A DNA stretch of 64,000 nucleotides. Source: Acidobacteriota bacterium. Its GTDB lineage: Bacteria; Acidobacteriota; Terriglobia; Bryobacterales; Bryobacteraceae. The DNA lies in the NCBI GenBank assembly GCA_016185425.1, contig JACPNQ010000028.1, positions 310,001 to 374,000 of the forward strand, read 5' to 3'. The position numbers and the translations under genes were made by a program. Shown one piece after another: positions 1 to 64,000 of this stretch. The number at the start of each line of letters is the position of its first letter. Position 1 is the first letter of the stretch. The notes beneath the pieces are model-generated. The model was not told the origin of the DNA. It worked only from the letters and a program-made list of their open reading frames with translations, and did not search any database.

Positions 1-2685
1 AAGTCCGCCAAAGCTTTTGTCGTCGGCGGGAATAGAGCCCGCATCGGCGGGCGGAGGCGGAGTGGGTGTGCCGAGGATGCGGCGGAGAACCCAGTCTCCG
101 CGTTTGACCGGGCTGGTGCGGAGCGGGGCCGACGTAGCGGTGAGCATCGCGCCCATGCGGAGAAGGCCGCCGCGCTGGAAGCTGTTTGCCGCGTCGATCT
201 TCTGAGTGTCGCCTTTGATCTCCTGTTTCACGCCGTAGTGCTTGGCGAGGAGGGGATTGGCGAAGGTGTAATCGGCGTCGAGGATTTCGTGGACGGGGCG
301 ATCATTGCGGACGATGTATTCGAAGAAGGAGATGGCCTCGTCGTACATGGCCGATTTCAGGTCGTCGGTAAACTCGGCGAAGCGGCTCGTATCGGCGCCG
401 GTGTATTGGTCGAAGCGGTAGAAGCCGAACCACTGGCCGAAGAACTCCGTCGCCAGGCGGCGGGCTTTCGGGTCGGATAACATACGCCTGGTCTGGCGCG
501 CAACTTGTTGCGGGTCGCTAAGCTCGCCCTTTTCCGCGGCGCGGCGGAGTTCGGCGTCGGGGATGGAAGCCCACAAGAAGAAGCTCAAACGATTGGCGAG
601 TTCCCACTGCGTCAAGGGGCTGCGAGCAGCGGACTGCGTCGGCTGTTCAAGGCGATAAAGGAATGCCGGTGCGACGAGGATGCGTGCGATCAGGGCGCGA
701 ATGGCGTCAGCGTGGGTAAGTTTGGCCGTTTCACGGGACTGCGTGTAGAAGCGGCGCAGGCGATCCTTTTCCTGCGGAGTCAGCGGGCGGCGCCATGCGT
801 GTGAGGCGAGCTGCAAGCAATCCTCAATGTGGCCGGGTTGTGCGGCAAGCATCGCCTTGTCGATGGCCTCGTTTTCGGCTTTCAACACGTCGATGCGCGC
901 CTGGCGATCCTTCTTCTGTTCGAGAAACTTGATGTAGATTTCGTGGTACTCGAACGAGCCCAGGAGGTCGTTCCACGCGGTGTTCAACTCGGCGCGCGTC
1001 TTGTCGTCGAGGATCTTTTCCATCAGGAAGTTGTCGTTGCGGAAATACTTCAACTGGGTGTGAAAATCGTTGCGCTCTGGCTTGCCGTAGGTGTTGTCGA
1101 AGTCGGAGGGAATGGGGTCGCGGTCGGCGGGGTTGGCTTCGGACTGCGAATTCTGCGGGAGGACCGCGGCGAAGTGAAGGACGTTGTCGCGCCAGGCGAC
1201 GTAGCCGGGGGCTTGGGGATCGGCGAGCAGGGCCCAGGCGGGGCGGCCCTTGGAGACGTCGGCTTGATCGGAGAGGGTGCAACGGATGACCGCGTCACCG
1301 GTGCCCTGATTCAGAAGCTGCGCATCTATGCTGAATTGAACGCCTGCCACGCCCGGAGGGAATACAACCTTAAGCGGTACCACAGCGTTACCGGGCAGCG
1401 TGAATCCGGTGCCGCCGGTCGTGAGTGTGAGCTGCTTGCGCGACTCTTCGTCGATCGCTTGAAAGAGCGGCACTTCATCGCCGGCGCTGCGGTCGGCCTT
1501 GCGGAAGCGCACCTTGGCGTTCTGCAGCAGCACCACGGGCTTGTCCGCGGAGCGGGGGTTCAGGGAGAGCGTGGTGAGGTAAACGGTGGCTTCCTTGATG
1601 ACCCGCCGGGAGAAGAAGGGATAACGGAAGGAGTGGGAAGTTTCGCCTTTCAGCGTCTCTTCGCTGACGACGAGGTTGCGTTCGTCACCGGCTCCGCCCG
1701 CGGCCAGCGCACCGGCGGCGAAGAGGACGCGCGGCCAGTTGACGATGGTCTTTTGAATCTCCTCGCAGGCGGCGCGGACCTTTGCCTCTTCAGTCTTGGG
1801 GCCGGGTAGGGCATGCCACCGTGCGAGGGCTTCGCTGGTGGGGTAAGAGGGATTGGGCTCGTGCAGCACCTTCCAGATATGGTTCACGAAGCGGGGCGAG
1901 AGGCCTTCATGCGCGCCGATGGATTCGAGCGTGACATTGGGTTGGCCGAGCGCATGGCGATGTTGGAACCGCCACGCCGTGTAGAACGCTTTGGAGTATT
2001 TCTCGAGGTTATAGGGCAGAGCGCCTTCCGCGCCGGTGGCTCGAAAGCCATGGGTGGTGTAGATCTTCGTGATGCGGTTCAACGCGGAGAGCTCGAAGCC
2101 GGTTTTGCCGGGGTCGGCGAAAAAGGTGAGCGGGCCGGTGCCGATGGCGGCGTGGTTGGCGATGAACTTGGCGGTGTGGAGATAGCGCTCGAGATTGGCG
2201 TCGCCGAGGAATTGCACATCGCCGAAGTTGGTGAAGCCTTCACCGCCGACTGAATCGGGGACGAAGTCGCGGTCGAATAGGAAATCGAGGCCGGTGAGGT
2301 CCTTAATGGCGTAGGTGTATTCGCCGCTGGTAAGGCGGCGGACTGTCACGCGACCGGGATCGCCGGCGTGTTTGGCCGTGTAGTCCTTCAGGCTGGCGCG
2401 GATCCAGGAGACGACGCGCGTGCGTTCGGCGTCAGTCGGCTGCGGCATAGGCGCCGGCGGCATGCGCTTCTGTTCGAGCGCGGCAGCCACCTTTTCCCAG
2501 TGCTGGAAGCCATCACCGACTGAGGATTGTGCGGTCAGGTTTTCAAGGCTCAATCCGGCGGCGGCGGTCTTGCCGTGGCATTGGAAGCAATATTGGCGAA
2601 GAACGGGCGTCGGGGCCTCGGCCGCGACGAGTGCTGCGGACAGGCAGAGGAAGGACGCGAGCAAGACGTGGCGCGAGGCTGGCAT
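1..2685 (-). CDS. DUF1587/DUF1595/DUF1592/DUF1588 haem-type secreted protein (3' end outside window)
   Basis: Partial gene; it begins at an ATG at 2685 and stays open to the left edge, giving 895 visible residues. Residues 1-24 look like a signal peptide. A CFQCH haem-type motif follows at residues 33-37. The DUF1587-like segment has VTVRRLTSGEYTYAIKDLTG. DUF1595-like RRPLTPQEKDRLRRFY is near residue 630, DUF1592-like ELANRLSFFLW near 700, and DUF1588-like RGGLLRMGAMLTATSAPLR near 840. The DUF1585 end expected in this family would lie beyond base 1. Proteins of this build are abundant in Planctomycetes and Acidobacteria and are thought to be periplasmic; their reaction is unknown. It is divergent from the dihaem cytochrome at 2865, with 179 bp between them, so a shared periplasmic redox role is possible but only inferred. 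Confidence 0.88.
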   Translation of the reverse strand, partial: MPASRHVLLASFLCLSAALVAAEAPTPVLRQYCFQCHGKTAAAGLSLENLTAQSSVGDGFQHWEKVAAALEQKRMPPAPMPQPTDAERTRVVSWIRASLKDYTAKHAGDPGRVTVRRLTSGEYTYAIKDLTGLDFLFDRDFVPDSVGGEGFTNFGDVQFLGDANLERYLHTAKFIANHAAIGTGPLTFFADPGKTGFELSALNRITKIYTTHGFRATGAEGALPYNLEKYSKAFYTAWRFQHRHALGQPNVTLESIGAHEGLSPRFVNHIWKVLHEPNPSYPTSEALARWHALPGPKTEEAKVRAACEEIQKTIVNWPRVLFAAGALAAGGAGDERNLVVSEETLKGETSHSFRYPFFSRRVIKEATVYLTTLSLNPRSADKPVVLLQNAKVRFRKADRSAGDEVPLFQAIDEESRKQLTLTTGGTGFTLPGNAVVPLKVVFPPGVAGVQFSIDAQLLNQGTGDAVIRCTLSDQADVSKGRPAWALLADPQAPGYVAWRDNVLHFAAVLPQNSQSEANPADRDPIPSDFDNTYGKPERNDFHTQLKYFRNDNFLMEKILDDKTRAELNTAWNDLLGSFEYHEIYIKFLEQKKDRQARIDVLKAENEAIDKAMLAAQPGHIEDCLQLASHAWRRPLTPQEKDRLRRFYTQSRETAKLTHADAIRALIARILVAPAFLYRLEQPTQSAARSPLTQWELANRLSFFLWASIPDAELRRAAEKGELSDPQQVARQTRRMLSDPKARRLATEFFGQWFGFYRFDQYTGADTSRFAEFTDDLKSAMYDEAISFFEYIVRNDRPVHEILDADYTFANPLLAKHYGVKQEIKGDTQKIDAANSFQRGGLLRMGAMLTATSAPLRTSPVKRGDWVLRRILGTPTPPPPADAGSIPADDKSFGGL

Positions 2686-2864
2686 GGGAAAACACAGAGA
2701 TGGCTAAGCGGTTTGGTCCCCGCTGCGCCCTGATTCTATCACTGGCGTACCCGGCTTCGGTGTGGTTACAAGCCGCTGGTTCTAGAAACGTTTGCGGGCC
2801 TGCGGTCACCATTCTGATATTCGGGGCTTTTCACCGGCGAATATTTGCACTATTGTTGCCCTAT

Positions 2865-4757
2865 ATGCGTTTACGTAGATACATAGTTATCTTTCTCTCC
2901 ATGGCCTTGGTGAGTTTGGCGCAACCGGCCGACACCTATGAATATGGTGGGCAGAACCTGACGCCTTTGGAGCGGGAGGGGCGGAACACCTGGTATTTTT
3001 GGACGGGCGGGGGCGAGAAATTCTGGCGTTACACCGCGGGGATTACGAAAGGCGTCACGGATCTGCTGCAGTACGTGGACTCGCGCCGGCGGCCGGAGCG
3101 GTTCCGGACGATGGGCGTATTGAACGACCCGGACTGTACGGCGGCCACGCAACCGGATGAGTATGGGCTTTGGATGGACGTCTGCAAGCCGGTGAATATC
3201 CCGGGGATTCCGAGCGAGTCGTCGGGTGTGGTCGGTTTGCGGAAGTTCAAGAATCCGAAGTTCGACAAGTTCAGTTGGGACGTGAAGAAGTACCTGGCCG
3301 ATCCGGCGAGCGTTGAGCCGCCCTATTTGATCGGCATGACGTGCGGATTCTGCCATATCGGATTCAATCCGCTCTATCCGCCGGTAGATCCGGAGAAGCC
3401 GCATTGGTACAACTTTTCGTCGGCGATCGGGAATCAGTACTTCAAAGAGGGCACGCTGTTCAGCCTGAAGCTGACGCCGCAGGATTTTCGGTGGCATGTC
3501 GCGACCCGGCAGCCGGCGGGCACGTCGGACACGTCGCGGTTTGCGACCGATCATATCTTCAATCCGAACGCGATCAACTCGATTGTCTATCTGGCGGATC
3601 GGCCGTGGCACACGGAAACGATGGCGGATGGTTCGAAGCGCGAGGTGCACCACATTTTGAAGGACGGAGCGGACTCGATCGGGACGGCCGGGGCGTCGTT
3701 GCGGGTATACGTGAATATCGGCATGTGCTCCGATTACTGGACGACCTTGCACGACCCGATCGGCGGCGTGAAGATGCGCCAGAAGCCGTTCCAGGTTGCG
3801 CTGGCGCGAAAAGATTGCGCCGACTGGCGGGCGACGGAGGCGCGGATGGAGGGTGCGGAGGCGTTTCTGAAAACGATCAAGCCGGCGCGCTTGCAGGACA
3901 CGCCGGACGGGGCGTCGTTGCTATCGAAGGACGCGGCGTTGCTGCGCCGCGGCGCGCTGGCATTCGCCGAGAGCTGCGCGCGCTGTCATTCGAGTAAGCA
4001 GCCGCCGGCAGAGACTGAGAAGGCCGCGGAGTGGTATCGGAATGCGGTGCTGCAGCCGGATTTTCTGGATGGCAATTTCCTTTCGAACGACCGCCGCTAC
4101 TCGGTGGCCGAGATCGGAACGAATATCGGAAGGGCGCTGGCATCGAATGCGATCCAGGGGCACGTTTGGGAGGAGTTCTCCTCGAAGACGTACAAGGAGC
4201 AGCCACCGGCGGCCGAGCTGAAGGGACTATACAATCCGATCCGCCCGAACAAGCCGATCGACTTCAAACCGCCCGGCGGCGGACGAGGGTATTACCGGGT
4301 GCCGACACTGGCCGGTGTGTGGGCGACGGCGCCGTACTTTCACAACAACGCGCTTGGTTTGTTCAACGCGGATCCGGCGATTTCCGGGCGGATCGCCGCG
4401 TTTAACGATGCGATGGAGAAACTTTTGTGGCCTGAGAAGCGGCTGGCGGCGCAGTCGGTGTGGACGACAACCGAGGACAGCGCGATTCCGCTTGAGAGCG
4501 GGTACAAGCTGAAAGTGAAGAAGGGCACGCCGGTCCATTTGTTCGCTAACATCAATGCGCCCGACTTGCAGTTACTACGGAACGACAACTTTTTCACGCG
4601 CATCATCGGATTCTTCGTGGGGCGCGGCGCATTGAACAATGTGCTCTTGCGGAAGAATCTGTCACCGGACTTTGTGGTTGACCGCGGCCATACGTACGGA
4701 CGGACGCTGAGCGATGAGGATAAGCGCGCGCTGATCGAGTACATTCGCACGTTCTGA
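2865..4757 (+). CDS. Dihaem cytochrome c family protein
   Basis: A 630-residue protein. The reading frame is open further upstream, but the ATG at 2865 is chosen because it begins a clear signal peptide (RLRRYIVIFLSMALVSLAQ) and upstream codons overlap the divergent gene. Two CxxCH haem-binding motifs are visible: CGFCH at residues 160-164 and CARCH at 371-375. The C-terminal half (YYRVPTLAGVWATAPYFHNN, then LSDEDKRALIEYIRTF) is the pattern of a cytochrome c domain near its axial-ligand end. Likely an exported electron carrier or dihaem oxidoreductase; the substrate cannot be told. It is followed after 20 bp by the flavoprotein gene and may be cotranscribed with it. Confidence 0.85.
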   Translation: MRLRRYIVIFLSMALVSLAQPADTYEYGGQNLTPLEREGRNTWYFWTGGGEKFWRYTAGITKGVTDLLQYVDSRRRPERFRTMGVLNDPDCTAATQPDEYGLWMDVCKPVNIPGIPSESSGVVGLRKFKNPKFDKFSWDVKKYLADPASVEPPYLIGMTCGFCHIGFNPLYPPVDPEKPHWYNFSSAIGNQYFKEGTLFSLKLTPQDFRWHVATRQPAGTSDTSRFATDHIFNPNAINSIVYLADRPWHTETMADGSKREVHHILKDGADSIGTAGASLRVYVNIGMCSDYWTTLHDPIGGVKMRQKPFQVALARKDCADWRATEARMEGAEAFLKTIKPARLQDTPDGASLLSKDAALLRRGALAFAESCARCHSSKQPPAETEKAAEWYRNAVLQPDFLDGNFLSNDRRYSVAEIGTNIGRALASNAIQGHVWEEFSSKTYKEQPPAAELKGLYNPIRPNKPIDFKPPGGGRGYYRVPTLAGVWATAPYFHNNALGLFNADPAISGRIAAFNDAMEKLLWPEKRLAAQSVWTTTEDSAIPLESGYKLKVKKGTPVHLFANINAPDLQLLRNDNFFTRIIGFFVGRGALNNVLLRKNLSPDFVVDRGHTYGRTLSDEDKRALIEYIRTF

Positions 4758-4777
4758 AGCCAGGAGGAGGGATCGCC

Positions 4778-6124
4778 ATGGCCGATATGCTGTTTCAACC
4801 GCTGCAGTTTCGGAATTTGAAGATCAAAAACCGGCTGATTCGCTCAAACGTTTCGGGACGGTTCGACAACTACGACGGGTCGGGGAATCCTGCTCGGATC
4901 AATTGGGAGACGCGCTTCGCGCGAGGTGGCGTGGGCGCGATTATTTCGTCGTTCGTGCCGGTGCATGGACGCGGCCGGATTCTGCCGAATTACGCGATGA
5001 TGGACGCCGACGACAAGATACCGTTCTGGCGCGAGGTCGGGAAGCGTGTGCACGAACACGATTGCCGGTTCCTGATGCAGTTGAGCCACGGCGGGCGGCA
5101 ACGGGATATTGCGGGGGTTGAGTACCCGGATAGCTGGAGCTCGACATCGAAGCCGGATCCGTTGCATGGGTTCGAAGCGAAGGCGATGACGCCGCAGCAG
5201 ATTTCCGAAGTGGTGCGGCAGTTCGGACAGGCCGCGGAACGGGCGCAGCGAGCGGGGCTGGACGGAGTGGAACTGCACGGGGCGAATGGGTACCTGATCA
5301 CGCAGTTCTTGAGCTCGGGAATCAACGACCGGACGGACGACTATGGAGGGCCGCTCGAAAACAGGGCGCGATTCGTGCTGGAGATTGTGCGGTCGATCCG
5401 GCAGCGTTGCGGGCGCGATTTTCATTTGCAGATGAAGATCAGCGCGACGGAGAACAACAACGCGATGTCGATCGGCGAACCGCGCGGCAACACGATTCAG
5501 GACTCGGTGCAAGTATGCAAGATGCTGGAGGCGGAGGGTGTGGATGCGATTCATGTTTCCGGTGGCAGCTTCTTTCCGCATCCGCGCAATCCGGCGGGCG
5601 ATTTGCCGGTGGAGGATTTCATCCGCGTGTACGACTCGATGATTTCGAGCGGGAAGCATACGCTGCGGAACTTCTTGCTGCTGAAGAACGATCTGACCGG
5701 CAAGCTGTTTCACGATCGATGGGTGAAGGAGCGGGGAGATGTGATTGAGGGGCTGAATCTGCCGGATGCGGCGGCGATTAAGAAGGCCGTCGGCATTCCG
5801 GTGATTTGCACGGGCGGGTTTCAAACCGCGTCCGTCATTCGGCAGGCGATCGAGAATGGGCAGTGCGACGCAGTGAGCATGGCGCGGACATTGATTGCGA
5901 ATCCGGAGCTGCCGAAGATGTTCGAGCAGGGGATGGACCGGCCGCCGGTGCCGTGCACGTACTGCAACAAATGCCTTGTGAACGTGGTGGAGAATCCGCT
6001 GGGGTGTTACGATCAGACGCGTTTCACTACGCGAGAGGCGATGATCAAGGATATTCTGTCGGTATTCGACCCACCGCCATTTCCGGCGGTGCTCACGGCC
6101 TCGACGGATTCAGGACGGGATTAG
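4778..6124 (+). CDS. NADH:flavin oxidoreductase, Old Yellow Enzyme family
   Basis: A 448-residue TIM-barrel flavoprotein. It begins with the family pattern LFQPLQFRNLKIKNRLIRS, and carries ELHGANGYLITQFLS (substrate/flavin pocket) and NDRTDDYGGPLENRARF, both typical of FMN-dependent OYE/2,4-dienoyl-CoA reductase-type barrels. Near the C-terminus are four cysteines, C393, C396, C399 and C410. The spacing Cx2Cx2Cx10C differs slightly from the Cx2Cx3Cx11C iron-sulfur site of dienoyl-CoA reductase, so a cluster is possible but unproven. The second Rossmann domain of those enzymes is absent. A strong ribosome site (aggagg) precedes the ATG. Expected reaction: NAD(P)H-dependent reduction of an activated C=C bond; substrate unknown. 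Confidence 0.88.
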   Translation: MADMLFQPLQFRNLKIKNRLIRSNVSGRFDNYDGSGNPARINWETRFARGGVGAIISSFVPVHGRGRILPNYAMMDADDKIPFWREVGKRVHEHDCRFLMQLSHGGRQRDIAGVEYPDSWSSTSKPDPLHGFEAKAMTPQQISEVVRQFGQAAERAQRAGLDGVELHGANGYLITQFLSSGINDRTDDYGGPLENRARFVLEIVRSIRQRCGRDFHLQMKISATENNNAMSIGEPRGNTIQDSVQVCKMLEAEGVDAIHVSGGSFFPHPRNPAGDLPVEDFIRVYDSMISSGKHTLRNFLLLKNDLTGKLFHDRWVKERGDVIEGLNLPDAAAIKKAVGIPVICTGGFQTASVIRQAIENGQCDAVSMARTLIANPELPKMFEQGMDRPPVPCTYCNKCLVNVVENPLGCYDQTRFTTREAMIKDILSVFDPPPFPAVLTASTDSGRD

Positions 6125-6128
6125 ATTC

Positions 6129-6563
6129 ATGTGGCGGAATTGGGCATTGTGCGTCTTGTTAGTGGTAACCGGATGCGGGAAGGCGGAGGATCGGATGCCT
6201 TCGTTCAAGACGAAGTTTGCCAAGGCGGCGGTGGATAGCGATTTCGGCGACTTCATCGAGGAGCACGCCGGCGAGAAAGTGAAACTCGACTTGCAGTGGG
6301 AGCGCGGAGCGTTCGACGGCGCGTCGGAGAAGGACTTTCAGTTCTTCGTGCTGTTCGAGAGTTGCGGGGAGGCGCTGGAGAAGGGTGAGAAGCCGACCAT
6401 TTACAACTGCAGCGGGACGGAGTACAACGTGCCGAAGGTGGAAGGGAAGGCGCTGATTACGGAAGATGGCGGCGTATTCCGGTTGCGCGGCGTCTTTGAA
6501 CCGAGCGAGAGGACGGGGCCGCTGCAAGGGCTGTTCGCGGTTGAGCTGGCGCCGGCGACTTAG
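6129..6563 (+). CDS. Small putative lipoprotein
   Basis: A 144-residue protein beginning with a short signal peptide and lipobox-like LVVTGC, with C16 as the probable lipidated residue. The remainder is charged and has beta-type periodicity; two further cysteines (ESCGEA, YNCSG) could form a disulfide. It starts 5 bp after the flavoprotein stop, so it is probably the last gene of that operon. No family is recognised. Its TAG stop abuts the stop of the convergent gene at 6564 with no bases between. Confidence 0.7.
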   Translation: MWRNWALCVLLVVTGCGKAEDRMPSFKTKFAKAAVDSDFGDFIEEHAGEKVKLDLQWERGAFDGASEKDFQFFVLFESCGEALEKGEKPTIYNCSGTEYNVPKVEGKALITEDGGVFRLRGVFEPSERTGPLQGLFAVELAPAT

Positions 6564-7106
6564 TTAGGCGGCCCAATCCCAATCCGCGGCGTGCGTGTCG
6601 GTGAGAGAGAAGGCGCAGTTGCCGGGATCGATGCCTTCGAAGCGGACGCGGCCTTTGTTATCGAGCGTACCGGTTTGAATGGCACCGTCGGGGAGCATGC
6701 AAGTGAACCCGCGGCCGATGACCGGTTTGCCGTTTTCATCGACGACTTCCATTTCAACCCAGGTCTTAACGACCTTCGCCTTCTTGAGTTGTTCGGCGAC
6801 GGGTTCGGGAGTGGGCAGGCGGAGGACCGGGATGGTCAAGTTCTCACGGAACAGAACCCACTGGCCGGACTGCACGGCGCGCAGCATCCGGGCGCCTTTG
6901 ACCGCGCCGCGATTGGTTCCGCCGTCGATGGCATGGGCGAGCTCCGCCAGTTGGTTCACGTCGCCCGGGTTCATCAGCGCGCGTTCGATGACGCGGGCAG
7001 CGAACTGCGCGGGCAGAGGGGATAGGCCGGCGTGCACATCGGCGCTTCGCATAGCGATATAGCGGGCGCCGGCGGCCCGCAGCTTGTAAGTGCGGTGAAA
7101 AGGCAT
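6564..7106 (-). CDS. Type VI secretion-associated Ig-like (beta-sandwich) domain protein
   Basis: A 180-residue protein. Residues 1-110 hold a mostly helical segment with no recognised family. From about residue 122 it carries a pattern WVEMEVVDENGKPVIG, then LPDGAIQTGTLDNKGRVRFEG and a final PGNCAFSLTD. This kind of beta-sandwich decoration is seen on proteins encoded near VgrG/T6SS loci, where it follows a W-E/I-E-x-x-V-D-x-x-G-x-P pattern. The same pattern occurs twice in the broken gene at 15470-16287. The gene is divergent from the LysM gene at 7201, which carries a comparable segment, so they may act together. No VgrG, Hcp or sheath gene is visible here, so a true T6SS link is inference. 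Confidence 0.6.
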   Translation of the reverse strand: MPFHRTYKLRAAGARYIAMRSADVHAGLSPLPAQFAARVIERALMNPGDVNQLAELAHAIDGGTNRGAVKGARMLRAVQSGQWVLFRENLTIPVLRLPTPEPVAEQLKKAKVVKTWVEMEVVDENGKPVIGRGFTCMLPDGAIQTGTLDNKGRVRFEGIDPGNCAFSLTDTHAADWDWAA

Positions 7107-7200
7107 CTCGTACTGATATGCGATTCAGGGCCGCAAACGGGGCCAGAATAAATGCGAAATAATGCGACCCTATTGCTCATCGATTTCCGCGAATGGCAGT

Positions 7201-7851
7201 GTGAGCACATCGGCGCAACATGTCGTACGGCAGGGCGAGTGCCTGGTGAAGATTGCGAGCCAGTACGGATTCCAGGATTACCGGGCGGTATACGGTCATG
7301 CGGCTAACGGCGAGTTCCGAAGGAAGCGTCCGAACCCGAACGTGATCTATCCGGGCGATGTGATTGTCATTCCGCCGAAGCAGGTGAAGGAAGTGGTGGC
7401 GGCGACGGGCAAAGTGCACCGGTTCGTCATGCCGGGACCGAAGAAGGTGCTGCGGTTGCGGTTGCGCGATGCGCATGGGGAGGCGATTGCGAATGAGGCG
7501 GCCGCAGTCACGGTGGATGGGGAGAAGCAATCGAAGAAGACCGATGGCGATGGGCTGTTGATTGTCGAAACGCCGATCGGGGCGCGCGCGGCGGTCATCG
7601 AGATACGCGGACGAAAGCTACCGGTGGACTTGAGTCATTTGAATCCGGTGTCGGACGTGCCGGACGACGGTGTGTCGGGCGTGCAGCACCGGCTGCGCAA
7701 TTTGGGTTATTACAGCGGTCCGGAGACAGAGACGTTTACGCGACAGACGCGATTGGCGCTGTGGCTCTTTCAGTTCGATCACGATTTGAAAACAGACGGA
7801 AGGCCGACGGCCGAGACGATACAACGGCTGGTGGCCGAGCATGGGTGCTAG
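7201..7851 (+). CDS. LysM plus peptidoglycan-binding domain protein
   Basis: About 216 residues, read from a GTG at 7201; an in-frame ATG at 7162 is an alternative but neither has a strong ribosome site. Residues 5-55 form a LysM module (HVVRQGECLVKIASQYGF, ending NVIYPGDVIVIPP). A central Ig-like stretch follows (VLRLRLRDAHGEAIANEAA). The C-terminus is a peptidoglycan-binding module (GVQHRLRNLGYYSG, then TRLALWLFQFDHDLKTDG). The order LysM, Ig-like, peptidoglycan-binding is common in proteins encoded beside VgrG/T6SS components. There is no obvious signal peptide, which fits export by an injection machine or a cytoplasmic baseplate role. First gene of a coupled cassette running to 12502. Confidence 0.78.
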   Translation: MSTSAQHVVRQGECLVKIASQYGFQDYRAVYGHAANGEFRRKRPNPNVIYPGDVIVIPPKQVKEVVAATGKVHRFVMPGPKKVLRLRLRDAHGEAIANEAAAVTVDGEKQSKKTDGDGLLIVETPIGARAAVIEIRGRKLPVDLSHLNPVSDVPDDGVSGVQHRLRNLGYYSGPETETFTRQTRLALWLFQFDHDLKTDGRPTAETIQRLVAEHGC

Positions 7852-7854
7852 GCG

Positions 7855-8349
7855 ATGAAACCCTATTCAGTGGCGTTGTTCAACAAGGGCGAGGAGGACG
7901 TGAACACGATCGTACTGCCGGGGACGGAGATCATCATTCCGCTCGAAGAGGATGTAGATTGCGATCCGTTTCAGGATGATGAGATCCGGCTGATGGATCT
8001 GTGTGGGGAAGGGTATGAGCGAATCGTGAAGTCGAGCGATCCGGAGGCCGTGCCGAATCACGACGAGCGGCTGATTTACTACCACTTTACGGACGTGCCG
8101 GCGGGGCTATACCGGCTGTCGGTGCGAATCGGCGGGCACTGGGTGGACCTGGCGAGCGATTTGATCGTAACGCCAAAGGGTGCGTTCCTCGGGAAAGACA
8201 AACTGGGAAAGTCGGCGCCGCAGGTGCAGTTCGACTCGCGGCCGGTGCCAGAAGAGCCCGTGTTGCCGAAGGGCAGGCCGGCTTCACCGCGGCTGTTGCC
8301 GAAGCACATGGATCAGAATCCGAATCGTTGGGATTGGGGGAGCCGCTGA
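7855..8349 (+). CDS. Unknown small protein of the wall-hydrolase cassette
   Basis: A 164-residue protein, no signal peptide, no cysteine-rich or membrane segment. It is rich in acidic residues in the first half (IPLEEDVDCDPFQDDEIRL) and has a beta-type middle (DVPAGLYRLSVRIGGHWVDL) that resembles a carboxypeptidase-regulatory or Ig-like sandwich. The last 35 residues are proline-rich and probably disordered. It starts 3 bp after the LysM gene stop, and its TGA overlaps the ATG of the peptidase gene (TGATG), so the three are translated together. Function unknown; the position suggests a chaperone, adaptor or immunity-like partner, but nothing in the sequence proves this. Confidence 0.7.
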   Translation: MKPYSVALFNKGEEDVNTIVLPGTEIIIPLEEDVDCDPFQDDEIRLMDLCGEGYERIVKSSDPEAVPNHDERLIYYHFTDVPAGLYRLSVRIGGHWVDLASDLIVTPKGAFLGKDKLGKSAPQVQFDSRPVPEEPVLPKGRPASPRLLPKHMDQNPNRWDWGSR

Positions 8350-10796
8350 TGTTGTTCATGCCGTTTTATTTCGCGCCGTGCTCGCTGGTGGGGTTTGTCC
8401 GCTGCACGGGCGGCCATGCGTTGACGTCCCTCTTTGTGCTGTTCCGGCCGAAGGCGGCGGAGAACTTGCCGGAAGAGATTGCCGCCGAGTTGACGACGGA
8501 GTTTTCACTCGCCTGGACGGGGCCGGCAGGGCACATGTTGCTGGTGGATCCGAGCGACGGACCGGAGATTCATAAGAGTTATTACAAGCACGACGACTTG
8601 ACCCCGCATGGTGTGAAGTTGATGAGCAACCGCACGTATGATTGCTTTTTTGTGCGGCATCCGGATGTGGAGTGGGTGAAGGAGGCATGGGCGGAGTTGA
8701 ACGGGAAGCTGCCTCTGTCGAAGACGAAGGACTGGTTTCCGACTCCGGTGAAGCCGGAGATTGACGAGTATCAGCCGCCGAAGCTCGACAAGGACACGCC
8801 GGCGCCGCCGGCCTACAACGTGTTGACGTTGAAGGTAGGGGAAGATCCGGGTAAGTATTATCCACGCGGGCCGGAACGGTATGGGAAGTGGCTGTTGTAT
8901 AAAGACATGCCGAACGCGGAGTGTCCGCTTGCCCGGAAGGCCGTGAACGGGTTGCAGCTCGACCTGGGAAGGCTGCGGTACATGGTGGGCGCCGAGCATC
9001 CGTACATGCCGGAGAAGTTGCACGATAACAAAGACAACATCAACGAGTTCAACGAGGGAAAGTTCGACGGTCGAACGATCAACTCGGTGTACCTGTTTCA
9101 GCGGGATGTGCAATCCGGCGCCGGGAAGAAGGTGGATCCGAAGGCGACGATTGCACTGGCGGGACCTGATGAGACCGAGACGAGCAGCCTGGCCTACCTG
9201 AGCGATGAGGATTATGCGGGTGGGCCGCGCGCGATAACAGTAGACGGCGTTGTGGATCAGCAGACCTGCGATGCGCTGGAGCAGCGGCTGCGCGATGGCG
9301 TGGTGAATCCGCTGAACATCATGGTCTGTACGCTGGCGCGGGATGGGGCGCCGAAATTGAATTGGAACGTGTGGATGCGCCCGGAGGCCGCGGCATCGCT
9401 GTATTGCTGGCGGGAGCTGGCGCGGGCGCTGGGATTTCCGTTGACTGTCGCGGCGAATCATACCTTTCGATCAGCGGCTGTGAATGTCGGGTCGGCGGGA
9501 TTCGGACGGTCTTGGAAATCGATTCACAAGGTTGGGCTGGCGATCGACGTGGGACTGGATAGGACGTACTTCCAGGCGGCGGACGATTGGCCGGTGTTTT
9601 ATCAGCGTGACCTTTCGGTGGATAAGAAGAACAAGAAGAAGGATGTGGAAGGGTATCGCATTTACTGGCGGGTATTTGCGATTACGAACTACATGATTCC
9701 GGAGCCGGATTCGATTGCGCTGTGCCGGGCCAATTTGGTGGAGGTGACGAAGAACGATCATAAGTTGGGGAAGGTGGCGCGGGAGGCGGCGCTGCGATTG
9801 ATTGATGAGATCGATAAGGGGAAGTTTGCCGCGAAGTATTTCCGGGAGAGGGTGAAGCAGTGGCAGTACGATCCCTGGGACGGAGACGGCGGGAAGGAAG
9901 GACCGGAGGTGAGCGCGCCGGATGCACGGAAGGCGCAGTTGGCGGCGTTCGATGAGTTCTTTGCGGCGAACGAAGGGAAAAAGGGCAAACTGATCGACAA
10001 AAAACGGCACTATTACTCGCATTTCTCGAAGGCAGCGAGCCGATTCCTGGATTTGACGGCGTTAGCGCAGGAGTCAAATCTGGAACGGATCGGCTCGTTC
10101 ACGAATCATTTCGATCCGACGACTACCGGAGAGTGGGGGTTGGGACTCGCGACCTATTCGACGGGCAAGTTTCAGGCCCTGGCCAAGGCGATGAAGGCGT
10201 TGAAGGCGGATCATCCGAATTTCGCGATTGAGATTGCGGGAGAACAGGTGAAGCTGGCGGATGTGGATGTCGATTTTATGGAGGCGTTCGGAGCGGCGCG
10301 GGTGGATTGTGCCGTGGCGCGGGGCAAGGATGCAGAGAAGATGATCGCCGCGTATTGCGAGAAGCTGCGCAAATTTCCGGCGCGGCGATTCGTGCGGACG
10401 CCGGATGACGAGGCGAAGACGGGGGAGGAGTGGGCCGCGGCGATCGAGGCGAAGCTGGAGGAAGTGAAGACGGCCGCGCCGGTGAACAAGAAGGATTCGA
10501 GCAAGGGATCGACGAAGAAGAAAGACTCGGCGGGGTGGACGTTTCGGTTGTCGCCGGACTATGGTGTGGTGTTTCCATTGAAGACGGGGGTGTACATGCC
10601 GTCGCCGGGCGCGCCGATCGGGTTGGAGTGGTGGCATTTTCAGGTGTCGTCGTTGATCGACAACCGGGCATTCGGGCCGCTGATTTGCGAGATGGGATGG
10701 ACGAAAGAGACGCTGCTGGATGAGCCGCAGCCGCATTTGCACTATCGTATTGGGATGGGTTATCCGCAGAACGCCTGGACGGACCAGGCAGGATGA
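8349..10796 (+). CDS. Putative LAS/M15-type peptidoglycan peptidase with a split active site
   Basis: An 815-residue protein, started at the ATG at 8349 that overlaps the previous stop; a start at 8328 is possible. Around residues 200-310 there are pieces like a peptidoglycan-binding module (LYLFQRD-type and VDGVVDQQTCDALEQRL). The motif SIHKVGLAIDVG gives the SxHxxGxAxD signature of M15 D,D-peptidases with H393 and D400. The second signature, EWWHFQV, lies near the C-terminus with E760 and H763. In known M15 enzymes the two lie roughly 60-70 residues apart; here about 360 separate them. The insert includes a lysine-rich linker around residues 715-730 (KKDSSKGSTKKKDS). All zinc ligands and the catalytic Glu appear present, so activity on wall peptides is plausible. 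No signal peptide. Its stop overlaps the next gene (ATGA). Confidence 0.7.
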   Translation: MLFMPFYFAPCSLVGFVRCTGGHALTSLFVLFRPKAAENLPEEIAAELTTEFSLAWTGPAGHMLLVDPSDGPEIHKSYYKHDDLTPHGVKLMSNRTYDCFFVRHPDVEWVKEAWAELNGKLPLSKTKDWFPTPVKPEIDEYQPPKLDKDTPAPPAYNVLTLKVGEDPGKYYPRGPERYGKWLLYKDMPNAECPLARKAVNGLQLDLGRLRYMVGAEHPYMPEKLHDNKDNINEFNEGKFDGRTINSVYLFQRDVQSGAGKKVDPKATIALAGPDETETSSLAYLSDEDYAGGPRAITVDGVVDQQTCDALEQRLRDGVVNPLNIMVCTLARDGAPKLNWNVWMRPEAAASLYCWRELARALGFPLTVAANHTFRSAAVNVGSAGFGRSWKSIHKVGLAIDVGLDRTYFQAADDWPVFYQRDLSVDKKNKKKDVEGYRIYWRVFAITNYMIPEPDSIALCRANLVEVTKNDHKLGKVAREAALRLIDEIDKGKFAAKYFRERVKQWQYDPWDGDGGKEGPEVSAPDARKAQLAAFDEFFAANEGKKGKLIDKKRHYYSHFSKAASRFLDLTALAQESNLERIGSFTNHFDPTTTGEWGLGLATYSTGKFQALAKAMKALKADHPNFAIEIAGEQVKLADVDVDFMEAFGAARVDCAVARGKDAEKMIAAYCEKLRKFPARRFVRTPDDEAKTGEEWAAAIEAKLEEVKTAAPVNKKDSSKGSTKKKDSAGWTFRLSPDYGVVFPLKTGVYMPSPGAPIGLEWWHFQVSSLIDNRAFGPLICEMGWTKETLLDEPQPHLHYRIGMGYPQNAWTDQAG

Positions 10797-12502
10797 ACCG
10801 GCGCGAGTGGCTCGCATTGGCCGGCGCGGGCGGGCTGGCGGGGCAGGGTGTGGCGAGCCGGACCGTGAAGGCGATGCCGCGAGGGAAGCCTTCGGGGCTG
10901 CCGTTTCATGCAAAGTTTGCCGATATAGGGCGGCAGGCGGGCTTGCGGCATCCAGGGGTGTATGGGGGCGTGGATACGAAGCCATACATTCTTGAGTCGG
11001 TCGGGTGCGGGGTGGCGTTTATCGACTACGATAATGACGGATGGCTGGACATCTTCGTATTGAACGGGACGCGATTTGGGGGAGCGCCGGCCGGGACCTC
11101 GAACCGGCTTTATAAGAACAACCGGGACGGGACCTTTTCGGATGTGACGGAGAAGGCGGGGCTGGTGAAGGAAGGTTGGGCATCGGCGGTTTGCGCGGGG
11201 GATTTCAACAACAACGGGTTCCCGGATTTGTTTGTGACTTACTGGGGGCAGAATGTCTTGTACCGGAACAACGGGGACGGAACCTTCACTGATGTTACGA
11301 AAGAGGCCGGGTTAGTGGATGCGAAGCGGCGATGGGGCGCGGGGTGCACGTTTGTCGACTATGACCGGGACGGGAAGCTGGACCTGTTTGTGACGAACTA
11401 CGTGGACTTCGATCCGGCACGTGTGCCGAAGCCGGGGCAGAACTCGTTCTGTACGTGGAAGGGAATACCAGTGAATTGCGGGCCGCTGGGTTTGCCGCCG
11501 GGAAGCCACTCGCTTTACCGCAACAATGGAGACGGCACGTTCACCGACGTGACGGCTCAGAGCGGGGTGGGGAAGGCGAAGGGGTCGTACGGGATGACAG
11601 CCGTGGCGGCGGATTTCGATAACGACGGGTGGCCGGATATTTATGTAGCGTGCGATTCGACGCCGAGCTTTCTGTTCAGGAACAATCACGACGGAACGTT
11701 TAGCGAGGTGGCGCTGGAGAACGGAGTGGCGTTGAACGACGACGGGATGGAGCAGGCGGGAATGGGGATCGGAGTCGGGGATTACGACCTGGACGGTAGC
11801 TTAGATATTTTCAAGACCCATTTTGCGGATGATACGAATATTCTGTACAAGAACGACGGGAAGGGTAACTTCCAGGACATGACGATCCGGAGCGGGTTGG
11901 GGGTGGAGACGCGGTTTGTGGGTTGGGGCGCGGGGATTCACGATCTGGACAATGACGGAAACCCGGATCTGTTCTTTGTGACGGGCAGCGTCTATCCGGA
12001 GGTGGAGAAAAAGCTGGCTTCGTATCCTTACAAGACGCCGCGGATTGTGTTCCGGAACCTCGGGAATGGTGTATTCGAGGAGCTGACGCTGGATTTGGAG
12101 GCGCAGTCGAGCCGGGGGTGCGCGTTTGGGGATTTCGACAACGATGGGGATGTGGACGTGCTCATTTGGAACATGGACGCGCCGCCGACATTGCTTCGGA
12201 ACGATTTGCCGGCGGCACTGGGGCGGCATTGGATCAAGGTGAAGTTAGAGGGAGTTACTTCGAACCGGTCGGCGATTGGCGGGCGGGTAACTTGTATTTA
12301 TGGCGGAAAAAAACAGGCCCAGGAAGTGTTGAGCCAAGCCAGTTTCTATTCGGTGAACGACTGGCGGCTGCACTTCGGTCTGGGCCCTGCCAAGGTGGTG
12401 GACTTAGAAGTCCGCTGGCCTTCGGGTAAGAAGGAGACGTTCCGCGGGGTTGAGGCGGATCGCCTAGTGACGATACGCGAAGGCCAGGGAATTGTTTCTT
12501 AA
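10793..12502 (+). CDS. CRTAC1-type protein: FG-GAP/VCBS repeats with ASPIC/UnbV domain
   Basis: A 569-residue protein. It opens with a twin-arginine-like leader (NRREWLALAGAGGLAG). Several FG-GAP/VCBS repeats follow, each with a calcium-loop pattern such as FIDYDNDGWLDIFV, FNNNGFPDLFVTYW, FVDYDRDGKLDLFV and FGDFDNDGDVDVLI; they probably form a beta-propeller. The C-terminal 90 residues are an ASPIC/UnbV domain (GRHWIKVKLEG, then VDLEVRWPSGKKETF). Such proteins are exported and their biochemical role is poorly known. The ATG overlaps the peptidase stop by 4 bp, suggesting cotranslation, though functional connection to the peptidase is uncertain. Confidence 0.9.
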   Translation: MNRREWLALAGAGGLAGQGVASRTVKAMPRGKPSGLPFHAKFADIGRQAGLRHPGVYGGVDTKPYILESVGCGVAFIDYDNDGWLDIFVLNGTRFGGAPAGTSNRLYKNNRDGTFSDVTEKAGLVKEGWASAVCAGDFNNNGFPDLFVTYWGQNVLYRNNGDGTFTDVTKEAGLVDAKRRWGAGCTFVDYDRDGKLDLFVTNYVDFDPARVPKPGQNSFCTWKGIPVNCGPLGLPPGSHSLYRNNGDGTFTDVTAQSGVGKAKGSYGMTAVAADFDNDGWPDIYVACDSTPSFLFRNNHDGTFSEVALENGVALNDDGMEQAGMGIGVGDYDLDGSLDIFKTHFADDTNILYKNDGKGNFQDMTIRSGLGVETRFVGWGAGIHDLDNDGNPDLFFVTGSVYPEVEKKLASYPYKTPRIVFRNLGNGVFEELTLDLEAQSSRGCAFGDFDNDGDVDVLIWNMDAPPTLLRNDLPAALGRHWIKVKLEGVTSNRSAIGGRVTCIYGGKKQAQEVLSQASFYSVNDWRLHFGLGPAKVVDLEVRWPSGKKETFRGVEADRLVTIREGQGIVS

Positions 12503-13233
12503 CGAGACAGTATGAAGTTCACGTCGATCGGAGCGATAACTTCGACGGGCTGGCCATTTAGCAGCGTGGGGCGGTAGCGCCACTGCTTGACTGCTTCGAC
12601 GGCGGCTGGCGCCAGGAGCGGATGGCCGCTGATGACTTTGAGCAGTTGCACTGTGCCGTCCTTTGCGATGATTCCCTCGAGTTTGACCAGGCCGGAGATG
12701 CGGGCTTGCTTGGCGAGAGCCGGATATGTGGGTTTGATCTGGGACAGGGCCTTTGCCGCCAGCACGTCTCCGCCGACGGGGACGGGCTTGGCGGGGGGTG
12801 TCTTTACTGGCTCCGGGCGCGTCGGGGGAGGGGCGGTTGGGATGCTGCTCGGTGCGAATGGACCGTTGGCGGAAACGACTGGCGGGCCGAAACTGAAGGT
12901 GGGTGGCGCGAAGTCTGCTCCGTCGACGATATCCGCGATCGGGTTGATCCGGCCTGTGGGCGCCGTGAATGGCTTATAGGCCGGCCGGGGGACAGCTACG
13001 GTATTCTGCGAGCCGGAGCGTGCGCTGGAGTGCTGCACTTCGACTTCGACGGGCGCGATTGGCTTGACGGGCACGTAGATCAGCGCCTTGGGCATCATGA
13101 CACTTAGTATTTCCGGACTTACCATCGGCACGAGTAACATGGCCGTTACCGCGCCGAGCTGAAAGACAAGTCCCATCCACGACCACTTACTCCGCTTTTG
13201 GCGCGAGTTATCGAGCACCGATTGTTCAAACAT
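12499..13233 (-). CDS. TonB-family energy transducer
   Basis: A 244-residue protein with the TonB layout: a short cytoplasmic N-terminus, one membrane helix at about residues 20-42 (WMGLVFQLGAVTAMLLVPMV), a proline-rich periplasmic linker (PPTRPEPVKTPPAKPVPVG), and a C-terminal TonB domain (YPALAKQARISGLVKLEG, then AVEAVKQWRYRPTLLNGQPV). It would pass proton-motive energy to outer-membrane receptors; five such receptors lie in this window but none is adjacent. No ExbB/ExbD gene is visible nearby. Its stop overlaps the stop of the convergent CRTAC1 gene by 4 bp. Confidence 0.9.
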   Translation of the reverse strand: MFEQSVLDNSRQKRSKWSWMGLVFQLGAVTAMLLVPMVSPEILSVMMPKALIYVPVKPIAPVEVEVQHSSARSGSQNTVAVPRPAYKPFTAPTGRINPIADIVDGADFAPPTFSFGPPVVSANGPFAPSSIPTAPPPTRPEPVKTPPAKPVPVGGDVLAAKALSQIKPTYPALAKQARISGLVKLEGIIAKDGTVQLLKVISGHPLLAPAAVEAVKQWRYRPTLLNGQPVEVIAPIDVNFILSR

Positions 13234-13284
13234 GTTCGCTCCTCACCGGATCAGACCCCGGTGCGGAGAGAATTGTTCCCGCAT

Positions 13285-14319
13285 TTACGCGAGTTGGATC
13301 ACGGATTTTCCCACGCCGTCTTTGTAGGTTTCGAGATCGGAGAACGCCCTCTCGATGGAGGCCATCGGCGTGCGATGGGTGACGACGGGACCGAGGAGCG
13401 CGGAGCGTTCGGCCAGCAGCTCGACGGCGAGATGGGTCTCGTTGTTGCTGCGGCGGACGTTGTAGAGCGGCGCTTCCTTGCGGCGGAGCTCGTGGAAATG
13501 GATCATCGGACGCGCTTCGCTGGGGATGCCCGTTGCGACGACTCGGCCGCCCTTGGCGACGGCGATGCAGGCGTGGTCGAGCGAGCCACCGTGGGTGACG
13601 CAATCGAGGACGGTTTCGACGCCGCGCTTGTTGGTGGCCGCGAGGATCTCCTTTGAAGGGTCGGTTTGCGTTGGGTCGATCACGACGTCGGCACCCATGG
13701 CGAGAGCGAGCTCGCGGCGGTGCGGTACCGGGTCAACCGCGTAGACGCGGCGGACGCCGTGCATTTTGAGCACGGCCACTGTGAGGCTGCCGATGGGACC
13801 GCAGCCGAAGACGGCGGCGGAGACACCGGGAGTTAAGTCGGCGAACTGCAAGGAGTGCAGCGCGACGGCGAGAGGCTCGAAGAGTGTGCCTTCGGCGAGG
13901 CCGACGCCGTCCGGGATGGGCACGAGGCAGTGTTCCGGGATCGACACGATGTCCCGGAAGTAGCCTGGCTCCGGGCCGGCGCTCAGGAAGCGGATGTTGT
14001 CACACAGGTTGTGGCGTCCCGAGCGGCACATCGGGCAGTGGTAGCAGTAGATGGCCGGTTCGAGGAAGGCACGGTCGCCGGGCTGCCAGCCCGAGACGCC
14101 GGGGCCGGTTTGGAGGACGGTTCCGGTGGGCTCGTGGCCGAGGACCATGGGGAAGACGCTGGGCGTATCGCCGACTGAGCCTTCCGCAAAGTTGTGGAGG
14201 TCGGAGCCACAGATACCGCAAAAATGGACCCGAACCTGGATTTCGCCGGGGCCTGGATCGGCCGGGGCTGCTTCCGTGATAAGGAAGCGATGATGAGCGA
14301 TAAGTTGGGCGATGCGCAC
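13285..14319 (-). CDS. Zinc-dependent medium-chain alcohol/polyol dehydrogenase
   Basis: A 344-residue MDR-superfamily enzyme. The catalytic-zinc residues are seen in HFCGICGSDLHN and VLGHEP. The structural-zinc lobe is CYHCPMCRSGRHNLC, and the Rossmann glycine pattern is VFGCGPIGSLTVAVL. Length and motifs fit the sorbitol/L-idonate/threonine dehydrogenase group (NAD-dependent oxidation of a secondary alcohol of a polyol or sugar acid); the exact substrate cannot be read. It starts at a GTG that follows immediately after the TAA of the upstream zinc-ribbon gene (TAAGTG), so translation is probably coupled. Confidence 0.88.
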   Translation of the reverse strand: MRIAQLIAHHRFLITEAAPADPGPGEIQVRVHFCGICGSDLHNFAEGSVGDTPSVFPMVLGHEPTGTVLQTGPGVSGWQPGDRAFLEPAIYCYHCPMCRSGRHNLCDNIRFLSAGPEPGYFRDIVSIPEHCLVPIPDGVGLAEGTLFEPLAVALHSLQFADLTPGVSAAVFGCGPIGSLTVAVLKMHGVRRVYAVDPVPHRRELALAMGADVVIDPTQTDPSKEILAATNKRGVETVLDCVTHGGSLDHACIAVAKGGRVVATGIPSEARPMIHFHELRRKEAPLYNVRRSNNETHLAVELLAERSALLGPVVTHRTPMASIERAFSDLETYKDGVGKSVIQLA

Positions 14320-14841
14320 TTATTTCTTAAACAGGTTCTCAAATGCTTCGCGCGCATTGTGAACGGTGCGGGAGACGCGGGGCTCGGCCGCTGCCGTGAC
14401 CGCGGATTTGGGCAGTTCGACCGGCTTGGTCGATTCGCGGGCAACGGTCACCCGCGGGCTGAAGAGTGCGCACTCGTTGGGCTTGTCCTTGGCGGTGATA
14501 CGTTCTTCGATTTCCTGCGTGCATTGGAAGTGCGCGGACGATTCAAAAAAAGCGCACTGTTTGCAGCAGTGGAGCGCGGCGGCGCATTTTGGGCACGGCT
14601 GCGAAAAATCGTAACCGGCCAGAAGCGTGTTAGCGCAATTATAACAACGACTTGCGGTGACATTTTGCACCATCCGCGGCAGTCGCGGCGCAGTGATGTC
14701 GAGCGGATGACGAGGAGGTCCAAAGCGCTCTTTCGTTGGTTCGTTCCTTGGATCATTCTTCGGTCCATTCCTTGGTTCGTTTCGAGCCCCGGAGCCACCG
14801 TCCTGGTAGCCGTGTTGACGATATTTGCGATCCCCGTCCAT
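14320..14841 (-). CDS. Cysteine-rich zinc-ribbon protein of unknown role
   Basis: A 173-residue protein. The first 55 residues are a low-complexity, Asn/Pro/Arg-rich tail (NEPRNGPKNDPRNEPTKER), probably disordered. The core holds several cysteine pairs: CYNCAN, CPKC, CCKQC and a later CTQE and NECALF, consistent with one or two zinc ribbons. No catalytic motif or membrane segment is visible. A ribosome site (taggag) lies 9 bp before the ATG. It is directly followed by the alcohol dehydrogenase gene and is likely cotranscribed; whether it regulates that enzyme is unknown. Confidence 0.72.
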   Translation of the reverse strand: MDGDRKYRQHGYQDGGSGARNEPRNGPKNDPRNEPTKERFGPPRHPLDITAPRLPRMVQNVTASRCYNCANTLLAGYDFSQPCPKCAAALHCCKQCAFFESSAHFQCTQEIEERITAKDKPNECALFSPRVTVARESTKPVELPKSAVTAAAEPRVSRTVHNAREAFENLFKK

Positions 14842-15195
14842 ATGAAGAAACTCCTAAAAAAATGAGTAGAAAATGAACAGTCCCTCCCGAGGGGCAGCTA
14901 AGCCGCGAACTGGGTAGCGATCCGATGATTCAAGAGGGAGACGAGGGAAAAGACAGACAGCGGAGGCTGCAAGTTGAGAGGTGCCAGGAATGCTGTCCAC
15001 TCAATGTGTACCACGAATTTCGCGCGGGCGAAAGGGTGGGATTTCCCTGTATGATTGGGCGGGTCCGCTGTGCCGGGACAGCCGCGCTGCGAGAGTGACA
15101 CTCTCTACTTACATTCTATCGATTCCGTCAACAAAAACGGATCGGCACGGCGGAGTAAATGGCGGGTAAGTTGTTTGCGATGAATGGATTGGAGA
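14842..15195. other. Intergenic stretch, no gene seen
   Basis: This stretch lies upstream of the zinc-ribbon gene and contains only its ribosome site and presumed promoter at the left end. Short open frames on both strands show no recognisable protein or ribosome site. It leads into the degraded region 15196-16287, so the whole of 14.9-16.3 kb looks like a decaying segment. Confidence 0.5.
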
Positions 15196-15450
15196 CTATT
15201 TTGAAGATGTGTGACTCCAGATCCCAGGGCCATGCCAAATTAAGACGCCGTTGCCGTATTTGGTTTCCGTTTCCTGCCGCCAAAGCACGTAGACGCTGTC
15301 ATCGCCGCCTGTCATGACTTGGAGGGTGTTGGGTTGATGTTCGAAGTCTGCGGACGCGGCGCTACCAGCTTGGATTCGACTGCCTCCACGGCGGTCGAGC
15401 CCGGACGCCAGGTAATTTGCGGCGGGCCGGCTACGATCCGGTCAGGTGCA
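15196..15450 (-). pseudogene. Possible degraded coding remnant
   Basis: Two overlapping minus-strand frames look protein-like but are not joined. One reads a piece ending in VAGPPQITWRPG and stops near 15313. The other, in a different frame, reads LQVMTGGDDSVYVLWRQE and continues to a TAG at 15196. The pieces resemble what is left after one frameshift in a beta-rich protein, perhaps a propeller-type lectin, but the family is not certain. It lies directly downstream of the frameshifted gene at 15470-16287, in the same direction, and could be part of the same decayed locus. Confidence 0.3.
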
Positions 15451-15469
15451 GCCCAGAGCGGAGGCTAGA

Positions 15470-16287
15470 TTAAATTGGTCTTTGACACCATTTTTGGGCT
15501 TTGGCGTAGAGTTGGGCGATGCGGAAGTCGCCGGGGGATTCGCGGTCGCCGAGGATTGCGGCGGTCGAAGTCGCGGCCGAATACCATCTGCACGTTGAGA
15601 TAACGGGCGACCTGGCGCTCGGTCGTGAACCCGTAGGTTTGGGCGGTGGACATGCCGCGGGCAGCTCGGCCTTGATTGGCGCTTCTTCCGATTCCAGAGC
15701 GGGGGGCGGCGGAGGGGTATCGGGCCGCCACCATGTGTTCTCGCGGGAAGGAAAGACGACTTTGACGATGCTGTTGGGGAGGCCTTCGAGGCGCGCGAAG
15801 CCTACTTCGTCCAGCTCGCCTTTCAGGATGCGGCCGGTGCCGAGGTGGACTTCGTAGGGTTCCCAGGGAATGATTCTGCCGGTGTCGTCGACAAGGGTGA
15901 TTTCGATCCAAGCGTCGGTAATGATCGGCAGCTCCGCTTCTTCCGGCGGGGTAATTTCGAGGGGGGTGGAGGCTGGACAGGGGGGACGGGTTCCCACCAG
16001 CTTTTCTCGCGGCTGGGGAAGAGAACCCTGCAGGAGCCGCTGGGGAGGTGGTCGTGACGGGCGTAGCCGTTCTCGTCGAGCTCACCGTTGATGGGATCCT
16101 GGCCGGGCGGATAGAGAATGTAGGGTTCGTTAGCGCGCGGCTTTCCTACGTTGTCGACGAGGTGGATTTCGATCCAGTGCGTTTTTGCGAGAGGGCACTC
16201 GGCGACAGTTTGTCCAACCGGGGCGTTTGAAAACGAGGCGTTTGCCAACTCATCCGCATCTCGCAGCAGCTCTCCATCCGGCATCAA
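15470..16287 (-). pseudogene. Frameshifted T6SS-associated Ig-like repeat protein
   Basis: One protein can be followed through three frame changes. Frame 1 from the ATG at 16287 reads HWIEIHLVDNVGKP and ends in FPSREKSWWEP. Near 15960 the sense moves to another frame with a second copy, AWIEITLVDDTGR followed by FPSRENTWW. Near 15660 it moves again to MSTAQTYGFTTERQVARYLN and VFGRDFD. Near 15560 it returns to the second frame for DFRIAQLYAKAQKW and stops at 15470. The two sandwich copies resemble the gene at 6564. Several shifts lie next to runs of C or G, so sequencing error must be excluded; otherwise it is a true pseudogene. Confidence 0.72.
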
Positions 16288-16550
16288 TAGCCATTCATCT
16301 AGGGCACGGGGAAACCGTCGCGCAATCGAACGGACTGCTTAGGAGGGCTCTCCCGGTGTCTCAGCCGGAAGGGTGCCCGTCTGTCCGAGTTTTTCGCCGC
16401 GCGGATGGAGAGATAGCTCCGGAGCCGCATCTATCTTTCGGTGGAGTATCTTATCAAAAGTTAGCTGCGTGTAATTATCATTGGACATCAAAAATGACCG
16501 TTTTGAGTCATTTTCCGGGGGCTAGTACTTATGGGATCAAATAAAATTAC
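16288..16550. other. Intergenic stretch upstream of the Kelch gene
   Basis: No gene is supported here. The right half is noticeably more AT-rich than its surroundings (for example aaataaaattac near 16540), as expected for a promoter region of the Kelch gene. Short open frames on both strands show no family pattern. Confidence 0.45.
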
Positions 16551-16578
16551 TTGCGCGTCATTTACGCGAGCGTATACT
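16551..16578 (+). promoter_or_regulatory. Candidate sigma-70 promoter for the Kelch gene
   Basis: TTGCGC at 16551-16556 and TATACT at 16573-16578 are separated by 16 bp, about 70 bp before the ATG at 16649. A ribosome site aggtg lies 6 bp before that ATG. The match to the consensus is good at the -10 element and moderate at the -35 element. Confidence 0.45.
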
Positions 16579-16648
16579 GGCCTCGACAATCCAGTAAGCA
16601 TACTGAAACCGCAACCTAAACGTTGATGTCCTAAATCGAGGTGTTTCT

Positions 16649-19600
16649 ATGTCTCGCCTTATGACCGCCCTTGTGGCGGGATTCGGGATTTGTGTGTCCG
16701 CGCAATCGATAAAGCAGGGAGTAAGTCGTTGGGACTTCCTGGGGTCGACTACATTGGCTCGCACAGGAGCGTGCGCAATCCGGCTAAGTGATGGCCGATT
16801 ATTGATTGCCGGCGGCGGGCCCCCGGGAGCGTCGCGGGGAGTGGATTTGATCGACTCCGCGTCCGAGATACAGCCCGCGGCGTTGCTATCGAAGGGGCGA
16901 GCGCGGCATTCCTGCGCGCAGTTGCCGGACGGACGCGTGCTGGTGACGGGCGGCAACGACGCGTCGAGGCCGCTGGATGGCGCGGAGGTGTACGATCCCG
17001 CGAAGAACGAATGGAGCGCGGCGGCAAATATGACAGCCGCAAGGATGGGACACACGTCGACAGTGCTTGCGGATGGGCGCGTCCTGATTGCCGGCGGCGA
17101 GGGGATGGACGGCGTGTTGGATTCGCTGGAAGTGTTCGATCCCGCGACCGGTGCGTTCTCCCGGCTGGGCACGATGTCCGTGCGACGCAAAGATCACGCG
17201 GCGGCGTTGCTGTCCGACGGAAAGATCCTGATTGCGGGCGGGGCGAACGAGAGCGGCCCAATATCGGCTGTGGACACCTTTGATCCCACGGTGAATGTGG
17301 CGCGCCGCGAGGGACAGCTTACGACGGCGCGCGCGGGGCTATCCGCGACAACGCTGCCGGACGGGACGGTGCTGCTCGCAGGAGGAATGAATGGGTTTGC
17401 GTTGCTCGGTACGGCAGAGATATTCGATCCGGCGACGGGCAAATCCGTTGAGACGGCGACGATGTCGCGGCCACGCGCGGGACACCTCGCATTCGCGCTG
17501 CCGGGCAGCGGAGAGGTTTTGCTGGCGGGCGGTGATGGAGGTGCAGGGACAGCCGAGTTGTACTTGCGCGATGCGGGTACACAAACAGCGGCCGGCCGCT
17601 CGGCGGACCGGCAGACGGCGGCGAGGATGGCGGCTGGTGGCCCGGTGATCCGAATGGCTCCTCCCGGGACAGGCTCGGCAACGTTAGACCAGTGCGCGAA
17701 TGGATCGGCGCCGGCGCCTGGCGTAATCGGGCTGACCTGCCTCGATTGGGTGAACGGCAATTTGAATTCGAGCAAGGCGAGCTACCGGGAAGGCGATTCG
17801 GTGGCGTATCGCTTACGGATGAGCGGGTTGACTGTAGGCGTGCAATCGAAAGTAACGATTGAATGGGACACAACGCAATCGGGCAAGCATGCGCTGGACT
17901 ACCTGACACGGTTCAACGCCGCGGTAACGGGCGCGGACCCTTGTTTTGGCGGGGCGTGCGGCGGAGCGCCGACGGCTACATATGCGATGCCGGTAGACCC
18001 GAACATCACCGACGGCGCCTCCCAGCCGCAGCAGATGGTGACGGGGAGGAAGGCTGCGTATTTGCTCCAGAACGGCGGACAGTATTTCAGTTTGTGGGGC
18101 GGCGCCGGGGCGACGATCGACTCGGTCACGGTACCACTATTGTCGGGGGGCTACACGACGAACAGCTCGACGCGAGTGACAATCGCATTTACGCCGCAGA
18201 TCGCGAACCCGGTTCTGTCGTGGGGCGGACATATTGCGACGCGCGTTGACTGGGGTTCGGCATTCTCGGCCGTTGCGATCAGCGGATCGCCGTTCCATAC
18301 GCGGCTGATCGATTTGAATGGCGGCGGCGGGAACCAGGATCGTGCACTTTCGAGCGATGCGGCGACATTCCCGTCTACAATTACGATCACCAAGGCGACA
18401 AATGTACCGGCGAGTGCCAGCGACTTTACGTTCACGGCGTCACCCGGCATTCCGGATGGCGACCCGCCAGCGCCGGTTCCTACGTTCCCGCTGCCGGTGG
18501 ATGTGAGTGGAACGCTGGTTTATTCGCGCGTCTTCGACAAGATCTTTGTTCTTTCGGGCACGCAGACGTATACGGTTTCGGAGACGGGAATGCCGGCGAA
18601 CTGGACGCTGCAGAATGTGTCCTGCACCAAGGTCGCCGGGACCGGAAGCGTGAGCGTTACGGCGAATGTGGCGACGATTAACGTGCAGGAAGGGGACAGC
18701 TATGCCTGCACCTTTACGAACGCTGCGCCTGTGCAAGTTACGGTGACGAAGGCTTGCGATCCGACCGGTGATGGCGGTTCGTTTACGTTGAAAATCGGCA
18801 CCTCGACGAAAGACGTTTCCTGCACCGGAAGCTTGTCGCAGGCCGTGGCCGTGGGAGCGAGTATCACTGCGGGCGAGACTGCGCTAGGGAACTATTCGAC
18901 CGCCATCAGTTGCACCAACGGTTCATCGTCGACGACGTCGTCCGTATCCTTCACGATGCCGAACGCCAATGTGACGTGTACAGTGACGAACACCCGGAAG
19001 AAGTACGATGTCACGGTGACTAAGGCGTGCGTACCGGCGGACGACGTGGGCAAGTTCATACTGACTGTGAACGGCAGTGGCAGCGAGGTGGGCTGCGTTT
19101 CCGGTTCCGTGGTGAGACAAGTGACGGGCGGAACGACTGCTACGTTGACGGAGGCAGCCGGCACGGGGACCGACCTGGGCCTCTACACGACCGAATTCGC
19201 CTGCACCGGGATTGCCTTGAGCGGGACCGGGTTGACGCGAACCTTCACGATGCCTGACAGCGCGGTTTCCTGCACGGTTACCAACAGGAAGTTCAGCGTG
19301 ACGATCACGAAGGCGTGCGACCCGATTGGCGATGGCGGCTCGTTTACGTTGAACATCGGCAGTGCGACGAAGGCTGTTATCTGCGGCGGAAACTTATCGC
19401 AGCCGGTGGGCGTGGGTACGAGCATCACCGTGGGCGAGACGGGAGCGGCGCTGGGAAACTATACGACCGGTATCAGTTGCAGTAACGGCGCTACATCCTC
19501 AACCACTTCGGTGAATTTCACAATGCCGAACGGCAACGTGACATGCACTGTGACGAACACCCGGAAGTCTTACAACGTAACGGTGACCAAAGCATGCGTG

Positions 19601-20224
19601 CCGTCGAACGATCAGGGCAAGTTTGTCTTGAGTGTGAACAGCAGCGGCAGTGAGGTGGGCTGTAGCGGCTTCGTCGAGAAGTTGGTGGTAGGCGGAACGA
19701 CGGTTACGTTGACGGAGGCGAACGGAACAGGGACCAACCTGGGCCTGTACGTGACCGAATTCGCCTGCACTGGCCTTGCGCTGGACGGAACCGGGTTGAC
19801 GCGCACCTTCACGATGCCCGACAGCGCCGTTTCCTGCACGGTTACCAACAGGAAGCCGGGCGTGACGATCACGAAAGCCTGCAAGGCAGGCCTGAATGCC
19901 ACGTTGTCGGTGACGGTAAGTTCGACCGGGGAGGTTTGCAATACCGGCGGAGTGGATCTGACAGGATTCTCGTTCACTGACGTCCAGACCGGGGCGGGAG
20001 TGAACGCGACCGGAACGGTGTCATTCGTGGGCGATCCGCTTGCGCCGGGCGCCTGCCGGAACTACACGAGCACCTTCACGCCGACGCAGGCTTCATCCGG
20101 AAGCTGCGCGACGGGCGACGCAACATGCAGCATTTCCTTCTCCGATAACGTGACCGTCAGGGCTTCCGGAGGTGGAATACAAGTGACCGCTAACAATTCG
20201 GCATCCTGCCCGCTTTGCAAGTAG
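16649..20224 (+). CDS. Secreted Kelch-repeat protein with tandem prealbumin-like repeats
   Basis: An 1191-residue exported protein with a signal peptide at residues 1-19. Residues about 40-310 hold six or so Kelch blades, each with a pattern LSDGRLLIAGG or LADGRVLIAGG followed by VFDPATG, a likely beta-propeller. A middle region (about 340-690) has beta-rich sequence with no clear family. From residue 697 four tandem modules of 91-96 residues follow, starting VTVTKAC or VTITKAC and ending FTMP, then a conserved SCTVTN or TCTVTN; each has four cysteines. A fifth, diverged module begins at residue 1072. The modules resemble the bacterial prealbumin-like fold found in surface proteins. Function is probably surface display or adhesion, by inference. 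Confidence 0.85.
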   Translation: MSRLMTALVAGFGICVSAQSIKQGVSRWDFLGSTTLARTGACAIRLSDGRLLIAGGGPPGASRGVDLIDSASEIQPAALLSKGRARHSCAQLPDGRVLVTGGNDASRPLDGAEVYDPAKNEWSAAANMTAARMGHTSTVLADGRVLIAGGEGMDGVLDSLEVFDPATGAFSRLGTMSVRRKDHAAALLSDGKILIAGGANESGPISAVDTFDPTVNVARREGQLTTARAGLSATTLPDGTVLLAGGMNGFALLGTAEIFDPATGKSVETATMSRPRAGHLAFALPGSGEVLLAGGDGGAGTAELYLRDAGTQTAAGRSADRQTAARMAAGGPVIRMAPPGTGSATLDQCANGSAPAPGVIGLTCLDWVNGNLNSSKASYREGDSVAYRLRMSGLTVGVQSKVTIEWDTTQSGKHALDYLTRFNAAVTGADPCFGGACGGAPTATYAMPVDPNITDGASQPQQMVTGRKAAYLLQNGGQYFSLWGGAGATIDSVTVPLLSGGYTTNSSTRVTIAFTPQIANPVLSWGGHIATRVDWGSAFSAVAISGSPFHTRLIDLNGGGGNQDRALSSDAATFPSTITITKATNVPASASDFTFTASPGIPDGDPPAPVPTFPLPVDVSGTLVYSRVFDKIFVLSGTQTYTVSETGMPANWTLQNVSCTKVAGTGSVSVTANVATINVQEGDSYACTFTNAAPVQVTVTKACDPTGDGGSFTLKIGTSTKDVSCTGSLSQAVAVGASITAGETALGNYSTAISCTNGSSSTTSSVSFTMPNANVTCTVTNTRKKYDVTVTKACVPADDVGKFILTVNGSGSEVGCVSGSVVRQVTGGTTATLTEAAGTGTDLGLYTTEFACTGIALSGTGLTRTFTMPDSAVSCTVTNRKFSVTITKACDPIGDGGSFTLNIGSATKAVICGGNLSQPVGVGTSITVGETGAALGNYTTGISCSNGATSSTTSVNFTMPNGNVTCTVTNTRKSYNVTVTKACVPSNDQGKFVLSVNSSGSEVGCSGFVEKLVVGGTTVTLTEANGTGTNLGLYVTEFACTGLALDGTGLTRTFTMPDSAVSCTVTNRKPGVTITKACKAGLNATLSVTVSSTGEVCNTGGVDLTGFSFTDVQTGAGVNATGTVSFVGDPLAPGACRNYTSTFTPTQASSGSCATGDATCSISFSDNVTVRASGGGIQVTANNSASCPLCK
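18737..19861 (+). repeat. Tandem A-B-A-B coding repeats in the Kelch gene
   Basis: Four repeats start at 18737 (A1), 19010 (B1), 19298 (A2) and 19577 (B2). A-type units keep GDGGSFTL and LGNY; B-type units keep GSEVGC and TGLTRTFTMPDSAVSCTVTN. A1 to A2 is 561 bp and B1 to B2 is 567 bp. DNA identity between like units is visibly higher than between A and B, so the pair AB was duplicated as a block. Confidence 0.85.
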
Positions 20225-20236
20225 GATTGCCGGTAT

Positions 20237-20267
20237 AGCTCCCGCGTCCTCGCGGGGCGCGGGAGCT
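20237..20267. terminator. Bidirectional hairpin between convergent genes
   Basis: Perfect 10-bp arms, agctcccgcg at 20237-20246 and cgcgggagct at 20258-20267, flank an 11-base loop. It lies 13 bp after the Kelch stop and overlaps the stop of the convergent HAD gene. There is no strong T run on either side, so its strength as an intrinsic terminator is uncertain. Confidence 0.6.
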
Positions 20268-20958
20268 AGAAATGCTGACGCAGCTCGCCGAAGTGATCGA
20301 GAATGATGAGACGCGCCGGGGCTTCCGGCCGGCTGAGTTCTTCGTGCTCCAGGATCCACGTTCTGGGGTGGGGGAGGAAGACGGCGTTGTAGCCGGCGGC
20401 GAGCGCGGGGTTGATGTCGCTCTTTGGGGAGTTGCCGATCATCCAGGTATGCGGGGCGTGGAAGGCCTTCGCGGCGCCGAGGTTCAGGTAGGCGGCGACA
20501 TCCTTCTCTTTCACGATTTCGGCATGGTGGAAGAAGCGGCCAAGGCCCGAGCGATCGATCTTCATGCGCTGTTCATCGGGGTGGCCCTTGGTGAATAGTG
20601 TGAGCTCGTGGGATCGATTGAGATAGGCGATGGTTTCGCCGACGCCGGGGCGAAGGATGATAGGGTGGTCGAGGATGCGTTCGGCGAAGGAGACGACGAT
20701 TGCCAGGTCGTCGTCGCCGATCGGCCGCTGGGCAAGTTTTTCGTAAGTTTGGACCAGGTTGCGGCCGAAGTTTTTCGATCCGTAGCCATGGATTTTGGCG
20801 TTGACCGCTTCAATGGCGTCGAGGACATCGCGGACCTGCGGCGGCGTGAGATCGGAATGATCGAGGAAGGCGACGAATTCATCGAACGCCTGCTCGAAGA
20901 AGATGTTGTTCTCCCACAGCGTGTCGTCCGCGTCGATGATCAGGTGCTGGCGCGTCAT
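20266..20958 (-). CDS. HAD-superfamily hydrolase
   Basis: A 230-residue HAD-type phosphatase. Motif I is IIDADDTLW (nucleophile D9, acid/base D11), motif II is seen in LTLFTKGHPDEQ, and motif IV in WMIGNSPKSDINPALAAGYNAVFL. A helical cap lies between motifs I and II (about residues 20-95). The fold and length fit small-molecule phosphatases such as phosphoglycolate- or nucleotidase-type enzymes; substrate unknown. The ATG overlaps the stop of the LON-domain gene by 4 bp, so the two are cotranslated. Confidence 0.85.
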   Translation of the reverse strand: MTRQHLIIDADDTLWENNIFFEQAFDEFVAFLDHSDLTPPQVRDVLDAIEAVNAKIHGYGSKNFGRNLVQTYEKLAQRPIGDDDLAIVVSFAERILDHPIILRPGVGETIAYLNRSHELTLFTKGHPDEQRMKIDRSGLGRFFHHAEIVKEKDVAAYLNLGAAKAFHAPHTWMIGNSPKSDINPALAAGYNAVFLPHPRTWILEHEELSRPEAPARLIILDHFGELRQHF

Positions 20959-21587
20959 GAGCTGGGGAGGAGGCGGGCGTGGCCATTGCGCGGGACGAGC
21001 GTGCGGAAGTGTTCCTTGCGGCGTTCGCGCGCGGCGGTGAGCGGAAAGTGTTCAGCGAGACGTTTGATTCGTTCGGTTTCGTTGCGGGACATCAGAATCG
21101 TTTGACGGACGTGGACGTCGGTGACGGCCTGGGCGAGTTGGAAGCTGAGCTGGTTGTCGTTCAGATGGGGCTCGGGGAGGTGCTCGCCGACTTTGAGGGA
21201 GCGGATGGCGAAGTAACCGGCGATGGCTTTGTGGATGAGGGAGTCGGGAGTGGGCGAGGGGTCGAAGTCGTCGTCGAAGAAATTGACTTGGCCGGAGAGG
21301 AAGGGGCGCTCTTCGATGAGCTCGGAGATTTCGAAGCGGCGGTAGCCGGTGGTTTCGATGTCCATGCGGCCGTCTTCGTAGTTCTTGGTGACGCTGTCGA
21401 TGCGAGCGGTGCACCCGACGGAAGCGATGCCCTTGTCGAGGGTGAGGACGACGCCGAATTCGCGGGTGCCTTCGAGGAGCTCGGCGATCATGAGCTTATA
21501 GCGTTCCTCGAAGATGTGTAAAGGCAGGCCGGTTCGCGGGAAGAGGACGAGCCCCAGGGGGAACAGCGGTAGGAGCGCATCCGGCAT
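20955..21587 (-). CDS. Stand-alone LON substrate-binding domain protein
   Basis: A 210-residue protein; the frame is open upstream but the ATG at 21587 is chosen because the family begins with LPLFPLGLVLFPRTGLPLHIFEERY, exactly at this point. A conserved later piece is GTREFGVVL. No ATPase or Ser-Lys protease domain follows, so it is a single-domain member, thought to bind unfolded or specific protein partners. It is coupled to the HAD gene downstream. Its start codon overlaps, on the other strand, the start codon of the SDR gene at 21586. Confidence 0.83.
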   Translation of the reverse strand: MPDALLPLFPLGLVLFPRTGLPLHIFEERYKLMIAELLEGTREFGVVLTLDKGIASVGCTARIDSVTKNYEDGRMDIETTGYRRFEISELIEERPFLSGQVNFFDDDFDPSPTPDSLIHKAIAGYFAIRSLKVGEHLPEPHLNDNQLSFQLAQAVTDVHVRQTILMSRNETERIKRLAEHFPLTAARERRKEHFRTLVPRNGHARLLPSS

Positions 21588-22371
21588 GCTACTATTATCC
21601 CTTCGCTTGCGCATTGAGGGGAGCAACATCTTTCTGACGGGCGCGTCGAGCGGGATCGGCGCCGCGCTAGCTGTTTCGCTGACGCGGCGCGGGGCGCGCG
21701 TGGCGGCTGTTTCGAGGCGGTCCGTTTCGAGTGTGTCTGTTAGCGTCTGCGCGGATTTAGGTTCCGGCCAGGAGCGGGCGCGGGCGGTGGAGGAGACGCT
21801 GAGCGCGTTGGGACGAGTGGATATTTTGATCAACAACGCGGGTATCGGAGTGTATGCGCCGTCGTGGCGGACTCCGATGAATGAACTGCGCGAGATGTTT
21901 GAAGTGAACTTCTTCGCGGCGGTGGATCTGGCGCAGCGGCTGACGCCGGGGATGGTGGAGCGGCGGAGCGGGATGGTGGTGAATATCGCGTCGATCGCGA
22001 GCAAAGTGACGCTGCCGTGGTTTACGTTGTATTCGGCGTCGAAAGCGGCCCTGGAGGCGTTTACGCGGGGGCTGCGGATAGAATTGGCGGGCGAGGGAGT
22101 TGGGGCGATGCTGGTGTGCCCGGGATATGTGCGGACGAACTTTCAGGCGAGCGTGCTGGGAGGGAAGCCGCCGGCGAAGCTAGTGAGTGGGAAGCGGTTC
22201 GCGGCGACGGCGGAGGATGTTGCCGAGGCGATTGCGGATGGGATTGAGCGGGATGCGCGAACGGTGCTGACGCCGGCGATTGGGTGGGGGCTGGTGGCGG
22301 CGGCCAGATTGGCGCCGGGATTGGTGGATGCGCGGTTGCGGGGGATGATGGAAGCGGCCGGCGATGAATAG
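21586..22371 (+). CDS. Short-chain dehydrogenase/reductase
   Basis: About 261 residues if read from the ATG at 21586; a TTG a few codons later (LRIEGSNIFLTG) is an alternative start. The cofactor site is TGASSGIGAAL, the structural motif is NNAG in ILINNAGIGVY, and the catalytic set is S in IASIAS with YSASK (Tyr-x-x-x-Lys). Classical SDR length; reaction is NAD(P)-dependent oxidoreduction of an unknown alcohol or ketone. It overlaps aroK by 8 bp and so probably forms an operon with aroK and glycerate kinase. Confidence 0.86.
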   Translation: MLLLSLRLRIEGSNIFLTGASSGIGAALAVSLTRRGARVAAVSRRSVSSVSVSVCADLGSGQERARAVEETLSALGRVDILINNAGIGVYAPSWRTPMNELREMFEVNFFAAVDLAQRLTPGMVERRSGMVVNIASIASKVTLPWFTLYSASKAALEAFTRGLRIELAGEGVGAMLVCPGYVRTNFQASVLGGKPPAKLVSGKRFAATAEDVAEAIADGIERDARTVLTPAIGWGLVAAARLAPGLVDARLRGMMEAAGDE

Positions 22372-22861
22372 CGCGATATATCTGGTTGGGTTTATGGGAA
22401 GCGGAAAGTCGACTGTGGGGAAGCGGCTGGCGGAGACGTTGGGGCGGCCGTTTGTGGACCTTGACGATGACATCGAGGCGGCGGCCGGAAAGGCGATTGC
22501 GACGATATTTATCGATGACGGGGAGTGCGCGTTTCGGGACGCGGAGCACGCGGCGTTGCGGGCGCGCGTGGAACGGGGAGAGGCGATCGTACTGGCGCTA
22601 GGCGGCGGGGCGTTTGCGTATGCGCGCAACCGGGATGTACTGGCGGGTGCGGGGCGGAGCGTGTGGCTGGATTGTCCGTTTGAAACGGCGCTGCGGCGGG
22701 TGGCGGGGTTTGCGCACAGGCCGCTGGCGCGCGACGCGGAGCGGTTCCGAGAGTTGTTTGAGAAGCGCGTGCCGGACTACGCGCTGGCCGATGTGCGCGT
22801 ACCCGTGGAGTCCGACGATCCAGATGCGACTGTACGGGCTATTTTGGAGGCGCTGCGATGA
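22364..22861 (+). CDS. aroK: Shikimate kinase
   Basis: A 165-residue P-loop kinase. Walker A is GFMGSGKST at residues 9-17. Next come VDLDDDIEAAAGK (shikimate-binding Asp region), a second conserved stretch AFRDAEHAAL, the LALGGGAF glycine motif and the lid arginine in RPLARD. It catalyses ATP-dependent phosphorylation of shikimate to shikimate-3-phosphate in aromatic amino-acid synthesis, in the cytoplasm. No other shikimate-pathway gene is nearby. It is translationally linked to the SDR gene (8-bp overlap) and to glycerate kinase (ATGA). Confidence 0.88.
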   Translation: MNSAIYLVGFMGSGKSTVGKRLAETLGRPFVDLDDDIEAAAGKAIATIFIDDGECAFRDAEHAALRARVERGEAIVLALGGGAFAYARNRDVLAGAGRSVWLDCPFETALRRVAGFAHRPLARDAERFRELFEKRVPDYALADVRVPVESDDPDATVRAILEALR

Positions 22862-24156
22862 ATCTGCGGAGGGATGCGCTGGCGATTTGCAAAGCGGCGC
22901 TACGGGCGGCGGACCCGGAGGAGGCGCTGCTGCGGCATGTCCGGTGTATGGATGGTGTCTTGCTGGCGGGCGGGGGGAAATACCGGCTGGACAAGATCCG
23001 GAATGTGTTCGTGGTGGGAGCGGGGAAGGCTTGCGCGCCGATGGCGAAGGCGGTGGAGAAGTTGTTGGGGAAGCGAATCACGGCGAGCTGCGTCATCGTG
23101 AAAGACGGGCATACGCTGCCGCTGAAGCGGGTGCAATTGAGGGAGTCGGCGCACCCGGTGCCGGATGAGCGGGGCGTTGGCGCGGCGCGGGAAGTGGCGT
23201 CGATCGCGGAACGGGCGGGCGCGAACGATTTGCTGATTTGTCTGATCAGCGGCGGTGCGTCGGCGCTGATGCCGCTGCCGGTGGATGGGTTTTCGTTGGC
23301 GGAGAAACAGGCATTGACGCGGCAGATGCTAGCGGCGGGGGCAAACATTCATGAGATGAACGCCGTGCGGAAACATCTGTCGGCGATCAAGGGCGGGCAG
23401 TTGGCGCGGCTGGCGGCGCCGGCGCAGGTGTTGACGCTGATTCTGAGCGATGTGATTGGGGATGATCTATCGACGATCGGGTCCGGGCCGACCGCGCCCG
23501 ACCCGACGAGCTGGGAGACGGTGGATGAGATCCTGGCGCGGTTCCGTTTGGCGTTGCCGCGGCCGGTACCGCGTGTGGAGACGCCAAAGCCAGGCGATCC
23601 ACTTTTTGGGCGCGTGCGGAACGTGATCATCGGGAGTAATGCGTTGTCGGTGGATGCGGCGGCGGCAAAGGCGAAGGAGTTGGGCTACAGGCCTTTGGTG
23701 CTTTCGACGACCATTGAGGGCGAGACGCGGGACGTGGCGCGGATGCATGTGCAGATTGCGAAAGAGGCGCAGCGTGCGGGGAGGCCTGTCGCACCGCCGG
23801 CATGCATTTTGTCAGGTGGGGAGACGACGGTGACGGTGCGCGGGCAAGGGATGGGAGGGCGGAACCAGGAGTTTGCGCTGGTTGCGGGGATGGAGCTGGA
23901 AGGAACGCCCGGGATTGTGGCGCTGTCGGCGGGTACGGACGGAACAGATGGGCCGACGGATGCGGCGGGCGGATTGGCGGATGCGGGGACAGTGGGACGG
24001 GCGCTTGCGAACGGTCGCCGGGCGAGAGCGGACTTGGAGAGCAACGACAGCTACCGGTTTTTGGAGGCGTCGGGCGATCTGCTGAAGACGGGGCCGACGC
24101 GGACGAACGTGATGGACATTCGCGTTCTGCTGCTGGAAAAAAGAAACCCGCGGTAG
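22858..24156 (+). CDS. Glycerate kinase type 2 (MOFRL family)
   Basis: A 432-residue protein with the N-terminal glycerate-kinase domain (NVFVVGAGKACAPMAKAVE; LLICLISGGASALMPLP; NIHEMNAVRKHLSAIKGG; LILSDVIGDDLSTIGSGPT) and a C-terminal MOFRL domain (CILSGGETTVTVRGQGMGG; VALSAGTDGTDGPTDAAG). It phosphorylates D-glycerate, giving 2-phosphoglycerate in this class, feeding glycolysis. The ATG overlaps the aroK stop. A GC-rich hairpin overlaps its own stop codon. Confidence 0.92.
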   Translation: MNLRRDALAICKAALRAADPEEALLRHVRCMDGVLLAGGGKYRLDKIRNVFVVGAGKACAPMAKAVEKLLGKRITASCVIVKDGHTLPLKRVQLRESAHPVPDERGVGAAREVASIAERAGANDLLICLISGGASALMPLPVDGFSLAEKQALTRQMLAAGANIHEMNAVRKHLSAIKGGQLARLAAPAQVLTLILSDVIGDDLSTIGSGPTAPDPTSWETVDEILARFRLALPRPVPRVETPKPGDPLFGRVRNVIIGSNALSVDAAAAKAKELGYRPLVLSTTIEGETRDVARMHVQIAKEAQRAGRPVAPPACILSGGETTVTVRGQGMGGRNQEFALVAGMELEGTPGIVALSAGTDGTDGPTDAAGGLADAGTVGRALANGRRARADLESNDSYRFLEASGDLLKTGPTRTNVMDIRVLLLEKRNPR

Positions 24157-24168
24157 GTTAACCGCGGG
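24147..24168. terminator. Hairpin at the end of the glycerate kinase gene
   Basis: Eight-bp arms cccgcggt (24147-24154) and accgcggg (24161-24168) with a 6-base loop. The left arm includes the first base of the TAG stop. No T run follows. It sits between the plus-strand operon and the convergent DUF4097 gene and may stop or slow transcription in both directions. Confidence 0.5.
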
Positions 24169-24198
24169 CTTCCCAACGACCCCTTCTTGCAGGAGAAC

Positions 24199-25656
24199 TT
24201 ATTGTTTCGTGATTTCCAGTGGCGCCTTGGGAAGTGAGGGCGCCTTCATCGGAGCCGGCGGCCTGGCGGCGGAGGGTGGTTCGGGGGCATCTTCGCTGGT
24301 CCACTTGCGAAGCCGGATTTCACCGCGATCGACATCGATTTTTACCTCGGGGCCACCAGTGGAGCCGGTGATGGAGGCGGCACGACCGTCTTCGGAGATT
24401 CTGAAGGGCGCGCCGTAGCTATTTTCGATGTGACCTTTTTTCACCTCGGCCTTGAGGTCGAGCTTGGCGCCGCTGGGCAGAACGAGCTCGGCATTTCCGG
24501 AGCGGGTACGGGCGGTGATTTTGGCGATGGCGGTGCGGGCGGGACGGAGCTGGATGTCGCCGCGATCGATGTCGATTTCGAGGCTGTTGCTGAAATCCGA
24601 GAGCTCGACGTCCTTCGACTTGCTGGTGATCTGGATGGGGCCGACGAGGCGGCGGCCGCTCAGGTGGCCGAGCACCATTTCCACTTCGCCTTCGATCTTC
24701 TCGATGCGGAGGCTGGTGTTCTGGCTTTCGAAGCGGAACGGCTTAGCGAGGTTGCGGAACTTCATTTCGCCGGAGTATTGGCCGTTGATGGCGGCGGTGC
24801 CGCCGATGCCTTCGAGTTCGATATCCTGGCCGCGGCCTTTGATATCGACGTTGCCTTTGGCGTTGAGGATGCGGACGATATCGCTCTTGCGGAGGTCGAC
24901 ACGGACATCGCCGCCGACGTTGCTCATGCGAACGCCGGCATTGTCGCTGGTGACTTCGACGAAGCCGGCGACGTTTTCGATATCGAAATCGCCGAACTTG
25001 CCGCGTGTTTCGACGGAGGCGCCTTTGGGAACGGTGATTTCGAGCTCGGCGCGCGCCTGGCGGGAGTTGGAAGCGCGCTCGAGATTGGTGCGGACGATGA
25101 TCTGGTCGCCCGATTTCACGATTTCGAAATTGGTGTTTTTGTCTTCTTTGTTGGCGTCGTCGCGCGTGAGGGCACGGATCGTTTTCGTACCGGTGACGCG
25201 GACCTCTTCGGTGTCGACGCCGATGATGCGCGTGTCGCCGCGGGAGTTGTCGACGACGATGCGAGGCGCCTTGCCGACGCCGGTCTGGTTGCCGGCGACT
25301 TGGAAGTCAAAGCGTTCGCCGAGGATGTCCCAATTGGGCAGGTTGATGCCGCCCGGGCGGAAGAGGTTGATGTTGCGGGCGGCGTACATGCCGGTGCCGA
25401 AGAGGCAGATGAAGATGACGAGTGCCCATTCGCCGCCGTTCATACCCCGGACGCGGCCGCCATTGAGAGCGAACTGGCCTTGCCGGTGCCAGTTGAGGAT
25501 TTCAACGACACGCAATGTGCCCCAGCCTATGAGCAGCCAGGGCCAGTAGAGGCCGAGGATATCCATCACCCTGAAATTGGGAATGAAGTTGCGGGCGAGA
25601 AAGATCACGCCGATGACGATAAGGATGAGGGGGCCGATTACGGAACTGCGTCTCAT
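24199..25656 (-). CDS. Membrane protein with LiaI/LiaF-like helices and a DUF4097 beta domain
   Basis: A 485-residue protein. The first 110 residues hold three to four membrane helices of DUF5668/LiaI type (VIGPLILIVIGVIFLARNF, YWPWLLIGWGTLRVVEIL, WALVIFICLFGTGMYAARN). From about residue 200 the rest is a long repetitive beta region of DUF4097 type (ITVPKGASVETRGKFGDFDI, MSNVGGDVRVDL, DIKGRGQDIELEGIGGTA). The C-terminal 40 residues are Pro-rich. LiaF-like proteins in other bacteria sense envelope stress. Last gene of the ECF sigma operon; its ATG overlaps the preceding stop by 4 bp. Confidence 0.82.
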   Translation of the reverse strand: MRRSSVIGPLILIVIGVIFLARNFIPNFRVMDILGLYWPWLLIGWGTLRVVEILNWHRQGQFALNGGRVRGMNGGEWALVIFICLFGTGMYAARNINLFRPGGINLPNWDILGERFDFQVAGNQTGVGKAPRIVVDNSRGDTRIIGVDTEEVRVTGTKTIRALTRDDANKEDKNTNFEIVKSGDQIIVRTNLERASNSRQARAELEITVPKGASVETRGKFGDFDIENVAGFVEVTSDNAGVRMSNVGGDVRVDLRKSDIVRILNAKGNVDIKGRGQDIELEGIGGTAAINGQYSGEMKFRNLAKPFRFESQNTSLRIEKIEGEVEMVLGHLSGRRLVGPIQITSKSKDVELSDFSNSLEIDIDRGDIQLRPARTAIAKITARTRSGNAELVLPSGAKLDLKAEVKKGHIENSYGAPFRISEDGRAASITGSTGGPEVKIDVDRGEIRLRKWTSEDAPEPPSAARPPAPMKAPSLPKAPLEITKQ

Positions 25657-25901
25657 TGGGCGCCTCCTTGCGGGGAAGTGGGCGGAAAATTGGGCGGGAA
25701 CGCCGGCGGAGTTGGCGGCGGCGGTTCTTGCGGAGGCGCCAAGCCTCGTTCGGCGAGCCGGACGACGCCGAGGAAGATGATGATGACGGGCCAGGTTTTG
25801 GTGAAGCTGATTCCGCCGCCCTGATCGATCAGGAACAGGATGCCCACCAGGATCAGAGTGAGTGGTCCGCGGAGTGCGCGGAGGAGGAGGGCGTTATTCA
25901 C
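25653..25901 (-). CDS. Small LiaI/DUF5668-like membrane protein
   Basis: About 82 residues when started at a GTG at 25901, which has a good ribosome site (gaggtggg) and overlaps the upstream stop; an ATG at 25937 would add 12 residues. It has two membrane helices (RGPLTLILVGILFLIDQ and TWPVIIIFLGVVRLAERG), the DUF5668 arrangement. The tail is a proline-rich cytoplasmic or periplasmic extension. It lies between two other proteins with the same helix pair, suggesting a membrane complex. Confidence 0.78.
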   Translation of the reverse strand: MNNALLLRALRGPLTLILVGILFLIDQGGGISFTKTWPVIIIFLGVVRLAERGLAPPQEPPPPTPPAFPPNFPPTSPQGGAQ

Positions 25902-26565
25902 GACCCACCTCGGAGCTGGAGCGGCGAGTGCGCTCAAGGAGCATATAGATGCCCATGCCGATGAGGACGAGCGGCCAGAATTTGAAGATTTGCGAGAAAC
26001 GCAAGAGACCGAGATTGTTGAGCAGGAAAACGATGCCGAGACCGATCATCACGGCGGGGCCAACGGGCGGGCCTTCGGCACGGACGGGGATGACGCTGGA
26101 GAACTCTTCGACCTGGCGGCCTTCGAGGCGGTTCTTTGCGGTGTGATAGGCCTCGAATGCCATGTAGAAGACCCAGACCGGGATGAGTATGGCAAAGAGA
26201 GGTTGCATGTCACCGACCGAATCGGCGTTGGCCATGCTGATAAGCATCCCGAAGACGAGGACGTGGATGAGGCCCTTGGCGTATTGGGCGTTATAGATTG
26301 CGCCGACGCCGGGGATGATGCCGAGTATAAAGGCGAGGCCGGGAGAGGGCGCGCCGGGGCCGGGGGCGTTGGGGTTCGTCACGGGCGGAGGCGCGGAGGC
26401 GGGCACTGTCCAAGGGGAACTAGGGGGTGGACTGGGATGCGGGGCGTCGGCGGGAACGTGCTCGGCGCAGTAGATGGTGCCCAGGGCTGCGTGTTGTTCT
26501 TCCGGAGTCAATGACTTCCCGCAGATGCGGCAATAAGCCACCTGGACATTTCCAGTTTGTTCCAT
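25894..26565 (-). CDS. B-box-like zinc finger membrane protein
   Basis: A 223-residue protein begun at the ATG at 26565, preceded by aggggat at good spacing; the open frame continues upstream but overlaps the anti-sigma gene. The N-terminus has a zinc-finger pattern CRICGKSLT followed by YCAEHVP, then a Pro/Ala-rich linker. Four membrane helices follow: FILGIIPGVGAIYNAQYAKG, a second pair around LFAILIPVWVFYMAFEAY, and a DUF5668-type C-terminal pair (AVMIGLGIVFLLNNLGLLRF and WPLVLIGMGIYMLLERTRR). Likely a membrane scaffold or sensor of the sigma operon. Confidence 0.75.
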   Translation of the reverse strand: MEQTGNVQVAYCRICGKSLTPEEQHAALGTIYCAEHVPADAPHPSPPPSSPWTVPASAPPPVTNPNAPGPGAPSPGLAFILGIIPGVGAIYNAQYAKGLIHVLVFGMLISMANADSVGDMQPLFAILIPVWVFYMAFEAYHTAKNRLEGRQVEEFSSVIPVRAEGPPVGPAVMIGLGIVFLLNNLGLLRFSQIFKFWPLVLIGMGIYMLLERTRRSSSEVGRE

Positions 26566-26605
26566 GACGAGATCCCCTAAGTAGAGTTGGCTCCCGTCCC
26601 TGGCT

Positions 26606-27217
26606 CTAGCGGCCTGGTGACGGTGTCGGTACAGCTTTCGATGCCGGCTGAGTAGCAGCTTCCTTCTGCTGGTTCTGCCGATCCTGTTCTTCCTGCTCGG
26701 CCCATTCCTTGAGCCGCGACTGGATTTCGTAGACCACACGGATGTTCTCGTAGTACTTGACCATCCGGGACCATTGACGGTGCGTACTGTCCTCGACACC
26801 GGCCCAGATGCGGGCAGGTTCGAGATCAGACGCGCTGAGGGGCCGGGGCTGCAGGCCAAAGACCTGCGCGAGCATGGAGACAGAGAGTATCGTCATGACC
26901 ATGCCCATCGCCAGGCGGGGTTGAAGAACCGGACCGAGAAATTGTTTCAGGCCGCCGAGCCATCCGCCCCGTGCGGGGGCCTTAGAAGCTTTTTTGCCGG
27001 CGGTCTCAAAGAGTATGCGAGTGAGCAGCTCTTTCGGTGGCTGGACATCGGCGACGGTTTCGATGAAGGCGGTGACGCCGAGGACATCGGAAGCAAGCTC
27101 GTTGCAAGCGGCGCAAGACTGGCGGTGGACGTCAAAGGCCTTCTGCTGCTCGCCGCTGAGCGTTCCGTCGACGGCGTCGCAGAGAAGGATTTCGAATTCC
27201 GCGCAGTTGCAAGTCAT
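26606..27217 (-). CDS. Probable anti-sigma factor with zinc-binding N-terminus
   Basis: A 203-residue protein starting 4 bp after the ECF sigma stop. The N-terminus has the anti-sigma zinc signature (CNCAEFE near the start and HRQSCAAC, i.e. Hx3Cx2C). One membrane helix lies at about residues 100-122 (LAMGMVMTILSVSMLAQVFG). The C-terminal half is helical, charged and ends in a Gln/Ala/Pro tail. The layout and position next to the sigma gene support an anti-sigma role that would hold the sigma factor at the membrane. It is an inference from context. Confidence 0.8.
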   Translation of the reverse strand: MTCNCAEFEILLCDAVDGTLSGEQQKAFDVHRQSCAACNELASDVLGVTAFIETVADVQPPKELLTRILFETAGKKASKAPARGGWLGGLKQFLGPVLQPRLAMGMVMTILSVSMLAQVFGLQPRPLSASDLEPARIWAGVEDSTHRQWSRMVKYYENIRVVYEIQSRLKEWAEQEEQDRQNQQKEAATQPASKAVPTPSPGR

Positions 27218-27221
27218 GACT

Positions 27222-27899
27222 CTATACCGCCACCTGATATTTCCGGAGAATGCGGGCCAGTTCGGTCCGGCCGCGATTGAGCCGGGACTTTACTGTACCC
27301 TCCGGAACACCCAATGTTTCCGCAATCTCTTTATATTCCAATTCCTCGAGGTCGCGCAAAATCACCGTCTCCCGGAGTTCGGGGGAGAGGCGCTGCAGCG
27401 CCGCCTGTAAGAGTTCGGATGCTTCGCGGCCGGCGAGGATTCCGTCGGTGCGGCTGCCGGCTCCGAGCGATTTCTCTTCGAGCATCGGCAATTGGTCTTC
27501 AATGGAATCGGTGATGCGTTCCTGGCGGGTACGGCGATAGTTATCGATAAGGAGATTCCGGGTCATCCGGGAAAGCCACACGGTGAATGAGCCTTCGCCG
27601 GCCCGGAATGACTTCATCGTACGGAAGAGGCGAAGGAAGACTTCTTGTGTGAGGTCCTGCGCTTCGGAGTCCTTCCCGATGAAGCGAAAGCAGATCGAAT
27701 ACACCCGTCTGGTGTGGGTTTTGACCAAGTCCTCCCACGCCCCCTCGTCCCCGGCGAGGCAGCGCTCCACCAGTTGTGTGTCGAGGTCGAAAGTTGGTTC
27801 CAAGCTCCGGCTCCCGAGGCGGGCAGATTGGGATTGATCCCAAGCCGAAAATACGGCGTTCCCGAATTGTTGGGTGTCTGCTGTAGCGGCCAGTGCCAT
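27222..27899 (-). CDS. ECF-type RNA polymerase sigma factor
   Basis: About 225 residues if started at the ATG at 27899 (a start at 27932 is possible). Region 2 is seen in LVKTHTRRVYSICFRFIG, DLTQEVFLRLFRTMKSF and VWLSRMTRNLLIDNYRR. Region 4 is seen in LSPELRETVILRDLEELEYK and EIAETLGVPEGTVKSRLNR. The length and motifs are those of the RpoE-like ECF family. First gene of a five-gene minus-strand operon with its likely anti-sigma factor and three membrane proteins, so it probably controls an envelope response. Confidence 0.9.
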   Translation of the reverse strand: MALAATADTQQFGNAVFSAWDQSQSARLGSRSLEPTFDLDTQLVERCLAGDEGAWEDLVKTHTRRVYSICFRFIGKDSEAQDLTQEVFLRLFRTMKSFRAGEGSFTVWLSRMTRNLLIDNYRRTRQERITDSIEDQLPMLEEKSLGAGSRTDGILAGREASELLQAALQRLSPELRETVILRDLEELEYKEIAETLGVPEGTVKSRLNRGRTELARILRKYQVAV

Positions 27900-28071
27900 T
27901 TCGTCCCCGGACTCCTTCCTGGCGCGTCTCATTTGCTCACTTTCCCCGCTTGAGCTGAGTGCGCGTTCAAAAGCAGTTACGAGGATCTGCCATAATAAGT
28001 TCGCACGAATTGTAAGGCGTGGCTACCGTTCTGTAGTTTACAACGGCGCCGGGCGCGTATTCCGGTTTCCA

Positions 28072-29151
28072 GTGAGTTTTTCCCTGTCCCCCGAATCTGT
28101 TTCGCGTTTCCGCCGCTGGCTGCCATGGATGGCTGTAATGGCGGGGACGGTGCTAATTCTGGGGAGCTGGCAGAAGCTTAAGTCTTTTGATTGGAATGCT
28201 TTTTGGGCTATTTACCAGAGTGTGCACTTGGGCTGGATGGGTATGTCGGCGGTGTTGGTGCTCGGTACCTACCTCGCCCGGGTGCTGCGATGGCAGATGA
28301 TGATACGGCCGATTGCGCCGGCGGCGTCGCCGGTGCGGATTTTCAAGGCGACGGCGATCGGCTTTACGTCGGTGATATTGCTGGGGCGGCCGGGAGAGCT
28401 GGTGCGGCCCTGGCTGATTGCGCGGAGCGAGAAGGTGCCGTTTTCGTCCCAGATGGCGACGTGGTTTCTGGAGCGCGTGTTCGACCTGTTGGCCGTGCTG
28501 GCGCTATTTGGAATTGGGTTATACGAGTTCGACCCGGAGGGGCGGGACGTATCGGCGGGGATTGCATGGGTATTGAACGCGGGCGGGGGGCTGGTGGTGT
28601 TGTTGGCAACGGCTTGCCTTGTGATCCTGTTCTTCGCCGGACGCTCGAAAGAGGTGGTTTCGGAGCGTTTGACGGGGGCGCTCGGATTTCTGCCGGAGCC
28701 GTGGCTGGGGAAGGCAAGGGCGCTGACGTCCTCATTTACCAGCGGGATGGCGTGCTGCCGGAAGAAGGGCGATGTTATTTATTTGCTGCTGATTACGGCG
28801 GTGGAGTGGTTGATTATCACGGCTGGGACAATTTGCTTTTTTCGCGCCTTCCCGGCGACAGTGCATATGACGAAGATGGACACGGTGGTGTATCTGGGGT
28901 TCGTGGCATTTGGGAGTATTGTGCAGATTCCCGGGATCGGCGGGGGCGTCCAGATTGCTGGAACGGTGGTGCTGTCCCAGTTGTTTGGGCTTGCGGCGGC
29001 GGAGGCGGCGGGTATTGCCGTGGCGAACTGGCTGATAACATGGGTCAGTATCCTGCCTATTGGATTGGCGTTAGCAGCTTTGGATGGTCTGCGGTGGCAG
29101 AGTCTGCGGCAGATTAGCCAGGAATTGGGAGATCAGGAGCCGCAACCATGA
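28072..29151 (+). CDS. Flippase-like membrane protein (LPG synthase transmembrane family)
   Basis: About 359 residues when begun at a GTG at 28072, chosen because upstream codons run into the divergent sigma gene; longer starts exist. Eight or so hydrophobic helices are visible (for example WMAVMAGTVLILGSWQ, LGWMGMSAVLVLGTYLARVL, VIYLLLITAVEWLIITAGTI). The conserved stretch LLGRPGELVRPWLIAR and IPGIGGGVQIAG are typical of the UPF0104/AglD-like family. Related proteins act in lipid or lipid-linked sugar translocation. Its stop overlaps the ATG of nrdR. Confidence 0.82.
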   Translation: MSFSLSPESVSRFRRWLPWMAVMAGTVLILGSWQKLKSFDWNAFWAIYQSVHLGWMGMSAVLVLGTYLARVLRWQMMIRPIAPAASPVRIFKATAIGFTSVILLGRPGELVRPWLIARSEKVPFSSQMATWFLERVFDLLAVLALFGIGLYEFDPEGRDVSAGIAWVLNAGGGLVVLLATACLVILFFAGRSKEVVSERLTGALGFLPEPWLGKARALTSSFTSGMACCRKKGDVIYLLLITAVEWLIITAGTICFFRAFPATVHMTKMDTVVYLGFVAFGSIVQIPGIGGGVQIAGTVVLSQLFGLAAAEAAGIAVANWLITWVSILPIGLALAALDGLRWQSLRQISQELGDQEPQP

Positions 29152-29618
29152 AATGCCCATTCTGTTCGCATCAGGAAGACAAGGTCATCGACTCGCGGGA
29201 GAGCAAGGAAGGGGATGCGATCCGGCGGCGGCGGCAGTGCCTGTCGTGTGAACGTCGATTCACGACGTACGAGAAGATCGACGAGATTCCGTACATGGTG
29301 GTGAAGAAGGACGGGAGGCGGGAGAAGTTTGAGCGGCAGAAGATACTGAATGGGTTGTTGAAGGCGTGTGAGAAGCGTCCGATATCGATTACCAAGCTGG
29401 CGGCGATCGTGGACAAGGTGGAGGCGAAGCTGGCGGACAACACAGAGCGGGAGCTATCAACTACGGATGTCGGAGAGATTTTGATGACGGAGTTGCGGAC
29501 GCTCGACAAGATTGCATATGTGCGATTTGCGTCAGTGTACCGGGATTTTCAGGATGAGCAGGCGTTTTTAAGCGAGTTACAGATACTGCTGCGGAGCCGG
29601 ATGGGGGAAGGGCGCTAA
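29148..29618 (+). CDS. nrdR: Transcriptional repressor NrdR
   Basis: A 156-residue protein with a zinc ribbon formed by C3, C6, C31 and C34 (KCPFC and QCLSC) and an ATP-cone domain (residues about 46-136; VVKKDGRREKFERQKILNGL, VRFASVYRDFQD). It is the nucleotide-dependent repressor of ribonucleotide reductase genes; no nrd gene is in view. It overlaps the flippase-like gene by ATGA and is closed by a strong terminator. Confidence 0.96.
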   Translation: MKCPFCSHQEDKVIDSRESKEGDAIRRRRQCLSCERRFTTYEKIDEIPYMVVKKDGRREKFERQKILNGLLKACEKRPISITKLAAIVDKVEAKLADNTERELSTTDVGEILMTELRTLDKIAYVRFASVYRDFQDEQAFLSELQILLRSRMGEGR

Positions 29619-29642
29619 GTAATTACTACTGTTGTGGGAAAT

Positions 29643-29672
29643 AAAGGTTACGTTGGAATCCCGTAACCTTTT
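29643..29672 (+). terminator. Intrinsic terminator after nrdR
   Basis: Arms aaaggttacg (29643-29652) and cgtaaccttt (29662-29671) pair perfectly over 10 bp with a 9-base loop, followed by a short T run. It lies 25 bp after the nrdR stop and separates nrdR from the sigma gene. Confidence 0.85.
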
Positions 29673-29712
29673 CACGCATTTAGCATCAGTAGCAGTAGAG
29701 AGTAATTGGCTC

Positions 29713-29741
29713 TTAACTTTCAAGCGGTTGGATGCTATACT
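29713..29741 (+). promoter_or_regulatory. Candidate promoter of the primary-type sigma gene
   Basis: TTAACT at 29713-29718 and TATACT at 29736-29741 are spaced by 17 bp. The ATG is at 29865, giving an untranslated leader of roughly 115 bases. The leader holds a G/C-rich stretch without an obvious riboswitch. Confidence 0.55.
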
Positions 29742-29864
29742 CAGTCTTGGCGCTCCTTGTGACCAGGGGAAGAGGTCTGCGTGTCTGCCGGGCTGCGAGC
29801 CCCCACCGCCCCTACACCAACGTACTGCGCTTGTTCCGCCGCGTGTGGCGGAGAAGTGGGATGA

Positions 29865-31421
29865 ATGGATCATTTTGACGATCAATACCTTGGCGACTCA
29901 ACCGAGCCACTAGGTCTACCCTTCGATGAGGAAACAAACTTTTTCCATCCGGAAGAAGTGCACGATGGGGAAGATTTTCAGGCGGCTCAACAGCAGGAAG
30001 AGTCCATATACACGGACGACCCTGTCCGTGTATATTTGCGTGAAATGGGTGCCGTTCCGCTATTGACGCGGGAGGGCGAAGTGAATTTGGCGCGCCGCAT
30101 GGAGCGCGGGAAATTGCGGATGATGAAGGCGATCAGCCGGTCCGCAGTGGTACAGAACCGGGTGATTGAGTTCACCGAGCAGTTGAAGCGGCAGGAAGTC
30201 GAGCTGGACAATCTGGTGGACCTGGGGGATGTGGAAGAAGGCACCCCCGCGGAAGCCAAGATGCGGAAAGAGTTGACGGAGCGGGTTCTGAACCTGGGTC
30301 TGCTGCACAAGAAGCAGATGCAGGCATTGGAAAAGCTGCTGGAGACCTCGGCGCCGAGGGCGTCGGAGAAGAATCCCGCGGTGAAGAAGGCTTACCGGAA
30401 GATCTACTACAAAGCTGCGCGGGCACAGGTCGAGATGAGCGTTGCGATTCGCAGCACGCCGTTTTTGCCAAGCCGGTGGCGTGAGTTCGCAAAGGAGATT
30501 GAGCGGACGGTTGACGAGATTACGCACCTCGACTCCGAACTGCACAAGCTGGAAGCCCGGAAGGATCCGCAGCACGCGATACGGGTTCGGGAGCTAAAGC
30601 GGGACGTTAAGAAGAAGCAGGAGTTTGCAGGCGCTTCGCTGGTCCAGTTGCGGCACACCATCACGGTGATCCGGCATGGGGAAGTGGAAGCGGAGAAGGC
30701 AAAGAAGGACCTTGTCGAAGCGAACTTGCGGCTGGTTGTTTCTGTCGCCAAGAAGTATGTCAACCGCGGGTTGCACCTGCTGGATCTGATCCAGGAAGGC
30801 AATATCGGGCTGATGCGCGCGGCGGACAAGTTTGAGTATCGCCGCGGCTACAAATTTTCGACCTACGCCACGTGGTGGATTCGGCAGGCGATTACGCGCG
30901 CGATTGCCGACCAGTCGCGAACAATTCGCATTCCGGTGCACATGAACGAGTCCATGAACAAGTTCCTGCGGGCGACCCGGGAATTAGAGAAGGAACTCGG
31001 GCGGCAGCCAACTAATGAAGAGATCAGCCGCCGGATGGACATTCCGGTGGAGAAGGTCCAGAAGCTGAAGACGATTTCGCGCGACCCGGTTTCGTTGGAA
31101 ACGCCGGTCGGGCGCGATGGCGAGTCGGCGCTGGGCGATCTGATCGAAGACCGCTGGGTGGGTTCACCAGTGGACGCTGTGATTGAGTCAAATGTCCGGG
31201 ACGAAACCGCCAATATTCTGAAGACGCTTTCGCCGAAGGAAGAGAAAGTGATTCGGATGCGATTCGGCATCGGCTGCGACCGCGAACACACGCTGGAAGA
31301 GATTGGTCAGGAGTTTGACGTGACCCGGGAACGGATCCGGCAGATTGAGGCCAAGGCTCTACGGCAATTGCGTTCACCGGAACGGGCCCGGCATTTGCGG
31401 GCGCTTCTGGCGGCCCGGTAG
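29865..31421 (+). CDS. rpoD: Primary-type sigma-70 factor
   Basis: A 518-residue protein. Region 1.2 is [18 protein letters not shown], followed by a long non-conserved helical segment (about residues 90-270). Regions 2.1-2.4 appear as [39 protein letters not shown] and [18 protein letters not shown]. Region 3 follows with [17 protein letters not shown], and region 4.2 contains [21 protein letters not shown] long region 1.1 is replaced by a short acidic N-terminus. It directs general transcription, and the region 2.4 and 4.2 sequences are those of housekeeping factors. It follows nrdR rather than dnaG. A group-2 paralogue cannot be excluded. Confidence 0.88.
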
Positions 31422-31429
31422 TTTTTTCT

Positions 31430-31813
31430 TTATCGTCTATCCCCCGCAACGGGCTCGCGCCGCTCCTCCGACGGCCGGGTCCGTTCGGGTTTTATGCTGC
31501 TTGTGGCGCGTTGTCCCCGGTGGGAACCAGTAGTCGTGTGTTGTGGCTCGCCTGTCTCATCATCAGTCTGCGTAAAATATCGCAACACAAATCGCCAGAC
31601 CAGGAAATTGGCAGCGACCGAAGCCACCGCCGCCAAGGCGACGCCCAATTGGGCAAACAGAGGCGCCACGAGAATGCCAGGAGATAACAAGAGCAAGCCG
31701 ATCAACGCTGGTCCAACGCGCGTGTGTACATTTGCGGACGCAAGCATGGCGATTCCGACAAGTTGCCACAACCCAAAGATTGTCCAGAACACGCGGTGAG
31801 TGGACTCGCTCAT
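31430..31813 (-). CDS. Small membrane protein, unknown function
   Basis: About 127 residues from the ATG at 31813, which lies 4 bp after the stop of the cytochrome gene. Three membrane helices are visible (VFWTIFGLWQLVGIAMLA, GPALIGLLLLSPGILVAPLF, VALAAVASVAANFLVWRFVL). The C-terminal 40 residues are polar and Arg/Glu-rich. No family is recognised. Last gene of the LamG-cytochrome operon. Confidence 0.65.
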   Translation of the reverse strand: MSESTHRVFWTIFGLWQLVGIAMLASANVHTRVGPALIGLLLLSPGILVAPLFAQLGVALAAVASVAANFLVWRFVLRYFTQTDDETGEPQHTTTGSHRGQRATSSIKPERTRPSEERREPVAGDRR

Positions 31814-31817
31814 TCCA

Positions 31818-33254
31818 CTATTGTTCCAACTGTTCCAGCATTCGCTTGGCGGCGGGATGCTCGGGTTCATAGTCGAGGACCGATTTTAGAGACGCCCTGG
31901 CGGCGGCTGCGTCGCCGGATTGGTATTGAGCGACGGCGAGGTTCATTCGTGCGCCGATGAGCGCGGGGTTCTTTGCCAGCGCACGGAGCCAGAGCGCGAT
32001 CGCCTCCTTTGTCAGCCCGCGACGGATCTTGTATGTGCCCAGGTTGACCGCGGCCATAGTATTCGTGGGATCGAGCTGGAGGATTTGTGTGTAGAGGACG
32101 GCGGCTTTGTCGTCCTGGTCTCTGCGTTCGTGGTACTGCGCGAGTTCGGTGAGCAGCGGAATGTCTCTGGGATTGGCGGCGACAGCTTGCCGCAGTTTCG
32201 GATAAGCTTCGTCGAGGTGGGCTACGGCATAGGCTAGCGCCGTGTCGCGAGGATTTGATTGCCCGGTCCAGAATTCCTTGAGCGCGCCGGCCGCGGCAGG
32301 GTTGGATTTGCCCTGACGGCGCGGGATCGAGTGGTCGGTGAAGGCGAGGTGCTCGATGGACTGGGTGGCGGCGCTCTTGGGCATGTGACACGTGATGCAG
32401 TCGCTGCCCGCGCTCCGCTTGCATGCTGCCGGCCGGTGGCAGGATTGGCACTGCTCGTTGTAGTGCGCGCGATTGGAATCGGCGTGCGGAGTGTGGCAGG
32501 AGCCGCACCAGAGTTTGTCCCCGCTCGCCTGTTTGCAGCGGCTGCGGGCCAGCTTTTCAAAGTGGCTGGTGGCGGTTGGTCCTTCGCCGCCCGGGGTGTC
32601 CCAGACGAAAACGGCGATCGAGTCGCTTAACAGCGAGCCCGGAGTGAACGATCCGCGTTCGCGGCCGGCCCGCGCGATGCGAGCAGCTCCGGTGAGGTGG
32701 CACTGGGCACAGACACTGTCCCGTTGCCGAGGGGCGAGCTTGACGGGGTTCACAATGTTGGTCCTGGCGGGCTGCGCCGCATGCTTTTCGCCGGGGCCAT
32801 GGCAGCGCTCACAGGAGACGCCGCCTTCGACAAAGGCCGGCCGGCTCGTATGGCATTGCAGGCAACCCTGGTCGACGGCGCGGGTCATCTCCAGGTATGG
32901 CTTGTTCTCGTAGCCCGGGGAGACATCCCACTTCCTGGGCTCTGCGTAGTAGGAAAGAGGCGCCTGAAACAGTTGGCCGCCCTTCCGAAACAGATAGCTG
33001 CGGCCGATGCGGCCGGAGCCGATATACCACTCAAGCTGACGCGACGTTTCTCCTATTTGCAGCTTGTAGTCCGGCGTCACGTTCGCGTGTCCGAAGGACT
33101 CCTTACGCGTGGACTGCCCTGTGCGTCCGGAAGTTTGCGCCATGCCTGTGCCCGCATAGGATTTCGCAATTGCCGGATGGCAGCGCGCGCAGACGGCATT
33201 GCCCGTGTCGGCCCAGGCTGGCATCACCAGTACGATGGCGACTAAAGCGCGCAT
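31818..33254 (-). CDS. Heptahaem cytochrome c with C-terminal TPR repeats
   Basis: A 478-residue exported protein, read from the ATG at 33254 that overlaps the LamG stop (a TTG three bases earlier is also possible). Seven CxxCH motifs are visible: CARCH, CLQCH, CERCH, CAQCH, CGSCH, CQSCH and CITCH. The last 150 residues form tetratricopeptide repeats (AVLYTQILQLDPTNTMAAVNLG; AIALWLRALAKNPALIGARM). Similar cytochrome-TPR proteins are known in Acidobacteria and Planctomycetes as probable periplasmic electron carriers; the partner is unknown. Confidence 0.85.
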   Translation of the reverse strand: MRALVAIVLVMPAWADTGNAVCARCHPAIAKSYAGTGMAQTSGRTGQSTRKESFGHANVTPDYKLQIGETSRQLEWYIGSGRIGRSYLFRKGGQLFQAPLSYYAEPRKWDVSPGYENKPYLEMTRAVDQGCLQCHTSRPAFVEGGVSCERCHGPGEKHAAQPARTNIVNPVKLAPRQRDSVCAQCHLTGAARIARAGRERGSFTPGSLLSDSIAVFVWDTPGGEGPTATSHFEKLARSRCKQASGDKLWCGSCHTPHADSNRAHYNEQCQSCHRPAACKRSAGSDCITCHMPKSAATQSIEHLAFTDHSIPRRQGKSNPAAAGALKEFWTGQSNPRDTALAYAVAHLDEAYPKLRQAVAANPRDIPLLTELAQYHERRDQDDKAAVLYTQILQLDPTNTMAAVNLGTYKIRRGLTKEAIALWLRALAKNPALIGARMNLAVAQYQSGDAAAARASLKSVLDYEPEHPAAKRMLEQLEQ

Positions 33255-33895
33255 CAAGGTACAGAGAGGAATTCCGCCGGAGTGAGCGCACGGCGAGTCA
33301 TGCGCGAGAGGCGAATAGCGCCCTTGAAGTAGTCCACTTTATTGATGCGTACGCCCACGGAAGTACGCCCCGGCCCCTGCGCCGCCAGCTTCACGGTGGC
33401 GTGCACCTGTGTCTTTCCGTTGACGTAATTCTTGTACGTCTCCCCGTCATAAGTAACGGCTACGTGATACCACTTGTCGGCGGGGTGAAGCAGCTCCAAA
33501 TCCATGAGCGCGCGGGCGCCGGTGGATGTGTTGGCAAAGCTATCCAGGGCCCATTTCCTGTTGATGATGCGAGTCTCAAAAAGTAATCGGTTCTGCGTCC
33601 CGTTCTCCTGCATGTGGAAGAAACGCTGTGCGGGCGGACCGTCGCTATCGGGCCGGAAAATGACTTCCCAGGTGAACGTCTCCGCGCTGGCGAGCGGATG
33701 AACCTCGAAGAACAAGGCATCGTCGACTCCGTTAAACTGGATCGCCTTGCCGAGTGGCGTGTCGATGACCTTGGGGGAGCCGAGGATAGTTGGCGTGTTT
33801 CCGCCGATTTTCTGAAGGTTGTCGAAGGTCCAGGTGACGGAGTCGTCCGCGGCGAGGGCGGCGAGGCTGAAGAGGATCAGGACGAGGCAGCGCAC
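33254..33895 (-). CDS. Secreted LamG-like (concanavalin-type) domain protein
   Basis: A 213-residue protein with a signal peptide (MRCLVLILFSLAALAA). The remainder is one LamG-type jellyroll (KAIQFNGVDDALFFE, FTWEVIFRPDSDGP, WYHVAVTYDGETYKNYVNGK, YFKGAIRLSRMTRRALTPAEF). Such domains usually bind sugars. First gene of the operon with the heptahaem cytochrome; the link between a sugar-binding-type protein and a cytochrome is unexplained. Confidence 0.82.
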   Translation of the reverse strand: MRCLVLILFSLAALAADDSVTWTFDNLQKIGGNTPTILGSPKVIDTPLGKAIQFNGVDDALFFEVHPLASAETFTWEVIFRPDSDGPPAQRFFHMQENGTQNRLLFETRIINRKWALDSFANTSTGARALMDLELLHPADKWYHVAVTYDGETYKNYVNGKTQVHATVKLAAQGPGRTSVGVRINKVDYFKGAIRLSRMTRRALTPAEFLSVP

Positions 33896-33981
33896 GATGC
33901 GGTTATATCACAGGAGGCACTGAAATATTTTGATACAATCCCAGCACCCAAACCTATCGTTTAGGTGGGGGGGTCTCAACC

Positions 33982-36900
33982 ATGAAGAAACTCAAGACGA
34001 TTGTTCTCACAATCCTAGCTGTGCCCCTATTACTGTCACAAACGTTTACCGGAACGATTTCCGGCGTCGTGACCGATCCAAATGCAGCAACCGTTCCGGG
34101 CGCGACAGTTCGCGCGCGGAATGAAGCGACTGGCGATACGCGCCAGGTCTCAACAGGCTCCGATGGCCTGTATGTTTTTTCCCAACTACCTCCCGGGAAC
34201 TACGAAGTCAGCGTGGAAAGCCGCGGATTTCGCAAGAGCGTCCAGACCGGCGCGGCATTGCGCGTAAACCAGACGCTGGAATTGAACTTTGCGATGCAGC
34301 TCGGCGAGGTGAGCCAGACGGTGGAAGTGGCGGCCGCGGTAACGCTGCTTGATACGCAGACGGCGAATCGAGCGGTGACACTCGACCAGCAGGCGATCCT
34401 GGATCTGCCGGTGAACGCGCGCAACCCATTTCAGCTTGTGCATGTGAATGCCGGTGTGATTGCTGTGCGCACGGGCATTTCGCAGGCGACGCAAGACCAG
34501 AATCACAATCGCTTTTCGATGAACGGCGGCCGCGGGCAGGCGGGGTTGACGTTGATCGACGGCGTGCCGGCGGCGGCGGTCGACTGGGGCGGCCTGATCG
34601 CCTCGCCTTCCGTTGATTCGGTGCAGGAGATGAACATTCAGCGCAATCAGTTCGACGCGCAGTTCGGCAAGTCGGACGGCGGCGCGGTGAACATGATTAC
34701 TAAGGGAGGATCGAACGCATTCCACGGCTCGGCGTACGATTTTCTGCGGAACAACAATCTGGACGCGAATTCGTGGGCGAACAACCGGTCGGGGATCAAG
34801 CGGCCGAGTTTCCAGAGGAACCAGTTCGGCGGAACTTTCTCCGGCCCGATTTGGAAAGAGAAAAGGCTGTTTTTCTTCACGGCCTATGAGGGCAGGCGAG
34901 AGGGCAATCCGGGCACGAATATCTCCAACGTGCCGACGGCGCTGCAGCGGGCGGGCGATTTTTCCGACACGCGAGGCGCCAATGGAGTTTTGTCGGTAAT
35001 CTACGACCCGTTCTCGACAGTGCCGAACCCGAACGGACCAGGTTTTGTAAGGACGCCGTACACCGGAAACCGGATTCCTTCCTCGATGTTCGATCCGGTG
35101 GCCGTGAAGGTAATGCAGTTGTTCCCACAGGCGAACGCGGCAGGCGATGCATTCACCAACACGCGAAACTTTGCGGCCGCCGGCAAGACCGTAACGACAA
35201 ACGACCGAATGGACCTGCGCATCGATTGGGCCCGGAACGAGAAGATGAGCATGTTCGGACGGTTCACAAAGGCATGGCAGGAGAACGTGGCGCCCAAGTT
35301 CTTTGGCAATGGCGCGGACACGAACTTCTCCGACGTGAACCCGCGGCACCAGATTGTAATCGGCACGACATTGACGCCTACGCCGACGTGGGTCATCAAC
35401 GTTCTGTTGGGGTCCGGCCGGTGGCGGGAGAACCAGGTTTCGCCGTCGCAGGGATTGAACGGCACCGCGCTGGGATTCTCTTCCGCGCTCGTAGGCCAAT
35501 GGCAGGCGCAGACTTATCCAGGGTTCTCTTTCCAAAACTACACGTCGCTGAACAACCGCCGCTGGTTGAACGTGCCGCGCGAGACGCATAACCTGCAGGC
35601 CAATATCACCAAGGAGCACGGGTCGCACAGCATCAAATTCGGTTGGATCACGGAGTTGGCGCGGCTGAACAACACCGATTTCAACACTCCCACCTTTTCC
35701 TTCACGCGGGGATTGACGTCCGGACCGGTCGCGGCGCAGACGTCATCCACCTCGGGCGATGCGCTCGCCTCGTTCCTATTGGGTGCGGGCGACAGCGGCA
35801 GCGCTCCCATTGCCGCGGCGACGGCGGTGACGGCGATGTACCACGGCGCTTATGTCCAGGACGATTGGCGCGTGAACCGGCGGCTGACGCTGCATCTTGG
35901 CTTGCGCTACGAGCTCCAGCAGGCGCGTACCGAACGTTATAACCGGCAGAACAACTTCGACTTTACGGTGACCAATCCGCTGTCTCAACAAACGGGATTG
36001 GCGCTGAAAGGCGGGCTAGTGTTCAATGACTCGAACAACCGGGGCGCGTGGCAGACCGATAAGATCAACTTCGCCCCGCGGTTCGGCCTGGCCTATAAGA
36101 TCACCGACAAGCTGGTGTTCCGCGGCGGGTATGGCATCTTCTATCCGCAGACGGGCGGTGGTACCCGCGACGGATTTGCGACGACGACGACATGGGTTTC
36201 GACTGTCGGCGGCGATGGCATCAATCCAAACCGGGCCGCGCTGCTGTCCAATCCGTTTCCGCAGGGAGTGTCGCAGCCGATCGGCGCATCGCGCGGGTTA
36301 CTGACGCAGACGGGCGATGCGGTGAATGCATTATCGGCTTATCATCCGCTGAGCTATGTCCAGAATTTCTCCGCGGACTTCCAGTACGAGATCAGTAAGG
36401 GTATGGTGTTGGAAGTAGGCTACACGGGATCGCAAGGGCGCAAATTGCTATTCGGTACGGGACAGCAGGCGAACCAGCTCGATCCGAAATACTTCAGCAT
36501 GGGAGCGGCGCTGGATGCGCAGGTGACAAACCCGTTCTTCGGTGTGATTCCGACCGGAGTGCTGAGCGGGAGAACGGTTCCGCAGCAACGCCTGTTGCGG
36601 CCATACCCGCAATTCACCGCGGTGAACCTGTCGGTGGATACGGCGGGCGCCAGCTCCGCCTTTAATGCCCTTGTGATCCGCTACAACTGGCAGATTCCCG
36701 GCGGCCTGAATCTGTTGACGACTTACCAATGGTCGAAAGCGATCGACAACGCCAGCGAGTGGCAGGGCTGGGAAGTGTCCGATACGCTGCGTAACTATTA
36801 CGACCTGAAGGTGGACCGTTCCATCAGCGCGCACGATCTGCCGCAGAGCTTCGTGAACGCGCTGGTTTATGAGCTGCCTGTAGGCAAGGGCCGGAAGTTC

Positions 36901-37389
36901 GGCTCTGGCATGCATCCGGTGGCGAATGCGATGGTTGGCGGTTGGCAGGTTTCGTCGATCATCCGATTCTCGAGCGGATTGCCGCTCGGCTTCACGGCCC
37001 CGAACGGGCTCAGCGCATACGGTGTACAGGTGCAGCGTCCGAACGTCGCCGATTTGAAAGTGGCGGCAGTTGACAGTCCCAAGCCCGACCTCTGGTTCAA
37101 CACGGCTGTGTTCACGCCGCCGGCCCCTTACACGATGGGCAATGCCCCGCGGTGGATACCGAACATTCGCTTCGGTCCCACCAATCATGCCGACCTGGCG
37201 ATCCTGAAGAACTTCCGGTTCTTCGAGACCTTCAAGGTCCAGTTCCGGGCGGAGATGTTCAACTTCACGAATACTCCGCAGTTCGGACGCGCCAACACAA
37301 CCTTAGGCGACGGCAGTTTCGGCAAGGTCTCCGGGACCACTAATATCGGCGCCAGAAACGTACAACTCGGCTTACGAGTCCAGTTTTAG
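33982..37389 (+). CDS. Oar-like TonB-dependent outer-membrane receptor
   Basis: An 1135-residue protein. A signal peptide (MKKLKTIVLTILAVPLLLSQ) is followed by a carboxypeptidase-regulatory domain (GTISGVVTDPNAATVPGA to about residue 105), then a plug (LPVNARNPFQLVHVNAGVI; TLIDGVPAAAVDWGG; VNMITKGGSNAFHGSAYDFL) and a long beta-barrel ending in GLRVQF with a terminal Phe. These large receptors are typical of Solibacter-type Acidobacteria and probably import a carbohydrate or polymer fragment, driven by TonB. A SusD partner is not present. A ribosome site of poly-G (gggggg) lies upstream. Confidence 0.9.
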   Translation: MKKLKTIVLTILAVPLLLSQTFTGTISGVVTDPNAATVPGATVRARNEATGDTRQVSTGSDGLYVFSQLPPGNYEVSVESRGFRKSVQTGAALRVNQTLELNFAMQLGEVSQTVEVAAAVTLLDTQTANRAVTLDQQAILDLPVNARNPFQLVHVNAGVIAVRTGISQATQDQNHNRFSMNGGRGQAGLTLIDGVPAAAVDWGGLIASPSVDSVQEMNIQRNQFDAQFGKSDGGAVNMITKGGSNAFHGSAYDFLRNNNLDANSWANNRSGIKRPSFQRNQFGGTFSGPIWKEKRLFFFTAYEGRREGNPGTNISNVPTALQRAGDFSDTRGANGVLSVIYDPFSTVPNPNGPGFVRTPYTGNRIPSSMFDPVAVKVMQLFPQANAAGDAFTNTRNFAAAGKTVTTNDRMDLRIDWARNEKMSMFGRFTKAWQENVAPKFFGNGADTNFSDVNPRHQIVIGTTLTPTPTWVINVLLGSGRWRENQVSPSQGLNGTALGFSSALVGQWQAQTYPGFSFQNYTSLNNRRWLNVPRETHNLQANITKEHGSHSIKFGWITELARLNNTDFNTPTFSFTRGLTSGPVAAQTSSTSGDALASFLLGAGDSGSAPIAAATAVTAMYHGAYVQDDWRVNRRLTLHLGLRYELQQARTERYNRQNNFDFTVTNPLSQQTGLALKGGLVFNDSNNRGAWQTDKINFAPRFGLAYKITDKLVFRGGYGIFYPQTGGGTRDGFATTTTWVSTVGGDGINPNRAALLSNPFPQGVSQPIGASRGLLTQTGDAVNALSAYHPLSYVQNFSADFQYEISKGMVLEVGYTGSQGRKLLFGTGQQANQLDPKYFSMGAALDAQVTNPFFGVIPTGVLSGRTVPQQRLLRPYPQFTAVNLSVDTAGASSAFNALVIRYNWQIPGGLNLLTTYQWSKAIDNASEWQGWEVSDTLRNYYDLKVDRSISAHDLPQSFVNALVYELPVGKGRKFGSGMHPVANAMVGGWQVSSIIRFSSGLPLGFTAPNGLSAYGVQVQRPNVADLKVAAVDSPKPDLWFNTAVFTPPAPYTMGNAPRWIPNIRFGPTNHADLAILKNFRFFETFKVQFRAEMFNFTNTPQFGRANTTLGDGSFGKVSGTTNIGARNVQLGLRVQF

Positions 37390-37412
37390 GTTTTCCGACT
37401 GTGTCCCCGGGC

Positions 37413-37449
37413 CGGCGGGTCTCCGAGGCGATCGCCTCGGAGCCCGCCG
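37413..37449. terminator. Long GC-rich hairpin between convergent genes
   Basis: An 18-base perfect palindrome (ccgaggcgatcgcctcgg, 37423-37440) is extended by further pairs on both sides, with a single bulged T at 37420, to a stem of about 18 bp. It lies between the receptor stop (37389) and the stop of the minus-strand gene (37452), so it can serve both. No clear T run follows. Confidence 0.65.
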
Positions 37450-37451
37450 AG

Positions 37452-38615
37452 TCAGTGTGGGATATGTTTTTTGAGAGCGGCGACGGCTTCTTCCAGCTCT
37501 TTGTTCCTTTTCCGTAATTCCGACAACTCGAGCGACGAATTCGACGCGGCGGCCGCAGTGGATTCGAGTTCGGAATTCCGCTTACGAAGCTGAGCAAGCT
37601 CGGCTGACGAAGCGGCGGCTTCTTCCAACTCCTTATTGCGCTTGCGAAGCTGGATGAGTTCCGGCGAGGGATCCGCCGGTGAGGCCGCTTGCGCCTGCTG
37701 GTTACGTGATCGGGACGGGGCGAACTGTTGCGTGGGCGGTGCGACGTTCGCTTGCGCCGTCCGGAACTGCTCGGCCGGTTGTGTGCGTGCGAACCCAATG
37801 TAGGTGGCGGCGCGCGAAACCATCTCGGAGTTGGCGTACTGGACATTCAGCGTGACGATCACGTCGCGTGACTGCGGCCGGAGCACGATGCGGCCTTTGG
37901 GGGTGTAGTTCGGCGCGAGATCGATCGTTTGTGCCTTGTCGCCTTCTTTGATCGTGATGGTGGCAGATTGGAGCGGCTCTGTGGAGCCGGTCTTCTCCTC
38001 CCAGGCGGCGATCAACTCACCGTTGCGTGACTGGAGGTCGAGAGCCAGGTTAGGCCCCGGATTCGTCAGCACAATGGGCCAGAACTGAATGGCGGCAGCG
38101 ATGGCGACGATGGCGAACGCGGACACAATCACGGCACGCCACGGAATGCGAAAGCGCGCGGCGCTGACGGGCGGTACATAGGGAAGTTCGGGAGGCGGAA
38201 GCGGAGGATCGTTGTTCAGAGAAATCGTTTCCGCGGCAGGCTCGCCGTTGCCTTCCTTCGTCCACGCCGTGGCTTGAGCGGCGGTGCCATTCGTGCCGTT
38301 GACGAGGAGGAAGAGGCCGCGGCCGTTCTGTTGGGTGTCGCGCCAAAGTTCCACTTCTTCGGGAAGGAGAGCGGGCGACTCCTGTGTTTGCAGACGGTAG
38401 AAGCCGGCAAGTTGCGGACCGGCGGCATCGGCGGCCTGGCGGAGAGCGTTCGGGGGTACGCGTTTGAATCCGGTGACATGTGTTACGCCGTTTTCCGAGG
38501 AGCCGAGGAGAATGCCAGCGGCTAGATCCTGGCGGGGCAGTGTGCGAAGCCGGTTCTGCACGTATGGATGAATGTCCACCGTGCGGCGGGAAGTATTTAC
38601 CTGTTTCAGACGCAT
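37452..38615 (-). CDS. Single-pass membrane protein with coiled-coil repeats
   Basis: About 387 residues from an ATG at 38615. Residues 1-140 look like a degenerate JAB/MPN-type fold (AAGILLGSSENGVTHVTGF; GPQLAGFYRLQTQESPALL; GRGLFLLVNG), but the metal-binding His-x-His motif is absent. One membrane helix lies near residue 165-190 (IVSAFAIVAIAAAIQFWP). The C-terminus has three copies of a short coiled-coil unit (IQLRKRNKELEEA, AQLRKRNSELEST and SELRKRNKELEEA). The gene is flanked by two TonB receptors in the opposite direction. No function is known; a membrane-anchored scaffold is an inference. Confidence 0.62.
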   Translation of the reverse strand: MRLKQVNTSRRTVDIHPYVQNRLRTLPRQDLAAGILLGSSENGVTHVTGFKRVPPNALRQAADAAGPQLAGFYRLQTQESPALLPEEVELWRDTQQNGRGLFLLVNGTNGTAAQATAWTKEGNGEPAAETISLNNDPPLPPPELPYVPPVSAARFRIPWRAVIVSAFAIVAIAAAIQFWPIVLTNPGPNLALDLQSRNGELIAAWEEKTGSTEPLQSATITIKEGDKAQTIDLAPNYTPKGRIVLRPQSRDVIVTLNVQYANSEMVSRAATYIGFARTQPAEQFRTAQANVAPPTQQFAPSRSRNQQAQAASPADPSPELIQLRKRNKELEEAAASSAELAQLRKRNSELESTAAAASNSSLELSELRKRNKELEEAVAALKKHIPH

Positions 38616-38699
38616 AAACAGCCCCTTCGTTTCAAACGTGCAACTGTATTGCCAATTGCCTGTCATGGAACAGAAGCCGGAAGTTGGATACGATGGGTC

Positions 38700-41669
38700 A
38701 TGAGCTATTGGGGCAGATTATTCTTAGCCGTTTCCATTAGTTCCATTGTGTTGGCGCAATCCGAAGTGGGAGGCGCATCGCTAAATGGAACCGTAACCGA
38801 CCCATCCGGCGCGGTGATTGCCGGTGCAAAGTTGACCGCGACGAACGCTGGAACCGGACTTTTGCGAACTGTAGAGACCTCCGATGCCGGGCTGTACAAT
38901 TTCGGCCGTCTTCCGGTGGGAACCTACAACGTAACTATTGAAGCCAAGGGATTTAAGACGGCACAACGCACTGGAATCGTGTTGAACATCGGCGCGGTGC
39001 TGACGTTTGATATGAAGCTGGAAGTGGGCGGCACACAGGAGACGGTCAGCGTTTCGGCGGAAGTCCCCGTGATCGAAACGGCGCGTTCGCAAACCTCGAC
39101 CGCGGTAGATGCGAAGGCGGTACGCGATCTGCCGATTAATGGCAGAAACTTCCTGGATTTCGTTACGTTGACGCCTGGCGTTACCCGGGATCCACGAGGC
39201 GGCGACCTGTCGTTCGGTGGCCAGAGAGGCACCTCGAACTCGCTGTTGGTGGATGGCGGGGACTCCAACAACGCCTTCTTCGGGCAATCCGCGGGACGCG
39301 CGGGAACGCGTAACCCTTACACTTTTTCCCAGGAGGCGGTACAAGAATTCCAGGTCAACACTTCCGGGTATGCCGCGGAGACCGGGCGAGCGGGTGCGGG
39401 CGTTGTGAACGTTGTGACAAAGAGCGGTACCAATGACTTCCACGGGAACCTGTACTGGTTCTTCCGCGATAAGGCTATGAATGCCAACACGTTCTTCAAC
39501 AACTCGCGCGGGATAGTGAAGCAGCCCTACCACTTCAACCAGTACGGCGCAAATCTGGGCGGGCCCGTGGTGCTACCGGGAGCGTTCAACGGCAAGAATA
39601 AGCTGTTCTTCTTCTACAACTACGAAGCGCAGAGGAACACACTGCCGAACCCGGTCTTCTACCCGATTGCCGTACCAAGCGACGCGGCTTCGCAACAGGC
39701 CGCCGCCGAACTGCGACAGTATCAGACGCCGTACACAACCGGGTTTGACAATACGATCCACACGGTGCGGATCGACTACAACATTTCGCAGACGCAGTTC
39801 TTCAACGTCCGGTACAACAACCACCGGTTCGATGGGAAGAATTTTGAGAACGCGGGCAACCAGTCTGCGTCGGAGCGGACGGGCAACAGCAGCAACTACA
39901 CTGATAACGTCGCGGTGCAGTATACGAAGACGATCGGCACATCCATGGTTTACGATGCACGGTTTATCTATCTGCGGGACGATGCTCCGGGCGCGGCGAA
40001 TAGCGATAAACCGGAAGCGCAGATCCGGCAGAGCGGCACCTTAATGATTGCAATTGGCCGCAACAGCTTCAGCCCGCGGTACACGAACATCAAGAAATAC
40101 AACACGATCCATGCGGTAAGCATGAACCGGGGGAAACACTCGTATAAGATGGGCGTCGACCTGAACTTCGAGCGCATCGCGAACTTCTTCCCGGGAAATT
40201 TCTCCGGGTCGTATACGTTTGACACGCTCGCCGACTGGGTAGCGAAGCGGGCATCAGCATACACGCAGGGATTCGCGGGAGCTGGAACAAACGGCGCGAC
40301 GACGTATCCGAATGCGAACGAAATTGCGTTTTTCGCGCAGGACTCGTGGCGCGTGACGGACCGGCTGACGTTGAACTACGGCGTGCGGTATGACCTGTTC
40401 AGCTATGAGCAGCCGCCGTTCTCGAATCCCGATCCTGACCTGGCGGCGTTGAAATTGAATACGGGCCGCATCAACAAAGACACGAACAATTGGGCTGGGC
40501 GCGCGGGGTTTGCCTATCGCCTTGGAAGCGGCGGCAAGCAGGTGATCCGCGGCGGCTATGGAATGTACTATGGGCGCACGGCGAGCATTCTGATCGGCAC
40601 ATCCCATTCGCAGAATGGCGTGCAGGTGCAGACGTACTCGCTGAGCCGCGCGAATGCGTCGCAGGCCGCGTTGATTCCGACGTACCCGGCCGTGCTGAGC
40701 GCGCCTCCGGGGCTTGCGCGGACACCCGATATCTATGTAGTGGCGCCCGATTACGTGCAGCCGCTGACGCACCAGCTCTCCTTCAATTACGAACTGCAAC
40801 TGGGCCGCGACTACGCGTTGACATTCGGGTACCTGGGCGTGCGCGGCATGCATTTGAGCCGGACACGCGACATTAATCACTTCCCATTGGCCGCGGAGAC
40901 GGCGCGGTTCGTGGATGGTTCGAACATCACGATCTACCGGCGTCCGAACGTCCGGCCGTACTCGCGTTTTGGCCGCATCAGTCTCTTCGACTCCGGCGGC
41001 GATTCGATTTATCACGGCGGGTTTGTGCAGGTGCAGAAGCGATTCGCGCAGAACTTCCAATTGCTGGCGAACTACACGTTCTCCAAGGTGATCGATACGC
41101 TGCCGGACCAGACCTCGGTGGTGCCTGGGAATGCGGGCGACGATGCCAAGGTGGCGTTCGATACGCTGCGGCCGAATGCCGATCGGGCTGTGGGTGACAC
41201 GAACATCCCGCACCGGTTTGTGGGTAGCGGCGTGTGGGACATCAACTACTTCAAGGGAACGAATCCGGTTGTAAAGTCGATTGCCGGCGGATGGCAGTTG
41301 TCGGCGATACTGAGTGCACAGTCGGGCCGCTGGCTGACGGCGCGGTCCAATGTCGACTTGAACAATGACGGGAACCGTTATAGTGACCGTTCGCCGGGAT
41401 TTGGACGGAACACTATTGAAGGGCCGGGGTTCGCGAGTCTAGACGTTCGCGTTTCAAAGGACATCTTCCTTTGGACCGAGCGCGTGAAGGTGCGGCTGAT
41501 CGGAGAGGCGTTCAACGCGCTGAACCGGGCAAACTTCAGCGCGATACAGCAAACGCCTTACAACTACAACGCAACGACGCGGGAGTTCACGGCGGTGTCC
41601 AACTTCAAGGCGCCCACCGCGACGTTCGATCCGCGCATTTTGCAGATCGCGGCCCGGTTTAGTTTCTAA
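38700..41669 (+). CDS. Oar-like TonB-dependent outer-membrane receptor
   Basis: About 989 residues, started at the ATG at 38700, which begins a signal peptide (MSYWGRLFLAVSISSIVLAQ). It has a carboxypeptidase-regulatory domain (ASLNGTVTDPSGAVIAGAK), a plug (DLPINGRNFLDFVTLTPGVT; NSLLVDGGDSNNAFFG; VNVVTKSGTNDFHGNLYWFF) and a barrel closing with QIAARFSF. Same architecture as the receptor at 33982. It ends 2 bp before the stop of the convergent transglutaminase-like gene. Confidence 0.9.
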   Translation: MSYWGRLFLAVSISSIVLAQSEVGGASLNGTVTDPSGAVIAGAKLTATNAGTGLLRTVETSDAGLYNFGRLPVGTYNVTIEAKGFKTAQRTGIVLNIGAVLTFDMKLEVGGTQETVSVSAEVPVIETARSQTSTAVDAKAVRDLPINGRNFLDFVTLTPGVTRDPRGGDLSFGGQRGTSNSLLVDGGDSNNAFFGQSAGRAGTRNPYTFSQEAVQEFQVNTSGYAAETGRAGAGVVNVVTKSGTNDFHGNLYWFFRDKAMNANTFFNNSRGIVKQPYHFNQYGANLGGPVVLPGAFNGKNKLFFFYNYEAQRNTLPNPVFYPIAVPSDAASQQAAAELRQYQTPYTTGFDNTIHTVRIDYNISQTQFFNVRYNNHRFDGKNFENAGNQSASERTGNSSNYTDNVAVQYTKTIGTSMVYDARFIYLRDDAPGAANSDKPEAQIRQSGTLMIAIGRNSFSPRYTNIKKYNTIHAVSMNRGKHSYKMGVDLNFERIANFFPGNFSGSYTFDTLADWVAKRASAYTQGFAGAGTNGATTYPNANEIAFFAQDSWRVTDRLTLNYGVRYDLFSYEQPPFSNPDPDLAALKLNTGRINKDTNNWAGRAGFAYRLGSGGKQVIRGGYGMYYGRTASILIGTSHSQNGVQVQTYSLSRANASQAALIPTYPAVLSAPPGLARTPDIYVVAPDYVQPLTHQLSFNYELQLGRDYALTFGYLGVRGMHLSRTRDINHFPLAAETARFVDGSNITIYRRPNVRPYSRFGRISLFDSGGDSIYHGGFVQVQKRFAQNFQLLANYTFSKVIDTLPDQTSVVPGNAGDDAKVAFDTLRPNADRAVGDTNIPHRFVGSGVWDINYFKGTNPVVKSIAGGWQLSAILSAQSGRWLTARSNVDLNNDGNRYSDRSPGFGRNTIEGPGFASLDVRVSKDIFLWTERVKVRLIGEAFNALNRANFSAIQQTPYNYNATTREFTAVSNFKAPTATFDPRILQIAARFSF

Positions 41670-41671
41670 GC

Positions 41672-43618
41672 CTATTTCTTCACGAGCACGGCGGCGGCGT
41701 TCGCGGCGCCGCCGACCTGCTCGAAAAAGGATCGGACCAGGGCGTATTCCGTGGCGGGAATGGTGGCGTCGAAGACTTCGAGATTCTGCTCCATTTCCAG
41801 ATTGTTTGTGGCGGCCTTCCACTTGGCGCGAAATTCGCCGAACTTGCTTTTGAGGTGGACCGGGTCCGGAAGCTCGTCGACCTGAAAGCCATCGGGAATC
41901 TGAATGGTGACGCGGTCCTGCTGCACCTGCGCTTCGAGCTTGACGGGCAATTTGCGCTGCATTACGGGCATGGCGTAAGTACCGCCGGAGAGCAGGGCTC
42001 CGGGTGCTACGACGAGCAAGCGATTCTGCATGAGTTTGCCGAGCTGAAGGGCAGTGAATTCCAGCGTGAGATCAAGATGGCCGGCGGTTGGATTGTCGGC
42101 GGGCTGGAGCGTTTTCAGGTTGAGGCCGCCGAGACGGCGGGTGAGAACACGTTCAAATCTTCTGCGCAGAGCGGGCTCGTCGCTGCGGCGGATGAGCGCC
42201 CGTAATCCGCTGGCGCTTTGACCGAAGTACTGGCGCCGCGACTTCGCGGTGACGCCGCCGTCGAGGCCCATGACAGCGGTTGTCTCCGAGACGGTACGGT
42301 TAGCGGCGGCGGGGACACGGGGGACGCGGATGAGATCACCCTTATCGCCGGCGATGACGAGGGCGTAACTTCCCTGCTCTTCGTCCGGCAGATCGCCGAC
42401 GGCCGTGTACGGATCCGTAGGATCGAAGAAGAGTAGACGTCCGAGTGCTGCGTGGGTTGTGAGTGTTGGCAGATCGATGCCGGCGGGCGCGCGGACGGCG
42501 AGGATCATGTGATTGAACTGCAATGTGGACGGCCACTCGGGACGGACGAAACCTCGCGCCCTGGAGAAAATGGAGACGAGATGGGAGTCGATGCCGGCCG
42601 CGGCGAGGAGCGCCTTCATCAGGTTGGCTTTGTCCTTGCAGTCGCCGTAGTTTTTGGTGAGAACATCGTCAGCCCTGTGCGGTGTATAGCCGCCGCCACG
42701 TGTGAGATTCATTTGGACGGAGATGTAGTTGGTCTGCTGCACGAAGGCCGCGACGGCGCGGACCTTATCGAGCGGTGTGGGTGCATTGGCGGTGAGTTGC
42801 GCCGCTTTCGCCTGGATGGCCGGAGTGGCCTGGGACTGCGAGTCGGAAAGTGCCGACATCCATGCGGAGACGGCGGCCCAATCTCGCAGCGGACGCAATC
42901 CGGCGCGGCCGTCGGAAGGGAAGTAGGTGATGGCCAGGCGAGGCGCTAGCTCATGCCATTCGGGACTGTATTCTTCGTCGTCAAACCAGGGCAGGTTGCG
43001 AAGCTCCCAGATATGAACGCCGCCGTTGTTGTTATATGCGCCGGTTTCCAGGCCGTTGATGATGTGGCCCTTCGCTTCCCAGCTGCCTGGAATATTGAGC
43101 GTGAAGCGGGAATGGAGCACCGGAAGATTCGTCTGGAAATTGTAGGTGTGTTGGGTGAAGAGGGTCTTCTCCTCCTCCACGATTTCGTAGGCAAAAATTC
43201 CGCCGGTCTGCCAGTCTTCGCCGGGCGTGATCGATTTGACGCGGGCTTCGTCATAGTCGTTGCCGGAGCCGGCTACCGTGTCGACGACACGATCCTTGCC
43301 GTAGCGCGTTTCTTTGCCGGCAGGAGAGATTACCCACGCGCGGATATCACGGATTCGACCACTTTTTACGTTATAAGCGCGCGAGGCAACGAGCGGCACG
43401 CGGCCCGTCGAAAGTTTGCGGATGACGGCTCGCTCCGTCATGACTCGCCGGCCTTCCGTATCCACGGAGAGCGTTTCCTCCTGGAACAGTACGACGGCAG
43501 GTGTCTTAGCGGGGTAGGCGGGGGCTTGTTTTGCCGCCGCCTCCTTTACCCAAGCCGGAAGTTCGTCGGCCGCAAACACACCGGCCCCAGCAAGGAGCAA
43601 CAGCGCGAAAGGTCTCAT
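41672..43618 (-). CDS. DUF3857 / transglutaminase-like protein with intact triad
   Basis: A 648-residue exported protein (signal MRPFALLLLAGAGVFA). The N-terminal half is DUF3857. A transglutaminase-like core follows: KNYGDCKDKANL gives C327, QFNHMILAV gives H370 and LFFDPTD gives D399, so the Cys-His-Asp triad is complete. The C-terminal 200 residues are beta-rich. Proteins of this type in Bacteroidota and Acidobacteria are secreted and their substrate is not known. Its ATG overlaps the stop of the paralogue at 43615. Confidence 0.85.
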   Translation of the reverse strand: MRPFALLLLAGAGVFAADELPAWVKEAAAKQAPAYPAKTPAVVLFQEETLSVDTEGRRVMTERAVIRKLSTGRVPLVASRAYNVKSGRIRDIRAWVISPAGKETRYGKDRVVDTVAGSGNDYDEARVKSITPGEDWQTGGIFAYEIVEEEKTLFTQHTYNFQTNLPVLHSRFTLNIPGSWEAKGHIINGLETGAYNNNGGVHIWELRNLPWFDDEEYSPEWHELAPRLAITYFPSDGRAGLRPLRDWAAVSAWMSALSDSQSQATPAIQAKAAQLTANAPTPLDKVRAVAAFVQQTNYISVQMNLTRGGGYTPHRADDVLTKNYGDCKDKANLMKALLAAAGIDSHLVSIFSRARGFVRPEWPSTLQFNHMILAVRAPAGIDLPTLTTHAALGRLLFFDPTDPYTAVGDLPDEEQGSYALVIAGDKGDLIRVPRVPAAANRTVSETTAVMGLDGGVTAKSRRQYFGQSASGLRALIRRSDEPALRRRFERVLTRRLGGLNLKTLQPADNPTAGHLDLTLEFTALQLGKLMQNRLLVVAPGALLSGGTYAMPVMQRKLPVKLEAQVQQDRVTIQIPDGFQVDELPDPVHLKSKFGEFRAKWKAATNNLEMEQNLEVFDATIPATEYALVRSFFEQVGGAANAAAVLVKK

Positions 43619-45609
43619 TGCGCACCCTGCTTGAGGCTGATAACCACTGTGTCGCGTCGATGGAATTCTTCGAAAATCTGTTTCAGCGCCGGATAGGCGG
43701 GCACGTCGAACATAATCTGGCCCTCGCGTCCGAATTCGAGTACCCGGCTGGCGACAAATTCGCCGGCCGCCGTGTAGCCCATGGTGAGCTTGTATACGCC
43801 AGGTTTGCCGAACTCCAGGCTCCCCGGGTTTTCCGCATTATCCATGGTAAAGCCGGCGGGAATCTTGATGCGGATCTCGTCATCTTCGCGCCAGGCGTAC
43901 TCGAAGGCAATTGGGTATTTGCGCTCGCTGGCGGAGAATCGCGGCGAGGAGCCCTGCTGGAAGAAGAACGGAGCGAAGAGCAGCCGCTTGCCCGTGCGCT
44001 GTGCATAACCGGGGATGCGGACATGGTAGGTGTAGGTGAGCGGGAGAGACGTGTCATCGACGTTTTTGACAGCGATGGCGGTGACCTCAGCGTTCGGGAA
44101 TGGTCCGGTGACGAGCTCCTTCACCTCTTCCTGCTGCTTTTCGAGCGAGTCGCCCCGCTTGCTGTCACGGCGGCTGGCAGCCGAATGCCCGGTGTAGTAC
44201 AACTGCGCGTCTCCCTCAAGAGTGCCGTCCTCTTCGAGCGTGAAGTTCCCGCGCCGCATGGAGGTGGAATCATCGGGGGCGGAGATCGGGGTGGAGATAA
44301 ATGTGGGCTTCTTCGGATCGCTGATCAAAGCCCGCGTGCCTTCTTCGCGCCAGCCGATCATCTTGGGCGGCAGCGTGTCCGAGCTCACGTCGAAGAGCTT
44401 CCAATTGCCGTCGATTTTGACGGCCATATCGATGTTGTCGAGGAAATAACTATCGGCCATTTCCGGTTGGAAGATGATGTTCTGGCGATCGCCAACCAGC
44501 GCGGGGCGCGCCTCCAGCTCGGCACTCTGTGCCAGGGCGGCGAAAAGTGTGTTGAGTTCATCCGGTGCGCCGATCCCACTCTTAAAGATCTCGGTGGAGT
44601 TCCGGACGCGGTCCTTGGGCATGGACTTGATGATTTTGGCCCGTTCGGCGTCCGTCACGGTACTCGCGTAGAGGTTCCGGGTCTTCTTGCGTAGATAGCC
44701 GATAAGCGCGAGGACCTTGCCCTCCTCGTTCTTGGCGCCGGTAACCACTTCCGCCGCGGCGGACTTGATCTCGTCATTGACGCGGAGTGCCTGCTTGAGG
44801 TTGGAGTAAATCTCCTTGCCGCGCTTCTCCCAATATTTGCCGGGGTCCCGCCGCCCCTGCTCCATGTAGAGGAATAGGATCCAGGCGCGTACATTGGCCG
44901 GGCTAATCATGTATGGCTCTTCCTGGAACGCGGGAAGATTCTCGACCGAGGTGGAGGAGAAACCGTTCATTTCCAGATGGAGTGCGGAGTTTTGGCAGTT
45001 GAATGGCCAGACGCGCATGCCGAGGTCGATGTAATCCCGGCCGAGTGGTTTGACGAAATACGTAATCTTCTGAATGGGGTATTCGTGTTGTATCTCAGCG
45101 CGGAGGTAGCGAATATTCTGGCGGAAATGAATTTCGCGGATCCTGTACTCGACTATGGCGCCGGGCTCGACGGCAGGCATTGCGAAGGATTTGACTTTTC
45201 TACGGATGCCGCCGAGCCGGAGAACCTCGCGCTCGTGAATGTCTTCCCGCTTGAGAGGGACGATGTTGCCATTGGGCTGAATGGTGCGGCCGTCGATACT
45301 CGTTACGGAGCTGTTCTTGCCGAAGGGAATTTCGATGGACGAAACCTTCTTCTTACCCTCTTCGTTGAAGACTTTGACGCGCACATAATTTACGCGATGG
45401 CGCTGCCAGTCACTGCCGGTAACTTCGTCCCAAACGTGGACGCGCCAAAAGATAGCTTCAGCCCCGGCAGATTTATCCACCCGAGGAGCGGTTTGTTGTT
45501 TTTCAGCGTCGGTAACGGGCAACCAGGCGGTTTCGATACCTACCTGCGCGAATATAGCCGGCGTAATACAGAGGTATACACCGAATAAGACACACACTTG
45601 GATAGACAT
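43615..45609 (-). CDS. DUF3857 / transglutaminase-like protein lacking the catalytic Cys and His
   Basis: About 664 residues from the ATG at 45609; 45639 is an alternative start. Signal peptide MSIQVCVLFGVYLCITPAIFA. DUF3857 region (VFNEEGKKKVSSIEIPFG, KSFAMPAVEPGAIVEYRIRE) and then a transglutaminase-type core. Aligning it with the neighbour at 41672, the Cys position is Ala348 (IGAPDELNTLFAAL) and the His position is Asn392, while Asp407 remains (WKLFDVSSD). It is therefore probably a pseudoenzyme. A TATACT element at 45618-45623 sits only 9 bp before the ATG, so the mRNA may be nearly leaderless. It is coupled to the active paralogue. Confidence 0.83.
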   Translation of the reverse strand: MSIQVCVLFGVYLCITPAIFAQVGIETAWLPVTDAEKQQTAPRVDKSAGAEAIFWRVHVWDEVTGSDWQRHRVNYVRVKVFNEEGKKKVSSIEIPFGKNSSVTSIDGRTIQPNGNIVPLKREDIHEREVLRLGGIRRKVKSFAMPAVEPGAIVEYRIREIHFRQNIRYLRAEIQHEYPIQKITYFVKPLGRDYIDLGMRVWPFNCQNSALHLEMNGFSSTSVENLPAFQEEPYMISPANVRAWILFLYMEQGRRDPGKYWEKRGKEIYSNLKQALRVNDEIKSAAAEVVTGAKNEEGKVLALIGYLRKKTRNLYASTVTDAERAKIIKSMPKDRVRNSTEIFKSGIGAPDELNTLFAALAQSAELEARPALVGDRQNIIFQPEMADSYFLDNIDMAVKIDGNWKLFDVSSDTLPPKMIGWREEGTRALISDPKKPTFISTPISAPDDSTSMRRGNFTLEEDGTLEGDAQLYYTGHSAASRRDSKRGDSLEKQQEEVKELVTGPFPNAEVTAIAVKNVDDTSLPLTYTYHVRIPGYAQRTGKRLLFAPFFFQQGSSPRFSASERKYPIAFEYAWREDDEIRIKIPAGFTMDNAENPGSLEFGKPGVYKLTMGYTAAGEFVASRVLEFGREGQIMFDVPAYPALKQIFEEFHRRDTVVISLKQGAQ

Positions 45610-45747
45610 GTTCGGCCAGTATAAGTCATTTCGCCTCATTTGTAGCTAGGCAAAAAATGGGAATAGAACCACGTTTTGCCGTACCTGGTTTTGGGGGCCC
45701 GAAAGTTTGTCCTTTTACCCCAATAACTTACAGGGGCCACCGGCTGT

Positions 45748-48669
45748 TCAGAAGTTCAGCCGCAGCATGAATTGCAATTGGCGAGAAGTACCGGTACCGG
45801 TCGCGCCGTCGTTGGCGGTGGCAAGAATAGTACCGAAAGTAGAATTGTTCCTCGCATTGACGGGATTGCCATATTGGGCGCGGTTAATGAGGTTGAAGAT
45901 CTCCGCCCGGAAGTTGAGGTTGGCTCGTTCGCTAAGCCGGAACACCTTCCCGGCGGCAACGTCGGCTTGCCACAAACGGGGGCCGCGGAAACGGTTGCGG
46001 CCTGCGTTGCCATAAGTGCCGTTTGCCGGTAGCGCGAACGCGGCGGGGTTGAGCCAGAGAGCGGGTCCCTTGCCCGTCGCGTAGACCTCTCCGCCGATGT
46101 AATCGGCGCGCTGGGTTTGGGTTTGGCCCGACGGGACCGTCGCCGCCGTGCGGCTGATGGTCACCGTGAACGGGGTGCCGGTACGGGCGGTGAAGAGGCC
46201 GCTCAGGTCCCAGCCGCCGTACCAGCGTTCGCGCGCGAACGGCAGTTGGTAGATGCTGTTCGCGGTGAACGTATGGCGGATGTCGTAGTCGGCGTCGCCA
46301 CGGTCGCAGGCGCGGCACGTGACGTCCTGGATCTGTCCGCCCTCGCCGGAGCCGGCATTGTCGCTGATCGCATGGCCCCACAGGTACTGCGCCTGGAAAA
46401 GCCACCCTTTCGAGAACGCCCGGGAGAGAGAGGATTGCAGACCGTTGAAGCTGGTATTGCCGTCGAAGCGCTTCTCATCGATTTGCCCGAAGGTGGAAAG
46501 GGGGCGCCGGCGGGTGACGGGATCGAGCGTGTTGACGTAGGTCCGGGTGAGCTGATTGCGTCCGGCATTGCCGATGTAGGCGACCTGGGCCACCATGCTG
46601 TGGGGGAGCTCGCGCTGGACGGAGAGGGTCCACATGTGAGACTCGGGTTCCTTGCGGTCGCGCTGCACGCTGCGGGGCGTTTGTCCCTGGGAGCGGAGCT
46701 GGCTGAGGAACGGTCCTGGCGGATAGCTGAGCGAGGGGGCGTCGGCCGCGGTGAGCGAAAAGTTCTCGGGAAGGCTATCGATGGCGGCGGTGACGTCGTC
46801 ATTCTGGCCGGGGCCGAAGTATCGGCCGTAGCCGGTACGGAACACCGTTTTTCCGCCGAGCGATTTGGGAGCCCAGGCGAGCGAGACGCGCGGCGCGATG
46901 TTGTCGTTGTCGGCGTAGAACCACTGCGTCCCCTCGGGGCAGAAGCCCTGGCAGCGCACGATATCGAACACGCGGCCCCTGCCGGCCACATCCTTGGACA
47001 CCGTGTACTGCTCGTAGCGAAGGCCGAGGTTGAGAGTTAGATCGGGATTGAGGCGGAACTCGTCTTGGAAGTAGACGGAATGGAACGTGCGGCGGACACC
47101 GACGGTGTTGAGCTGGCCACCGATGGAGACGCTGTTCAGGGAGTTGCGGAGGAAGGCGTCGAGGTTGGCGAAAGAGACGCTGGTGGCCGCGCCATTGCCG
47201 ACGTTGAGATGGATGCGGCGAATCTCGCCACCTAGTTTGATTGTGTGGCGGCCGCGGACCCAAGCGAAATTGTCGACGATGGAATAAGTGCTGGGCTTTT
47301 CGATGATGTACGTCGTCGGCTGCGTGGAAGTGAAGCCGGGGATTGCAACGCCTTCGGGGATGCGGCCGGCGTCGTTGCGGGTGAGTGCGGAGCGGTTGAA
47401 GCCGAGCTTAACTTCATTGACGGTAGCGGGGGTCCAAACCTGCTGCCATTGCGCGGTGACGTTTGACGGACGGATGAAGGAGTCCCGGGTTTCCAGGAGT
47501 CCGTTGCGAATCTGGCTGATTACGCCATCGGACATGGCAAAGCGGAAAAAGAGGTTGTGCTTGTCGCTGATGCGATGGTCGATGCGTGCCATTCCGCTAT
47601 GCTCGTCGCGTTTCTCCGGAGTTTGGGCGATGAGGCGGTCGACATTGGCGTTGGCGCCGGGAGAGTTGCCGGCGGGGTAGAGATTGATGAGGCTCTGCAG
47701 CGCGGCGGGCGTGCGCTGCCGGAAAGAGGCGCTTGGCACGAGGCCGTCGGCACGGGCGATAGTGAGGCGCTGGAGGAGGCCTTCGTAGTTAGCGAAGAAG
47801 AAGGTTTTGTCCTTGACGACGCGGCCGCCCACGTTGCCGCCGAACTGGTTGAGGCGGAAGGGAGGTGGCTCGGGACCGTCGAAGGGGCGTCGGGCGTCGA
47901 GGGCGGAGTTGCGGAAGAACTCGAAGAGAGAGCCGTGGAGATCGTTGGTGCCGGTCTTGGAGACGAGGTTGACCTGGGCGCCTCCACCGACGCCGCCTTC
48001 AGCCGTGAAGGGGAGCGAGTTAACGCGGAACTCGGCGATGGAATCGGTAGAGATGACGAGGCGGAGGTTGCCTTCCTGGCGGGGGTCTTTGATGCCTGTG
48101 GCGTCGACGCCGTCGAACGTCCAGTTGTTGTCGTCACGGGGACGCCCGAAGAAGCGGATAGAATTCTGATTGCCCTCGCCGACGTTGACGGCGCCGGGGG
48201 CGAGCATCATGAGAGAGGCCCAGTGACGGCCATTTAGAGGGATGTTTTTGATCTGCTGTTCGGCGATGACGGAGCCGATTTCGGCATTGGTTTGATCGAG
48301 CGGCGTGGCCTGTGCGGCAACCTCAATGGCAGTGGTGACCGCGCCGATGGCGAGAGTTGCGTCGAGTGTGCGGGACTGGCCGACAGTTAGGGTGACTTGA
48401 TCGTAGCGGGCGGCGTTGAAGCCGGGTTTCGTCACAGTGATTGTGTACGTGCCGATCGGGAGGCCGGGAAGCTGGAATGCGCCGGCGGAGGAAGTGAATG
48501 TTTCCCGGTGAAAGCCGGTGGATGAGGATTCAATGCTGACTTTGGCGGAAACGATCTTGGCGCCGGAGGGGTCGGAGACGGTACCGCTAAGCCCGGCACG
48601 GTCGACTTGGGCGAGCGTTATGGCGGCGAAAGATAGGGAAAGGGCGAGCCTCTTCGTGACGGGAAGCAT
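45748..48669 (-). CDS. Oar-like TonB-dependent outer-membrane receptor
   Basis: About 973 residues from the ATG at 48669, chosen because a signal peptide (MLPVTKRLALSLSFAAITLA) begins there and gggaaacc precedes it. Regulatory domain (GLSGTVSDPSGAKIVSAK), plug (NIPLNGRHWASLMMLAPGAV; TFDGVDATGI; VNLVSKTGTNDLHGSLFEFF) and barrel ending in QFMLRLNF. It lies 61 bp after the esterase gene in the long minus-strand run. Confidence 0.9.
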   Translation of the reverse strand: MLPVTKRLALSLSFAAITLAQVDRAGLSGTVSDPSGAKIVSAKVSIESSSTGFHRETFTSSAGAFQLPGLPIGTYTITVTKPGFNAARYDQVTLTVGQSRTLDATLAIGAVTTAIEVAAQATPLDQTNAEIGSVIAEQQIKNIPLNGRHWASLMMLAPGAVNVGEGNQNSIRFFGRPRDDNNWTFDGVDATGIKDPRQEGNLRLVISTDSIAEFRVNSLPFTAEGGVGGGAQVNLVSKTGTNDLHGSLFEFFRNSALDARRPFDGPEPPPFRLNQFGGNVGGRVVKDKTFFFANYEGLLQRLTIARADGLVPSASFRQRTPAALQSLINLYPAGNSPGANANVDRLIAQTPEKRDEHSGMARIDHRISDKHNLFFRFAMSDGVISQIRNGLLETRDSFIRPSNVTAQWQQVWTPATVNEVKLGFNRSALTRNDAGRIPEGVAIPGFTSTQPTTYIIEKPSTYSIVDNFAWVRGRHTIKLGGEIRRIHLNVGNGAATSVSFANLDAFLRNSLNSVSIGGQLNTVGVRRTFHSVYFQDEFRLNPDLTLNLGLRYEQYTVSKDVAGRGRVFDIVRCQGFCPEGTQWFYADNDNIAPRVSLAWAPKSLGGKTVFRTGYGRYFGPGQNDDVTAAIDSLPENFSLTAADAPSLSYPPGPFLSQLRSQGQTPRSVQRDRKEPESHMWTLSVQRELPHSMVAQVAYIGNAGRNQLTRTYVNTLDPVTRRRPLSTFGQIDEKRFDGNTSFNGLQSSLSRAFSKGWLFQAQYLWGHAISDNAGSGEGGQIQDVTCRACDRGDADYDIRHTFTANSIYQLPFARERWYGGWDLSGLFTARTGTPFTVTISRTAATVPSGQTQTQRADYIGGEVYATGKGPALWLNPAAFALPANGTYGNAGRNRFRGPRLWQADVAAGKVFRLSERANLNFRAEIFNLINRAQYGNPVNARNNSTFGTILATANDGATGTGTSRQLQFMLRLNF

Positions 48670-48730
48670 GGTTTCCCATAGCATAGGCGGAGGAAGGAAA
48701 CAAGGCGATGAACTAGCCGTGACGTTCCGG

Positions 48731-50152
48731 TTACTTGGCGTGTTTGGCGAAGAAGTCAAACATCGGAGCGAAATTGGGGATGGCGATGTTCACGTGGCTG
48801 CCATTGGGGACTTCGACGTATTCGATCTTCGCGCCGGCCTTCCTGCCGGCTTCGACCATCATTCGGGATTGCGCGACTGGGACGGTTCTGTCGTTATCCC
48901 CATGGACGACATATTGCGGAACGTCCTTCAGCTTGGTCATGCCGCGCGGGTCGCCGCCGCCGGAGATGGGGCCGAGGGCGGCGAAGATATCGGGATGGTT
49001 CATAGCGATGCTCCATGTACCGTAGGCGCCCATGCTGTGGCCCATCAGATAGATGCGTTTGGGGTCAATACTGTAGTCGCGACGGACTTCGGCCAGGACA
49101 TCGAGCACGTCGGTTTCGGCCGCGCCGCGGTACATCGAGGCGGGTTCACGGCCCTTCGGACAGGCGACGATGAATCCGTATTTTTCCGCCTCGACTTTCA
49201 GTGCGCCGTCGTTGTAACCATCGAATATCGAGTTCTCACTTCCGCCCATACCGTGGAGGGCGATGACCAAAGGAGAGGCTTTCTTGACGTCGTAGTTTGC
49301 CGGGATAAAGAGGCGGTAGGGCTGGAGGGTTTGGTCGACCTTGGAACGGTAGGCTTTGCGGAGGTCTCCCGTGCGACCTTTGAATGGGTCCTTGCCTTCG
49401 GCGGCGGCGTCGAGGAGTCTGTTCGCTTCTTCGAAGGATTTGGCGAAGTCGGTGCGATGAGGGTTGGCCTTGCCCTGCTCGGCAAGTTCGTAATTTCTTA
49501 GGGCGTACTCGGCTGTGGGAAAGGACTCCTTCGCGAGGCGCGCCTTTAGTTTGGCCGCGGCGGGAGCGAGGGTTTCGACGTGGATAGGGACGGCTTTGCG
49601 AAGGATGTTGCGGTAAGCGGGGTTGTCCGATTCACCGAGAGTGGCGACGACCTCGTAGTTGCCGAGCGATTCGGCGGGGATAGCGATGGGAATCCGGAGA
49701 GGGAGATTCTCGCTGCTGATCTTCACATTCGCGGCCAGAGGAACGGGAGCAGCGCCGGGCGACACGGAACGGAGGACGATACGGGCTGTGGTGATGGCCG
49801 GCCGGGTGTTCTTGTAGAGGGAGGTGAACGTGAGCTGGAGTTGCTGGCCCTGGTCGGCAATCGCATCATCGACGGCAGCTTGTAGCGCGGCTGCAAGCTC
49901 GGTTTCGGGCGACCAGGGGTAGCCCTGCATGACGGCGAATGCGTGGGCATATTCGCGAATCGCCTCGCCGAAGTCACCGGCGCGAGCGGCGGACTGGGCT
50001 TGTAGGCCGAGGGCGGCGATTTCGTCCTTCTTCTCCGGTGCGAGCGTGACGGTGTTCCGCATGGCGGTGAAGGCGACCAAGGTGCGGAGTGCGAGGTCGG
50101 CGTCCTGGGCGGACACGGCGAAGGTGAGCAAGAAGAGAGCGGCGCGGCGCAT
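48731..50152 (-). CDS. Secreted alpha/beta-hydrolase (esterase/PHB depolymerase-like)
   Basis: About 473 residues from an ATG at 50152 with a signal peptide (MRRAALFLLTFAVSAQ). The first 250 residues are helical and beta-rich with no recognised family. The hydrolase domain shows PLVIALHGMGGSEN, the nucleophile elbow YLMGHSMGAYGTW, an acidic residue in VHGDNDRTVPV and the His in VPNGSHVNIA, a full Ser-Asp-His triad. Length and layout fit feruloyl-esterase or carboxylesterase types. It is close to two TonB receptors, so it may process material they import. Confidence 0.82.
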   Translation of the reverse strand: MRRAALFLLTFAVSAQDADLALRTLVAFTAMRNTVTLAPEKKDEIAALGLQAQSAARAGDFGEAIREYAHAFAVMQGYPWSPETELAAALQAAVDDAIADQGQQLQLTFTSLYKNTRPAITTARIVLRSVSPGAAPVPLAANVKISSENLPLRIPIAIPAESLGNYEVVATLGESDNPAYRNILRKAVPIHVETLAPAAAKLKARLAKESFPTAEYALRNYELAEQGKANPHRTDFAKSFEEANRLLDAAAEGKDPFKGRTGDLRKAYRSKVDQTLQPYRLFIPANYDVKKASPLVIALHGMGGSENSIFDGYNDGALKVEAEKYGFIVACPKGREPASMYRGAAETDVLDVLAEVRRDYSIDPKRIYLMGHSMGAYGTWSIAMNHPDIFAALGPISGGGDPRGMTKLKDVPQYVVHGDNDRTVPVAQSRMMVEAGRKAGAKIEYVEVPNGSHVNIAIPNFAPMFDFFAKHAK

Positions 50153-50187
50153 GTGTAGAGTATGACGCAGCACCCCGCGCGCCGGTA

Positions 50188-51600
50188 TTAGCGGCCGGCT
50201 TCCTGCTTCAATGACGGGGGCGGCGGCGGGGCTTCCGTCATTTCACGGAGCGGTTGAACAAAAGCGGTGAGAAAGTCCGTGAATCGGTCGGTAAAAATAG
50301 TGCCGTGATCCGGGACAATCGCGGTGGGCAGGCTGAAGATCCAGTAGGGCGTTTGGTTCCAGGAACGGAAGTCGCGTTCGAGGCAATAGTTGAGCGGCAT
50401 GTCCTTATTCGTTGGATTGCCGGGCGCAAGGGCCGGCAGGCTGCGAATCCGCACAGGGATATAGTATTTGTCACGCTTCAGGCAGGGATTGCAGTCTTCC
50501 TTATCGCACTCCACCAGGTGATGGCTGTATAGTTGCGGCGTGTGTGCCGAAGCGGTGGTCGAAACCTTTTTCTCGTCGAGGTCTTTCGGCAGTTCCTGAA
50601 TCGCTTCCTGGGTGAGTTTGAGCTTAGAGGCGGAGATTTTCTCGGAGATCGGCAGGAGCGTTTTCGTGGCGAGATCCGTTTCCGACGACACCGCAAGGAT
50701 GAGAGGGCGTGTGAGGGATTTGCAATCCTGGCTGGTATCGGCGGGTGGGCAGTTGGCTCGGCGGGGCGGGAGCAGGAAGTGGACCCGCTGGAGAGCGCGG
50801 CGATACTCGGCAAGAAAGTTGACGGCACGGACGCCGGGGGCAGCCTCGTTGATGAGCACGATGAGATCGGCGAGCTCCTGAAGGACGGGCACGGTAAGCG
50901 CGTCGAGATTTCTATCGGCGCCGTTTACCTGGGTGGCGATTTGAGCCGCGGCCTGGCGCAGCTTGGTGTCGATGGCCGCGTCCAAGATGAGGCCGCCGAA
51001 AGAGTGGCCGACGACAATCGAGCGATTACCGTTGCGGCCGTTCCCTTTTTTGACGTGCCCCATCACGGTGAGCAGGGCATCGCCGACCTTTCCGGCAGCG
51101 ACGTGCTGTGCGACTCCGCGCCGGCTGTAAATACTCGCCTGGCGGAGGGTGCCCCACTGGCGTCTTACGGAGTCCCCGTTCCAACCGATATAGATGGCGG
51201 CGAGCCCACATTGGGCTGGGGTGATGCCCTGGCAGACATCGGCGGCGATCCGGTTCAACTGGCGGCGCAAGTCCAGGACGTTGTTATTGTTCTGGCCCGC
51301 GTTGTTCTTCCACCCGTGAACAAAGACGACGACAACGGCGTGGTGATTGCTGCGGGTGTCGGCCGCATCAATGGCTGCCAGGGCCTCGGGTAACTGTCGC
51401 GCGTCATAGGGGTTGCCGGCATTGTCGAATTCGACGAAAGAGAGAGAGTAGAGTCGATTCTGTTTGACGTTAAGCGGCATGGAGAACCTGTCTTCCGCAT
51501 TTCCGTTGGCGGACGCGGCGGCAGGCTGGGTGCGCCATTGGCGCTGCGGCACACAGGCCGAAAGGAGCAGGAGGGCGAGGAGCGCGATTCTGCCGTTCAT
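50188..51600 (-). CDS. Lipoprotein with alpha/beta-hydrolase domain
   Basis: About 470 residues from the ATG at 51600, overlapping the preceding stop by 4 bp. Signal and lipobox MNGRIALLALLLLSAC with C16 as the lipid site. The hydrolase part has VVVVFVHGWKNNAGQNN (oxyanion strand) and SIVVGHSFGGLILD (nucleophile Ser). Its Asp and His are not identified with certainty. The C-terminal third (with CDKEDCNPCLK) has no recognised family. Probably a periplasmic, lipid-anchored hydrolase; substrate unknown. Confidence 0.78.
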   Translation of the reverse strand: MNGRIALLALLLLSACVPQRQWRTQPAAASANGNAEDRFSMPLNVKQNRLYSLSFVEFDNAGNPYDARQLPEALAAIDAADTRSNHHAVVVVFVHGWKNNAGQNNNNVLDLRRQLNRIAADVCQGITPAQCGLAAIYIGWNGDSVRRQWGTLRQASIYSRRGVAQHVAAGKVGDALLTVMGHVKKGNGRNGNRSIVVGHSFGGLILDAAIDTKLRQAAAQIATQVNGADRNLDALTVPVLQELADLIVLINEAAPGVRAVNFLAEYRRALQRVHFLLPPRRANCPPADTSQDCKSLTRPLILAVSSETDLATKTLLPISEKISASKLKLTQEAIQELPKDLDEKKVSTTASAHTPQLYSHHLVECDKEDCNPCLKRDKYYIPVRIRSLPALAPGNPTNKDMPLNYCLERDFRSWNQTPYWIFSLPTAIVPDHGTIFTDRFTDFLTAFVQPLREMTEAPPPPPSLKQEAGR

Positions 51601-52358
51601 GACCTTTTCCTCGACTGCTGGGCCTTTTCCTGTTTGACACTTGGAGGCGCCGTCACTTTTTTGGGCGGACGCCGGACGATGGCGGTGAACAGGCGGGTGA
51701 TGTCCGGCTGGAACTCCTTCCAGAGGCTTCCCGCCATCACGCCGGCCATGGCATTGCCGGAGCGGATAAGGGCCTGCTGGGGCGTGTTGATGCGATCCGG
51801 CGTCCAAGCCATCCCGACGAAACCGGACGCGAAGGCTCCGGCGAGGCGGCCGGCGGAAAGTTGCTCCGAACAGACCGATGTGACTTCGGGATCGCAGTCG
51901 TGGCGGACAATGAACGTATGCGACAGGGCATAGCCGAGCCGTTTGCCGAAACCCCGGCGATAGGAGGCGTAGAAGCGGGGATCCTCCTTGAAGATCATGC
52001 CGACGATCGCCTGGCCGGAGCCCTTGGCCAGACTCTGGCTGATGCGTGTGCCAAAGCGCCGGGAGAAGCCCTCAACGCCCTGACCCCACTCTTTGCCGGT
52101 ATTGTTTTTTACCCATTGGTCCATGGCCGCATTGAATAGGGCACCGGTGACCATCGGGGCGTTGAAGGAGTGGGTCCACCAGTAGCAGCGCTTATCGCGA
52201 TTGGTCATGGAAAGGTCTTCGCGTTCGCCGCAATGAAAGGTCGGGGGCAGTCCGGTCTCCTTTGTGGTCTCCGGGCTGGCCTGGATTTGGGCGTACGTTG
52301 ACGGGATAACCAGGATGACTAAAAGAAACAGATTGGGTCTAAGCGGGCGAATGGACAT
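51597..52358 (-). CDS. Exported protein of unknown function
   Basis: A 253-residue protein with a signal peptide (NLFLLVILVIPSTYAQ). It contains a Gly/Arg-rich helical core (GQAIVGMIFKEDPRFYASYR, RLGYALSHTFIVRHD) that I remember seeing in acidobacterial hypothetical proteins but which has no named function. The C-terminus is Lys/Arg/Pro-rich. It is coupled by ATGA to the lipoprotein hydrolase, so the two probably work together. Confidence 0.65.
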   Translation of the reverse strand: MSIRPLRPNLFLLVILVIPSTYAQIQASPETTKETGLPPTFHCGEREDLSMTNRDKRCYWWTHSFNAPMVTGALFNAAMDQWVKNNTGKEWGQGVEGFSRRFGTRISQSLAKGSGQAIVGMIFKEDPRFYASYRRGFGKRLGYALSHTFIVRHDCDPEVTSVCSEQLSAGRLAGAFASGFVGMAWTPDRINTPQQALIRSGNAMAGVMAGSLWKEFQPDITRLFTAIVRRPPKKVTAPPSVKQEKAQQSRKRS

Positions 52359-52454
52359 TGGAATTCACCTCGTGTCAATGCTTCCTACGAATGAAAGCGA
52401 AAAGCTCGTAGATATAGTGACAGTTGGGGCGCCAGCGTTAGGAGGCGTGGCAAA

Positions 52455-55400
52455 TTAGAAGTAGATTTTGGCGGCGAATTGTATGACGCGCATGGGGTTG
52501 CGGAGGCCGCGGATTTCGCCGTTGCGAACGCCGTCCGGTATGACCGAGCTGGATGTGGCGAAACTGATGCCGTTGGGCTGGCCGAAGTTCGGATGGTTCA
52601 GAAGATTGAAGAATTCCGACCGGAATTGTATACGGCCCTGCTCGCCGAGCAAGCCAAGTTTCCAGTTCTTGAAGATGGAGAAATCGAGGACGTTGCCGCC
52701 GGGACTGTTGATAGCGTCCATGGCGGCGTTGCCGTAGTGGCAAAGATCCTGGCGGCCCGTGATGTTGCATTCGGTGCGCCGGAAGGCCGTGATGTCGTAC
52801 CAGAGCTGGCGGGTTGCGCTGCCGCCGAGACGGCCGTCGGCCACGCGGTCCGGAAGGCTGATACCGCTTGTGTTCAGGGTGCCGCCGGATAGAGTGAAGG
52901 GGAAGCCTGTGCGAACCGTGAATACACCATTCGTTTGCCAACCGGCGAGGAAGGCGCCAGGTACGCCCTTGAACCGGTTGAGGAAAGGCATTTCATAGAC
53001 GAAATTGAAGACGCTGTTTTGCGTTACATCAAAGCCGTAACGCGAACGCGCCTGGCGGCGGTCACGGGGGTTTTGATAGTTGTTGCTAACACCCTGGCCG
53101 CCCTCGTTGCGGCCGTACCCTTCACCCATGGACTTCGAATACGTATACGCCCAGCCGATGACGAGACCACGGCTGTAGCGCTTTTCGAGGTTTACCTGGA
53201 GTCCATGGTAGCTGCCATTGGCGTAACTATCCAGGTAGCGGATGTTGCCGATACCGAAGATAGCGGGGTTGCCGGCGGCGTCCTTCTCGCCCTGTGAGAC
53301 GTGGAAAGGATAGGGGCGGCGGGCCTGGACGTTGGTGTCCAGGTAGGCCGGATCCGGGTTATTCCAGGTGATGGTATTGTCCAGATGATTGGTCTTGCTG
53401 CCGACGTAGCCGACTGTAAGGAGCATGTTGAAGGGGAGATTCCGCTGCAGGTCGAAACTCCATTGCCAGTGGTTGGAGGACTTGTTGTCCGGCGGGACGA
53501 GGATTGTGTTGCGCACGGACGACACGGAGCCGCTTCCGGCGCCGTAGATGTTGCCTGCGGAGTTGATGAACCCGGGGCGGAGACGGCTGGTTTGGATCTG
53601 GTAGGTGCGGCCGGCGTACTCATAGGAAAACGGCGTGAGAATGTCGCTCTGCGTCTGATAGGCGATGGTGCCGGAAATTGGTGGCACCAGGTTGAGAATG
53701 GTGAAGTTGTTTAGCTGCTGGGCGTTGGCGAACCAGCCGGCGCCAGTCCGAATGACCCATTTGTTGGTGACGCGATATGCGATGCCGACGCGCGGCATGA
53801 AGTACCGGTTATCGGCGTTATATGGGGCCCAGTTTTTTGTATTGACTTCCGGGACCACGGTCGGCAGTTTGCGGCCGTCGGGAACCTGGGTGAGGACATC
53901 GAGACGGAGCGAGCGCCATGCGCCGAAAGAGTCGACCGGCACCTGGAAATAGTCCCAGCGGAGGCCGACGTTCACCGTGAGTTTGCGGGTGGCCTTCCAA
54001 TCGTCGAGGAAGTAAAGCGAATAGCGGTTCTGGCGCGGGGCGGTGAAGGGAAATCCTTCCCCGGTTTCGGTGTTGCTGAAGTATCCCATCAGCCAGCCGG
54101 CCAGACTGTAACCGCCGGGGCAGCAGGAGATGGTGCCGCGGGGCACATTGGCAGCGGCGCGGTCGAGGAGCAGATGCCTGAACTCGACTCCAGATTTGAA
54201 GGTGTGGGCGCCCTTCGTAAGGGAAAAGTTATCGGTGAACTGATGGACGGTGTTGCGGTCATAGCCGTTGCCGCCGTCACGGTCGCCGCCGATGATCGTA
54301 GAAGGCAAGCCGACTTCGCGGTCGGTGAGCTTGCGGCCGCTGGTGACGCGGAACGACCCGAGGCCGAGTGAGTCGAGATCGAAACCTGTGTTGGTGCGGG
54401 GATTGAATGTGTCGTCATCGGCCTTGTTGAGGCCGTAACGAAATTCGTTCACGGTGCGGGAGTTGATGATCTTGATGTATTGGGCAGCGACGTTCACGTT
54501 GACGGTGGAGACGAAGTACGTGAGGTTCGGATTCAAATCGCCGTTCTGCCAACTGCTGCGGTCCGTGATGTAGCGCACGAAAACCTTGTCGTTGGATGAA
54601 AAGGAGTGGTCGATGCGGAACATCGTCTGATTGGCTTTGATGATGTTGGGAACGCCCCCGCGGGCGTTGATGTCGAGGGGATCGGGTGTCTGGAACATAG
54701 GGAGTGGCTGGTACTTGTTAATGAAGTCCTGCGTGGCTTTGTTGATACGGCTGGCCGGGAGGATGTTGGAAATGCGGCCGGAGGAGTCGCGAAAGGGCTC
54801 ACCGGTGAGGGGATCGAAGATGATGGTCGGCTGACGGATGGGGACACCGTTGGCGCCGATGGGCGGCGTAAGGAGTGCCGAAAAATCGCCTCTTCGGAAT
54901 GCTTCTGGGAACCAGAAGGCCTCGGATGTCGATTCGCGGGTCTCGCGGCGTCCTTCATAGTTGAAACTCCAAAATGTTTTGTCCTTTCCGTCATAGATTT
55001 TCGGGAAGAGAACGGGACCACCGACGAATACACCGAACTGGTTGCGGCGGAGGACGTTTTTAGGCGCGAGGCGGGAACCCGCCGGCTGCTGGAAGTTCAG
55101 GAAATAGTCCTTGGCGGCGAACTTGTCGTTGCGGAGGAATTCGTAGAACGTGCCGTGGAGCCGATTGGTACCGGATTTGACGACCATCTGCATGATGGCT
55201 CCACTATTCTGTCCGTATTCGGCGGAGTAGGAGGAGGTCTGGACTTTGAACTCGTCGAGAGCGTCAATTGAAGGGGAGAAGGCGGCGGTGTTGACGCGGG
55301 GTTCGGTGGCGATGACGCCGTCGAGGGTGACCTGTTGGTTGACTTCGCGTTGGCCGTTTGCGCTGATGGCGACGCCGTTGCCTGGGATGGGGAATCCGCC

Positions 55401-55913
55401 AGAACCGTCGAGGCCCATGCGAATGCCGAACTGAACACCGGGGATGAGGACGGCGAGCGTGGCGACGTTACGGCCGTTGAGCGGTAGCTCGACGACGCGT
55501 TTGTTATCGATGTTGCCGCCGACGGCAGCGTCTTCGGTCTTCAGGGCGACAGCGGTGGCGGAGACCTCGATGATGTCTGTGGGTGCGCCGACTTGCATCT
55601 GGAAATCGATACGAGCCTTCTGTTGTAGCTGGACGGTGACGCCTTTCTGCTCTTCGGTTTTGAAGCCTTGCGCCGCGGCCTTGACGGAGTACTCGCCGAC
55701 GTCGATGAGCGGGAAAGAGAAGTTTCCCTCGGTGTTCGTTTGGGTTTGGCGCGTTTCGCCGGTACTCGCCTTACGGAGCGTGATCTTCGCGCCGGGAACG
55801 GAGGCGCCGGATGGGTCAGTGACAGTACCCAGGATTTCAGTGGACGTCGTCTGTGCGGAAGAGGCGACGTGAAGGATCAGCAGCAGGAACAGCGAACCGG
55901 CAAAGCGTTTCAT
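52455..55913 (-). CDS. Oar-like TonB-dependent outer-membrane receptor
   Basis: An 1152-residue receptor with signal peptide (FAGSLFLLLILHVASSAQ), regulatory domain (EILGTVTDPSGASVPGAK), plug (ELPLNGRNVATLAVLIPGV; QQVTLDGVIATEP; MQMVVKSGTNRLHGTFYEFL) and barrel ending in VIQFAAKIYF. It follows the MFS transporter gene by 49 bp in the same direction, which suggests that the outer- and inner-membrane steps of one import route are encoded together. Confidence 0.9.
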   Translation of the reverse strand: MKRFAGSLFLLLILHVASSAQTTSTEILGTVTDPSGASVPGAKITLRKASTGETRQTQTNTEGNFSFPLIDVGEYSVKAAAQGFKTEEQKGVTVQLQQKARIDFQMQVGAPTDIIEVSATAVALKTEDAAVGGNIDNKRVVELPLNGRNVATLAVLIPGVQFGIRMGLDGSGGFPIPGNGVAISANGQREVNQQVTLDGVIATEPRVNTAAFSPSIDALDEFKVQTSSYSAEYGQNSGAIMQMVVKSGTNRLHGTFYEFLRNDKFAAKDYFLNFQQPAGSRLAPKNVLRRNQFGVFVGGPVLFPKIYDGKDKTFWSFNYEGRRETRESTSEAFWFPEAFRRGDFSALLTPPIGANGVPIRQPTIIFDPLTGEPFRDSSGRISNILPASRINKATQDFINKYQPLPMFQTPDPLDINARGGVPNIIKANQTMFRIDHSFSSNDKVFVRYITDRSSWQNGDLNPNLTYFVSTVNVNVAAQYIKIINSRTVNEFRYGLNKADDDTFNPRTNTGFDLDSLGLGSFRVTSGRKLTDREVGLPSTIIGGDRDGGNGYDRNTVHQFTDNFSLTKGAHTFKSGVEFRHLLLDRAAANVPRGTISCCPGGYSLAGWLMGYFSNTETGEGFPFTAPRQNRYSLYFLDDWKATRKLTVNVGLRWDYFQVPVDSFGAWRSLRLDVLTQVPDGRKLPTVVPEVNTKNWAPYNADNRYFMPRVGIAYRVTNKWVIRTGAGWFANAQQLNNFTILNLVPPISGTIAYQTQSDILTPFSYEYAGRTYQIQTSRLRPGFINSAGNIYGAGSGSVSSVRNTILVPPDNKSSNHWQWSFDLQRNLPFNMLLTVGYVGSKTNHLDNTITWNNPDPAYLDTNVQARRPYPFHVSQGEKDAAGNPAIFGIGNIRYLDSYANGSYHGLQVNLEKRYSRGLVIGWAYTYSKSMGEGYGRNEGGQGVSNNYQNPRDRRQARSRYGFDVTQNSVFNFVYEMPFLNRFKGVPGAFLAGWQTNGVFTVRTGFPFTLSGGTLNTSGISLPDRVADGRLGGSATRQLWYDITAFRRTECNITGRQDLCHYGNAAMDAINSPGGNVLDFSIFKNWKLGLLGEQGRIQFRSEFFNLLNHPNFGQPNGISFATSSSVIPDGVRNGEIRGLRNPMRVIQFAAKIYF

Positions 55914-55962
55914 GTGAACCTCGCAAAGCGATCTCGAATTGGTATGGGATTGTAAACCCTGC

Positions 55963-57222
55963 TTATGAGGTTTGTCTAATGTTTTTTGGAGTGAGGATTA
56001 GCAGCGCGAGCGTGGCGAGGAGCGGAACCAGGCTGGCGGTGATGAGAATCGGCTCAAAGGAGTATTGGTCTGAAACGCGGCCGGTGAGGTAGGTGGCGAG
56101 GATAGTGCCGATACCTGCACCGGTGCCACTGAGGCCGCTGACGGAGGCGACGGATCCGGTGGGAAAGAGGTCACCAGGGAGAGCGAGAACGATGGTGGAG
56201 AAGCCGGCGTAGGCGAGTGTGGAGAGCGCGAAGCAGGCGACCATGACCGGAAAGGAAGTGGTGAACGCCGCGCCGGCGAGCGTGGCCATGCCAAGACCGC
56301 ACAGTACGGCGACAAAGCGGCGGGAACGCTGCGTGTCCCAGCCCTTCTGAATGAGATAGCTGGAGAGGCCGCCTCCGGCAAAGTTGCCGATATCGGCGGC
56401 CAGGAAAGGCACCCAGAAAGCGACAAGGCTTTGTTCGGGATTGTAGCCCTTGGAGACGAGGTAGATGGCGAACCAATCGGTGATGAAGAACCAGACGGGG
56501 TCGGTAAGGGCTTTGGAGGTGACGATGCCCCAGGTTTTTGGTTGGGTGAGGAGAGTCCGGTAGGGGAGGCTCCTTTCGCTGGTTGGCGCGGTGTCGGCCC
56601 GGTTGGTAAGAATATCCTGCTTCTCTTCGGGAGAGAGGCGTGGATGAGTTTCGGGCGGGTGGTAGAGCCAGCGGAAGAGGGGGATCCAGGCGAGGCCGAG
56701 CAGCCCAGTGACGACAAAGGCGGGCCGCCAATCATGGAAGAGTTGATAGACCGCGTAGACGATAAACGGAGCGGCAGCCCCGCCGATGGCGGAACCACTG
56801 TCATAAATGGCCACGGCCCAGCCGCTTTCCCGGCGGGGGAACCATTCGGCGACAGTTTTGGCGGCACCGGGCCAGTTAGCGGATTCGCCGGCCCCCAATA
56901 GGAATCGGAAGAAAGAGAGGCTGCCCAGGCCTGTGGCGAGGGATGTGGCCATAGCCGTGACCGAGTAGAAACCGACCGCGAACGGCAGGCCGCGGCGGAT
57001 GCCTATGGTATCGAGGACGCGGCCGGAAACGGATTGGCCGATGGCGTACGCGGCGCGGAACGAAATGATAAGCAGGGCGAACGTGGTGTTGTTCCAGTGG
57101 AATTCAGCTTTGATGTAGGGAGCGAGGACGGAGAGGGTTTGGCGATCGATATAGTTGATGACCGTGGACAGGAAGAGGGCGCCGGCGATCCACCAGCGAA
57201 GACGAGGGATTGTGTTGGTCAT
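55963..57222 (-). CDS. MFS transporter, anion:cation symporter type
   Basis: A 419-residue protein with twelve predicted membrane helices. The start [21 protein letters not shown] and the later [29 protein letters not shown] are the signature of the ACS subfamily, in which hexuronate, glucarate and related acid transporters fall. The substrate is not proven; a sugar acid is a reasonable inference. The gene is divergent from the SDR at 57253 with only 30 bp between. Confidence 0.88.
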
Positions 57223-57228
57223 GCCCAG

Positions 57229-57241
57229 GTAACTACGTTAC
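57229..57241. promoter_or_regulatory. Small interrupted palindrome in the divergent gap
   Basis: gtaac-tac-gttac at 57229-57241 lies in the 30-bp gap between the MFS start and the SDR start. It could be an operator, but the arms are only 5 bp, so chance is possible. Confidence 0.25.
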
Positions 57242-57252
57242 TGTGAGGGGGC

Positions 57253-58212
57253 ATGTCTTGTCGTGTGCTCGTCACAGGCGTGAGCGGATTTGTGGGGAGT
57301 GCACTGGGGACGCATCTGCGGTCGACGGGCGGATACCATGTGACGGGGCTGAGCCGCGGGCCGGCGCGCGAGGGAGCAGTGGATGTGTTCCGCCCAGTGG
57401 ACTTGACGCGCAAATTGCCGGGGGATTTGGGACGGTTTGATGCGATTGTCCATGCGGCGGCTTTGTCGGCACCGTGGGGACCGCCACGTACATTTTGGGA
57501 GCAGAATGTTCTGGCGACGATGAATGTGCTGGAGTTTGCACGGGAGCACCGATGCGGGAAGCTTGTTTTTATTTCCTCGAGCTCGGTTTATTACCGGCAT
57601 GGGGATCAACTGGGGATTCGGGAGGAAACACCGTTTCCCGCTACCGCGATCAACGAGTATGCGGCGACAAAACGGGAAGCGGAGACGCTGGTAACGGACT
57701 CCGGACTAAACACCGTGATTCTGCGCCCGCGCGCTGTCTTCGGCCCGGGCGACACAGTGCTGTTTCCGCGCATTCTGCGGGCGGCCCGGAAGGGTGTGCT
57801 GCCGCGAATGCAGCGAGCGGATGGATCGTCGCCGGTGGGGGACCTGATTTATATCGAGAATCTGAGCCACTACATCGAACGCGCGTTGGCTTTGCCTTGT
57901 GATGGCGCATTCAACTTGACGAATGGCGAGCCGGTGGATCTGTTTGCCTTTTTAAGAGATGTTGTGGAAAGGATGGGACTGCGGCCGGCGGAGCGGGCGG
58001 TGCCCGTACGGGCGGCGTTTGCGCTGGCTGGACTGATGGAGTGGGGATCGAGAGTGTTGGGAGGATATCGGGAGCCGCCGATTACGCGATTCGGAGTGGA
58101 GGTGATGGCGTATTCGAAGACGTTCGATGTGTCGCGGGCGGTACGCGCCTTCGGGCCGCCGCCAGTTTCATTGGCCGAAGGGGTAGAGCGGTTTGTGGCA
58201 TGGAAGCGCTAG
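57253..58212 (+). CDS. Extended SDR: NAD-dependent epimerase/dehydratase/3-beta-HSD-like
   Basis: A 319-residue enzyme. Cofactor motif GVSGFVGSAL, then VHAAALSAPWG, catalytic ISSSSVYY and YAATK (Tyr-x-x-x-Lys), and ILRPRAVFGPGD. The family includes sugar epimerases, 3-beta-HSD-like reductases, hopanoid HpnA and the bacterial ceramide reductase CerR. The next genes encode lipid-type glycosyltransferases, which favours a lipid or lipid-sugar substrate. First gene of a four-gene coupled operon; its end overlaps the next gene by 13 bp. Confidence 0.85.
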   Translation: MSCRVLVTGVSGFVGSALGTHLRSTGGYHVTGLSRGPAREGAVDVFRPVDLTRKLPGDLGRFDAIVHAAALSAPWGPPRTFWEQNVLATMNVLEFAREHRCGKLVFISSSSVYYRHGDQLGIREETPFPATAINEYAATKREAETLVTDSGLNTVILRPRAVFGPGDTVLFPRILRAARKGVLPRMQRADGSSPVGDLIYIENLSHYIERALALPCDGAFNLTNGEPVDLFAFLRDVVERMGLRPAERAVPVRAAFALAGLMEWGSRVLGGYREPPITRFGVEVMAYSKTFDVSRAVRAFGPPPVSLAEGVERFVAWKR

Positions 58213-59291
58213 CGGGGCTGTATGTGTTGTTGTTCGTTGTACGGTTTGGATTGGCGCTGTGGCATGCGGCGCGGAAATTTGGATTGCCGGGAGAGGGCGG
58301 GCCGGCGGCCATATTGCAGCCAATTTTATCGGGCGATCCGTTGTTAGGAACGGCGTTGGCAGCGAATGCGAGGGAGTTGACGGAGGAGAGACTCTACTGG
58401 CTGGTGGATGAGGACGACCCGAAAGGGCAGGATGCGGCGCGTGCAGCGGCAAAACAGGCGAGGCTGGGGAATGTGTGGGTAATTGTCGGTCCGGGGCCGC
58501 AGGACGGAGAGAACCCGAAGGTGGCGAAACTGGCTCGCGTGGATGTGAGCGAAGAAGTGACGGTGGTATTGGACGACGATACGAGGATTCGCGCGGCTGA
58601 GTTGGGGCGATTGCGAGCGGCGTTGGAGGAGGCCGACCTGGTGACGGGGCTGCCGGTGTTTGTGTCGACGGGGACAGTCTATGAACGATTTGTCGGCGGG
58701 TTTGTGAATGGAAATGCGATGTTGACGTATCTACCGGCGGCAGCGGTGGGGGCTCAGCATACGATTAACGGGATGATTTATGCCGTCCGAACGGCTGAAC
58801 TACGGGAGTTGGGCGGGTTTGCCGCGATTCGCGAGCAGTTGACCGACGACTACGCGATGGCTCAGTTGTATGAAAGAAGCGGGCGGCGAATACTGCAGAC
58901 CGCGGTTTGTGTCGACGTTGGGATGACGATTCGCGACGCAGCGCATTGCGCGCGGGTGATGCGGCGTTGGTTTTTGTTTGCGAACCGGTACTTAGGGGAC
59001 AACCTGGGGGCAGCGACGCTTGTGCTGGTGGCGCTGCCGTCGGTGCTGCCGTTGGCGGGACTGGTGTTTGGGTGGCCATGGATCGCGCTGCTATTTGGGA
59101 AGGCAGTGGGGAATCGGTGGCTGCTTTGGTACGTGGCTGGGCGCGCGAGCGGACCGCTTGACCTGGTGTTTGAGGTGTTAGCCGATCTTTTGTCGCCTTT
59201 CTTTTATGTAGCGGCGTTGATTCGACCGCGAGAGCTGAGTTGGCGGAGCAGGAAAATTGCGATGGATGGGGATCGGATCCGGTATCGATGA
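58200..59291 (+). CDS. Ceramide glucosyltransferase-like / HpnI-like glycosyltransferase
   Basis: A 363-residue membrane glycosyltransferase. N-terminal membrane helix (GLYVLLFVVRFGLALWHAAR). The GT pattern includes ENPKVAKLARVD, then VVLDDDTRI with D125-D127, EQLTDDYAMAQ with D216-D217, and ARVMRRWFLFANR, near the (Q/R)xxRW site. Three helices follow (ATLVLVALPSVLPLAGLVF). This is the GT21/HpnI type, which adds a sugar to ceramide or a hopanoid or related lipid. Start ATG 58200 chosen for signal-type start. It overlaps neighbours by 13 and 4 bp. Confidence 0.78.
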   Translation: MEALAGLYVLLFVVRFGLALWHAARKFGLPGEGGPAAILQPILSGDPLLGTALAANARELTEERLYWLVDEDDPKGQDAARAAAKQARLGNVWVIVGPGPQDGENPKVAKLARVDVSEEVTVVLDDDTRIRAAELGRLRAALEEADLVTGLPVFVSTGTVYERFVGGFVNGNAMLTYLPAAAVGAQHTINGMIYAVRTAELRELGGFAAIREQLTDDYAMAQLYERSGRRILQTAVCVDVGMTIRDAAHCARVMRRWFLFANRYLGDNLGAATLVLVALPSVLPLAGLVFGWPWIALLFGKAVGNRWLLWYVAGRASGPLDLVFEVLADLLSPFFYVAALIRPRELSWRSRKIAMDGDRIRYR

Positions 59292-59836
59292 GGGTGGCGT
59301 TGTTGACAGGGCGGAGCTCGTTCGTGTCGTCCGCGTTGAGCCCGGCGCAGCTAGATTTTTTAGACGCGGTAGCGCCAGCGGGAGCCGATGTGGTGCGTGC
59401 GGGTTTTCCGTTCGATGCGGCGTCTCCGGTGTATGAGGAAGTGCCCATGGTTGCCGCGTCATGGCGGAACACCCGACAGGTCGGTTGGACGATATATTCG
59501 CCTGAATTTCGGAAGAGCGTAGCGCTACGACTGCAGATATTGATGGACGGGGCAGGATCGCGGCTGGCTCTGGTGACGGGGAGCTGCGGACTACAGATGG
59601 CGAATGCGGCGTGGCCGCTCTTGCGGATTCAAGATGGGCTGCGGGTGGACGTCGTTGCGTTGGGGCCGGTGTGCTTTCGTTCGCTTCGCGTTCCGGCGAC
59701 CGTGATTCAGGGGCGTCGTGACGGGTGGAGCCGGTTCTTCTACCGGGGACGTGTGGACCGGTATTGCGAATGCGGGCACTTGGATTATTGGGCTTCGGAC
59801 GAAGTGCGTGCGACGGTTGGGGCGCTGCTGCGATGA
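59288..59836 (+). CDS. Short alpha/beta-hydrolase-like protein with a Cys nucleophile
   Basis: A 182-residue protein. The only family-like points are a nucleophile elbow LVTGSCGLQMA with C100 in place of Ser, VIQGRRDG with D145, and CGHLDYW with H164, a spacing that fits a Cys-Asp-His triad. The usual N-terminal strand part of the fold is shortened. No signal peptide. It overlaps both glycosyltransferase genes by ATGA, so it belongs to the pathway. A thioesterase, lactonase or acyltransferase role is possible. This is inference; no close family was recognised. Confidence 0.6.
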   Translation: MRVALLTGRSSFVSSALSPAQLDFLDAVAPAGADVVRAGFPFDAASPVYEEVPMVAASWRNTRQVGWTIYSPEFRKSVALRLQILMDGAGSRLALVTGSCGLQMANAAWPLLRIQDGLRVDVVALGPVCFRSLRVPATVIQGRRDGWSRFFYRGRVDRYCECGHLDYWASDEVRATVGALLR

Positions 59837-61053
59837 AGCGGATCGTGTTCGTTGCGCCGCCATTTGCGGGGCATCTGAATCCTCTGCTGGTGCTGGGCGT
59901 GGCGGCGCGGGACGCGGGGTATGGAGTCGAGGTGATTACGGGGGACCGGAAGCTCGGGGTCGTGCGCGGCGCGGGGCTACAGGCGAGAGGGTTGGCGTCG
60001 ATTGGGGCCGATGCGCTGGAATCGATAGCAAACACGTCGCGGCCGGTGCGGAGCAATCCCGCGTTGCTGCTGGCGCAGTTCCGCGAGAATTTGGCGTTGA
60101 TGCCGGCGATTCAGGCTGAGCTGAGGGAGTTATGGCGGACGGAGCGGCCGGATTTGGTTGTTGCGGACTCCGTGGCGCCGGTGGCGGGGTTTGTGGCAGA
60201 GGAATTGGGGATTCCGTGGGTAACAACCATCGCGACGCCATTTGCGATTGAAAATCGGCAGGGGGTACCGGCGTATTGTGGCGGCTGGCGGCCTGGGTCT
60301 TCGCTACGGGATGCGGTGGGGCGATTCGCGGTGCGTAGTTTTAAGCGGGCTGTGGCTTGGCATTTCCGGCGGGAGTTTGCAGTGCTCGGTGGCGGATTTC
60401 CTTATCGGGAGGACGGGACCGAGCGGATCTATTCACCGCAGGCGATTTTGGGATTTGGGATGACCGAGCTGGAGTTCGAGCGGGATTGGCCGGCCTGTTT
60501 TTCGATGATCGGACCTGTGGTGAAGTGTCCGGAGCCGGTCGAGCCGCTCGCGTTTCCGGCCGGGCGGAAGCGAGTGTTAATCTCAATCGGCACTCATCTG
60601 CTGTGGGCCAAGCGGACCCTGGTGGAGGATGTGGTGCGATTGGCGGCACCGCTTCGGGATGTGCAGTTTGTGGTTTCGCTGGGCGGCGCGCGAGGGAGTG
60701 TAGGGCGGGCGGCGGAGAATGTGACGGTCCACCGATTCGTGCCTTACGCCCGGGATTTGGGGGCCTTTGACGCTGTGGTGCATCATGGCGGAGCAGGGAT
60801 CGTGTATGCGGCGACCCTGCATGGCGTGCCGTGCGTAACCGTGCCGCATGACTATGACCAGTTCGACTATGCGGCGCGCATTGAACATTTCGGACTGGGG
60901 CTGCGGGCGGGATCGGTTGCCGGGGCGGGCGAGGCGTTGCGGACGGTGTTGGATTGGGGGCGCCGGAGGGAGTTGGAGTGGATGCGGAATTGCGCGCGGG
61001 AATATCGGCCCTGCGAGAAGTTTTTGGAAGTGGTGCTTCGACTGGTAAACTGA
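59833..61053 (+). CDS. UGT/MGT-type glycosyltransferase (GT1)
   Basis: A 406-residue GT-B enzyme. N-terminal motif IVFVAPPFAGHLNPLLVLG (acceptor domain), C-terminal donor motif VVHHGGAGIVYAATLHGVPC and VPHDYDQFDYAARIE, typical of UDP- or NDP-sugar transferases acting on small lipophilic acceptors. It starts within the previous gene by ATGA and ends 7 bp before a tRNA gene. Together with the GT21-like gene it suggests stepwise glycosylation of a lipid. Confidence 0.87.
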   Translation: MKRIVFVAPPFAGHLNPLLVLGVAARDAGYGVEVITGDRKLGVVRGAGLQARGLASIGADALESIANTSRPVRSNPALLLAQFRENLALMPAIQAELRELWRTERPDLVVADSVAPVAGFVAEELGIPWVTTIATPFAIENRQGVPAYCGGWRPGSSLRDAVGRFAVRSFKRAVAWHFRREFAVLGGGFPYREDGTERIYSPQAILGFGMTELEFERDWPACFSMIGPVVKCPEPVEPLAFPAGRKRVLISIGTHLLWAKRTLVEDVVRLAAPLRDVQFVVSLGGARGSVGRAAENVTVHRFVPYARDLGAFDAVVHHGGAGIVYAATLHGVPCVTVPHDYDQFDYAARIEHFGLGLRAGSVAGAGEALRTVLDWGRRRELEWMRNCAREYRPCEKFLEVVLRLVN

Positions 61054-61060
61054 AATGAGT

Positions 61061-61137
<77 letters not shown>

Positions 61138-61197
61138 GTGGTATCAATGATTTAAGTTTTGTAGATACGGCTCCCTCGCGCGTGGAACACATATGGG

Positions 61198-61234
61198 CTT
61201 GGGCGCAGGGGGTCGCTGGTTCGAATCCAGTCGC
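61198..61234 (+). repeat. Partial duplicate of the tRNA-Pro 3' half
   Basis: From the anticodon loop on, this 37-base stretch matches bases 61093-61129 of the tRNA-Pro gene at all but one position (an A to G change in the T loop). After that the match falls off (gcccgg instead of cccgac). It lacks the 5' half, so it cannot form a tRNA. Such 3'-end copies are typical of attachment sites of integrative elements. Confidence 0.85.
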
Positions 61235-61516
61235 GCCCGGCCGCATTACAGGCATCACCGCGTTGTTCGTTTTGCTACCTTGATTCCTCCTTTCGGCGAG
61301 CACTCGGCGGCCCGAACCGGGTAAAATGGGCACTCTCCTAATCGGGATCACTGCGAGTCAAACGACGGCCCCAAACGTCACCACTGCCTTGAGCACGAGA
61401 CTCGGAATCAAGCTAATTAGGCTACCGGGCTTCAGTATGATCAATGTGGCTGTGCAACTCCCTTTTGCGCCAGTAGAATCGCTCAGCCAAGGTACCGACA
61501 CCTGCCCTACGCGAGC

Positions 61517-61538
61517 GGCACCGCGCGATCGCGGTGCC
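61517..61538 (-). terminator. Hairpin after the last receptor gene
   Basis: Nine-bp arms ggcaccgcg (61517-61525) and cgcggtgcc (61530-61538) with the loop cgat. It lies 18 bp downstream of the receptor stop on the minus strand. No T run follows, so it is a possible but not classical terminator. Confidence 0.5.
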
Positions 61539-61556
61539 CTGTCCCGTTCGGCCTGA

Positions 61557-64000
61557 TTAAAACTCCAGGCGGAAGACGATCATGGTCTCGGTTACGGCGC
61601 CGAGGCCGGAGAATCCGCCCTGCTGGCTCGTGATTTTTCCGAATGTCTGTGGATTCCGGAAATTCACGGCAGTCGACGGCGCGGAGAAGAACGGATACTT
61701 GAAGGGCGCCGTGAAATCGGCTCTCAGTGTCCCCTTGATGCGCTCCTTGAAGGGTATGGTCTTCATCAACGCGAACTGGTGCCAGAGCATGCCGGGCGCA
61801 TTGATAATGTTGCGGCCCGACTGTCCCGGCGTATAGGAGGCCGGAACCGCAAAGGCGTTGATGTCGGCCCATGGCAGAGCACAGGCGACGATGTGCCGGC
61901 ACGGGCCCTTGCGGTCCCAGTCGAGCTGGATGTCGCCATAGGTCTTGCCCGGGGCCATGTCGGGACGCATCGCTCCCGGCAGGTAAACGTTGGTCACGTT
62001 GCCCGGCAACTGCCCGTTATGCGAGAAAGTCAACGGGATTCCGGTCTCGGCGCTCTGAATCGCCGACAACTGCCAGTTGCCGATTACCTTCGACGTTATG
62101 CCTCCGTTATTCAGGAACTTCTTCCCCTTGCCAACCGGCATGTCCCAAACGGCATAAGTCACCCAGCGGTGCGCGACGTCGTAGTTGGAGCGTCCTTTCT
62201 CGAGGCGGCGATTGTAGTAGGTCACGCCGCCGGCGGTACCGTCGTCGCTCGCCTCGTCGATCGATTTGCCCCAAGTGTAGAACGACTGAAAGGTCAGCCC
62301 GCCGGACATCCTCTTCTCAAGCCGGACGGTGCCGGAATGGAAGCTGCTGTGCCCGAAATTGCTGTACATCATCACGCTCCCGAATTGCGGATACGGCTTG
62401 TAGTTCTGTGGGGCGTTGCGGATGGTGTTCAACAGCACCGGATCCTTCGAGATATCCAGCGGGATTGCGTTGATGTCCCAGCGGTTCAAGAGGCCAACTC
62501 CCGCCGAGCCCTGGTAGTTGACCTCGAGCAGATAAGTCTTTCCCAACTGCCGCTGGACGCCCAGGTTCCAGTTCATCACGTAAGGGGCCCGTATGTTGGG
62601 GTCGCGGTAGGACGCATTGCGCCCGGTAAAGTTGGTTCCGATAAACGGCACCGACCCGTCGGGCTGCACGTTGAATCTGATAGTCGGCGGCCCTTGCGAC
62701 AGCCGGAACGCGATGTCCGGGTTCCCGACGGGCGGCTGAACGACAGCAGTCGCCAGGTACTCTTCAAAGTTCTCCCGGAGGCCATTGGTCCACAGGTCGA
62801 GTGTGTTGAGCGCGAATCCACCGCGGAACACCCAGCTCTGCCGGAAGTTGTAGGCTGCGCCCACACGCGGCTGGAAGTTATTGGCATCGCGCTTGCCCAG
62901 CGGTCCGGCCGGATGCAGCATCGCGCCGCGCCGTCCGGTCAGCGGATCGGTCGCGGTTGGATCGAACTGGCTCTGCTGGCCATACTTGGTCGAATAGGGG
63001 CTCTCGGTCTGCCAGCGCAGGCCGAGGTTCAGGGTCAGGCGGCGGGTTACCTTCCAATCGTCCTGGAAGTAAAGAGCGTGGCTCCACCATCTCGGCAGCC
63101 ATGTGGCGAACGCTTTGGTGAAATCGGCCCGGACCACGCCGCCAAGTAAAAACGAAGCGAAGGCATTGCCGGTGCCGGGAGTGAACGGAAGCTCCGTGCC
63201 GCCGAACAGATAGGTCCCTGAGGGGCGCTCTTCCAAATGGGAATTGATTCTGGTTCGGAGCAACTCGTAGCCGGTCTTGAACGTGTGGCGGCCGCGAGTC
63301 AGGGTGAAGTTCTCCTGGAAGTTGGCGCTCTCATTGACATCCACGGTCTCGCCTTCCGGGAAGCGGAAATAGAACTGGCCCCCCGTGTTGGTCTGGAAAA
63401 TGGGCATAGTCTCGGGTCCGACATTGGGGATGCCGAATTTGGACGCCCAATTCTGGCCGAGACTCTCGGGCAGCCGCGTGCTCTTTCGCCGGTTCCATCC
63501 CAACCGCACTTCATTGACGGTTGTCGGACTGATTACGTAGGAGTCCGAGACCACCACCTGGCGAAAGTCGACCGGAATCGGCGCGGCAATGTAGTCGAGA
63601 TCCCTATTGGCGAGCTGCATTTGCCAGGTGCCGCTCATAGAGCGGTGCCGGGCATTGGAGTAACGGCCGAAGAGCTTGTGTTTGTCGCTGAAGGAGTGAT
63701 CGATCTTGTAGTCGAAACCCGAGCGATAGGAATTCTTGTTCGTATCGATGCTCAGGTTCTGGCGGGGCCCGGTAGTGTCGAAAAACGTCTGGTTGTTGCG
63801 ATTGTCCTGTGTGCGGAAGGGAGTCAGGCCGAGGAACTTTACCGCCGCGGGGTCGAAGCGGCTGCGCGGAATCTGATTGCCCGGGAACTGGGTCCGCGTG
63901 TAGGTTCCGTTCGGCAACTGAACGAGCGAGGCAGGGTCGTAGATTCTGTCGGGGACGACATTTCCCCCGGGAATGCTGAAGTCGCCGTTCAGCATCGCGG
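61557..64000 (-). CDS. Oar-like TonB-dependent receptor, C-terminal part (5' end outside window)
   Basis: The frame is open through the right edge; the first Met inside the window (63995) is preceded by an in-frame Ala codon and is not the start. The visible 814 residues cover the barrel: MLNGDFSIPGG, KIDHSFSDKHKLFGRYSN, ALYFQDDWKVTRRLTLNLGL, and a terminal MIVFRLEF. The signal peptide, regulatory domain and plug should lie beyond base 64000. Same family as the four full receptors in this window. Confidence 0.88.
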   Translation of the reverse strand, partial: AMLNGDFSIPGGNVVPDRIYDPASLVQLPNGTYTRTQFPGNQIPRSRFDPAAVKFLGLTPFRTQDNRNNQTFFDTTGPRQNLSIDTNKNSYRSGFDYKIDHSFSDKHKLFGRYSNARHRSMSGTWQMQLANRDLDYIAAPIPVDFRQVVVSDSYVISPTTVNEVRLGWNRRKSTRLPESLGQNWASKFGIPNVGPETMPIFQTNTGGQFYFRFPEGETVDVNESANFQENFTLTRGRHTFKTGYELLRTRINSHLEERPSGTYLFGGTELPFTPGTGNAFASFLLGGVVRADFTKAFATWLPRWWSHALYFQDDWKVTRRLTLNLGLRWQTESPYSTKYGQQSQFDPTATDPLTGRRGAMLHPAGPLGKRDANNFQPRVGAAYNFRQSWVFRGGFALNTLDLWTNGLRENFEEYLATAVVQPPVGNPDIAFRLSQGPPTIRFNVQPDGSVPFIGTNFTGRNASYRDPNIRAPYVMNWNLGVQRQLGKTYLLEVNYQGSAGVGLLNRWDINAIPLDISKDPVLLNTIRNAPQNYKPYPQFGSVMMYSNFGHSSFHSGTVRLEKRMSGGLTFQSFYTWGKSIDEASDDGTAGGVTYYNRRLEKGRSNYDVAHRWVTYAVWDMPVGKGKKFLNNGGITSKVIGNWQLSAIQSAETGIPLTFSHNGQLPGNVTNVYLPGAMRPDMAPGKTYGDIQLDWDRKGPCRHIVACALPWADINAFAVPASYTPGQSGRNIINAPGMLWHQFALMKTIPFKERIKGTLRADFTAPFKYPFFSAPSTAVNFRNPQTFGKITSQQGGFSGLGAVTETMIVFRLEF

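Follow-up and report, generated by a model that had tools for sequence, protein, structure and literature searches.

The 64,000-nucleotide stretch of Acidobacteriota DNA analysed here (the window) encodes an LAS-type peptidase with an expanded catalytic domain (8349..10796, + strand, 815 aa), assigned from its open frame, its homologues and its invariant motif residues. Comparison with more compact relatives indicates that the protein contains one LAS-type core, the extra sequence forming several loop expansions between core elements that have been retained. We consider it probable, on balance, that the protein is a zinc-dependent LAS-type peptidoglycan peptidase with a VanX-like E-x-x-H motif and an endolysin-related, loop-expanded core, serving as T6SS-type cargo directed against the walls of other bacteria.

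The peptidase frame begins at an ATG at position 8349 and contains zero internal stops; a TTG located 21 bases upstream of this ATG is also a possible start. A sequence-only reading had placed both LAS motifs in this single frame, which our analysis confirmed: SIHKVGLAID spans residues 391-400 (9519..9548, + strand) with H393 and D400 as putative zinc ligands, and EWWHFQ spans residues 760-765 (10626..10643, + strand) with E760 as putative general base and H763 as a further putative zinc ligand, the distance from D400 to H763 being 363 residues. A loop-interrupted, peptidoglycan-binding-like region precedes the catalytic domain (residues ~191-330, 8919..9338, + strand), based on alignment with residues 247-294 of a divergent homologue, L086, which give a weak PG_binding_1 match (E 0.0082). 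The Pfam scan of the window protein itself produced zero direct PG-binding matches in residues ~191-330.

Searched on its own, the window protein returned zero relatives from Pfam, PDB sequences, genome contigs, plasmids and phages, and a single-sequence search of 396 genomes sampled over the phylum found the peptidase gene only in its own genome. Homologues were obtained by a family-level search first and by profiles afterwards. The gene is rare, being present in 4 of 200 genomes in the single-sequence search at family level and in 5 of 19 genomes in the profile search at genus level. Its Acidobacteriota relatives are Candidatus Sulfopaludibacter, Acidobacteriales and Bryobacterales MAGs, to which the profile searches added homologues from Polyangium (Myxococcota; 35-37% identity over nearly full length) and a divergent long form in one Myxococcota genome (G976, locus L086). 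The complete long forms comprise the window protein and 10 full-length homologues from Candidatus Sulfopaludibacter, Polyangium and the one divergent Myxococcota (n=11), the homologues being 23-37% identical to the window protein. Residues H393, G396, A398, D400, E760, W761, W762, H763 and Q765 are invariant in all 11, with R374, S391 and I392 nearly so, and judged from this alignment the conservation of the motifs exceeds chance. None of the complete homologues lacks one motif while keeping the rest, both motifs being present in each at D-to-H spacings of 280, 280, 363, 377-380, 556 and 596 residues. The L086 protein (L086:7653-10853) has HPHKTGHAID in place of SIHKxGxAxD (P for S), lacks the upstream Arg, and may differ in activity.

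Pfam, NCBIfam and PDB-sequence searches gave no match that names the window protein, and the M15 models of Pfam and NCBIfam matched neither long nor compact forms; we therefore refer to a divergent LAS-like family outside the named M15 subfamilies. The first compact relatives were two 403-aa Myxococcota proteins with a weak profile match and motifs 92 residues apart. Two further bacterial proteins brought the Myxococcota compact proteins to four in all (bacterial loci are labelled L087-L092), and loci with compact relatives were recovered from viral contigs in sets of 13 and then 79 (L095-L181), with contigs partly shared between both sets. The spacing between motifs in compact relatives ranges from 90 to 130 residues (median 96.5, n=42), and the motif positions are also kept in these 42 with few exceptions. 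Measured against these nearest uninserted relatives, the excess between the motifs of the window protein, initially put at about 360 residues, is corrected to ~265. Several compact relatives carry a PG_binding_1 domain ahead of the LAS domain in the style of endolysins. A profile of the four compact proteins matches 1LBU (E 2e-14) over the first catalytic motif as well as the PG-binding domain, the latter supplying much of the score, and a LAS-only compact profile has LysB4 (6AKV) as its top, weak PDB hit (E 0.011). Two long, baseplate-like proteins from viral contigs (L105:916-3705, 929 aa, and L106:724-3636, 970 aa) end in a compact LAS domain.

Core and insert boundaries were drawn from a 53-row alignment, based on the window residues that are occupied by compact sequences. 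Against the window protein the compact LAS profile reaches an E-value of 1.8e-10, relative to a seven-sequence set, with three collinear segments comprising residues 340 to ~445 (the aligner extends this first match to 479), 558-589 and 753-770. The expanded domain can be divided accordingly, all on the + strand. Core piece 1 (residues 337-421, 9357..9611), with R374 and SIHKVGLAID, was delimited by profile match and occupancy, and is followed by core piece 2 (residues 434-451, 9648..9701), which is occupied by compact relatives. Insert 1 (residues ~452-495, 9702..9833) and insert 2 (residues ~512-559, 9882..10025) flank core piece 3 (residues 497-511, 9837..9881), also occupied by compact relatives and the least certain piece. 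Core piece 4, the strand-helix SKAASRFLDLTALAQESNLERIGS (residues 560-583, 10026..10097), was placed by alignment with compact relatives; insert 3 (residues ~584-756, 10098..10616) lies in the same place in every long form; and core piece 5 (residues 757-790, 10617..10718), with EWWHFQ, again follows from profile match and occupancy. The gap between the motifs holds ~95 residues of LAS core, including the conserved strand-helix 566-583.

Inserts 1 and 2 are variable and nearly absent in L041/L042, leaving insert 3 as the only one substantial in every long form; given the uncertainty of the core piece at 497-511, inserts 1 and 2 are possibly one. In L041/L042 the compact profile gives one collinear match that starts ahead of the first motif and takes in the strand-helix KFLNFTSVCDHFQVKDIGA (residues 359-523); after a single break of ~160 residues it resumes at EWWHFQ. 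Insert 3 of the window protein resembles its Polyangium counterpart and, to a lesser degree, that of L086; a pairwise search did not show kinship between insert 3 of L041/L042 and the others, position alone being common. The proposal of a large domain inserted into the catalytic fold was borne out in that a single LAS-type domain is split and compact relatives of it exist, but the additional sequence consists of several expansions (two or three) with core pieces between them. One giant inserted domain was rejected since compact-profile matches and occupancy place core pieces inside the gap. For the suggested role as a toxin-type gate, the analysis gave evidence in neither direction.

In a maximum-likelihood tree built on core columns only (insert columns excluded; unrooted), the 11 long forms lie on one side of a branch with a support of 100/98, and a single change of state between compact and long suffices on this tree. 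With no root to the tree, gain rather than loss is suggested by 1LBU and LysB4 together with the abundance of compact relatives, and the placement of L041/L042, L043 and L086 is unsure due to a long-branch warning from the tree program. Among Polyangium sequences dN/dS was ~0.15 for the core, 0.15 for insert 3 and 0.32 for inserts 1 and 2 together. By these ratios, insert 3 is under purifying selection in Polyangium and is a constrained element, no filler. They also bear on whether the protein is a catalytically dead member of the LAS fold, whose pocket and peptidoglycan-binding parts merely bind peptidoglycan, as might be supposed from the HPHKTGHAID motif of L086 without its upstream Arg and from the large loops beside the active site, which could block it. 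We consider this very unlikely, given that the core is under purifying selection and that none of the complete long forms, L086 among them, departs at the putative zinc-ligand and general-base positions.

Structure prediction using AlphaFold was unusable for the full-length protein with the 11-row alignment (pLDDT 49), and reached moderate confidence for residues 335-815 with the 53-row alignment (pLDDT 74, pTM 0.69). D400 and H763 lie in predicted strands of the latter model, pLDDT is ~96 at residues 565-574, and within insert 3 an alpha/beta stretch (~605-709) is predicted to lead into a linker, mostly of low confidence, that reaches to ~755. Foldseek searches of the PDB and viral models with the 335-815 model gave no significant match; an LdcB LD-carboxypeptidase in the PDB list (E 3.4) was discounted as evidence. 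Long insertions may defeat Foldseek matching, and this null result lends no support. Together with the lack of a curated M15 model, it could be read as a sign that the LAS-like motif pair sits on a different fold or serves a different substrate, for example in another zinc enzyme. Such an alternative seems highly improbable to us, as the compact LAS profile matches collinearly over all core pieces and the compact profile matches 1LBU across the first motif.

The peptidase gene belongs to a conserved gene cassette. Directly upstream is a small conserved cassette protein of 164 aa (7855..8349, + strand), whose stop overlaps the peptidase ATG and whose homologue in Polyangium, L043 and L086 also neighbours the gene for the peptidase. 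This is preceded by a putative carrier, a 229-aa LysM - beta - PG_binding_1 (LysM-PGB) protein recognised by Pfam (7162..7851, + strand), with homologues beside VgrG (L031-L033) and in peptidase cassettes, and by a stand-alone transthyretin (TTR)/prealbumin-like protein of 180 aa (6564..7106, - strand) with weak SpaA/CarboxypepD_reg matches in Pfam, which is homologous to L043:5322-5888 and to the VgrG proteins L031-L033. The order of the LysM-PGB, 164-aa and peptidase genes is identical in Polyangium and L043. L086 has all three with the LysM gene placed behind, and in L041:9284-10627 and L042:5737-7080 the small cassette protein forms the rear part of a fusion with an OmpA/PG-binding part, which replaces the LysM-PGB partner. 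Homologues of the TTR-like protein occur as a gene adjoining the peptidase in L043, as stand-alone or fused partners of LysM-PGB in L022, L027 and L029, and as the C-termini of the three VgrG proteins (L031-L033), where a LysM-PGB homologue is the next gene each time.

Other genes in and around these cassettes include ~1120-aa HExxH proteins (HEIGHTLGIAHQ, HEVGHHLFLPH) directly behind LysM-PGB genes at L027:2817-6167 (+) and L030:10091-13459 (+), the latter in the window's own genome, on a different contig; these are possibly other cargo of like cassettes. The gene following the peptidase in the window (10793-12502, + strand) has a four-base overlap with the peptidase stop and encodes a product with FG-GAP/ASPIC-UnbV-like repeats, recognised by eye; it is not kept beside the peptidase in Polyangium. 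Overlapping frames at 15465-16287 (- strand) are weakly similar to the TTR-like protein (E ~1e-4). Next to the TTR gene, a frame at 6129-6563 (+ strand) encodes a protein of 144 aa whose start resembles a lipobox (LVVTGC); it is without a homologue in the other loci, making an immunity role only a guess, and a search for an immunity gene found no conserved candidate.

VgrG TTR-like domains bind effectors (PMC6684961), Tae17 docks on the TTR of its VgrG via an Ig-like and LysM region (PMC11796386), and VgrG2b joins a TTR-like fold to a zinc metallopeptidase (PMC6899460). Based on these studies and on the VgrG kinship of the cassette partners, injected cargo appears the likeliest role, and the peptidase is probably contractile-system (T6SS-type) cargo. 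The neighbours scanned at the peptidase locus include no VgrG, PAAR or T6SS core genes, and no T6SS genes adjoin the Polyangium cassettes in the stretches read. The window's assembly, in 47 contigs and 93.67% complete, gave no TssF and no Phage_GPD/VgrG match. The own genome has only an orphan TssB/TssC-like gene, with no other T6SS genes around it; this gene, on contig C3, encodes a 498-aa protein with TssB-like and TssC-like matches (L079:10462-11958, - strand), and similar second copies are found in most genomes of the genus. A TssC match is present in 18 of the 19 genus genomes and TssF in the other carriers tested, and the T6SS cluster is either missing from the window's assembly or lost. 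Co-occurrence with TssC was dropped as evidence, since 18/19 genus genomes match anyway. A phage-type or eCIS sheath was also considered, with no match in the own genome and matches in three of nine carriers.

The absence of TssF and VgrG from the peptidase's own assembly and the failure to find an immunity gene, together with compact relatives that are mostly endolysin-like viral-contig proteins, speak for a LAS peptidoglycan hydrolase that is active but no injected weapon, either a self-acting enzyme that remodels or lyses the wall, or a phage lysis gene captured along with its accessory proteins. We regard this as a possible but unlikely explanation: relatives of both partners, TTR and LysM-PGB, adjoin VgrG; the peptidase has no N-terminal signal peptide apparent by inspection, such that another exit route would be needed; and no phage genes were found among the neighbours scanned.

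According to the preferred reading of an injected peptidase, zinc would be bound by H393, D400 and H763, with E760 acting as general base and R374 positioned at the substrate, and the enzyme would hydrolyse a bond of the peptidoglycan. The core is related to compact endolysin-like enzymes combining PG-binding and LAS domains, and the gap between the motifs results from two or three loop expansions. The largest of these, insert 3 (584-756), immediately precedes the E-x-x-H strand and probably forms a constrained accessory subdomain close to the active site, for which substrate choice, partner docking or a safety lid are candidate roles. The LysM-beta-PGB, 164-aa and stand-alone TTR-like proteins probably carry or load the peptidase onto a T6SS-type injection apparatus, the presumed target being the wall of other bacteria. 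A bolder proposal, which we advance tentatively and hold to be doubtful, is that a modular carrier cassette of TTR domain, LysM-beta-PGB and small protein loads interchangeable zinc peptidases (LAS endolysin-type here, large HExxH elsewhere) onto contractile injection systems, with insert 3 as the docking or safety element that makes an endolysin injectable.

Several known systems invite comparison. The compact PG-binding and LAS endolysin-like proteins share the motif pair (SxHYxGxAxD and EWWHF) and the core order of the window protein, many with a PG-binding domain in front, but they have 90-130 residues between the motifs compared with 280-596 in the long forms and are without the three expansions. 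The VanX D-Ala-D-Ala dipeptidase (PF01427) is not known to carry a PG-binding domain or large inserts, and its family gave no significant Pfam match to the window protein. The E-x-x-H second motif of the window protein is shared with VanX, for which it has been described (PMC3927764). The zinc D-Ala-D-Ala carboxypeptidase of Streptomyces albus G (1LBU, M15) resembles the window protein in its PG-binding domain followed by a LAS domain, with a profile match through the first motif, but is compact and has H-x-H as its second motif (PMC3927764). TagX, a LAS L,D-endopeptidase of Acinetobacter T6SS clusters (PMC5061870), also ties a LAS peptidase to a T6SS, but is compact (PF13539), belongs to the machine itself as a membrane-bound component and opens the wall of its producer, whereas the window peptidase is a large, soluble-looking protein of a separate cassette. 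Further parallels are Tae17/VgrG17, with an Ig-like and LysM region docking to the VgrG TTR domain (PMC11796386), and VgrG2b, with a TTR-like fold coupled to a zinc metallopeptidase (PMC6899460); in the present case three distinct proteins provide TTR, LysM carrier and enzyme, the last being LAS-type.

If these interpretations are correct, the LAS fold tolerates upwards of 260 additional residues, spread over separate loops, with every catalytic position kept, and the family would tie phage endolysin-type enzymes to a cassette common to Acidobacteriota and Myxococcota. It would also supply candidate antibacterial peptidoglycan peptidases, as a group so far without annotation (no Pfam or NCBIfam match), and with both compact and expanded relatives known, the job of the main insert is directly testable.
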